Positions 1-32,154 of a stretch of DNA of 32,154 bases are shown here, piece by piece. Source of the stretch: Methanosarcinales archaeon (lineage in GTDB: Archaea; Halobacteriota; Methanosarcinia; Methanosarcinales; Methanogasteraceae). Location of the stretch: assembly GCA_030604085.1 (NCBI GenBank), contig JAUVWP010000008.1:1-32154 (forward strand). Direction: 5' to 3'. A program made the translations under genes and the position numbers. The notes beneath the pieces were generated by a model. It did not search any database and had not been told where the DNA came from. It saw only the letters and a program-made list of their open reading frames with translations. Positions within the stretch are counted from its first letter, which is position 1, and each line of letters begins with the position of its first letter.

Positions 1-2
1 CT

Positions 3-146
3 TTCATGGAACTATGCAGGGCATGCTACAAAGAATGTGGAATTATAAGATTGTGCAAGAACGAACCCCTGCCGCTCGGAGAGGTCAATTTCGAGTTGAT
101 GGAAGGATTTGAATACTCGATGGCTGAATGGATGGCTTACCTGTAA
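3..146 (+). CDS. 3' end of an unidentified gene (partial)
   Basis: The frame is open from the left edge of the window to a TAA at 144-146, giving about 47 codons of a C-terminus. It is cysteine-rich at its start (CRACYKEC, then a further Cys) and ends in an aromatic stretch (EYSMAEWMAYL). It lies directly upstream of ccmC, two bases before the likely ccmC start, so it is probably the preceding gene of the same operon. CRACY fits the CxxxY pattern known from archaeal CcmE variants, but the surrounding residues do not look convincingly like CcmE, so I do not assign a function. Confidence 0.5.
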   Translation, partial: FMELCRACYKECGIIRLCKNEPLPLGEVNFELMEGFEYSMAEWMAYL

Positions 147-148
147 AT

Positions 149-820
149 ATGAATAAACGCAACATACTCTACCTGATAACCGCTGTAGTCCTGATTGCGG
201 CGACCTACATGGTCTTCACGAGCCCAGCTATCATCCCGCCGCTCTCACCTGAACTCAGCGATGCCGAACAGGAAAGTATCTGTCAGAGCTACAGGATATT
301 CTATTTCCATGTCCCGCTCGCATGGGTTTCATATCTGGCGTTCTTTCTGGTATTTGTAGCGAGCATCAGGTATCTCCAAACATCTCATATAAAATGGGAT
401 GTCTATGCAGCATCTTCTGCTGAAATTGGCGCTGTTTTCTGCGCTCTCAATCTTCTAAGCGGTATGCTGTGGGCAAAGGGAGCATGGGGGATCTACTGGG
501 ACTGGACTCCGCGCCTTACCTTTCAACTCATCTTGTTTTTGCTGTATGTATCGTACATAACATTGCGGCGTGCGATGGAGTCAGAGAGCCGTGCACGCTC
601 ATCGGCGGTATTCGGAATCATCGCATTCGCCGCTGTGCCGATGAGTTACCTCTCGATCAAACTCTGGCCTCCGTTGTATCATCCCGACCTGACAGGTGAG
701 GGTGGCGGCATCGATAGCCCGATCATCGTGTACACACTCCTTATTAATATATTAGCATACACATTATTATACCTTTCGTTGCTAACCATCAGGATGGATA
801 ATGAACGCGCTCTATCATGA
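149..820 (+). CDS. ccmC: CcmC-type haem exporter of cytochrome c maturation
   Basis: This is a polytopic membrane protein of about 223 residues with roughly six hydrophobic segments. It carries the tryptophan-rich haem-handling signature of the HemC/CcmC family (AWGIYWDWTPRLTFQ, about residues 109-123) flanked by conserved histidines (FHVP early, YHPD late). In the Ccm system CcmC presents haem to CcmE outside the cytoplasmic membrane before attachment to apocytochrome c. An ATG at 128 also opens this frame, but it overlaps the preceding gene; the ATG at 149 gives a better N-terminus (MNKRNILYL, then a membrane segment). Its presence implies that the organism makes c-type cytochromes. The other ccm genes are not visible, apart from whatever lies upstream. 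Confidence 0.88.
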   Translation: MNKRNILYLITAVVLIAATYMVFTSPAIIPPLSPELSDAEQESICQSYRIFYFHVPLAWVSYLAFFLVFVASIRYLQTSHIKWDVYAASSAEIGAVFCALNLLSGMLWAKGAWGIYWDWTPRLTFQLILFLLYVSYITLRRAMESESRARSSAVFGIIAFAAVPMSYLSIKLWPPLYHPDLTGEGGGIDSPIIVYTLLINILAYTLLYLSLLTIRMDNERALS

Positions 821-870
821 ATCCGCATTTTCTCGTAATCCTTAATTACAACCATGTTTAAGTCTCTACC

Positions 871-2487
871 ATGCCAGTAATCACCCTCTATTACACCGAT
901 CTTGAGAATCTGATCGGGACGGATCGGGATACGATACAGGGCCGCATCCCGATGATCGGTGCCGACATCGAGCGCGTATATGACGATTACGTGGATATCG
1001 AGTTCTTTCCTGACCGCCCTGACCTCTACAGCGTCGAAGGCGTAGCCCGGGCTATGCGCGGGTTTCTCGATATCGAAACAGGCATTCCTGAGTACGAGGT
1101 CGGGCAGTCAGGGATTACGATCACATCCGATCACGAAATCGGAAAGATACGCCCGCATCTTGCCTGTGCAGTGGTAAAGGGCATCAAATTCACCCCATAC
1201 TCCATAGAGTCGCTGATGAGCCTGCAGGAGGATCTGCACTGGGGAATCGGGCGCAACCGCTCGAAGGTATCGATCGGCGTTCACGATCTCGACCGTGTGA
1301 CTCCGCCGTTCGAGTACATCGCAGCAGACCCTTCCTTCGAATTTGTCCCTCTCGATTTCGATGTCCCTATGTCGATGGACGAGATTCTCACGAAGCACCC
1401 GAAAGGGGTCAAATTCGCAACCCTCGTCGAAAAATTCGATAAATACCCTCTGATTCTCGATTCTCTCGGAAACGTGCTATCATTTCCGCCGATCATCAAC
1501 GGGACACTGACACGCGTGAGAGATGAGACTGAAGACCTGTTCATCGAGGTTACTGGTACGGACAAATCCGTATCTGTTGCACTAAACATCGTAACAACCG
1601 CACTTGCTGAACGCGGCGGGAAGATCGAGTCTGTGCAGATACAGACCCCTGAGACCAGATGCACGACGCCGAACCTCGATCCTGTGATGCGCCGGATCTC
1701 GGTTGAGGATGCAAACGCTCTGCTCGGGCTGAATATTAGCCGCGACCAGATCATGCAGTGCCTCAGAAGGATGCGCTTTGGAGCGGTGCCGCCATCTCGC
1801 TCGGACGATGCGATCGAAGTGAGCGTGCCCGCATACCGTGCAGACATCATGCATGATTATGACATATTCGAGGATGTTGCGATCGGGTATGGGTACGAAA
1901 AGATCGCACCTCGGCTTCCTGAAACGATGACCATCGGAGAAGAGCATTTCATATCCCTTGCAAAGGCGGATCTTCGCGATATCATGGTGGGGCTTGGTTT
2001 TTACGAGGTCATGCCGTTTACGCTAACAAGCGAGACCGTGCATTTCGAGAAGATGCAGAGACCGTACACAAGCGCCACACAGGTCATGCACCCGATCACA
2101 ATAGAGCAGACGATGCTGCGCACAACGATCCTTCCGAACCTGCTTGAGATACTCTCATTTAACCAGCACCGGGAACTGCCGCAGCGCATCTTCGAGGTCG
2201 GGGATGTGGTTGCTCGCGGCAGGAATGCTGTGCATCTTGCCGCGGTCGCAATCGACCCACATGCAAACTTCAGCGAGATCAGATCAATGGTGGATGCTGT
2301 GATGCACGAACGGGTGGTTGCTTACGAGATCGCCGAGTCTGATGACCCTGCGTTCATCGAAGGTAGGCGTGCCGACATCATCGCTGGCGGCAGGCGTGCC
2401 GGAGTCTTTGGGGAGGTGCATCCTGGGGTGATACTGAACTTCGGGCTGGACCAGCCGGTCATCGGGTTTGAGATGTGGGGGTTGTGA
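871..2487 (+). CDS. pheT: Phenylalanyl-tRNA synthetase beta subunit (archaeal type)
   Basis: The 538-residue product has the compact archaeal/eukaryotic PheT layout without the bacterial N-terminal EMAP-like extension. The N-terminal segment contains the family signature [20 protein letters not shown] (about residues 42-61). B3/B4-like and B5-like regions follow ([20 protein letters not shown], about 314-333), and then a catalytic-core-like fold. With PheS it forms the heterotetramer that charges tRNA-Phe; PheS is not in this window. The start is the first ATG after a 50-bp gap that has no clear Shine-Dalgarno, so the mRNA may be leaderless. It converges on cfbB with only 29 bp between the stop codons. 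Confidence 0.95.
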
Positions 2488-2516
2488 TCACTCCGGCTGG
2501 CTTTGGGTCTGGCTCA

Positions 2517-3920
2517 TTACAGGCACGCATCGACAAACGCCTCAGCAAACCGCAGGTACGAACATGCATGGAGATGCGCATATCCTGCAAGCGTGTTCTC
2601 GACCATGATCCCGTCCCAGCCATCCTTGATCCCGACCCCACGCGTAAGCCGGATCGCAAAGGTGGCATCGCCGATATCCGTGACCGACGAATGATGGAAC
2701 TCATGCCCCCTGAACGAGTCACCAACTCCCCCGATCGGCGTATCCGTCGTGAACGAGCCGATATTGTAACTCACGACCTTGCCGACCATCTCAACCGTGG
2801 CAGGGATTGCACCGACCATCTCGAACGCCTCGCCAGACATCCCATGCATGCCGCTCTTTGTGACGATCTGCTCTGCAAGATACATCAGCCCGCCGCACTC
2901 ACCGTATATCGGCATGCCACCTGCCGATGCCTTCCGGATGCTCTGCCGGATGCGCTTGTTCGCTTCGAGTTCCCTTGCAAAGAGTTCTGGATAGCCGCCG
3001 CCTATGTAGATGCCGTCCACGTCAGGGAGTGCTCTGTCATGGAGCGGACTGAAATAGACGATATCTGCGCCATGCAACCTCAGAAGATCGATATTATCCG
3101 CATAATAGAAATTAAACGCCTCGTCAAGCGCAACACCGATCCTGACCTTCGCCCTGCCGCCGGCATCACCTCCCGCAAAGATTGAGGGTTCTCCGACATC
3201 GAGCGGTTCCGCAGTCTCTGCGATATCGGTCAGCTGCTCGAGGTCGATGTTCTCTGAAACGATCTCTGTTATCTTAGAGATGCGCTCCCTGAATTCAGGG
3301 GACTGCCTGCCCTCATTCACAGGAACCAGACCCAGATGCCGCATCGTAAGCCCCATGGCATCGTCTCTCGGAACCGTGCCGATGACAGGGATGCCGGTGT
3401 AGTGCTCGATAGCGGATACCGCCTTTTCAGCGTGTCTCCTGCTTCCGATCTTGTTGAGGATCACGCCTCTGATATCAACCGCAGGATCAAACGCCCTGTA
3501 GCCCATGACCACTGCGGCTGCGCTTCGTGTGATGCTCCTCGCATCGATTAGTAGGATCACAGGACATTTCAGTGCCTTTGCGACCTGAGCCGTGCTTCCA
3601 AGATCGCTCAATCCCTCGAATCCTTCGTATAGCCCCCGAACTCCCTCGATGATGGCTAAATCCGCATTTCCATCATTCATCGCATGGGCGAACGTCTCGA
3701 GCACAGCGTCTTCTGTCATCAGATAGCCGTCGAGATTCCTGCACCTGTTTTTGCATACGAGCGTGTGGTAACTCGGATCGATGTAATCGAGACCTACCTT
3801 AAACGGCTGAACATTCAGATGCTTGCTAAGCGCAGCCATGATCCCGGTGCAGACCGTGGTCTTTCCTGCAGACGATCGGTCAGCAGCGATGAGCACTCTG
3901 GGGGTGTTATTTTGTGTCAT
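2517..3920 (-). CDS. cfbB: Ni-sirohydrochlorin / cobyrinate a,c-diamide synthase
   Basis: The 467-residue product has a P-loop dethiobiotin-synthetase-like N-terminus (AADRSSAGKTT, about residues 12-22). The C-terminal class I glutamine amidotransferase domain carries the nucleophile Cys in YGECGGLMYL (about 342) and the partner His in FRGHEFHHS. The family transfers amide groups from glutamine to the a and c carboxylates of cobyrinate (CobB/CbiA) or Ni-sirohydrochlorin (CfbB, coenzyme F430 synthesis). In an archaeon of this type CfbB is the likelier role, but sequence alone does not separate the two and both activities are possible. The frame extends to a TTG at 3959; I prefer the ATG at 3920 because it begins just before the conserved core. 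Confidence 0.87.
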   Translation of the reverse strand: MTQNNTPRVLIAADRSSAGKTTVCTGIMAALSKHLNVQPFKVGLDYIDPSYHTLVCKNRCRNLDGYLMTEDAVLETFAHAMNDGNADLAIIEGVRGLYEGFEGLSDLGSTAQVAKALKCPVILLIDARSITRSAAAVVMGYRAFDPAVDIRGVILNKIGSRRHAEKAVSAIEHYTGIPVIGTVPRDDAMGLTMRHLGLVPVNEGRQSPEFRERISKITEIVSENIDLEQLTDIAETAEPLDVGEPSIFAGGDAGGRAKVRIGVALDEAFNFYYADNIDLLRLHGADIVYFSPLHDRALPDVDGIYIGGGYPELFARELEANKRIRQSIRKASAGGMPIYGECGGLMYLAEQIVTKSGMHGMSGEAFEMVGAIPATVEMVGKVVSYNIGSFTTDTPIGGVGDSFRGHEFHHSSVTDIGDATFAIRLTRGVGIKDGWDGIMVENTLAGYAHLHACSYLRFAEAFVDACL

Positions 3921-4111
3921 TGTGGTTTGGTCGTTGTGTGAAAGAGGTTGTAATATCAATTAAACTTTTTTGATGCGATGTGGCAGATACGAAAGCAGAC
4001 AACCAGAAAGTTTAATGTACCCCTGATTCATAGATCGAGCGATGCATGGCTATCGGAACGGTGATGAACTTGTGCGATGAAGAAGAGCAGACGCAATTGG
4101 AAGGTGAGACC

Positions 4112-4288
4112 ATGTCCGACATACAACTGGACAACGGGATCACGATATCGGTCGGTGACATCGAGATCAGTGTCCACAGCAATGAACTGACATTCGATGA
4201 ACTCGAGGAACGGTTGTTTGCTATCATCGACAATGTAGACCGTCGATTTGCGAACAGAGACAAGAATTATATGAATTATACGGTTTGA
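4112..4288 (+). CDS. Small acidic hypothetical protein upstream of pdxS
   Basis: This short gene of 58 codons encodes an acidic protein (MSDIQLDNGITISVGDIEI...). It has a predicted beta-rich first half and an amphipathic helix (LTFDELEERLFAIIDNVDRR). The frame is open to an ATG at 4046, but the ATG at 4112 follows a good Shine-Dalgarno-like AAGGTGAG with suitable spacing. It ends nine bases before pdxS, so the two are almost certainly co-transcribed. I do not recognise the family. No pdxT is visible nearby, and the gene is far too small to be that glutaminase. Confidence 0.6.
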   Translation: MSDIQLDNGITISVGDIEISVHSNELTFDELEERLFAIIDNVDRRFANRDKNYMNYTV

Positions 4289-4297
4289 GGTGGATAA

Positions 4298-5191
4298 ATG
4301 GATTTGAATGAACTCAGGCACGGTACCGAACTGTTGAAGCGGGGATTCGCTGCCATGCAGAAGGGCGGCGTGATCATGGACGTGACGACGCCTGCGCAGG
4401 CGGTCCTTGCAGAAGGGGCTGGTGCGGTTGCTGTGATGGCGCTCCATGCGGTTCCATCCGAGATCCGGAAGCAGGGCGGTGTTGCGAGGATGGCTGACCC
4501 GCAGATCGTCTGCGAGATCATCGACTCGGTAACGATTCCTGTGATGGCAAAGGCGAGGATCGGGCACACCATGGAAGCGCGGATCCTCGAGGCGATCGGT
4601 GCTGATATGCTCGATGAATCGGAGGTGCTGACGCCTGCCGACGAATTCCATATCGATAAGACCGAATTCACAGTACCATTCGTGTGCGGCGCACGCAATC
4701 TCGGCGAGGCGCTGCGGCGCATAGCAGAGGGTGCCGCGATGATTAGGACGAAAGGAGAAGCAGGCACCGGCGATGTGAGGGAAGCAGTCAGGCATACAAA
4801 ACTGATCACCGGAAGCATCCGGTCCCTGAAAGGGAAGAACAAGGAGGAACTTGCAAGAGTTGCAAGAGAGATCGAGGCACCATTCGAACTGGTCGAGGAG
4901 ACCGCGAAGCTCCAGCGGCTGCCAGTGGTTAACTTTGCAGCAGGTGGCGTCGCAACTCCTGCCGATGCGGCACTGATGATGCAGCTCGGAGTGGACGGCG
5001 TCTTTGTTGGCTCAGGGATTTTTACGGCAGAGAATCCGGAAAAGATGGCGGACGCGATCGTAGAAGCTGTCAATAACTATGATAAGCCAGATGTTCTCGC
5101 CGAGATCTCGAAGGGTCTCGGAGACCAGATGAAAGGGATCGATATCAGGACGCTTTCTGACGTGGAGACTTTACAGACGCGCGGCTGGTGA
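4298..5191 (+). CDS. pdxS: Pyridoxal 5'-phosphate synthase, PdxS subunit
   Basis: The 297-residue TIM-barrel protein matches the PdxS/SNZ family over its full length. The lysine that forms the first Schiff base lies in [10 protein letters not shown] (K85), and the second lysine in [12 protein letters not shown] (K152). The phosphate-binding loops [13 protein letters not shown] and [12 protein letters not shown] are intact. PdxS condenses ribose 5-phosphate and glyceraldehyde 3-phosphate with ammonia, normally supplied by PdxT, to make PLP. It follows the small ORF by nine bases, with GAGGTG just upstream of the ATG. Its last 47 bases overlap the convergent HAD gene. Confidence 0.97.
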
Positions 5192-6014
5192 GACATTCTG
5201 TCAGGGACTCGGATAGCTCCATCTCCCTGATAACATCCGGAAGAGACGAGATATCCGGTATAAGTATATCCGCGCTATCGCATAATTTCTGTAATTTAGC
5301 AGAACACTGCTGCATCGTCAGCACCCCCACATCTGCTGCCCTGATCGCGCGAAGGTCGTTAATCTCGTCGCCGACCATGACGACCGTGTCATGAGTTCTC
5401 TGTAGATCCAGGATGAGACGTTCCTTGATGTGCGGGGTTGCAACCGGAACCACATGATCGTGCGGAATCTTCAGACGATCCGCAAGCACCGATAGATTTC
5501 GCATACTGTCGCCGGATGCGATGTACAGATCTGCGCAATCTGCAAGTTTTGCAATCGTTGCTTCTGCGCCATCGAAGAGTTTTCCGCCTGAACAGACCAC
5601 GTAATGAATCGCTCCGGTGGGCACGTCGATCACGAATCCGGTTCCGATATAAAAGACGTTTTTGCACTTTTCTCTCACCGCAGCTACCACGTCCAGGAGA
5701 TCGGAGACGCGAGCGCCTCCTGAATTGCGTTTTAACATATTCAGGACATCGTCAGTCGTGATATCATCGCTTGCACAGCCGATGTTTATGTCGATCTTGT
5801 TTTCGGAAAGAAAAAGCGGCAGAACCTGATCCGGCGGATAGTTCGGGAGCATATCCGGCGGCAGATCAATTGCAACGAGCGCCTGGGACTCGCGGACGAG
5901 ATGCAGGGCGACTGTATCATAAAGCGTGCCTCCGCTCTCTATGTCCTTTGCCACCCTGTACGTATGCATCAGCGTACCGGATGAGTCAAATACGATCGCA
6001 ACACGGTGGGTCAT
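5145..6014 (-). CDS. HAD-family phosphatase, soluble P-type-ATPase-like
   Basis: The 289-residue product begins with HAD motif I as FDSSGTL (nucleophile D10). The +2 position is Ser rather than Asp, closer to the DKTGT form of P-type ATPases than to ordinary DxDGT phosphatases. Motif III/IV reads [19 protein letters not shown], again like the P-ATPase hinge (GDGxND). There are no membrane segments, so it is a soluble enzyme; its substrate cannot be read from sequence. The start is the ATG at 6014. The last 15 or so residues (rich in Ser, Lys and Arg) are encoded inside the convergent pdxS gene and look like an unconstrained tail. Confidence 0.8.
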
Positions 6015-6145
6015 CTGTACTGATGGTTACTGCGCGGGTATTAATGGTTTTCTCATGACCGTATCCCCGGACCCACGCAACTGCTCGCCCCCCATCCCCG
6101 CGAACCGAAATGTTCATAATCAATCCGCAGCAATCAGAGACCTGC

Positions 6146-6217
6146 GCCTCGGTGGCTTAGCGGTATATCGCGTCCTTGGTAAGGACGAGGTCGCGGGTTC
6201 AATTCCCGCCCGAGGCT
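6146..6217 (+). tRNA. tRNA-Thr (anticodon GGT)
   Basis: A 72-nt cloverleaf can be drawn: acceptor stem GCCTCGG/CCGAGGC (7 bp); anticodon stem CGTCC/GGACG with loop TTGGTAA, giving anticodon GGT (6178-6180, reading ACC/ACU); and T-arm GCGGG-TTCAATT-CCCGC. The discriminator is T, as expected for archaeal tRNA-Thr, and CCA is not encoded. The D stem (GCTT/TATC) is weak, with two non-Watson-Crick positions, while the GG of the D loop is present. No intron is seen. Confidence 0.95.
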
Positions 6218-6828
6218 TGTTAAGCTTTTTTGAGGTTTGTCCTCGATCCCTGATCTTCAAACCGCACACCATATCCCGGTGATACGCTTGCAGCGGCTTG
6301 ACCACACGTTCGCTCTTTGATAGCTGCCTCTTTTCAGATCGTCCCTCTTGGCAGACGGTAGGATCGTGTTGGGGTAGGATCGCGTCTGTTGCTGCTGCCA
6401 CAACCTGAGTCGTGATGATGTCTGGCACGTCAAAACCGGTAGCTACGCGCCTTTCAGATAACGGTCGGCCTTCACCGGGGGTGGCACAGGGTTTTAGCTG
6501 GCATGATGCGCGACCGGTAACTTTTTATACTATGAACATCATAATTAGCATTATTATGAGATGTAGGTGGGAGGGAGTGGGGGCATTTTCCCTTTCCACA
6601 TCTCATAATGATGCTGATCTACAGGGCTACTGAAATGCATAGCACTGCACTTCTAAAAAACACATAACAACCAGTACAACGGGTATCTGCTGGCAATCAC
6701 GCCTATACCGCTTTTGCTTTTTCGCTATTGACATCCGGAACTTTTGCGGTTCCATTCACATCCAACGAACAGATTTCGCACACATCTAACGAGTTATCTG
6801 CTGCGGGGTCGGGGGTCTTGCTGCAGGA
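6218..6828. other. Gene-poor stretch of about 610 bp
   Basis: No protein gene can be supported here. The only open frames are short, lack Shine-Dalgarno signals or run antisense through the tRNA. The stretch contains a TATA-like TTTTTATAC at 6522-6530 followed by a strong inverted repeat (6547-6615, listed separately). The last 120 bases (CxxC-type codons on the minus strand, VCEICSLD) may be remnants of a Zn-ribbon gene, but I could not fix a frame with confidence. Confidence 0.5.
6547..6615 (+). repeat. 18-bp inverted repeat / stem-loop
   Basis: The arms agcattattatgagatgt (6547-6564) and acatctcataatgatgct (6598-6615) pair with one mismatch (17/18) across a 33-nt purine/pyrimidine-skewed loop. 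The loop can extend the stem partly (GGGAGGGA against TCCCTTTCC). A TATA-like TTTTTATAC lies about 20 nt upstream, so a transcript starting near 6550 would be almost entirely hairpin. It could be a small structured RNA, a regulatory stem or the remnant of a MITE. Confidence 0.6.
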
Positions 6829-7065
6829 GTGAATTGTCTGCAAGTAATCTGTAAAGCCTGTAGTGAAAAAGAAATAAATCCTGAGGTGCGTTTCGTTGAA
6901 CAAAAAGAGATCGTCGGACATGAATGGAAAGACGGTAAACTTGAGATTAGATTTGGCGGCATACCAAAAAAGGTAACTATCCGTGACAGAGATGGAGAAA
7001 TAGAAAGATTATTGGAAAATGCACACTCAGAAAAAAGTGGTTTAAATGCAATGGACAAACAATAA
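6829..7065 (+). CDS. Small hypothetical protein with N-terminal cysteines
   Basis: The frame encodes 78 residues from a GTG. The first dozen contain a CxxxxCxxC pattern (CLQVICKAC) suggestive of a zinc site, followed by a charged alpha/beta-like region (WKDGKLEIRFGGIPKKVTI). The start is uncertain: GGAG sits right against the GTG, and an in-frame TAA lies 14 codons upstream. The gene overlaps the start of the next gene by 20 bases, which argues for a real, co-translated ORF. It looks more AT-rich than its neighbours. No family recognised. Confidence 0.5.
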   Translation: MNCLQVICKACSEKEINPEVRFVEQKEIVGHEWKDGKLEIRFGGIPKKVTIRDRDGEIERLLENAHSEKSGLNAMDKQ

Positions 7066-7435
7066 ATTTATAATAACGCTTGGAATCTCGATAGTTCTCG
7101 CATTAGGGATGATCTCGGTCGTCTTCGGCGTGATCTATCTGTCATCTGGGGGGGATATCCCGGTCCCGCTGCCGGCACTGCTGATGGCGTTTGCGATCGT
7201 CTTTGTGCTTGGTTCGGTATTCTTCGAGGATCGAGGTGCGGATAGGGTCGGAGCACTGGTCGGGGGCAGTATTGTCGCAGCGATAGTGTCACTCACCATG
7301 ATGCTGGTATGCGGCGGTGTGCTCTACCTGCTGACTAACGGAATGGAGACCGGTATCGACAAAATCGTATCCATGCTTGCGGTCTGCATGGTAATCGGGA
7401 TGGCTGCTTTCAGCTATCTGCGAGCGCATCGATGA
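7046..7435 (+). CDS. Four-helix integral membrane protein, unknown
   Basis: The 129-residue product has four hydrophobic segments (about residues 8-32, 43-64, 71-99 and 105-124), with very short loops and a positively charged C-terminus (YLRAHR). No catalytic motif is visible. It overlaps the preceding small gene by 20 bases and shares an ATGA stop/start overlap with the DUF763 gene (ATG 7432, TGA 7433-7435). The three genes therefore form one translationally coupled operon. I do not recognise the family. Confidence 0.6.
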   Translation: MQWTNNKFIITLGISIVLALGMISVVFGVIYLSSGGDIPVPLPALLMAFAIVFVLGSVFFEDRGADRVGALVGGSIVAAIVSLTMMLVCGGVLYLLTNGMETGIDKIVSMLAVCMVIGMAAFSYLRAHR

Positions 7436-8607
7436 AAACCGGCACAGTAAATCTTCCGCTGCACTACGGGCGTGCCCCGAGATGGCTCTTTGAGAGGATG
7501 GTCGGGTTATCGCGCGAGATCGCCCGGATCATCATCTACGAGTACGGGGCAGATGAGTTCCTGCGCAGGGTCGCAGACCCATACTGGTTTCAGGCGTTCT
7601 CGTGCGTTCTCGGGTTCGACTGGCACTCGTCAGGCACGACCACCACGACCTGCGGCGCGCTCAAGGTGGCGATCGATCCTGCGGAGATGGGGATCGCTGT
7701 TGCCGGCGGGAAGGGCAGAGCGTCACGAAAGACGCCTGATGAGATCAGGGCGATATCCGGGTCGGATGCATTCTCGCTTTCGGACGACACGGTGAATGAA
7801 CTCGTGTATTCGAGCAGGATGTCTGCCAAGGTCGATAATACATGCGTACATGATGGATACCAGTTGTACCACCACTGCTTCATCTTCACCGAGAAGGGTG
7901 ACTGGGCTGTGGTGCAGCAGGGCATGAACAACGATGACCGCTACGCCCGGCGCTATTACTGGCTGTCGTCGGATCTCGAGCGGTTCGTTTGCGAGCCGCA
8001 TCTCGGGATCTGCTGCGACCGGGTGGGCGCGGAGGGCGAGGTGCTTGACATGACTTCAGAGGTGAGCGAAGAGACGCGGAAGACGAGTCTCGATCTCGTG
8101 AAGGACGATCCCGATCACCTGATGAGGTATTTCAGGTCGGACGCAAGCCAGACGACGTTACTTGATTTTGATGCGCTGTCGCCCACCCCACCACCCAACT
8201 CTGCGCCTACAACGCCGCCCGCCCCACCGTCCACCACGTCGCTCACGATGCCAGCGCATCATCCGGTTCTTGGCTGCGATCTCGGAAAAGGTGGGTGGAA
8301 GGTTCTGCGGAACGCGTATGAACTCCAGCCGGAGAGCTACGAGGAACTCGTCTCGCTTGCTGGGATGGGGGTTGCGAAGATTCGGGCACTTGCGCTTGTT
8401 TCTGGCCTCGTCTTCGGAACAGAACCGAGCTGGCATGATCCCGCGACATACTCGTTTGCGCACGGCGGCAAGGACGGGTATCCGTATCCGGTGGATCGGG
8501 ATACTTATGATCAGACGATTGCAGTGCTGCAGGATGCGATCGAGGGTGCGGAGATCAGGGAGAAGGAGCGGTACCGGGCGATACGGAGGCTGGGGGAGTT
8601 TGTTTGA
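7432..8607 (+). CDS. DUF763 family protein
   Basis: The 391-residue product matches the DUF763 pattern from memory: the opening LPLHYGRAPRWLFERM, then GFDWHSSGTTTT, and a block rich in His, Asp and Tyr (VHDGYQLYHHCFIFTEKGDW). A Pro/Thr-rich linker at about residues 249-268 leads to a C-terminal part with a helix-hairpin-helix-like segment (YEELVSLAGMGVAKIRALAL), which suggests nucleic-acid contact. The biochemical role of the family is not established to my knowledge. The gene is the third of a coupled set and starts by ATGA overlap with the membrane protein upstream. Confidence 0.8.
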   Translation: MKTGTVNLPLHYGRAPRWLFERMVGLSREIARIIIYEYGADEFLRRVADPYWFQAFSCVLGFDWHSSGTTTTTCGALKVAIDPAEMGIAVAGGKGRASRKTPDEIRAISGSDAFSLSDDTVNELVYSSRMSAKVDNTCVHDGYQLYHHCFIFTEKGDWAVVQQGMNNDDRYARRYYWLSSDLERFVCEPHLGICCDRVGAEGEVLDMTSEVSEETRKTSLDLVKDDPDHLMRYFRSDASQTTLLDFDALSPTPPPNSAPTTPPAPPSTTSLTMPAHHPVLGCDLGKGGWKVLRNAYELQPESYEELVSLAGMGVAKIRALALVSGLVFGTEPSWHDPATYSFAHGGKDGYPYPVDRDTYDQTIAVLQDAIEGAEIREKERYRAIRRLGEFV

Positions 8608-8769
8608 TTGGGCGAGTGTTAGATATGCTCTGATCTTTAATGTGGGGTAACCAGACACTTCTTACCGACTTTCAGGGTTTTATAGGCTACACCCCTGAAC
8701 AATCCCTCTCAAACCCCGGCTTTTCAACTGATTTGATTAGTTCTGCTTAATTGAGCACTTTCAGGGTGA

Positions 8770-9684
8770 TCAGAATTTCTCTCGCACAACAACCCCACCC
8801 TCACTCGCCTTTGTGATGATCGCACGCCCCCCGGCGTCGTTGATCGCCGAAGCAACCGCGTCGGCAGCCGCGTCGCTGGTAAGCGCAACGATGCACCCAC
8901 CGCCGCCAGCGCCTGTGATCTTCGCACCATACGCGCCCGCATCCCTGGCAGCGCACACCAGTCGCGAGAGTTTCGCGCTTCCGACGCCGATCGCATCCAG
9001 AAGCCCGTGATCGATGTTCATCAGTTCCCCGACCGACCTGTAATCGCGTCCCTCGATTAAGGGCACGCCGATCTCTGACAGGTTGTCTATGATATCGAAT
9101 ATCGAGTCCATAACCCCGGGATAGTTCTCATGCATGATTCTGACATTTCCCACGAGTTCTTTTGTGGAAGAGAACTCTTCTGTATCCCCGATAACGATGT
9201 CGCACTCGATCAGCCGCAGTTTCGATGATGATACTCCGGGTGTTATCAGCATGGTGCCGCCCATCGTCGAGACTGTGGTGTCGGTCGGCGATGCCGCGCC
9301 CTGGACATCCCGCTCGATCCGGTGTCCCACCTCTGCAAGCGTGGCGCTGTCCATCATGAGCCGGAACTCGGCATTGAGCGCGCCAAGCGTTGCGATCACC
9401 GCAGCAGCCGACGATCCGAGTCCTGAGCCGACCGGAATCTCTGAATCGATCCGTACCGAGACAGAAGGAACAGCGAGCGATTCGATGCACCGCGAGATGT
9501 AGGGATGCACCATGTAATCGATGCCTGTCGTGCCGAGAAGGGACGAGATCGTCGTCTGGTCAGATTCCGAAACCGTTGCGGTGGTGCGGAGGTTGATTGC
9601 GGATGCGATCGCACGCTTGCCGTAGACTACCGCATGTTCGCCGAAGAGATATATTTTTCCGGGTGCAGAGCAGGTTGTGGTCAT
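8770..9684 (-). CDS. mvk: Mevalonate kinase
   Basis: The 304-residue GHMP kinase contains the N-terminal APGKIYLFGEHAVVYGKRAI, the ATP loop PVGSGLGSSAAAV (about residues 85-97) and the C-terminal motif KITGAGGGGCIVAL. It phosphorylates mevalonate in the isoprenoid pathway that supplies archaeal ether lipids. The length is normal for archaeal enzymes and the ATG at 9684 is the first start. The 8608-8769 gap downstream contains no gene. A broken copy of the first 27 or so codons lies 0.8 kb away on the same strand (10417-10496). Confidence 0.95.
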   Translation of the reverse strand: MTTTCSAPGKIYLFGEHAVVYGKRAIASAINLRTTATVSESDQTTISSLLGTTGIDYMVHPYISRCIESLAVPSVSVRIDSEIPVGSGLGSSAAAVIATLGALNAEFRLMMDSATLAEVGHRIERDVQGAASPTDTTVSTMGGTMLITPGVSSSKLRLIECDIVIGDTEEFSSTKELVGNVRIMHENYPGVMDSIFDIIDNLSEIGVPLIEGRDYRSVGELMNIDHGLLDAIGVGSAKLSRLVCAARDAGAYGAKITGAGGGGCIVALTSDAAADAVASAINDAGGRAIITKASEGGVVVREKF

Positions 9685-9769
9685 GTTATCGCGTGTCTCT
9701 TATTTTCTGTGGGGTGGTGTGGGTCGCACCTGGTCACCTTGCCAGCAGTGATCCGGGGGAGCTTCCCTT

Positions 9770-9994
9770 TCATACGGCTACTTCCAGAGATGTCAGGCTT
9801 ATAGCCTCTGTGTGAGGGATATCTTCCCTATCTTCTCTCCTATCTTCAATATGAATGCGAATAGCATCCCTGATATTCTCTAAAACCTCTTCGTAACTAT
9901 CACTTTGCGTATAGCATCCCTGAAGCTCAGGGCAGAAGGCAAAATAGCCATCTGCGTCCTTCTCGATCACTACCGAGATCCGATATCTTTGCAT
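9770..9994 (-). CDS. HicB-family (type II toxin-antitoxin) protein, orphan
   Basis: The 74-residue product is a partial RNase-H-like fold typical of HicB: RISVVIEKDADGYFAFCPEL, then GCYTQSDSYEEVLENIRDAI. A perfect Shine-Dalgarno (AAGGAGG) lies nine bases before the ATG. HicB proteins normally neutralise the HicA mRNA interferase, but no HicA-like frame is present on either side. The short open frame just upstream on the same strand (9999-10190) has no HicA features. The gene may be a solitary regulator or the remains of a degraded pair. Confidence 0.82.
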   Translation of the reverse strand: MQRYRISVVIEKDADGYFAFCPELQGCYTQSDSYEEVLENIRDAIRIHIEDRREDREDIPHTEAISLTSLEVAV

Positions 9995-10199
9995 TTGCTT
10001 AAGCCTCCTTGTGATTGTTTTCCGGAAGGTTAAGTGTTGATTCTGCCTCTGTTGTTGCGACTTTCATTTCGGTTTCCCCATGCATGGATCGACCCTCGCT
10101 GTTAGGCATGTTTAAGTTTTTCGGATATAAGACTTTCCAGATGAGTTTACCCGAAGCGTAAACCTGCCAGGCGTGGTTTGGATCGCACAAGTTCAGACT

Positions 10200-10514
10200 T
10201 CATGCGATTACCGGCTCCGAAACCAGCTTTGGCGCATAAGCGACCAACGCCTCACGTGCCATGCGGACTGCTTCGGCAATCGCATCGCTTGTAAGTGCGT
10301 AACGCCACTCTTCGATGATTGCCCCATAAGCCATGCCGCCCTCAACCTGTTCCAGCACATCCGCGACCCGGATGCGCGTGCCGCGAAATGTTGGTTCGCC
10401 ATGGCAGATGGCGGGGGGTTGATTGCGGATGCGATCGCCCTCATGCCGTAGACTGCCGCGTGTTTGCCGAGGAGGTCTATCTTTCCGGATGCGGGGTGGG
10501 TTAGCCCTCATCAT
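10200..10514 (-). CDS. DUF433 protein with a chimeric N-terminus
   Basis: Residues from about 36 on are a clear DUF433 domain (PAICHGEPTFRGTRIRVADV... then EEWRYALTSDAIAEAVRMA), a family often found as antitoxin or DNA-binding partner in type II toxin-antitoxin loci. The first 35 or so residues are not native: they come from reading a broken mevalonate-kinase fragment (10417-10496) in another frame. An AAGGAG just before the ATGATG at 10509-10514, inside the 3' end of the upstream membrane-protein gene, could start translation by coupling. About ten native N-terminal residues of the domain are missing. Functionality is doubtful; it may be a pseudogene. Confidence 0.6.
   Translation of the reverse strand: MMRANPPRIRKDRPPRQTRGSLRHEGDRIRNQPPAICHGEPTFRGTRIRVADVLEQVEGGMAYGAIIEEWRYALTSDAIAEAVRMAREALVAYAPKLVSEPVIA
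10417..10496 (-). pseudogene. Fragment of the mevalonate kinase 5' end
   Basis: On the minus strand this stretch translates as ASGKIDLLGKHAAVYGMRAI followed by ASAIN, plainly the start of mevalonate kinase (APGKIYLFGEHAVVYGKRAI then ASAIN). At DNA level it aligns to 9591-9670 with 67 of 80 positions equal by hand count. It ends abruptly where the DUF433 coding sequence begins, so it marks a duplication or recombination junction. Most of the differences are A/G or C/T. Confidence 0.85.
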
Positions 10515-11670
10515 ATCTCCTTTTAAATTCGTCAAAAGAGGATTTTAGGTGGGGATACTTATTTACACGATTTTTCATCACCAAATCCTTACCAATCTCT
10601 TTATCTATTTCTTTTAGATTTTGGATTACATTGTCAACCCGTTTAGGCATATATTTCGCCACAAGTACGCCTAAACACCATACTCCTTGCACAGCATTCA
10701 AAGCAATGGATGTACTTATCATATCGCTTAACCCCGTGCTACCACTTAACTTCACGACAACATCTCTTAGTCCTTTTACAGCATGAATTGTCGTGTATCC
10801 AAATCCTTTCTCGACAGCTTTAATCCCAACAGATTCCATACTATCAGTAACCTTCCGAACTATCTCCGACCAATCATCGGGTCTATTTTTGGCAGCCTCA
10901 ACACCAATATCCCTTAATCCATCAACTGCAACCCCTACGATCATCATGTCATCAAATCCCTTATCAATAATTCCGTTTCCCAAATCTCTAATACCACATA
11001 CCGCAATGATAACTGTTGTGTATCTAAATCCTTGTTCAATCGATTCTTTGCCGAATTTTGATAGCTGGTTTAGTATTTTCCTTACGTCGTCTTCGCGAAA
11101 TTCTCTAACTGCGTCTTTGCCGATCTCACTCAACTCCTTGATTTTGTTTTCAGCCCTTGGTTCGTAGCCCGATTCAATCGCTTCCGCAATTTTTTCATTT
11201 AGATTTACTATCCCAATGTCATACTTTATTGTTCTATTAACGCTTACTAAGAAAGGAAGTAATGAAAAGACACAAAAACTCGCAATAACAATCGACAAAG
11301 GTACACCCCATTCCCAAAACTCAAATTCAATAACTAAAAGCGGTGCAATAATTCCAATTCCAAAGAAAATCATTAAAAACTTGGTTTCACGTCTAAATAT
11401 GATCTTATCCATCGCAGTGTATCTTCTCGTCATCTGTGCTACTACTAATGTAATCGTAAACACCAACGCAAGTATAGCAGCCAAGCCTTGAGAGATTGCG
11501 CTTAATATATACCTTGCATTCTCTGGGCATTCGTTTGGATGGGCGCAACATAGGATTGAAAAGACTATCAATGTTAGAATTAGGCAATAAATCCAGTATT
11601 TATATTTTATCCATTTATACCTGAATCGTCGGGCGAGTTCCTTGACTTTCTCTTTTGCTTGATCTTTCAT
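10501..11670 (-). CDS. DUF2254-like membrane protein
   Basis: The 389-residue product has an N-terminal membrane domain with about four segments (near residues 25-45, 55-80, 95-115 and 120-140) whose ILSAISQGLAAILALVFTIT resembles the DUF2254 family core. A soluble C-terminal half of about 240 residues repeats a G-I/L-R-D-[ILV] helical unit (GIRDLGNGII, GLRDIGVEAA, GLRDVVVKL). The ATG at 11670 is chosen because GGAGGGTGGA lies directly upstream; the frame also opens at 11688. The gene looks clearly AT-richer than its neighbours and sits between a recombination scar and the dpp operon, so horizontal acquisition is likely. Function unknown. Confidence 0.65.
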   Translation of the reverse strand: MKDQAKEKVKELARRFRYKWIKYKYWIYCLILTLIVFSILCCAHPNECPENARYILSAISQGLAAILALVFTITLVVAQMTRRYTAMDKIIFRRETKFLMIFFGIGIIAPLLVIEFEFWEWGVPLSIVIASFCVFSLLPFLVSVNRTIKYDIGIVNLNEKIAEAIESGYEPRAENKIKELSEIGKDAVREFREDDVRKILNQLSKFGKESIEQGFRYTTVIIAVCGIRDLGNGIIDKGFDDMMIVGVAVDGLRDIGVEAAKNRPDDWSEIVRKVTDSMESVGIKAVEKGFGYTTIHAVKGLRDVVVKLSGSTGLSDMISTSIALNAVQGVWCLGVLVAKYMPKRVDNVIQNLKEIDKEIGKDLVMKNRVNKYPHLKSSFDEFKRRYDEG

Positions 11671-11844
11671 TCCACCCTCCGGCATCATATTGAAAATGGT
11701 AAGCCATGATTCATTATACTTGCTGTAGAACCCCTACGACTTTTCCTAGAACCTATCCTATTAATTCATCAGTATACAGTGACAGACTTATTTTGATATT
11801 AATATAAAAATACATTTGCCTACCCGGGCGAACCAAAACAAAAA

Positions 11845-12585
11845 TCAACCACCGCCCTTCGCGACCCCGATCAGCTGTTTCGTGTACGGGTGCTCAGGAT
11901 TTGCGATGACACGGTGCGCTGGCGCGTTCTCCACGATATCACCACCATGCAGCACCGCGATCCGGTCGCTCACCTTGCGTGCAACCCCGATGTCGTGTGT
12001 CACAAAGAGCATGGAGATGCCACGCTCGTTCTGCAGATCAAGAAGGAGTCTCAGAACCTTTGCCTGGACGCTCGGGTCGAGGAAAGACGTCGATTCATCC
12101 GCGATGAGTAGATGTGGCTTCATTATCAGCGCACGTGCTATAGCCACCCGCTGCAACTCACCTCCGCTTAATTCATGCGGATATTTCTGCAGAAAATACT
12201 CATCGACCGGCAGCTGCACCTCTCGAAGCGCGCTTTCGATCCTACCCCTGGATTCGTCATCGAATTCACCGTGTATGTGCAGGGGCTCTGCAATCGTTTC
12301 AAACACCGTGAACCTGTGACTGATCGAGTCTCTTGGGGACTGGTAAACGATCCCAACTGTTTTTGCAAACTCTTTCCGGTCGATATCCGAAACCCCCCTT
12401 CCTCGAAAGAGAATCTCCCCACCATCCGGCTTGATCGTGCCTGCGATCAGATATGCAAGCGTGGTCTTCCCTGACCCGGTCTCTCCCACGAGTGCGAGTA
12501 TCTCACCCTCATCAAGCGCAAGAGAGACATCGCTTAAGACCCGGAGGTCCTTATACGACTTCGAGACGTCTTTCACAGATATCAT
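11845..12585 (-). CDS. Peptide/nickel-type ABC transporter ATPase, DppF class
   Basis: This is a complete ABC ATPase of 246 residues: Walker A GETGSGKTT (about 34-42), Q-loop VYQSPRD, signature LSGGELQRVAIARAL, Walker B LLIADES and switch THD. It ends soon after EHPYTKQLIG and lacks the cysteine-rich tail typical of the DppD partner. The ATG at 12585 has no Shine-Dalgarno, unlike the other genes of the operon, and is exactly in frame with dppD upstream through 41 sense codons and one UAG. It may therefore be made as the C-terminal half of a 573-residue DppD-DppF fusion when UAG is read through. A T-rich stretch on the minus strand just after the stop may be the terminator. Confidence 0.9.
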   Translation of the reverse strand: MISVKDVSKSYKDLRVLSDVSLALDEGEILALVGETGSGKTTLAYLIAGTIKPDGGEILFRGRGVSDIDRKEFAKTVGIVYQSPRDSISHRFTVFETIAEPLHIHGEFDDESRGRIESALREVQLPVDEYFLQKYPHELSGGELQRVAIARALIMKPHLLIADESTSFLDPSVQAKVLRLLLDLQNERGISMLFVTHDIGVARKVSDRIAVLHGGDIVENAPAHRVIANPEHPYTKQLIGVAKGGG

Positions 12586-12711
12586 GGTCGCTATGCCGCC
12601 GCGGTGGCAGACGACATGACCCCCGCCACTCTCGATGCCATCAGCCCGCCTCGAAACCGGCTGCGGTTCTTTCTGCGAGCAGACACCGATCGATTGCGTG
12701 CATCTCGGCTA
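12586..12711 (-). other. In-frame UAG and open linker joining dppD to dppF
   Basis: Codon 286 of dppD is TAG (12709-12711). The next 41 codons are open and in frame up to the dppF ATG. They encode PRCTQSIGVC, a spacer and GGHVVCHRGGIAT. This is the expected remainder of the DppD C-terminal tail, C-x-F-H-P-R-C, Cys, then V-x-C-H, in which four cysteines bind a [4Fe-4S] cluster in known Dpp/Opp ATPases. The UAG stands exactly where the conserved His is expected. Preservation of all later cysteines argues that the UAG is translated rather than terminating. Confidence 0.75.
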
Positions 12712-13566
12712 AAAAATGCAGCTGCTATGCTGGTCGGATCGAGAAAGCATGGATGGCGGAACGCCCCTCACGCCTGCAAGGTCCTTAGCACGTTCCATCA
12801 TCGGAAACGACCGGACGAGCGCACGGGTATACGGATGGCGTGGCGCATCCAGGAGTTCATGGGATGGCAGGGATTCGAGAATGCTTCCGAAATATAGAAC
12901 CTCGCAGCGATCAGAGCAGAGGGGCGCAAAGGAAAGGTCATGAGTTATCATGAGCACAGCCTTCCCTGCATCCACCTGTTCGTGTATCACCTCCGCAAGG
13001 TACGATTTCGTGATCGCATCAACAGATGCAACAGGTTCGTCGAGCACGAGGATTCCCGGGTCTGTGATCAGCGCCATCGCCATCAGTACCCGCTGGCGTT
13101 CACCGGCACTGATCTGGTGCGGGTACAGGACATCGCGCCCCTCTTTTATCTTTAAGTAATCAAGCATCCTTTCGGACCGGTCCCGTGCGGTACTCCGGGA
13201 TTCCCCGTTCTTGATCAGCGGTTCGGCGACCTGATCGATGATCCGGTGAACCGGGTTTAGCACGTCCCCGTAATTCTGGAACACGATAGCGATCTCGTTC
13301 CACCTGATCGTTTCCATCTCTGAGTCGGAAAGACCGGATATATCGGTGCCACCCACGAGGACCTGCCCTGTCATCATTGCGTTGGACGCCAAGAGATTCA
13401 TGGATGCGAGTGCAAGCGTAGATTTCCCGGAACCTGACTCCCCGACCACGGAAACGCACTCTCCTTCATTGATCTTTATAGATATGTTGTCCAGAGCAGT
13501 TATGCGGTCATCAGGCAAACCTGATATACCGTACTGCACATTCAGATTCTTAAATTGGAGTGGCAT
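12709..13566 (-). CDS. Peptide/nickel-type ABC transporter ATPase, DppD class (UAG-interrupted)
   Basis: Up to the UAG, 285 residues are encoded: Walker A GESGSGKST (about 42-50), Q-loop VFQNYGD, signature ISAGERQRVLMAMAL, Walker B ILVLDEP, switch THD, and the oligopeptide-transporter extension HPYTRALVRSFP. The frame breaks at CIF-UAG inside the tail motif and then continues correctly (see 12586-12711). GGAGGA precedes the ATG, which overlaps the end of dppC by 17 bases. If UAG terminates, the protein loses three of its four Fe-S cysteines. If it is decoded, the product is a fused DppD-DppF ATPase pair. Confidence 0.88.
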   Translation of the reverse strand: MPLQFKNLNVQYGISGLPDDRITALDNISIKINEGECVSVVGESGSGKSTLALASMNLLASNAMMTGQVLVGGTDISGLSDSEMETIRWNEIAIVFQNYGDVLNPVHRIIDQVAEPLIKNGESRSTARDRSERMLDYLKIKEGRDVLYPHQISAGERQRVLMAMALITDPGILVLDEPVASVDAITKSYLAEVIHEQVDAGKAVLMITHDLSFAPLCSDRCEVLYFGSILESLPSHELLDAPRHPYTRALVRSFPMMERAKDLAGVRGVPPSMLSRSDQHSSCIF

Positions 13567-14401
13567 TGTTCCTCCGCAGTCTCGGATCGAATATCTCCTC
13601 TATCGCGTACGATATTAGTCCGAGCGAGACGATAAGCAGTGAAAGTGCGAAAACCGGCGGAAGCAGCCAGTTGAACCAGACATCGAGATACAGGTAGCGC
13701 ATCGCATAACTCATCATGATCCCGAGACTCTTTGTGGTCGGATCGAATATTCCGAGGAATGATAGTCCTGCTTCCATGAAGACTGCGATCCGTGCCTTTG
13801 TGACAAAACCCATCGCATACAGCGGAAAGAGTTCTGGCATGATGTGCTTGTACATAATATAGCTCGTCGGTGCGCCCATGTTGTTTGCAGCTTTCACATA
13901 CAGCTTCGTCTTAAGCGAGAGCGTTTGTGCCCGCACCCCCCTTGCTATGGTCTGCCATAGCACAAGCGAGAGCGCTATTATCAGAACGGTGGTGGACGGC
14001 TTGAAGTACGCTGCAATCAGTATCAGTATCATGATCGTTGGTATCGCAAGCAGGGCATCAGCGAGTCTCATGACGAGCATGTCATACATCCCGCCGATCA
14101 ACGCGGCAGAGACTCCGAGTACGAGCCCGAGCGTGCATGTGATGGCTGCAACCGCTATTCCGAAGAGAATCGAGGTTCGAAGTGACCATAAGAGTTCGCT
14201 GAATATGTCATAACCGATATCATTGGTTCCGAGCAGGTGTTCCTTCGAGGGCTGCTGGAACGATGAGGCTGAGTAATCCCATGGATCATGTGGTGCGATT
14301 ACCGGGGCAAGGATCGCTGTTGTGAACAGGAATAAGATGAGCACGAGTCCGGCAACACCGATTTTATCCTTTGCAAACTCCTGAAATGGTTTAATATGCA
14401 T
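13550..14401 (-). CDS. Peptide/nickel-type ABC transporter permease, DppC class
   Basis: This binding-protein-dependent permease of about 283 residues has an N-terminal membrane segment (IGVAGLVLILFLFTTAILAP), a periplasm-side HDPWDYS region typical of DppC, and further membrane helices. An EAA-like loop lies near residues 190-215 (KAANNMGAPTSYIMYKHIMP). The frame opens with a TTG at 14407, but the ATG at 14401 has GAGGG upstream. It overlaps dppB upstream by 11 bases and dppD downstream by 17, so translation is coupled along the operon. The substrate (oligopeptide, dipeptide or nickel) is not determined by sequence. Confidence 0.92.
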   Translation of the reverse strand: MHIKPFQEFAKDKIGVAGLVLILFLFTTAILAPVIAPHDPWDYSASSFQQPSKEHLLGTNDIGYDIFSELLWSLRTSILFGIAVAAITCTLGLVLGVSAALIGGMYDMLVMRLADALLAIPTIMILILIAAYFKPSTTVLIIALSLVLWQTIARGVRAQTLSLKTKLYVKAANNMGAPTSYIMYKHIMPELFPLYAMGFVTKARIAVFMEAGLSFLGIFDPTTKSLGIMMSYAMRYLYLDVWFNWLLPPVFALSLLIVSLGLISYAIEEIFDPRLRRNNATPI

Positions 14402-15365
14402 ATCCAACCCTCGGATCGATCTTTTTATACATCAGGTCAACAACAATGTTGATCAGGAGTACCAGAATCACTGATACCGTGAGAATCCCCTGCATCAGCG
14501 GAAGATCACGGTTCGATATCGCATGATACGTCAGAAGCCCGAGTCCAGGGTACGCAAAGATCGTTTCGATGAAAAGCGCGCCCGTTATGAGGTATGCGAT
14601 CCTGATACCAATCCTTGTTGCGAACGGGAGTATCGCATTCCTTGCAGCGTGGAGATACTTTACCCTGCGATTTTTGATGCCCTTTGCACGGGCTGTGAGC
14701 ACGTAGGGCTCGCGAATCGTGAGCATCATGCTGTTTCTGATCAGGAGATAGTCGCCAGGGATCATAGAGAGCGTGAGCGTTGCAAGCGGCAGCACAAGAT
14801 GCCAGAGGATGTCCTTGATATGCTCGATACCCTCTGCACCCGAGTATGGGGTCATTGCGCCTGTACTCGGAAACCATCCGAAGTACAGGCAGAATACCGT
14901 AAGCGCTGTGATGCCGATTGCGAGAGACGGGATGCCGTCGAGTAGCAGCATGAATGTGAGTAGCGATCTGTCGAACCGTCCGCCGCGCCGCCACGAACTC
15001 TCCACGCCAAGCACGATTCCAGCTATGGCTGACAGAATAAACGAGGTACCCACAAGAAGCAGCGTCCACGGCAGCGCACCCATTATGAGATCCGCGGTGG
15101 ATGCGTGGCAGATGTAGGAATATCCAAGATCTCCGTGCGCAAGCTCTGAGAGGTACATGAAGAACTGTTCGTGAAGCGGCAGGTCAAGCCCGTGCATCCT
15201 GACAAGTTCCGCATACATCGCTTCAGTCATCACCACCTCGTGACCGCTGTACATCGCAATTATCGCGTCGCCGGGCAGAAGCCGCGGTAGCAAGAAATTG
15301 AGGAAGAGGAGGATAAAGATGGTTAGCAGATAGGCTACGACCACCTTCATCGTCCTGTTTCGCAT
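14391..15365 (-). CDS. Peptide/nickel-type ABC transporter permease, DppB class
   Basis: The 324-residue permease shows the DppB signature: an N-terminal membrane segment, then LLPRLLPGDAIIAMYSG and GLDLPLHEQFFMYLSELAHGDLGYSY. Further membrane helices and an EAA-like loop (LTARAKGIKNRRVKYLHAAR) follow. With the DppC-class permease it forms the transmembrane channel. AGGAAG lies eight bases before the ATG, and the stop codon of the binding-protein gene is one base upstream. The length is normal. Confidence 0.93.
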   Translation of the reverse strand: MRNRTMKVVVAYLLTIFILLFLNFLLPRLLPGDAIIAMYSGHEVVMTEAMYAELVRMHGLDLPLHEQFFMYLSELAHGDLGYSYICHASTADLIMGALPWTLLLVGTSFILSAIAGIVLGVESSWRRGGRFDRSLLTFMLLLDGIPSLAIGITALTVFCLYFGWFPSTGAMTPYSGAEGIEHIKDILWHLVLPLATLTLSMIPGDYLLIRNSMMLTIREPYVLTARAKGIKNRRVKYLHAARNAILPFATRIGIRIAYLITGALFIETIFAYPGLGLLTYHAISNRDLPLMQGILTVSVILVLLINIVVDLMYKKIDPRVGYAY

Positions 15366-15366
15366 G

Positions 15367-17115
15367 TTATGGCTTCCTGTTAGAGCGTTTCATCTGCACG
15401 ATCGCGAATGCTATCAGAATTGCGATCATCGCTAAACCCGGCATGATCGGCGCACTCATCGCAGTAGTCTCGGTTTCTGTTTCTGCGGTTTCTGTCGTTT
15501 CCACGCCCGCGCTATCGCCGCCCCCGATCAGAGCGAGCTTGTTCTGCGGGATCGGGATTCCTTTGGCAGTTCCTCCGGTCGTGTAGAACCACTCGACTCC
15601 AGCGTCCGGGTTGTACGCGTAGTACCATGTCGGGTAATAGAGCGAGATTGCAGGAAGTTCCCTTGCGTAGACGTTCTGCGCCTCGTAGACTGCAGCACAT
15701 CTCTTTTCAGGATCCATCTCGTGCATCAGACCGTTTAGAAATTCGTTTAACTCCTCGCTCTTGTTGTATTGTGCTGTATTCGGACTCGTCTTGGTCCCTG
15801 GAACCTGCATAGTCATGTCATAGAGCATCTTCGGATCGCCGCCGAGGAAGCCGTGTCCTGAGATTGCGAGATCGAAGTCCCGGTTGATCACCTTTGTATC
15901 GACCACCTTTGTGTCAAGGGAGGTCAGATCGATCTGTATCCCGACTTTTTCGAGCTGGATTTTGAGGATCTTTCCATCCCGGTCCGGAGCGGGCTGTCCA
16001 CCAGTACCGATCATCGAGACGAGCACCTGAAGTTCCAGAGGCTTGCCGTCCTTTGTGAAGACGCCGTCCTCCCATACGTAGCCAAGCGTTGAGATCATCT
16101 CCTTCGCCTTATCAGGATTGTATGGGTAATCAGGAACGTTCGGGCTTGCCCACACGCTCTCAGATGAGATCAGTCCGTAACTTGCAGGCGTTCCGTGTCC
16201 TCGCAGGGATTTCTCCACGAACTCGCTCTGGTTGATCGCATACGCGAGCGCCTGCCTGAATACGATATTATCGAGCGGTGCCTTGTCGTGGTTGATCATC
16301 AGCTTCTTGTTCCAGTAATGCGGACCCGCAATCACGACAAACCCGCGCTCTCGCATGGTATCCACCATATCAGGTTTCACATCAGCAAAATCGACCTCAC
16401 CGTGCTGAAGCGCCATCTGCGGATCGCCTGCCTTCATATAGATCAGCCGATCAACGATCGGTCTTCCGAGATAATAGTCGTCGAATGCCTCGTACCGGTA
16501 GGTTCCATGCTCCTTACTGAAATCGGCGTACTTGAAAGGACCACATCCTATGAACGCACCATCCTCCACAAAATCCTTTGGATTTGCGACGTCTTTCCAG
16601 ATGTGTTCTGGCAGAATCGGCATCGTACCTCCGATATCCGCTATAAACGGCGCGTACGGGCTGCCCATGTATATCTTGACCGTGTGCGGATCTATCACCT
16701 CTCCCCGGTCTACACTATCGAGAACGACCCACCCATAAGGATGCTCCTTCATGTACGATATGGTAAAGGCGACATCATCAGCAGTCACTGGCTCACCGTC
16801 GTGCCACTTTGCATTCTCTGCCAGATTAAAGACGTAAGCGTTCTCTTCAGCTACATATTCCCAGTTTTCGGCGAGCAAGGGAATCGGACCTGCGGTCTCG
16901 TTCTTCCAGACAAGCGTATCAAAGATGAAGTGCATCCTCAGGTACCCCGGTCCACGCGAATAAGTAAGGTACGGGGACGAATGCCCCCAATCGCCTGCTT
17001 TATCTGCGATCCTGACCTCTCGCCCCACACTTTCCGAATCAGCACTGATTGCGGGCGTTAGCAGACAGATAACGATGACAAGTGCTATCACTGATGCGAT
17101 CAGTATCCGCCTCAT
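15367..17115 (-). CDS. Family 5 extracellular solute-binding protein, membrane-anchored
   Basis: The product of about 582 residues starts with a signal peptide (MRRILIASVIALVIVICLL, cleavage likely near AISA). The SBP_bac_5 core follows (WHDGEPVTADDVAFTISYMK; later PASYGLISSESVWASPNVPD). The tail has a Thr/Glu-rich linker (ETTETAETETETT) and a C-terminal membrane helix with a basic end (MKRSNRKP), the usual archaeal arrangement for tethering the protein outside the cell. The ATG at 17115 shares an ATGA overlap with the fmdE-like gene and has GGAG upstream; a GTG at 17136 also opens the frame. It captures the substrate for the Dpp-type transporter encoded downstream. Confidence 0.93.
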   Translation of the reverse strand: MRRILIASVIALVIVICLLTPAISADSESVGREVRIADKAGDWGHSSPYLTYSRGPGYLRMHFIFDTLVWKNETAGPIPLLAENWEYVAEENAYVFNLAENAKWHDGEPVTADDVAFTISYMKEHPYGWVVLDSVDRGEVIDPHTVKIYMGSPYAPFIADIGGTMPILPEHIWKDVANPKDFVEDGAFIGCGPFKYADFSKEHGTYRYEAFDDYYLGRPIVDRLIYMKAGDPQMALQHGEVDFADVKPDMVDTMRERGFVVIAGPHYWNKKLMINHDKAPLDNIVFRQALAYAINQSEFVEKSLRGHGTPASYGLISSESVWASPNVPDYPYNPDKAKEMISTLGYVWEDGVFTKDGKPLELQVLVSMIGTGGQPAPDRDGKILKIQLEKVGIQIDLTSLDTKVVDTKVINRDFDLAISGHGFLGGDPKMLYDMTMQVPGTKTSPNTAQYNKSEELNEFLNGLMHEMDPEKRCAAVYEAQNVYARELPAISLYYPTWYYAYNPDAGVEWFYTTGGTAKGIPIPQNKLALIGGGDSAGVETTETAETETETTAMSAPIMPGLAMIAILIAFAIVQMKRSNRKP

Positions 17116-17717
17116 CCCATCAACTCCTCGAAACACGGGATGCAGTGTGGTGCGCCGCCCAGAAGCCGGATCCGCGTCTCCATCGCAGGTTCTCCGCAGC
17201 TATCACAGCATACCGATTCGTGGATATGCGCCATCGGTAGCGGTTCCGGAGTGATCACCTCTATGCTCAGAAGATCCGCTTCCGGGAGATCCAGTAGCGC
17301 ATTACTTTTTTCGATGTGTAACCGCTTGAACTCCTCCATTTCGGCAGGAGTTGCTGTTTTCTCTTTGACTTTGGCAAAGAGGTCCAGATGATGTTTGTCC
17401 GTTATGACTGCCTCTTCCTTGACGGAAATCCTAATTGCCTTCTGATTTTCACGGTTCATGAATGTATAGACGTATTTACCATAATCCTTGAAGATCAGGT
17501 TTCCTTTGCCAAACGTACAGCCAGTCAGCACCTGGATGGCATCCACGCCGCAGGAGCTGTTCTCGACGATTGCAACCAATTCCTCGTCCTTAGCAGGCTT
17601 TCCCAGTTCTCTTAACGCGACCAGAAAGACCCGTAGCCCCATCGCAAGTCCGGGACACTGGTGTCCGTGAAACCGGATAGCAGTCTCGAGTATGGATTTA
17701 ATATCAGTAGAGTCCAT
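17112..17717 (-). CDS. FmdE-family protein with C-terminal zinc finger
   Basis: The 201-residue product has the FmdE core: RFHGHQCPGLAMGLRV at about residues 15-30, ENSSCGVDAIQVLTGCTFGK at about 52-71, then GKYVYTF. A four-cysteine zinc-finger tail follows (CCDSCGEP about 168-175, CIPC about 193-196). The family is named from formylmethanofuran dehydrogenase subunit E, but many members are stand-alone metal- or cofactor-binding proteins. Here it is the first gene of the Dpp-type transporter operon and is coupled to the binding protein by a 4-bp overlap. A role in handling the imported metal or ligand is plausible. Formylmethanofuran dehydrogenase genes are not present nearby. Confidence 0.88.
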   Translation of the reverse strand: MDSTDIKSILETAIRFHGHQCPGLAMGLRVFLVALRELGKPAKDEELVAIVENSSCGVDAIQVLTGCTFGKGNLIFKDYGKYVYTFMNRENQKAIRISVKEEAVITDKHHLDLFAKVKEKTATPAEMEEFKRLHIEKSNALLDLPEADLLSIEVITPEPLPMAHIHESVCCDSCGEPAMETRIRLLGGAPHCIPCFEELMG

Positions 17718-17783
17718 GTCCTACGCTACTTATTGATACTATTAAAAGTTTTTGTTGAATAATTTATCAGGAGTCAGCAAAAG

Positions 17784-17792
17784 TTTTATATA
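17784..17792 (+). promoter_or_regulatory. TATA box of the S-layer-type gene
   Basis: TTTTATATA stands in an A/T-rich setting, about 80 bp before the ATG at 17870. On the opposite strand, an A/T-rich cttttaat element at about 17741-17750 lies some 25-30 bp before the fmdE-like ATG, so 17718-17869 appears to hold two back-to-back promoters. Assigned by pattern only. Confidence 0.5.
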
Positions 17793-17869
17793 GCATGAAA
17801 TTATTGTGTTTTGAAAGTAGCAACAATAACTACTATATATATAGCAAAAGCATAGGAGATATAAATAAA

Positions 17870-19063
17870 ATGGACAGAAATAACACTTTGAAATCGATAA
17901 CTATCAGCATAATGCTGGTGCTATCGATCGTAGCGCTATGTACCGGCACCGTATCTGCAAAGCCAATAGAGATACGGGCCCTGCCGGGGTCGATCACAAC
18001 CGGTTCTGATATGCATCTCGATGGGTTCAATTTCTCGGCGTTTCAGTATTCTATTAAGAAGCCGCCCTCCCACCCCCTCGCCACTGTAGAATCCCTCAAG
18101 CTCCACTTCGCCAGTAACGGGACGATCAAAGAAGACGATGCGGTTTACACGACAAATACGTGCAAGGGTTCTATGCGGTTTATCTGGTTCATGGGCTGCG
18201 AATATCGCTCGCTTGATCCGGATAAGGCGAATCTCTTGAGCAAGATACTGATCTGTTTCGATAAATATGATGCGCCTGCGGAGGGTAATACAAAGAAGAC
18301 TCTGGCAACCGGCGAGACCTGGGAACTTAAGGAAGGGTACAGTCTTGTGGCATCGCAGGTTGACCTCGTAGGCAATAAAGTGTATCTAAATATTTATAAA
18401 AATGGTGAAGCTGTGCACGATGAGGTTCTCACACCCGGGGATTATTTCGTGTACAACGAGACCATCGACGATGTGGAGGATATTACCCTCTTCACATGTC
18501 ATGTTGATTCGGCGTTCCGCGGAACCGATTCCAATGTCGTGATACTGAGTGTGGTCAGGCAGTACTCGGATAATCCGAAGAAGATTGGGATCGGCGATGA
18601 GTACGGGGACTTTGAGGTGAAAGAGATCACAGATAAGAAGATCACACTCAAGAACGCCAACACGATATCCTTTTCGCTCTTTGAACGAGAGGAACTGCTC
18701 GGCGATTGGGTCAAGTTCCGGGTTTCTGAGAAGGGATGGTGGGGCTATGCATATACCGAGATCGTGTGTGCAGCTCCGGAAGTCGGGGAATCCACTGGAA
18801 ACCCCGGGTTGTCACCAGTCGAGACTGCGGTAACAAACAGCACTCCAACCACCGCGCCAACCAGTATGGCAAATACCAATGGCGACACTGGCGCTTCCGA
18901 AGACGCGCCCGCCCCATCCCAAGAGGATTCCGGTGCCACAGAGAACGATCCTGCCCAGGAGACTGGAAATGATGCTGCGCATACAGAAGCCGTTCCGGGT
19001 TTCGGGGTTCTCTCTGCTATCGCTGGACTTTTTGCGGTTGCCTATGTTAGACGGCTGAAGTGA
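17870..19063 (+). CDS. S-layer duplication-domain protein with PGF-CTERM-like tail
   Basis: The 397-residue product has a signal peptide (ITISIMLVLSIVALCTGTVS, cleavage near SAKPIEIR). One copy of the Methanosarcina-type S-layer duplication domain (DUF1608/TIGR01567) follows, recognised by GETWELKEGYSLVASQVDL, GNKVYLNIYKNGEAVHDEVL, HVDSAFRGTDSNVVIL and GDEYGDFEVKEI. A Thr/Ser/Asp/Glu-rich stalk of about 60 residues comes next, then PGFGVLSAIAGLFAVAYVRR, which fits PGF-CTERM sorting to a lipid anchor. True S-layer subunits usually carry two such domains, so this is more likely a minor envelope protein. The frame opens at 17795, but AGGAGAT nine bases before the ATG at 17870 fixes the start. 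Confidence 0.85.
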   Translation: MDRNNTLKSITISIMLVLSIVALCTGTVSAKPIEIRALPGSITTGSDMHLDGFNFSAFQYSIKKPPSHPLATVESLKLHFASNGTIKEDDAVYTTNTCKGSMRFIWFMGCEYRSLDPDKANLLSKILICFDKYDAPAEGNTKKTLATGETWELKEGYSLVASQVDLVGNKVYLNIYKNGEAVHDEVLTPGDYFVYNETIDDVEDITLFTCHVDSAFRGTDSNVVILSVVRQYSDNPKKIGIGDEYGDFEVKEITDKKITLKNANTISFSLFEREELLGDWVKFRVSEKGWWGYAYTEIVCAAPEVGESTGNPGLSPVETAVTNSTPTTAPTSMANTNGDTGASEDAPAPSQEDSGATENDPAQETGNDAAHTEAVPGFGVLSAIAGLFAVAYVRRLK

Positions 19064-19089
19064 AAGGGGCGGATACCAGAGACTCTTGC

Positions 19090-19123
19090 AAGACCTGTGA
19101 CAGATGTTCTACAGGTCTTTTTT
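19090..19123 (+). terminator. Stem-loop terminator after the S-layer-type gene
   Basis: A perfect 9-bp stem aagacctgt/acaggtctt encloses a 12-nt loop and runs directly into a T-tract (six Ts within 19118-19123). It lies 27 bp after the stop of the S-layer-type gene. Archaeal termination depends mainly on the T-tract, so the hairpin may also stabilise the mRNA end. Confidence 0.7.
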
Positions 19124-19287
19124 ATCTTTATCTAAGGCAGAGGGCAGATGTGCCAGATGCATCCCTAGCAGAAGCAGCCGGCTGGGTGGGAACTGTGATC
19201 GGTTATGGGTGGCGGCATCAGCCTTGTAAACCAAATAGGTTAATATAGAAGGATGTTATAGATTAACATAATTACACAGGTGATTTC

Positions 19288-19683
19288 ATGGCCAATAAAA
19301 GTATTATAGAAAAGATACTCGGTTCGCCGATGCCGAAAAAATCTGTAGACACTGATAAGTATCACACTATCAGTCTCGATGACTACGATGAGGTCATAGA
19401 AGATGCGCCGGCAGAGACGTACATACGTGTTGCGGAACTGAGCAATCTTGATGGGATTCCCGATCTGAGAAAGGAGATATACGACGGAAATATCGTGATT
19501 GTCGATATCTCGCTGATAAAGCGGGACAAGATGATACTCGAACGCGCGCTTCGTGACCTGCGGGATGTGGTAAGCGATGTGCATGGGGATATCGCAGGGC
19601 TCGGTGAGGATATGGTGATCACGACTCCAACCGGCATCAGGATCGATCGTACACGGCTTGGTGGGCAGACGACGGCATATTGA
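19288..19683 (+). CDS. sepF: Archaeal SepF, cell-division FtsZ anchor
   Basis: The 131-residue product has an N-terminal amphipathic, basic segment (MANKSIIEKILGSPMPKK) suited to membrane targeting, an acidic linker, and the SepF core (YIRVAELSNL, EIYDGNIVIVDISLI). The end is strongly conserved in archaea (DVVSDVHGDIAGLGEDMVIT then PTGIRIDRTRLGG). SepF tethers FtsZ to the membrane at mid-cell. AGGTGA precedes the ATG, and an A/T-rich region with a TATA-like ttaatatag lies about 50 bp upstream. The stop codon is one base before cdhE. Confidence 0.92.
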   Translation: MANKSIIEKILGSPMPKKSVDTDKYHTISLDDYDEVIEDAPAETYIRVAELSNLDGIPDLRKEIYDGNIVIVDISLIKRDKMILERALRDLRDVVSDVHGDIAGLGEDMVITTPTGIRIDRTRLGGQTTAY

Positions 19684-19684
19684 T

Positions 19685-21079
19685 ATGAAGATCAACAGCC
19701 CTCTGCAGGCTTACGAGTACCTGCCGAAGACGAACTGCGGGGACTGTGGGGAACCGACATGCATGGCGTTTGCCTCGCATCTGATCGATCGGTCGATGAA
19801 GGCAGAGGAGTGTCCGCCCCTGCTCGGCGAAGAATATAACGATAATTATAACACGCTCGCCGATCTGCTTGCGCCTGAGATACGCGAGGTCGTAATCGGA
19901 ACTGGCGACCATGCGATCACCATCGGCGGGGATGATGTGCTGTATCGGCACAAGCTGACATTCTTCAATAAAACCGCCTTCGCTTATGACGTGTGGGACA
20001 CAATGAGCGAGGAAGAACTGGTCAAACGCGTCAACGATATTCAGAACTACAAAAAATTTTACATCGGCGAGTTCCTGACACTTGACGCGGTTGCGATCAG
20101 ATGCACATCCGGCGATGCGGATCAGTTCGCGCAAACGACCGCGAAAGTGATGGAAACGACCGAACTGCCGCTTCTGCTATGTTCGCTTGATCCGGAAGTT
20201 CTCGGTGCAGGGCTTGCCGTTGCTGCCGATCGAAAGCCACTGATCTATGCCGCAACTACTGAAAACTGGCGCGATGTTGCAGAGCTTGCACTCACACATA
20301 ACGTCCCTGTAGCGCTCTCTGCGCCAAACGATCCGGATGCCTTGAAATCGCTTGCACTGACGTTTGCGTCGGCGGGCATCACCGATCTCGTGCTCGATCC
20401 CGGGACGTTTCCGACAGACGGGCTGCGGGACTCCTTTGAGAACTTCCTGAAGATCCGGCGTGCAGGGATCGATGGGCAGACCGATATCGCATATCCGCTG
20501 ATGGCGGTTCCCATGACCGTCTGGGAACGTTCCGATGGCATAAGTGCGGCATACTGGGAGAGCGTGCTTGCATCGATCTTCACGGTCAGGTACGGGGACA
20601 TCATGATCATGCACAGCATCGAGCCGTACTCGCTTCTTCCGGAACTGCATATCAGGGACACGGTCTACACCGACCCGAGAAAGCCGGTGATGGTCGATGC
20701 GGGCGTCTTTGAGGTCGGATCGCCTGACCGGAAGTCGCCGGTCTTCATAACAGCGAACTTTGCGCTAACCTATTACACGGTGGAGAGTGATCTGGCGTCC
20801 AATGACATCGACTGCTATCTCGGCGTGGTGGACACCGACGGAATCGGCGTCGAGGCGGCGGTAGCAGGCGGGCAGCTCAATGCGGCAAAGATCAAGGATA
20901 TGTTCGATTCAGCCGGTTTTGATGTGCAGGAGAAGACCGATCACGGCGCAGTTATCCTTCCGGGACTTGCTGCACGGCTGCAAGGGGATGTTGAGGATGA
21001 GACTGGACTTACCGTGATGATAGGACCTCCTGATTCAGGGCAGATTCCGAGATGGATGGAATCGAAGTGGGAGTCGTGA
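19685..21079 (+). CDS. cdhE: Acetyl-CoA decarbonylase/synthase gamma subunit (corrinoid/Fe-S protein large subunit)
   Basis: The 464-residue product matches CdhE over its length. The N-terminal 4Fe-4S motif is TNCGDCGEPTCMAFA with a fourth Cys 17 residues on (C18, C21, C26, C43). A TIM-barrel methyl-carrier domain follows, and then a C-terminal corrinoid-binding part. With CdhD it carries the methyl group between tetrahydromethanopterin and the acetyl-CoA synthase site. The ATG at 19685 gives the normal N-terminus; the frame itself opens at 19658 inside sepF. The rest of the cdh cluster is absent, and cdhE pairs here with sepF. The first 106-bp repeat begins four bases after its stop. Confidence 0.95.
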   Translation: MKINSPLQAYEYLPKTNCGDCGEPTCMAFASHLIDRSMKAEECPPLLGEEYNDNYNTLADLLAPEIREVVIGTGDHAITIGGDDVLYRHKLTFFNKTAFAYDVWDTMSEEELVKRVNDIQNYKKFYIGEFLTLDAVAIRCTSGDADQFAQTTAKVMETTELPLLLCSLDPEVLGAGLAVAADRKPLIYAATTENWRDVAELALTHNVPVALSAPNDPDALKSLALTFASAGITDLVLDPGTFPTDGLRDSFENFLKIRRAGIDGQTDIAYPLMAVPMTVWERSDGISAAYWESVLASIFTVRYGDIMIMHSIEPYSLLPELHIRDTVYTDPRKPVMVDAGVFEVGSPDRKSPVFITANFALTYYTVESDLASNDIDCYLGVVDTDGIGVEAAVAGGQLNAAKIKDMFDSAGFDVQEKTDHGAVILPGLAARLQGDVEDETGLTVMIGPPDSGQIPRWMESKWES

Positions 21080-21082
21080 GAT

Positions 21083-21188
21083 TTTCACTTTCACCCCGCT
21101 CTTGGATCACTGATTTATATATGTGGGCTGATGTGTATATCAAGGACTTGCACAGCCCTACACGATTCTGGGCGGACCTGCAGATTCC
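21083..21188 (+). repeat. 106-bp direct repeat, copy 1
   Basis: This copy matches 25344-25449 in the same orientation at 104 of 106 positions. It contains a TATA-like TTTATATAT (21114-21122), then about 66 bp of mixed sequence ending in cagattcc, followed by a T-rich tract. GCCC/GGGC and GGAC-UUGC/GCAG-AUUCC pairings suggest that the downstream half could fold as RNA. It lies between the cdhE stop and the TPR gene stop and forms one border of the ATPase/TPR module. Confidence 0.92.
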
Positions 21189-21192
21189 CCCC

Positions 21193-21208
21193 CTCTTTTT
21201 ATTTTTTT
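21193..21208 (+). terminator. T-tract terminator
   Basis: The plus strand reads ctctttttatttttttg, a typical archaeal oligo-T termination signal. It would stop transcripts coming from sepF-cdhE or from a promoter inside the 106-bp repeat. An equivalent T-tract follows repeat copy 2 (about 25458-25474). Confidence 0.55.
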
Positions 21209-21220
21209 GTTTGGATCGGA

Positions 21221-24031
21221 TTAGGTCTCCGATTTTGATATTTTATGGCGTATGAAGATAGTTATTGATAGCAGCATTGTTAGAATCAGGAGAGACTCTA
21301 TTGCAAATTTTTCTATTGACTCTTCAAAAATAAAATGTATTAATATTATTGCAATGGCTTCAGATATGATGCCGCCGATAGATCCAAAGATACGACCCCA
21401 CAGTGGGGTAGATTTCTGCTTCTCTGGTGACGGTTCTTTGTCTCCCCCAACGATAGTAGTAGGTCCTGTGTAGATAGTGGAATCTTTCACGGGCCCAAAT
21501 GCAGCACTAATTCCACCCTCCTTCGCATTGGCGCTGCTGCCACCAGTCGGCACCTCGTCTGATATTTTTCTCTCAGTCACGTTTCCAGCCTCATCGAAGA
21601 CCAATATCTTGATCATGTTCCTGAGTCCGACCCCTGAGACCTCATCGAGGACATCGAAAACATTGTTTGCCGCATCAACTGCGTTTCTTGGATCGAATCC
21701 CTCAACATTCTTTAGATTGTCTGCAACACGCATCAATATTTCGTTTACCCGATCAACCACATCCATCCCAAGCTCATTCGATATGCTCTGGTAGCACCCC
21801 TCTGCTAATCTAATCTCGGAAACCGCATCCATAATTTTTTGGTTGCTCTCTTCCCTGTAGCCGTCCCGAATCAACCCAAGTGCCGTGTAGAGGTGCCTGC
21901 ACCCATCGCATGTCTTGCTGCTGCAAGCACCAGTTTCGCCCAGACTGCCGAAACTCTCCGATGCCTCGCCAAGATAGTTGATCGCCAGATCGAGCAGACG
22001 ATTCTGTTTTTCCGCTTCTTCTTTGTGCAGATCGATCTCCCGCACACACCGCTTCGCCTCATGGCTTGCGATTGCACCCTTGAGTCTGATTATGTCCGCG
22101 CCATCTGCAAACTCAAGCGCGGCTTTCATCTCCGCAATTGTGCTGTCGAGCAATGCTATCGCCTTGCCCGCATCCTCTTCTGTGATGTTCTGCACCGAAT
22201 ACGAGAGCGCCCGCGTGAGGTGCGCATCCATCAGAAGCGAGCGCGGCATTCTGGCAAGCGGCAGTCCGTGCGTCTCTTCGTATCTCTCTGATGCTTCGCG
22301 ATACAATTCCGCCGCATCAGAGACGAGTTTCTTGTGATCCACTTCAGATGATGTAAGCTTCGCCTCATGTTTCCTCTGGTCTGCGATCATGCGCAGAGAG
22401 ACCGCAAGCCAGTTGAGCGCGTTCGGGTACTCCGGGCGGGCGTCCGGGTGGATCTTCTCGATCGTCTCTTCGAGGTTGCTTTTCGCTTCCACTGGGTTGG
22501 ATCGATCGAGATATCCCTTTCCGATATTCGAAAACGTTATGCCCACCATGTGCCGATTTCCAATATCCTCAGAAATTCCCATACTCCTTTCATAGTACTC
22601 GATTGCATGATCCCACTCGCCCATATGAGCGTACACCAGTCCAAGGTTGTTGTAGGTTGCGGCAAGCCCATGCTGGTCCTCAAGAGCCTCAAAAGTTTCC
22701 ATACTCTTTTCGTAGTACTTGATCACACGATCCCACTCACCTTTATGATAGTACACCAGTCCAAGATTGTTGTAGGTCTTAGCAAGCCCATGCTGATCTC
22801 CAATATCTTCAGAAATTCCCATGTCTTTTTTGTAGTACTCGATTGCATGATCCCACTCACCTTTATGATAGTACACCGATCCAAGATTGCCATAGGTCTT
22901 AGCAAGCCCATGCTGATCTCCAAGAGCCTTAGAAATCTCCATACTCTTATCGAAGTACTCGATTGCAAGGTCCCACTCGCCTTTACTGGCGTACGCGTTT
23001 CCGAGATTGTTGTAGGTCTTGGCAAGCTCATGCTGATCTCCAAGATCCTCAAAAATCTTCATGCTTTCTTCGAAGTACTCGATTGCACGATCCCACATAC
23101 CTTTGTCTTCGTAAACCGGTCCAAGATTGTTGTAGGTCTTAGCAAGCCCATGCTGATCTCCAAGAGCCTTAGAAATCTCCATATTCTTATCGAAGTACTC
23201 GATTGCAAGGTCCCACTCGCCTTTACTGGCGTACGCGTTTCCGAGATTGCCGTATGCTTTGGCAAGCCCATGCTGATTTCCAATAGCATCAAAAATTTCC
23301 ATGCTCTTCTCGTAGTACTCGATTGCGCGATCCCACTCGCCTCTTCTGTAATACAGTATCCCAAGCTGCCCCAATATCTTTGAAACCTCTTTTTCATCAC
23401 CCCGCTCCTGAAATTCTGCTAACGCTCGCTCATAAGACTGCATCTCTTCATCCGAAATCTTTCCCCTCCAGATCGTCTCCGCCGCCTCAACTTCGCCTCC
23501 GTATTTCAGACCACCAGAAACACCCCCGAACTCAGAAACCCGCGCCCTCCATGCCCAAAAATCCGGAGCAGATCGTGCGATGATCCCGAGCGAGACTTTA
23601 TCCACCCAGATGATGATCGGCTGCTTGATCTTTGCAAATTCCTCTCTCGTGTAATTCAGAATCCGTGCAAGGTCTTCCAGTTCAGGCTTTTCAGGCGGCA
23701 GGTATACAAAAAAAGCAGCATTATCGCCACGATATCGGTTCAGCGTGTATGCCAAATCGTTCGCTTGTATCCCTATTTCAGATCTTCTTGCACCCCCACT
23801 CGAAGATACACGCTCTAGGTGCCGCGCTATCTCATCCCTGGTGGATGCGGTCTCGCCCACCCCGATCTTTACTTTGATTATTTTTATATTTTTATTTAGA
23901 AATCTATTTTCCAACTGTTGCGCTATCTCATCTCTGGTCGATGCGGTATCACAATCCGCAAAGTAGATTCCACCATCCGAATAGTACATCTCGGTCTCGA
24001 GTTTCAGTAATTCCTGCTCATTTTCTAGCAT
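21221..24031 (-). CDS. TPR protein with N-terminal STAND-associated domain and C-terminal membrane helices
   Basis: The 936-residue product has four parts. Residues 1-175 form a domain ending in PIIIWVDKVSLGIIARSAPDFWAWR, a sequence type seen from memory in TPR partners of STAND-like ATPases. About 215-535 are eight TPR units of 40 residues (consensus LAKTYNNLGxxYxxKGEWDxAIEYYxKSMEI), very alike. About 535-840 are mostly helical, with a CxxxxCxxC cluster (CSSKTCDGC). The tail (about 880-930) has two hydrophobic helices and a basic end. A short duplicated segment (TASTRDEIA) occurs twice near the N-terminus. The ATG overlaps the end of the ATPase gene by 14 bases, so the two are co-translated. 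Sensor plus membrane effector of a conflict or defence system is my inference; no function has been shown. Confidence 0.75.
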   Translation of the reverse strand: MLENEQELLKLETEMYYSDGGIYFADCDTASTRDEIAQQLENRFLNKNIKIIKVKIGVGETASTRDEIARHLERVSSSGGARRSEIGIQANDLAYTLNRYRGDNAAFFVYLPPEKPELEDLARILNYTREEFAKIKQPIIIWVDKVSLGIIARSAPDFWAWRARVSEFGGVSGGLKYGGEVEAAETIWRGKISDEEMQSYERALAEFQERGDEKEVSKILGQLGILYYRRGEWDRAIEYYEKSMEIFDAIGNQHGLAKAYGNLGNAYASKGEWDLAIEYFDKNMEISKALGDQHGLAKTYNNLGPVYEDKGMWDRAIEYFEESMKIFEDLGDQHELAKTYNNLGNAYASKGEWDLAIEYFDKSMEISKALGDQHGLAKTYGNLGSVYYHKGEWDHAIEYYKKDMGISEDIGDQHGLAKTYNNLGLVYYHKGEWDRVIKYYEKSMETFEALEDQHGLAATYNNLGLVYAHMGEWDHAIEYYERSMGISEDIGNRHMVGITFSNIGKGYLDRSNPVEAKSNLEETIEKIHPDARPEYPNALNWLAVSLRMIADQRKHEAKLTSSEVDHKKLVSDAAELYREASERYEETHGLPLARMPRSLLMDAHLTRALSYSVQNITEEDAGKAIALLDSTIAEMKAALEFADGADIIRLKGAIASHEAKRCVREIDLHKEEAEKQNRLLDLAINYLGEASESFGSLGETGACSSKTCDGCRHLYTALGLIRDGYREESNQKIMDAVSEIRLAEGCYQSISNELGMDVVDRVNEILMRVADNLKNVEGFDPRNAVDAANNVFDVLDEVSGVGLRNMIKILVFDEAGNVTERKISDEVPTGGSSANAKEGGISAAFGPVKDSTIYTGPTTIVGGDKEPSPEKQKSTPLWGRIFGSIGGIISEAIAIILIHFIFEESIEKFAIESLLILTMLLSITIFIRHKISKSET
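22430..23389 (-). repeat. 120-bp tandem repeat array coding for TPR units
   Basis: Eight 120-bp units lie inside the TPR gene. The inner units are nearly identical at DNA level; for example, the units around 22910-23030 and 23150-23270 share long exact runs (ccttagaaatctccat; gcctttactggcgtacgcgt). This implies recent expansion or gene conversion, and the unit number could vary between strains. Confidence 0.85.
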
Positions 24032-25283
24032 GATCGTCCATGCTCTTTAAGATCGAAAGCACAACCGGATGCACGTCCCACCAGATATCACCGTTGTATT
24101 CCACAATGCTTAAGTTGTGGAGAAGCCCTGGAATCTCCGCTCTGATATTCTCGTCATCGATATAGATCGACTTTGTGTCGCGAACCTCTTTCAGCGCGGT
24201 ATATTGTGTCTTCTTTGATAAAATCCTCTTAAAATCATTTTTTCTATCGTTAACGGCTCTTTTAACATCATCGTAGATGATCCCATCTCCGCCCCGTACG
24301 ATAGCTTCAACGCATGAATCCTTGATGATGCGAACAAACTCCCGTGTGATGCCCGCGCTCATTTCAGTGGCATATCGGAGCGCATCTTCTTCGATAAGGT
24401 CCGGGTGCATTCTCAATCTCGATAAATCACTGAAAACGTCTTCACCATCTTTACATGGAGTACCGTCTCTGTTTGTGACTGCGATGTTTGGCAGAATGAT
24501 AGTGTCATCAAAACTCTGCTGGATTACAGTGAATTCGCTGGAATAAACAGCGCTTATCGGTATGGTGTAGATGATAGCGCAGTCGGGTTTGGATAAGACC
24601 TGTCCATAACCATAGTACAGTTTTTTTCCGATATCAAGAGGCGATCCATCGATACCATCAATGATGATCAATGCATCATATCCTGCAAGTTTTACCTGAG
24701 TTACCATCGAATTGATAAGTTCGATAAGCCGGCTGATTCTTGGTTTGAGTTGCTTCCGCACCGATTCTCGTGTTAAACTCTCTTGTTGATATTTGGCGAC
24801 AAACAATTTCTGAAACATCACTCCAAGACCTCTCCGCTCCTCTTTAATCTCCTCAACATCCTTTGTTACCTCGCCAACAAACTCTTCAATCTCATTTAAG
24901 ATCGCCTTATCAATCTTCACACCAGCGCTGTCTGCTTTATGGTATAGTTCATACGCCAGACTGAAGAGTATATCCGAATAATCAAGATCAAAAACATCGA
25001 GCACATCAGTTACATTGTATTTAACGATCAACAGACCCTGATGATTCTCTTCCAGATCGAGTGCAAGTTTATTCAGTTCTGTTGACTTGCCATACCCCCG
25101 GTGCCCACTGAATAATATCTTCTGCGCATCTGCACCGAATATCCTTATTTTGAGTTTCGTTATCGCAGGATCTTCTTTTTTATTTAGAATCCTGTATGCA
25201 TAATACTCATCCAGATCTTCCTTATCTAACGTCTATCTCGGATCAAATACCCGAATCACATCATTTAATGTCTGGGCTTGCAT
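24018..25283 (-). CDS. P-loop ATPase (STAND/AAA-like) with in-frame UAG at codon 17
   Basis: Read from the ATG at 25283, the product has 421 residues with UAG as residue 17. It runs MQAQTLNDVIRVFDPR-UAG-TLDKEDLDEYYAYRIL, then Walker A SGHRGYGKSTEL (about residues 50-61). Walker B is DALIIIDGID, and a C-terminal winged-helix-like end follows (LLHNLSIVEYNGDIWWDVHP). The start is fixed by AGAGGTGA six bases before the ATG. A conventional annotation would start at a TTG (25031) after Walker A and so would delete the nucleotide-binding site. Between the UAG and Walker A there is no ATG, GTG or TTG. The downstream partner is the TPR/membrane protein, in one operon between two direct repeats. Function is inferred as a signalling or defence NTPase. 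Confidence 0.8.
25233..25235 (-). other. In-frame UAG codon in the ATPase gene
   Basis: This TAG follows FDPR and precedes TLDKEDLDEYY. In related ATPases the equivalent stretch (FDPR-K/R-x-L then D/E and YY) is continuous, so a sense residue, probably Lys or Arg, is expected here. Without decoding, only a 16-residue peptide would be made from the well-placed start. Confidence 0.75.
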
Positions 25284-25343
25284 CACATTCACCTCTGGTA
25301 TGGTATAGTCAGTGGCGCATCATAAATCATCTTCCATACACAA

Positions 25344-25449
25344 TTTCACTTTCACCCCGCTCTTGGATTACTGATTTATATATGGGGGCTGATGTGTATA
25401 TCAAGGACTTGCACAGCCCTACACGATTCTGGGCGGACCTGCAGATTCC
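25344..25449 (+). repeat. 106-bp direct repeat, copy 2
   Basis: The second copy of the 21083-21188 sequence has two substitutions and the same orientation. It lies 60 bp upstream of the ATPase ATG and so borders the module on its promoter side. Its TATA-like element (25375-25383) also reads as ATATATAAA on the minus strand, about 90 bp before that ATG, so it could contribute to the operon promoter. A T-rich tract follows it. Confidence 0.92.
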
Positions 25450-25604
25450 TCCCCTCACTTTTTTTATTTTTTTAACAACTCCAGCCATACCTCCAACCCG
25501 TAAGATTCATTGCTGGTCCCGCTCGCATTATCTATCAGACCGCGTGTAGTCAGTAATTGAATCACCAAACGTCTTAAGTAGTATCAAATGAAATAACCAA
25601 ATAT

Positions 25605-26192
25605 ATGAAAGCAGGTGAAGCGATGAAAACATTGAGAATATCGCGCAGCACACTCCAGCGATATGCTACGGATGGTTTGATCGGTAGAACTAAAATAGGG
25701 CGATATTTTGATTACCATGAGGAAGACATATTTAATTTGTTAAACAACGGTGTTAAACGGAAGACTTACATTTATTCGAGGGTTTCAACATATAAACAAA
25801 AAAAAGATCTTCAGAATCAGACAGAAATGTTAAAAAACTTTGCGTTTAACGTTGGCTATCAAATTAACGGGGTTTATTCAGACATTGCATCCGGTATATC
25901 TTTCGAGAAAAGAAAGCAATTTTTCGAGTTATTGGATGAGATCATGGAACATAAAGTGGAACGGGTTATAATTGCATATAAGGATCGTTTAAGCCGCGTG
26001 GGTTTTGATCTGTTTTATTATTTCTTCAAACAGTTTGGCACGGAGATAACAGTTGTTTCGGAAGTAGGCAATCACAAACTTGATTCAGAAGAGATATTTG
26101 AGGAGATAGTGTCTTTGCTCCATTGTTTCAGTATGAAACTTTATACCAAGCGGAATAAAACGAAGATAGAGGTAGCTTTAAATGAAAGTTAA
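25605..26192 (+). CDS. tnpA: IS607 serine recombinase TnpA
   Basis: The 195-residue product has an N-terminal MerR-like helix-turn-helix (SRSTLQRYATDGLIGRTKIG, about residues 13-32). The catalytic resolvase domain follows, with nucleophile Ser61 in YSRVSTYKQKKDLQNQ and the arginine-bearing motif YKDRLSRVGFDLF. All hallmarks of an active IS607 recombinase are present and the length is normal. The gene looks AT-rich relative to flanking core genes. The tnpB start lies 11 bases inside its 3' end. Confidence 0.95.
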   Translation: MKAGEAMKTLRISRSTLQRYATDGLIGRTKIGRYFDYHEEDIFNLLNNGVKRKTYIYSRVSTYKQKKDLQNQTEMLKNFAFNVGYQINGVYSDIASGISFEKRKQFFELLDEIMEHKVERVIIAYKDRLSRVGFDLFYYFFKQFGTEITVVSEVGNHKLDSEEIFEEIVSLLHCFSMKLYTKRNKTKIEVALNES

Positions 26193-27405
26193 GCGCACAG
26201 AACAGATTTGGCTACCACCAAGCGATAATTTAAGCTACATCTGCCATCTGTCCAAAAACCTCTTTAATGAAGGGAATTACATCGTCAAACAGGAGCTTAT
26301 ACAGAACGGTAAGTGGACTCGTTTCAACACCCTAAATTATCAACTTAACAAAGGGGTTAGCGATAACTACACGCTTTTACCATCCCAAACAGCAAACCGA
26401 ATACTTTACACGCTTGATAAATCATGGAAAGCGTTTTTTATTGCGATCAAGGATTGGAAAGTCAACCCGAAAAAATACAAAGAAAAACCGGAGCCGCCAC
26501 ATTACAAAAAGAAGGATGGCGAGCACATACTCATATTTACCACTCAACAGGTAAAAATAAAGGATAGTTATCTGTTATTTCCAAAAATGGCAGGTATCGA
26601 TCCAATAAAAACCAGATTAGGAGATGATACAAAGCTAAAAGAAGTTAGAATAATCCCAAAAGGGATGGGGTATGTTTGCGAGATAGTCCATGAAATAATC
26701 GTGGAATCTCTCAACCTGAACCCTGGTAACGTTGCAGGAATTGATTTAGGAGTACGTAACATCGTAACTATGGCAAATAACATCGGAGAGCGACCGATTG
26801 TTATTAAGGGCAGTTTCGTAAAATCTATGAATCAATACTACAATAAGAAGCGTGCTGAACTGAAAAGTACCTACGATCTTCAAGGAATTAAGAATGGAAT
26901 CCGATTGCGCAGGCTGCATGACAAAAGAAACCGTAAGATGAAGGATGCCATGCATAAACTCAGTAGATTCATCATTGACTGGTGCATCCGGCACGACATC
27001 GGGATTCTTGTAATCGGTCATAACGACAACTGGAAACAAAAGGTTAATCTCGGAAAAAAGAATAACCAGAACTTCGTTTCAATCCCTTACTACATCCTGA
27101 TCCATGATCTAAATTACAAAGGTGGAGAGGTCGGGATTAAGATAATAGAGCAGGAAGAGTCGCACACCTCTAAATGCAGTTTCCTTGATGATGAATCAAT
27201 CGAGCACCATGAGAAATACGCGGGTAAGCGGATCAAACGCGGTATTTTCAGGTCAGCGAAGGGAATACTGATAAATTCCGACGTACAGGGCGCATTAAAC
27301 ATAATCAAAAAAGCAATCCCGAAAGCGTTCTCGAAAGAGAATGCGGACGAGATAGAGGATGTAAGGCTACATCCATTGCGATGCACATTTGGAGGTATCA
27401 CATGA
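26182..27405 (+). CDS. tnpB: TnpB, RNA-guided RuvC nuclease of the IS607 element
   Basis: The 407-residue product has an N-terminal OrfB-type helical region, RuvC-I Asp188 in AGIDLGVRNIVTMA and RuvC-III Asp367 in INSDVQGALNI. The RuvC-II stretch reads ILVIGHNDNWKQ and lacks the usual Glu. The zinc finger is degenerate: SKCSFLDDE and FRSAKG in place of CxxC pairs. Acidic residues occur instead at IIEQEESHTS (about 321-330). This pattern resembles a known TnpB subgroup, so the protein may still be active with a shifted catalytic Glu. TnpB uses an omega RNA from the element's right end to guide DNA cleavage. Full-length and apparently intact. Confidence 0.93.
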   Translation: MKVKRTEQIWLPPSDNLSYICHLSKNLFNEGNYIVKQELIQNGKWTRFNTLNYQLNKGVSDNYTLLPSQTANRILYTLDKSWKAFFIAIKDWKVNPKKYKEKPEPPHYKKKDGEHILIFTTQQVKIKDSYLLFPKMAGIDPIKTRLGDDTKLKEVRIIPKGMGYVCEIVHEIIVESLNLNPGNVAGIDLGVRNIVTMANNIGERPIVIKGSFVKSMNQYYNKKRAELKSTYDLQGIKNGIRLRRLHDKRNRKMKDAMHKLSRFIIDWCIRHDIGILVIGHNDNWKQKVNLGKKNNQNFVSIPYYILIHDLNYKGGEVGIKIIEQEESHTSKCSFLDDESIEHHEKYAGKRIKRGIFRSAKGILINSDVQGALNIIKKAIPKAFSKENADEIEDVRLHPLRCTFGGIT

Positions 27406-27460
27406 ACTTATCTGAATCAAAAAGTTTAGATTTGATAGCCTAAGCGACTCTGAAAGAAAC

Positions 27461-29011
27461 ATGATCGACCCATCCGGACTCCCGGAAAACCCAGGGTGCT
27501 ATCTCTTCAAAGATGCCGCTGATAACATAATCTATGTTGGGAAGGCAAAGAATCTCAAAAAGCGCGTCCACAGTTACTTCCGGAGACGCGAGCGCGACCC
27601 GAAGACCGAGGTCCTCGTAGAAAAAGCAGATTCTGTCGATTTCATCGTGACGGACAGCGAACTCGAGGCGCTGATCCTTGAAAACACCCTGATCAAGCGA
27701 CACCAGCCGAGATACAATATCGATCTTAAGGATGCGAAGAGTTACGCATACATCCGGATCACGGACGAGGAATTTCCGCGTATCGGGATTGCACGGAGGT
27801 TAGACGGAAGCGGAAGTTTCTTTGGTCCGTTTGTCACTGCGAAGGAGCGTGATTATATCCTTTCGGTCGTAAAAAAGACATTTAAACTACGGTCATGTCG
27901 CAAACTCCCGAAACGGGCATGTCTCAGGTACCATATCGGGTCGTGCAGCGCGCCGTGCATCGGAAAGATCAGCAGCGAGGAGTACCGCAAGCAGGTCGCC
28001 CGGGCGCAGTCGCATCTCCGCGGGAATACGAGCGATCTGATCCGGTCTTTATCGCAGGAGATGGCAGAAAAATCGATGGAACAGGAATTTGAGCGGGCGT
28101 TAGAACTCAGGAACCAGATCGCTGCCATCGAGCGTTTTGCAGAGCGCCAGTATGTGGATCGGCAGAAGAACTACGATGAGGATATCATCAACTACGTGAA
28201 AAGCGATTGTAAGGTCTATCTCATGCTCTTCAACGTGTACAAGGGCATGCTCGCAGACAAGCAGGAGTTCGTCTTCGATGAGCGCGAGGATGTGATCGAA
28301 GAGTTCCTTGTGCAGTATTACTCAGAGCACGACCCGCCGCCCGAACTGATCCTGCCTTCGCAGGTAAGTGACGTGATCCAGGATTTCCTCATCCGTAGGA
28401 GCGGGCGTCGGGTCAGGATCACGGTCCCGAAGCGGGGGGATAAGAAGAAGCTGCTCGATCTCGTCGGGAAGAATATCGAAATTTCATTCTTTGGCGGGCA
28501 GATCAAACTTGAGGCGCTGAAGAATCTTCTCGGGCTTTCCCGCGTCCCCATGGTCATCGAGTGCTTCGACATCTCCCACCTCTCAGGCACGTCGATGGTC
28601 GCATCGATGGTGCAGTACAGGTCAGGAAAGCCTGATAAACGGAATTACAGGCGATTCAAGATCAGGACGGTCGAGAAGATCGATGACTTCGCTGCCATCG
28701 CCGAGGTCGTGCGGAGACGGTACACACGCCTGAAAAGGGAGGATGGCGAATTCCCGGATCTGGTAATCATCGATGGCGGGAAGGGGCAGCTCTCGGCAGC
28801 CCGCGGGGAGATCGGAAGACTCGGGCTCAGGATTCCAATCATCTCCATCGCCAAGCGAGAGGAAGAGATCTATGTGCCGGGTCTCACCCATCCCCTGCCT
28901 GCTGACCGGAAGGACAAAGCATCGCTCTTTGTTCAGGAGATCCGGGATGAGGCGCACCGGTTCGCAGTCGCGTACCACCGGCTGCTCAGACGAAAAGCGG
29001 TGGTGTCATGA
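27461..29011 (+). CDS. uvrC: Excinuclease ABC subunit C, lacking the C-terminal HhH domain
   Basis: The 516-residue product has the N-terminal GIY-YIG nuclease (NPGCYLFKDAADNIIYVGKA), the paired-Cys stretch RSCRKLPKRACLRYHIGSCS, a UVR helix pair near 200, and the C-terminal RNase-H-like nuclease (VIECFDISHLSGTSMVASMV, then DLVIIDGGKGQLSAA). It makes both incisions in nucleotide excision repair with UvrAB. It ends at YHRLLRRKAVVS, so the tandem helix-hairpin-helix domain of bacterial UvrC (about 600 residues) is absent. Some archaeal UvrC proteins appear similarly short, so this may be normal. The IS607 element lies within about 55 bp upstream and may have replaced its promoter. Confidence 0.93.
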   Translation: MIDPSGLPENPGCYLFKDAADNIIYVGKAKNLKKRVHSYFRRRERDPKTEVLVEKADSVDFIVTDSELEALILENTLIKRHQPRYNIDLKDAKSYAYIRITDEEFPRIGIARRLDGSGSFFGPFVTAKERDYILSVVKKTFKLRSCRKLPKRACLRYHIGSCSAPCIGKISSEEYRKQVARAQSHLRGNTSDLIRSLSQEMAEKSMEQEFERALELRNQIAAIERFAERQYVDRQKNYDEDIINYVKSDCKVYLMLFNVYKGMLADKQEFVFDEREDVIEEFLVQYYSEHDPPPELILPSQVSDVIQDFLIRRSGRRVRITVPKRGDKKKLLDLVGKNIEISFFGGQIKLEALKNLLGLSRVPMVIECFDISHLSGTSMVASMVQYRSGKPDKRNYRRFKIRTVEKIDDFAAIAEVVRRRYTRLKREDGEFPDLVIIDGGKGQLSAARGEIGRLGLRIPIISIAKREEEIYVPGLTHPLPADRKDKASLFVQEIRDEAHRFAVAYHRLLRRKAVVS

Positions 29012-29088
29012 TCTTTCGGCTCTCTGGTAATTCGCGTTGCACACACTTTTTCGCCCTTCCAGAGGATCTGGCCATGATAAGGAAGATT

Positions 29089-29173
29089 AAACCACAGAGG
29101 ACACGGAGGACACAGAGTGTTGTTATTTTTCCCTTTTGCCGCCTCTGTGTCCCTCTGTGCTCTCCGTGGTTTT
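29089..29173. repeat. Imperfect inverted repeat (accacagagg...cctctgtgt type)
   Basis: The arm aaccacagaggacacggagg (continuing to 29117) pairs with 29142-29173, which reads ctctgtgtccctctgtgctc followed by tccgtggtttt, with few mismatches and a short T-rich centre. Similar sequences occur as dispersed stem-loop repeats in many prokaryotic genomes. It fills part of the 308-bp gap 29012-29319; the rest of that gap holds only a TATA-like tttata (29273-29278) before the next gene. Confidence 0.8.
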
Positions 29174-29319
29174 CCAAAACCTTATTCCGAAAATATCAAA
29201 AAGTCTCACGGGTTTTAGTCACTGCAACGCGAGATACCCAAGACCTGATCTTTCGCGGTTTGCGGTGTGACGTTTATAGCCGTTGAAACCGAACAACTCT
29301 TCTGAAGTTCAGACCGACC

Positions 29320-29925
29320 ATGTTAGAACACTCAACCCACCACGGCTACCAGATCCACCTCGCAGATGCCGTCTACGAACCAGCCGAGGACTCCTACCTC
29401 TTGATCGACGCCGCACTAAACGAGATCGCGGGATCGAATCGGCGCCTGCGCATCCTTGAGATCGGCACCGGATCAGGGATCGTGACAGCGGCTATGATGC
29501 GAGATGCGCCGGAACACAGATACGCAGCAACCGATATCAGCCCCCACGCGATAGCGTGTGCAAAGGCAAACCGCGTGCCTGCGATCCGTGCAGACCTCTT
29601 CAGAGGGCTCAGGGGCAGATTCGATCTGATCATCTTCAATCCGCCGTACCTCCCGACCGCACCAGCCGAGCGGGTCGATGGCTGGCTCGATCACGCATGG
29701 AATGGCGGGGCTGATGGGCGGGCGGTCATCGACCGGTTCCTCGGGCAGGCGCCAGCATTTCTCGCAGACCGCGGGAGCATTCTGCTATTGCTCTCGTCGC
29801 TGACCGGCATCGAGACGGTGTGTGAGCACATGGCGTCGGTGGGGCTTGTGGTGCGCGAGGTGGCGAGCATCCGATGCCCGGGCGAGCGGCTTGTGGTGCT
29901 GCGTGGATCACTTTCGTCAAAATAG
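29320..29925 (+). CDS. HemK2/Mtq2-like N5-glutamine methyltransferase
   Basis: The 201-residue class I SAM-dependent methyltransferase shows the archaeal/eukaryal Mtq2 features: EPAEDSYLLIDA near the N-terminus, SAM loop LEIGTGSGIVT (about 47-57), acidic ATDISPHA, and catalytic NPPY (about 108-111). This family methylates the GGQ glutamine of release factor aRF1, with Trm112 as partner. It ends in TAG (29923-29925), the only coding sequence in the window that does. If UAG were read through, 28 further residues would be added before a TGA at 30010-30012. That extension looks unconserved, so termination at TAG seems likely. Confidence 0.88.
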   Translation: MLEHSTHHGYQIHLADAVYEPAEDSYLLIDAALNEIAGSNRRLRILEIGTGSGIVTAAMMRDAPEHRYAATDISPHAIACAKANRVPAIRADLFRGLRGRFDLIIFNPPYLPTAPAERVDGWLDHAWNGGADGRAVIDRFLGQAPAFLADRGSILLLLSSLTGIETVCEHMASVGLVVREVASIRCPGERLVVLRGSLSSK

Positions 29926-30035
29926 AGTATAAAATATAATTTTGTTGTGTGCCAATCGTTGTTGTGGATCGTTATACAGCCTGCAGTTATGTACAGAGAT
30001 TGTTTGGTTTGAGTAAGCTGGGTTTGGTTAATTTT

Positions 30036-30398
30036 TTATTCATCTTTTTCTGCGCTAACGTACATTTCCATGTCGCCACGAGAATATACTTGTTCTAAAA
30101 TTCCCTGTAAAGCTTCAGCGAGTTTTTTGGCAGCCACATAAAACATATATATCCGAGTTCCATCGAGGAGAACTTTATCGTCTTTCTTGATGCCGGGCAT
30201 TTGAAGGAAGTCTATATACACATCTCTATGGGTAGCTTGAATATATGCAAGATTTGAGTAGTGAACTGCAGATATATCTGGTACAATATCTTCCGGATCG
30301 AATCGGTAAATTTCTCCTAAATCGATTAAAACTGATTTTGCTTCTTCGTCTGAAGCTCTTTCTTCTTCCAGTAAATCCTTTTCTTTTTCAGTAGTCAT
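30036..30398 (-). CDS. DUF3467-like protein
   Basis: The 120-residue product has an acidic N-terminus of about 40 residues. A domain resembling DUF3467 follows: HYSNLAYIQATHRDVYIDFL, then GTRIYMFYVAAKKLAEALQG. The family is small and its function is not established. The ATG at 30398 follows the stop of the winged-helix gene by five bases, so the two form an operon; the frame also opens at a TTG (30407). The final residues are charged (SAEKDE). Confidence 0.65.
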   Translation of the reverse strand: MTTEKEKDLLEEERASDEEAKSVLIDLGEIYRFDPEDIVPDISAVHYSNLAYIQATHRDVYIDFLQMPGIKKDDKVLLDGTRIYMFYVAAKKLAEALQGILEQVYSRGDMEMYVSAEKDE

Positions 30399-30403
30399 AA
30401 AAA

Positions 30404-30922
30404 TCAAGCCTGCCCTGAAGCTAGTATAACATTTTCTCCATATTGTTGTCCTTCACCTGCGAAGAATTTATCAGTCCAAATTCTGCCGTTGCATTCATAT
30501 TGAACCATAGTGGCAACAGCTAATGGCTGTACTTTTTGCCTTATCACTTTCATGTAGTAATCCAAAATAGCATTATCCATACATTCCGTTCCATCCCTAT
30601 CATCTATTGAAGCATATGACAGAAATGTTAATGCAATAATTTTTTTTGCTTTCAAATTTAAACGATAAACAGGATGTTGCATATCGCTTATGTCTTTTTC
30701 AAGTAACCCGAGATTTGTAAGATTGGCAAGAGCTTTTCTAACGGTTGGTGCTCTAGCTCCAGTCATCTCTTCAAAATATTTGGGTCGATAGTCGCGATAG
30801 GGGTCAGCTACAACCTCTTCAATGATCTTTGTCTGTACATTATCCCCAAAAAGTCCACCGTAGGGTTTGTCGAGATACATCTCAAATTCCCTTGGTAACT
30901 CTGGTAAGTGTTCTTCTGCCAT
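30404..30922 (-). CDS. Winged-helix DNA-binding protein (transcription regulator-like)
   Basis: Residues 35-95 of this 172-residue product look like a winged helix: YFEEMTGARAPTVRKALANL would hold the recognition helix, then LGLLEKDISDMQHPVYRLN the wing. A second part (about 100-172, CMDNAILDYYMKVIRQKVQP) may dimerise or bind a ligand. It is followed by the DUF3467-like gene and preceded, on the same strand, by a truncated gene cut by the IS481-like element. This set looks AT-rich and accessory. I cannot name the regulon. Confidence 0.65.
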   Translation of the reverse strand: MAEEHLPELPREFEMYLDKPYGGLFGDNVQTKIIEEVVADPYRDYRPKYFEEMTGARAPTVRKALANLTNLGLLEKDISDMQHPVYRLNLKAKKIIALTFLSYASIDDRDGTECMDNAILDYYMKVIRQKVQPLAVATMVQYECNGRIWTDKFFAGEGQQYGENVILASGQA

Positions 30923-30950
30923 GTTAATTCATTCATAGCATCTTCTCTTA

Positions 30951-31103
30951 TTAAACCTTTGTCTTATTTTCTGTAACAGAAAATATTTTTTCCAATTGCT
31001 TTTTATGTCTATGATGGGGAACTTCAAGATCATAGTGCGATATCCATTGGGATGCCCACGCCTGATTTTCTAATTTAACTACTTTTTCTCCTTTATATCG
31101 ATA
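30951..31103 (-). pseudogene. 3' stump of a gene cut by the IS481-like element
   Basis: On the minus strand an open frame of 50 codons runs from the left end of the insertion sequence (31103) to a TAA at 30951-30953. The encoded residues look like real protein (VVKLENQAWASQWISHYDLE, then VPHHRHKKQLEKIFSV), rich in His and aromatic residues. There is no start codon in the host part, so the 5' portion was probably separated by the insertion and would lie beyond 32154. It was apparently the first gene of the winged-helix/DUF3467 group. The family is not identified. Confidence 0.6.
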
Positions 31104-32154
31104 TGTATAGTCCCGAAACCTTTGACTTTATATACCCATCTTCTTCCGCATGGGACGACGAAATAAAGTCATAAAATTAACAGAAAAGAAAATAAGGTAT
31201 ATAATTCGGGCGAAGACCAAAAATGACAGTACTAAAAACATTGCGCAGGACATGAAATTAAGTGAATCCACTGTTAAGAGAGTCTGGATGCACTGGATAA
31301 AGCACCATGAGCCGATACCGATTAAAAAATTTGGCCGGAAGAAGAAAGAAATAGATGAAGGCTCGGAGGAGCTAATACTCAAGGTGCATGAAGAGCAAAA
31401 ATTGGGCGCGAGAAGGCTGGAGAAAATAATCGAGTTCAAGTACGGGAAGCACATTCCGCATAACCGCATCCATCAAGTTCTTTTGAAAAATGGGCTTGCA
31501 CAGGAGAATAAGAATAAAAAGAAACGTCGAAAAGACTGGATCCGGTACGAACGGAAGCATAGCCTGACCGCCATCCATTTAGACTGGCATACGAGTAAGA
31601 TCAACAGAAAAGAAGTGTCAGTGGCTTTGGATGACAGCTCACGATACATTCTGGCAGGCGATGAATTTGCTGCGGCTACTGGTGAAAACAGCATCGGTAT
31701 TGTGGCGGCTGTGCTGAATGAGTATGGCGGGATCCGAAAGATAGAACAGGTAATAACCGATAGGGGAAGCCAATATTATGCGAATAAGAAAGACAAACAT
31801 GGCGAGAGTGAAAGCAAGTTTGAAGCATTCCTGAAGGGGCACGGCATAAAGCACATCAAAGCAAGGGTTAAACATCCGCAGACTAACGGAAAGGTCGAAA
31901 AATGGCACGACCTGTACGAAAAACAACGAATAAAATTCAAGAGTTTTGCAGATTTTGTAAAGTGGTACAATACAGTACGATACCATGAAAGCCTGGATAC
32001 AAAACATTATCTTCAGACACCGGAAGATGCATTCTGGTCAAGACTTCCGGATGGGTGTAAGCTGAACGTCTTCCTCAAGCGGATGGGGGCAGGATTGTGA
32101 GAAAAATTGGAAAGTGGGGGGAGTATATAAAGTCAAAACATTTGGGACTATACA
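31104..32154 (+). mobile_element. Complete IS481-like insertion sequence
   Basis: Terminal inverted repeats begin TGTATAGTCCC at 31104 and end GGGACTATACA at 32154, the last base of the window. Over 32 bp the ends match at 28 positions, including the shared TTTGACTTTATATAC block, which contains a TATA box and may drive the transposase gene. Length is 1051 bp with one transposase gene. The target duplication cannot be seen because the right flank is outside the window. Confidence 0.9.
31150..32100 (+). CDS. DDE transposase (IS481/IS3-like rve integrase core)
   Basis: The 316-residue product has an N-terminal helix-turn-helix (DSTKNIAQDMKLSESTVKRV, about 26-45), a second helical domain, and an integrase core. 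The catalytic triad is visible as D145 (AIHLDWHTSK), D204 (VITDRGSQYY) and E250 (HPQTNGKVEKWH). It is complete, with no frameshift, so the element may be active. The start at 31150 is 15 bp after the left inverted repeat. Confidence 0.93.
   Translation: MGRRNKVIKLTEKKIRYIIRAKTKNDSTKNIAQDMKLSESTVKRVWMHWIKHHEPIPIKKFGRKKKEIDEGSEELILKVHEEQKLGARRLEKIIEFKYGKHIPHNRIHQVLLKNGLAQENKNKKKRRKDWIRYERKHSLTAIHLDWHTSKINRKEVSVALDDSSRYILAGDEFAAATGENSIGIVAAVLNEYGGIRKIEQVITDRGSQYYANKKDKHGESESKFEAFLKGHGIKHIKARVKHPQTNGKVEKWHDLYEKQRIKFKSFADFVKWYNTVRYHESLDTKHYLQTPEDAFWSRLPDGCKLNVFLKRMGAGL

Follow-up and report, generated by a model that had tools for sequence, protein, structure and literature searches.

In the genome of an ANME-2c archaeon, a methane-eating organism, a short open reading frame joins the end of one gene, an out-of-phase piece of the mevalonate kinase gene (mvk) and the core of a DUF433 antitoxin, which raises the question of whether such a frame is a new protein or the trace of lost genes. 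The draft genome totals 2.0 Mb in 181 contigs, and the window analysed here, of 32,154 nt, is its contig C64. A sequence-only reading of this locus had left both options standing, a pseudogene scar or a chimeric protein with translational coupling. Genomes used for comparison carry G numbers and contigs C numbers, and "leader" denotes the mvk 5'UTR plus codons 1-44 where these occur as a displaced copy. The features of the locus are as follows.

8770..9684 (-), intact mevalonate kinase gene mvk, a GHMP kinase of 304 aa and the source of the repeat
9685..9773 (-), hicA stub that keeps about 15 native codons (MKGKLPRITAGKVT) and then runs into the mvk 5'UTR; HicA is intact in G002
9770..9994 (-), HicB-like antitoxin (profile match) between the chimera and mvk
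10200..10535 (-), chimeric ORF, 111 codons counted from TTG, likely starts at ATG 10514 or ATG 10511; made up of an overlap with the DUF2254-like end, the out-of-phase mvk piece and the DUF433 core
10200..10416 (-), DUF433 (PF04255) antitoxin core with native C-terminus, its first 13-18 codons absent
10412..10420 (-), deletion join of mvk codon ~32 to DUF433 codon ~18; CCCGC at both parental sites in G010 (microhomology)
10414..10492 (-), mvk 5' relic, about codons 5-32
10493..10523 (-), second join, the DUF2254-like 3' end (FKRRYDEG*) to the mvk piece; neither the 5'UTR nor the ATG of the leader is kept
10501..11688 (-), gene next upstream of the chimera, for a membrane protein that is DUF2254-like by a Pfam match below threshold; G012 has a homologue at the corresponding position
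11615..11730 (-), 5' stub of an Eco57I-type restriction-methylase gene, 88% identical to the restriction-gene starts on G002:C217 and C12

The two mvk 5' copies lie in the same orientation about 0.75 kb apart and form a direct repeat (9588-9676 and 10414-10502; 82% identity over 89 nt). In a search of the whole genome the relic at 10414-10492 matches 9588-9666 (85% identity over 79 nt, E = 8e-19), in close agreement with the earlier estimate of about 84% over 80 bp, and the local alignment score of the repeat is 98, far above the best of 200 shuffles (34). The relic is indeed read in a phase other than that of mvk. A fragment limited to about codons 5-32 and out of frame does not qualify as a mevalonate kinase, for which PxxxGLGSSAA and both GHMP domains are required. 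The frame is uninterrupted for 111 codons in 10535..10200(-), and its predicted translation across the join includes ...GDRIRNQPPAICHGEPTFR. The coordinates also bear out the start signals that had been proposed: AAGGAG (10522-10517) and ATGATG (10514-10509) lie within the end of the DUF2254-like ORF, the stop of which is at 10503-10501, so that the start of the chimera overlaps that stop, and 5 nt separate AAGGAG from the second ATG. The name of the upstream gene is less secure, its DUF2254 match reaching 24.5 bits, under the Pfam cut-off of 28.8.

The antitoxin part is recognisable and incomplete. PF04255 matches codons 41-90 of the chimera with 45.1 bits (cut-off 23.6) over profile positions 5-53 of 56; positions 1-4 and the segment preceding them are absent, while relatives match from position 1. 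The window DUF433 is without METVTMETKTLGRYIVAD or an equivalent, and the N-terminal segment RYIVADP is likewise lacking. The mvk piece does join the DUF433 coding sequence, as had been suggested; the junction is not within the first ten codons, since it falls at about codon 18 when counted on the METVTMETKT form and at codon 13 on the METKT form. The window DUF433 is 90% identical in DNA to the copy on C12, another contig of the same genome, and 88% identical to that on G008:C149. The pairwise dN/dS of the DUF433 core is 0.18-0.39, and past constraint is therefore evident. Only six window-private codon changes could be scored (three non-synonymous, three synonymous); these are too few to prove or exclude selection and leave room for recent constraint on the core.

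The origin of the arrangement becomes clearer from related loci. C12 carries a second DUF433 gene, also with an mvk 5' piece ahead of it: about 40 bp of mvk 5'UTR, the start codon and 47 codons to a TGA, followed by DUF433 with its own ATG, with 6 nt from the TGA of the leader ORF (MTSTHSAPGKPQFFGKHAAVHGKRAITSAIN...) to that ATG. The combination of leader and DUF433 is also present in G010 (same family), G011 and G034, with about 110 bp extra between the two parts in G011. The ancestral unit thus consisted of the leader, a DUF433 gene with its own start and, originally, a DUF5615 toxin gene. DUF433-DUF5615 pairs without a leader are present in relatives of the same family and order, and because of these the leader is regarded as the added part. 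Decayed leader remnants were found in G001, G002, G006 and G008 (only the junction in G001 and G006); the leader on G008:C39 runs into a DUF5615 remnant, and that of G012 into a MazEF-type pair. A restriction gene precedes the leader, with one gene between, in C12, G012 and G034. A short mvk match in G052 was discounted as truncation at a contig end. On G011:C129 an IS200-type transposase gene (578-1153, +) adjoins the leader-DUF433 unit in divergent orientation. A search for a plasmid carrier gave no match among 72,556 plasmids, and the literature searched yielded nothing on DUF433 together with DUF5615 or on toxin-antitoxin systems of ANME-2c.

G034 is a MAG named Ca. Ethanoperedens thermophilum. 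Its contig C113 (31-5864) holds a restriction gene, a TPR protein gene, an mvk leader of the ANME-2c type, a truncated DUF433 and more toxin-antitoxin-like genes, content likely transferred from ANME-2c. Mis-binning was considered and set aside, as a neighbouring gene is 92% identical to the same-genus genome G022 and the contig looks genuine; the leader unit therefore seems to have moved between families.

When twelve mvk genes and eight leaders are aligned, homology to mvk ends at one base, about +135, in C12, G010, G034 and G011, and the leaders of G012 and G008:C39 break at about that point too. The sequence past the breakpoint is AGGTGAAAAACAATGG in C12, G010 and G034 and AAGTGAAAACCAATGG in G011. 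Over the first 32 codons, dN/dS is 0.06-0.66 between leader and mvk versus 0-0.19 among mvk genes, so the leader is generally not maintained as an mvk-like protein; the G008:C39 leader is still little altered relative to mvk. In C12 and G010 the leader may still provide a promoter and translational coupling for the antitoxin. The window has lost the start region of the leader, and any translation there would rely on the end of the DUF2254-like gene.

Compared with these units, the window is short of sequence at several points. The stretch linking mvk codon ~32 to the DUF433 core is shorter by about 95 bp than in G010 and by 107 bp than in C12, and the join reads AACCCCCCGCC. The second join lands at about mvk codon 5, where in the G012 counterpart an intact DUF2254-like end (KRRYDGR*) still leads into a 5'UTR and leader. 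The possibility that AAGGAGATATGATG is the leader's own ribosome-binding site and start, to which C12 has the similar AAAGGAGATAATATG, was dropped: in G012 the region is the native DUF2254-like end (FKRRYDGR*), and the likeness to C12 is therefore coincidental or secondary. After the DUF433 stop the toxin start overlap GCATGA is retained, and the sequence diverges past ATGAA; no ORF for a DUF5615 partner toxin follows DUF433 in the window, while the pair is intact in G008:C149. Upstream, residues 1-23 of the DUF2254-like protein (MMPEGGMKDQAKEKVKELARRFRY) are the start of the Eco57I-type restriction-methylase gene, and an internal deletion apparently joined the two genes in frame. In the hicA stub, the stop of the frame falls on the mvk start codon. 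As at least three deletion products of a similar kind follow one another here, a scar is the economical reading of the chimera.

The DNA ahead of mvk is variable well beyond the window. At the loci L137-L144, ANME-2c genomes differ in the toxin-antitoxin genes or stubs that they carry upstream of mvk. An HD-domain gene lies immediately upstream in G004, G006 and G012, HicBA with a PIN-like gene (our own reading, with no Pfam match) in G002, UPF0175 with DUF3368 in G011, HicB in G009 and the window, and a MazE-like gene in G014. On G009:C44 (L136), an internal mvk fragment reaching about codon 106 (3311-3589, -; 69% identical) stands behind a probable ABC-transporter ATPase fragment, and this fusion looks like another pseudogene built from mvk and upstream neighbours. 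The left flanks of several leaders resemble those of bona fide mvk in other genomes: the G002 leader flank matches the G004 mvk flank (95% over 400 bp), as does that of G008:C39 (91% over 364 bp), and the G034 leader flank matches the G015 mvk flank (88% over 102 bp). The mvk 5'-end direct repeat and an intact mvk share one contig in the window, G010 and G012 and are spread over two contig ends in G002. There, the end of C217 carries the HD gene, the leader and the start of the restriction gene running off the contig, and C8, which begins about 30 codons further along, carries the body of the restriction gene, HicBA, the PIN-like gene and intact mvk. We infer that C217 and C8, which are not assembled together, are adjacent, giving the order HD gene, leader, restriction gene, toxin-antitoxin genes, mvk, and the island appears to lie between two mvk 5' ends, one displaced and one restored. 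The ancestral order mvk-DUF433, for which the sequence-only reading had looked to relatives, is thus not simply what they show: in G010 and G012 the order is leader, DUF433 or other toxin-antitoxin genes, other accessory genes, intact mvk.

We therefore consider the chimera, with a probability of about 80%, to be a deletion scar within an accessory-gene island beside mvk. Such a scar would have arisen by one deletion that joined the DUF2254-like 3' end to mvk codon ~5, another, at the CCCGC microhomology, that joined mvk codon ~32 to DUF433 codon ~18, and a third that removed the toxin; the order of the deletions, like the mechanism of insertion discussed below, is read from draft MAG contigs. 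Microhomology-mediated deletion scars are known in toxin-antitoxin and defence islands, and the CCCGC at the window join and the truncated neighbouring genes are in line with them. The open frame would be a by-product, its product, if made, would be an N-terminally altered antitoxin without a partner, and the window antitoxin is probably a non-functional orphan. PIN toxin/DUF433 (COG2442) antitoxin modules have been described (PMC2701414), and the window ORF shares their DUF433 core, as the DUF433-DUF5615 pairs of relatives do. Unlike in those modules, the window copy lacks its N-terminus and toxin, and mvk-derived sequence is fused to it.

A functional chimeric antitoxin, started at ATGATG by coupling and with the mvk-derived peptide as a new N-terminal extension of DUF433, would account for the open frame, the usable Shine-Dalgarno sequence and ATG, the stop/start overlap with the upstream ORF and a DUF433 core that exceeds the Pfam cut-off. 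However, the exact junction was found only in the window genome and in no other genome or locus searched, no homologue sharing the N-terminus of the chimera as a conserved protein was found, the partner toxin is deleted past its second codon, the private changes are evenly divided between the two classes, RYIVADP is lost, and the neighbours (hicA and the restriction gene) are truncated alike. The private junction, the even division of changes and the loss of the toxin favour the pseudogene scar over the new chimeric protein, which has little in its favour and is quite improbable. The sequence-only reading also implied a fusion in one step, in which a broken tandem copy of mvk was joined directly to DUF433, unrelated to other loci. 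The short distance between the copies and their common orientation would suit such an event, yet the unlinked C12 and G010, G011 and G034 have a longer leader and a common junction, and unless C12 arose independently it contradicts this origin, which we regard as very improbable; with relatives carrying a 44-codon leader and a DUF433 with its own start, the window is better seen as a secondary deletion. Least credible of all is an artefact of the draft assembly. Repeats can create false joins in a genome of 181 contigs, but the joined pieces are 10-20% diverged from their other genomic copies, which leaves no identical repeat to mediate a mis-join, and parallel structures are present in independent MAGs.

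How the mvk 5' end came to be duplicated is a separate matter, on which site-specific integration offers one answer: an element bearing an integrase would attach at the mvk 5' end, the leader being the displaced end and the intact mvk the restored gene. Known islands that enter a conserved gene at its 5' end and leave it restored include SXT/R391 in prfC and SGI1-like IMEs in dusA (PMC2791158, PMC8409611), and integration of this kind would yield the geometry seen at mvk, with a displaced core-gene 5' end on one side and, on the other, an intact gene whose 5' flank is new (in G002 over two contigs, with the leader keeping the original flank; elsewhere the arrangement is presumed). The common breakpoint near +135 in several leaders also agrees with it. 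However, this breakpoint may reflect common descent, and the left boundary is variable, as the G002 leader departs from mvk at codon 29 rather than 44. Unlike the SXT and dusA islands, the mvk loci show no integrase among those genes profiled between leader and mvk on these short contigs and no identified attachment core, their cargo is small restriction-modification and toxin-antitoxin genes, leaders also occur away from mvk (C12 and Ethanoperedens), and the window itself holds only scars; the sole mobile gene seen is the IS200-type transposase beside the G011 leader. Site-specific integration is thus unlikely. In our preferred reading, which goes with the deletion scar proposed for the window, the wider pattern probably arose when restriction and toxin-antitoxin DNA entered at the mvk 5' end and duplicated it, the displaced copy staying on to supply the accessory genes with a promoter and leader; recombination within the mvk 5' homology could then exchange flanks and place units ahead of mvk again. 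A more specific proposal, tentative and one that may well prove wrong, is that the mvk 5' end carried by the islands doubles as promoter and reusable address: homologous recombination over about 180 bp would dock an island before mvk, restore mvk and leave a leader that drives toxin-antitoxin genes, all without a dedicated integrase, and the unit would also have passed to Ethanoperedens.

Taken alone, the chimera is ordinary decay and of minor importance, most likely a decaying antitoxin gene. It carries a caution, as out-of-frame copies of housekeeping gene starts can yield plausible yet spurious chimeric ORFs. The larger interest lies in mvk, a single essential gene of archaeal lipid synthesis that anchors a fast-changing hotspot of defence and toxin-antitoxin genes. 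Stray mvk starts recur next to restriction and toxin-antitoxin genes in ANME-2c, a modest variant of the islands at gene 5' ends, and the duplicated mvk 5' ends, which can be aligned, offer a way to trace insertions, deletions and transfers in these uncultured methane-oxidising archaea.

Follow-up and report, generated by a model that had tools for sequence, protein, structure and literature searches.

Insertion elements of the IS481 family give rise to target duplications of 2 to 15 bp, and duplications of 15 bp are recorded for the archaeal elements ISMac4 and ISA0963-1, according to PMC10045372. IS481-like elements are a common kind, and the insertion described here is, as an event, ordinary. 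With the IS481 family, the element under study shares ends of the TGT...ACA type, a single transposase gene and a length of about 1 kb. It lies at the right-hand border of the window, i.e. the whole stretch of 32,154 nucleotides that was analysed, which comprises the entire contig C64 of a Methanosarcinales archaeon (genome G000; assembly of 2.0 Mb in 181 contigs) and whose position 32154 is the last base of that contig.

The element is complete and occupies 1051 bp of the plus strand (31104-32154), its outer right base coinciding with the contig end. It is bounded by terminal inverted repeats of 32 bp (31104-31135 and 32123-32154), which match at 28 of 32 positions and confer the ends TGTATAG...CTATACA. 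Between these repeats, an uninterrupted transposase gene (31150-32100, plus strand) encodes 316 amino acids with a weak match to the Pfam integrase-core family rve (E 4.7e-7; 30.4 bits, just below the cut-off of 32.6), in which D145, D204 and E250 are candidate catalytic residues assigned from motif positions. Among the insertion-sequence models listed, the NCBIfam IS481 model scored best (154.6 bits, compared with 44.8 for IS3, 37.8 for IS630 and 30.2 for IS21), but this score lies below the curated cut-off of 224, and the element is therefore termed IS481-like. An earlier reading from the sequence only had called it complete and IS481-like, a description borne out by its two ends, the open transposase frame and the rank of the IS481 model. 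Moreover, full-length copies are present in related genomes, being 98% (G003), 92% (G009) and 90% (G022) identical. The best plasmid match of the transposase is annotated as 'IS481 family transposase' and stems from Halalkalicoccus jeotgali (29.7% identity over 75%), and the matches in all 250 plasmid records that gave one remain below 60% identity. A literature search on insertion sequences and transposases of ANME-2c and ANME-2 found no paper.

We favour, with a probability of roughly 0.88, the explanation that this complete IS481-like element inserted into the gene that heads a cluster of three and thereby separated codons 1-77 from a stump of codons 78-127. On the minus strand, the stump (30951-31103) comprises the C-terminal 50 codons, open from 30954 to 31103 and thus as far as the left inverted repeat's outermost base, plus the stop codon at 30951-30953; together these correspond to residues 78-127 of the homologue in G009. 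The frame continues for eight codons into the element, yielding 58 codons from stop to stop (30951-31127), and the list of open reading frames of at least 40 amino acids contains no version of it that begins with ATG, GTG or TTG. Hence, the claim that a start-less frame of 50 codons abuts the left inverted repeat at 31104 was confirmed on the minus strand, and its protein-like appearance, likewise noted at that stage, is explained by its homology, in three other genomes, to a gene's C-terminal end. In a search of 60 genomes, the 50 residues of the stump were found to be 98% identical in G002 (E 3.2e-30), 92% in G009 (E 9.0e-29) and 72% in G058 (E 5.4e-20); altogether 14 genomes matched at E <= 1: besides the window's own genome and these three, ten others gave values no better than E 0.0158. 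The matching segment of G009 and of G058 forms the end of one open gene, which encodes 127 and 124 amino acids, respectively, from its ATG. In G002, G009 and G058 alike, the small gene is located directly upstream of the same winged-helix-like gene, which is followed by a DUF3467 gene. The shortness of the stump and the lack of a start that would give at least 40 amino acids would also suit an open frame arisen by chance or an independent small gene that the element terminates; this reading is refuted by the terminal part of a longer gene, to which the stump is homologous in three of the 60 genomes besides the window's own (E 5.4e-20 or better), and by a profile search, which recovered the small gene in 11 genomes, counting that of the window, out of 237 in the class.

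Comparison of the insertion site points to the same event. The window and its relatives align through position 31103, and where the element starts in the window the coding DNA of the relatives runs on uninterrupted, which places the cut after residue 77 and before residue 78 of the 127 amino acids encoded in G009. The whole homologues and the element-free site in relatives thus uphold the earlier proposal that the insertion disrupted the first gene of the winged-helix/DUF3467 operon. A scan of viral contigs with a pattern joining the element end and the site gave no match. With respect to the 50 codons of the stump, 11 synonymous and 4 amino-acid-changing differences separate it from G009, none and one from G002, and 11 and 14 from G058. 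The stump accordingly looks, as judged from these codon differences, like the end of a gene that selection maintained until recently, and the insertion seems young.

The nearest relative, G002, which belongs to the same genus, carries the small gene split into two frames with no insertion (L012:2197-2470), on a contig with a stated coverage of 886. Joining the flanks of the element might thus not restore an intact gene, since the same gene is in two frames there even where no element is present. This observation raises the possibility that the gene was already dead before the insertion, through a frameshift or partial loss in a common ancestor with G002, and that the element hit a pseudogene, a sequence of events that would be compatible with the insertion itself. 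The high coverage makes a random read error unlikely in G002, and three further genomes retain of the small gene no more than a recognisable front half. On the other hand, the stump is free of stops and frameshifts, its differences from G009 are predominantly synonymous as if it had been selected until recently, and the shift of G002 sits in the part that is absent from the window. On balance, we regard prior death of the gene as somewhat unlikely.

If the element did jump into an open small winged-helix gene of this cluster, codons 1-77 would have ended up outside contig C64. The assembly of the window's genome yielded no 5' part of the gene, neither when searched with the full-length G009 protein, which returned the stump only, nor when searched at the DNA level with the corresponding stretch of G002. 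In G002, the small gene is preceded by a divergent gene that we take, by reading of its sequence, to be radA-like. The G002 stretch from the stump to this gene matches two places in the window's genome, namely the 49 bases that immediately precede the element and contig C107 from its first base onwards. The radA-like gene is recovered as C107:1-896 with 96% identity to G002, and the first bases of C107 match the DNA upstream of that gene. Since C107 starts at a point equivalent to position 2622 of L012, and the insertion falls after position 2197, about 424 bp are absent from the assembly.

One might suppose that an adjacent deletion removed these roughly 424 bp, i.e. the 5' part together with the intergenic DNA that separates it from the radA-like gene, leaving nothing to be rejoined. 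In that case, however, an element abutting C107 should have left element bases at the end of this contig, as is the case for C70, C7 and C134, but none are present there, and a dropped short contig accounts for the missing DNA more simply, rendering such a deletion very unlikely. Contigs that end in part of a repeated element typically indicate that the assembly broke at a repeat. Right ends of the element were found five times in the genome, four of them identical over 31 bases (C64, C70, C7 and C134) and the fifth belonging to a diverged partial copy (C123), whereas the search recovered only one left end, so that no left flank is available for the remaining copies either. On both C70 and C7, the portion of the element at the contig end consists of precisely its final 127 bases, a length that likely represents the word size of the assembler. 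The missing piece would thus be a contig of roughly 0.7 kb, including overlaps of 127 bases on each side, a size often dropped by length filters. Under the insertion reading, the 5' part would still be in the cell, within some 0.4 kb that the assembly would have lost, and the order stump, element, 5' part, radA-like gene is our best guess. Rejoining through the right flanks of C70, C7 and C134 was tried over 900 bases in six frames, and none of them continues the stump; the flank of C70 resembles, by reading, the end of an ATPase gene, and those of C7 and C134 are unrelated. The left flank of the window is not duplicated at the start of any of these three flanks, and searches for the left flanks belonging to C70 and C7, which used the initial 15 bases on the right side, returned only C70 and C7 themselves.

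Target duplication was surveyed in seven copies from relatives for which both flanks are available, i.e. four from G018, two from G022 (one of them shortened) and one from G009, the G018 copies being related elements that have mainly their ends in common with that of the window. One G022 copy is flanked by a direct repeat agreeing in 14 of 15 bases, a score reached by none of about 2000 random flank pairs, and this copy therein resembles ISMac4 and ISA0963-1 with their 15-bp duplications as given in PMC10045372, whereas the flanks of the other six copies are no more repetitive than random pairs. Hence, a missing duplication at the window's site would not refute an insertion, because only one of the seven surveyed copies shows one and duplication lengths within the family vary from 2 to 15 bp. 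The shortened copy of G022 (contig C4; L104:926-1250) measures 325 bp and has lost internal sequence with both ends retained; its flanks, GGCTGTG and CACAGCC, are inverted rather than direct copies of each other.

With regard to the product of the cut gene, the intact G009 protein matched nothing in Pfam, NCBIfam or PADLOC, nor did it match plasmids, and eight family members yielded nothing credible in Pfam or NCBIfam; matches of single members in these two libraries (E 0.013 to 0.069), as well as profile matches to chains of angiotensin-converting enzyme (E 0.02), were judged to be chance. The eight members have in common an invariant F, W, K and G in a stretch resembling F-x2-W-x2-K-x-G, followed by W-A-x2-W and H-H. 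A structure model of the G009 protein, built from an alignment of four rows, reached block-mean pLDDT values of 85-92 over residues 31-100 and a whole mean of 71.7, with five versions ranging from 72 down to 36. Its elements follow the order H-E-H-H-E-E-H, which is that of winged-helix proteins. In VIA-align, the model aligned best with chain 2co5_B, the F93 protein of STIV (Z 9.0, rmsd 3.3 over 80 residues), and with 6o8o_C, SqrR (Z 8.7, rmsd 3.4 over 88 residues), followed by MarR-type chains with Z of about 8. Z values near 8 are common among small folds, and these alignments therefore support the fold but not a function. The predicted fold thus aligns to winged-helix chains such as F93 of STIV and folds of the SmtB/ArsR, MarR, TubR and AspA types, but the G009 protein is only 9-10% identical to them, and a Foldseek search of the model gave no match at E 0.001 or better, the best being 0.024. 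Taken together, the model suggests that the cut gene probably encodes a small DNA-binding winged-helix protein. The cut between residues 77 and 78 would lie inside a predicted strand (75-80), so that the element is predicted to interrupt the first strand of the putative wing. The part lost from a winged-helix protein in this way comprises the helices with which such proteins read DNA. The product of the gene would presumably be lost, since the stump possesses neither a start nor the DNA-reading helices. Pattern-based scans for relatives of the small gene in viral contigs found none.

The two remaining genes of the cluster are open. The second gene (30404-30922, minus strand) encodes a winged-helix-like protein of 172 amino acids that is 97% identical in G002; it gave only weak helix-turn-helix matches (Pfam DUF2250 and HTH_IclR, below cut-off) and weak matches in a defence library (best E 0.002), and its structure model is poor (mean pLDDT 52). 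The third gene (30036-30398, minus strand, with the first ATG taken as the start) passes the Pfam gathering score for DUF3467 (PF11950; E 3.9e-9; 36.9 bits, cut-off 25). The small protein, the DUF3467 protein and the transposase all had no match in the defence library (PADLOC), and a literature search on DUF3467 retrieved nothing relevant to the cluster.

The transposase gene runs against the operon and thus cannot drive it, but the element might supply a promoter of its own. The motif GTATATAAAG, which resembles an archaeal TATA box, occurs twice in the window, once in each terminal repeat and in both cases directed outward: at 31135-31126 in the minus-strand reading of the left repeat, pointing at the operon, and at 32123-32132 in the right repeat. 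Shuffled sequences would be expected to contain 0.02 occurrences; the two copies count as one event, since the terminal repeats are copies of each other. Read as a TATA box, the left motif would put the start of transcription at roughly the element border, 181 bases before the second gene. The two downstream genes may hence be read from this promoter-like site.

Within the class, the second gene adjoins the small gene at all 11 places where the latter was found. The second gene itself is present in 16 of the 237 genomes at 17 places, 16 of which allowed the upstream region to be assessed, since at G190:C77 the contig ends too soon. Upstream of it, the small gene is whole at 8 of the 16 places as one open frame of 115-139 codons (G009, G058, G093, G096, G190:C5, G211, G216 and G220), the profile match in G096, G211 and G220 having run over one stop that was read as the end of the frame itself. 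At 5 of the 16 places the small gene is damaged, being cut by the element in the window, frameshifted in G002 and recognisable by its front half alone in G214, G217 and G221. At the remaining three (G202, G203 and G207) no small gene was found upstream; the stretches of G202 and G207 are identical, so that these two may count as one. G214, G217 and G221 belong to one genus and may reflect a single event or a natural short form; in these genomes (L090, L091 and L094) the second gene is open downstream of the front-half gene. In the wider phylum, 392 genomes were sampled, and 22 of them, among these the window's own, contained the family; 18 lie outside the class, and the second gene adjoins the small gene in all seven of these 18 that were opened.

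Damage to the small gene in at least three ways, with the larger partner staying open, fits a dispensable partner but is no proof of selection for loss. Going further, the two genes might represent an unnamed, widespread archaeal winged-helix pair whose small member is repeatedly lost and whose large member is kept, the former acting as a possible modifier or counter-partner, the loss of which may be tolerated or indeed favoured, and the outward TATA-like site of the element might replace the operon promoter; we advance this scenario tentatively and consider it unlikely as a whole. The pair is likely unstudied, given that it carries no name in the family libraries searched, and the literature was searched for DUF3467 and for ANME insertion elements. 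It constitutes a candidate regulatory module, and this by-product is more useful than the insertion itself: an archaeal family devoid of credible Pfam or NCBIfam matches, with the same winged-helix-like partner at every place examined and with several kinds of damage. In addition, the case is an example of a gene hidden by the break of an assembly at a repeated element, its front half being absent from the draft genome.

Two further observations concern the neighbourhood of the cluster. A TnpB-like gene (26182-27405; Pfam OrfB_IS605, E 4.2e-22) is located directly upstream of uvrC and represents a second kind of mobile element nearby. Between uvrC and a methyltransferase gene lies a stretch with inverted repeats (29090-29177; ACCACAGAGGACACGGAGG ... 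CCGTGGT), which was spotted by eye and which, as translations suggest, is also present in G002.
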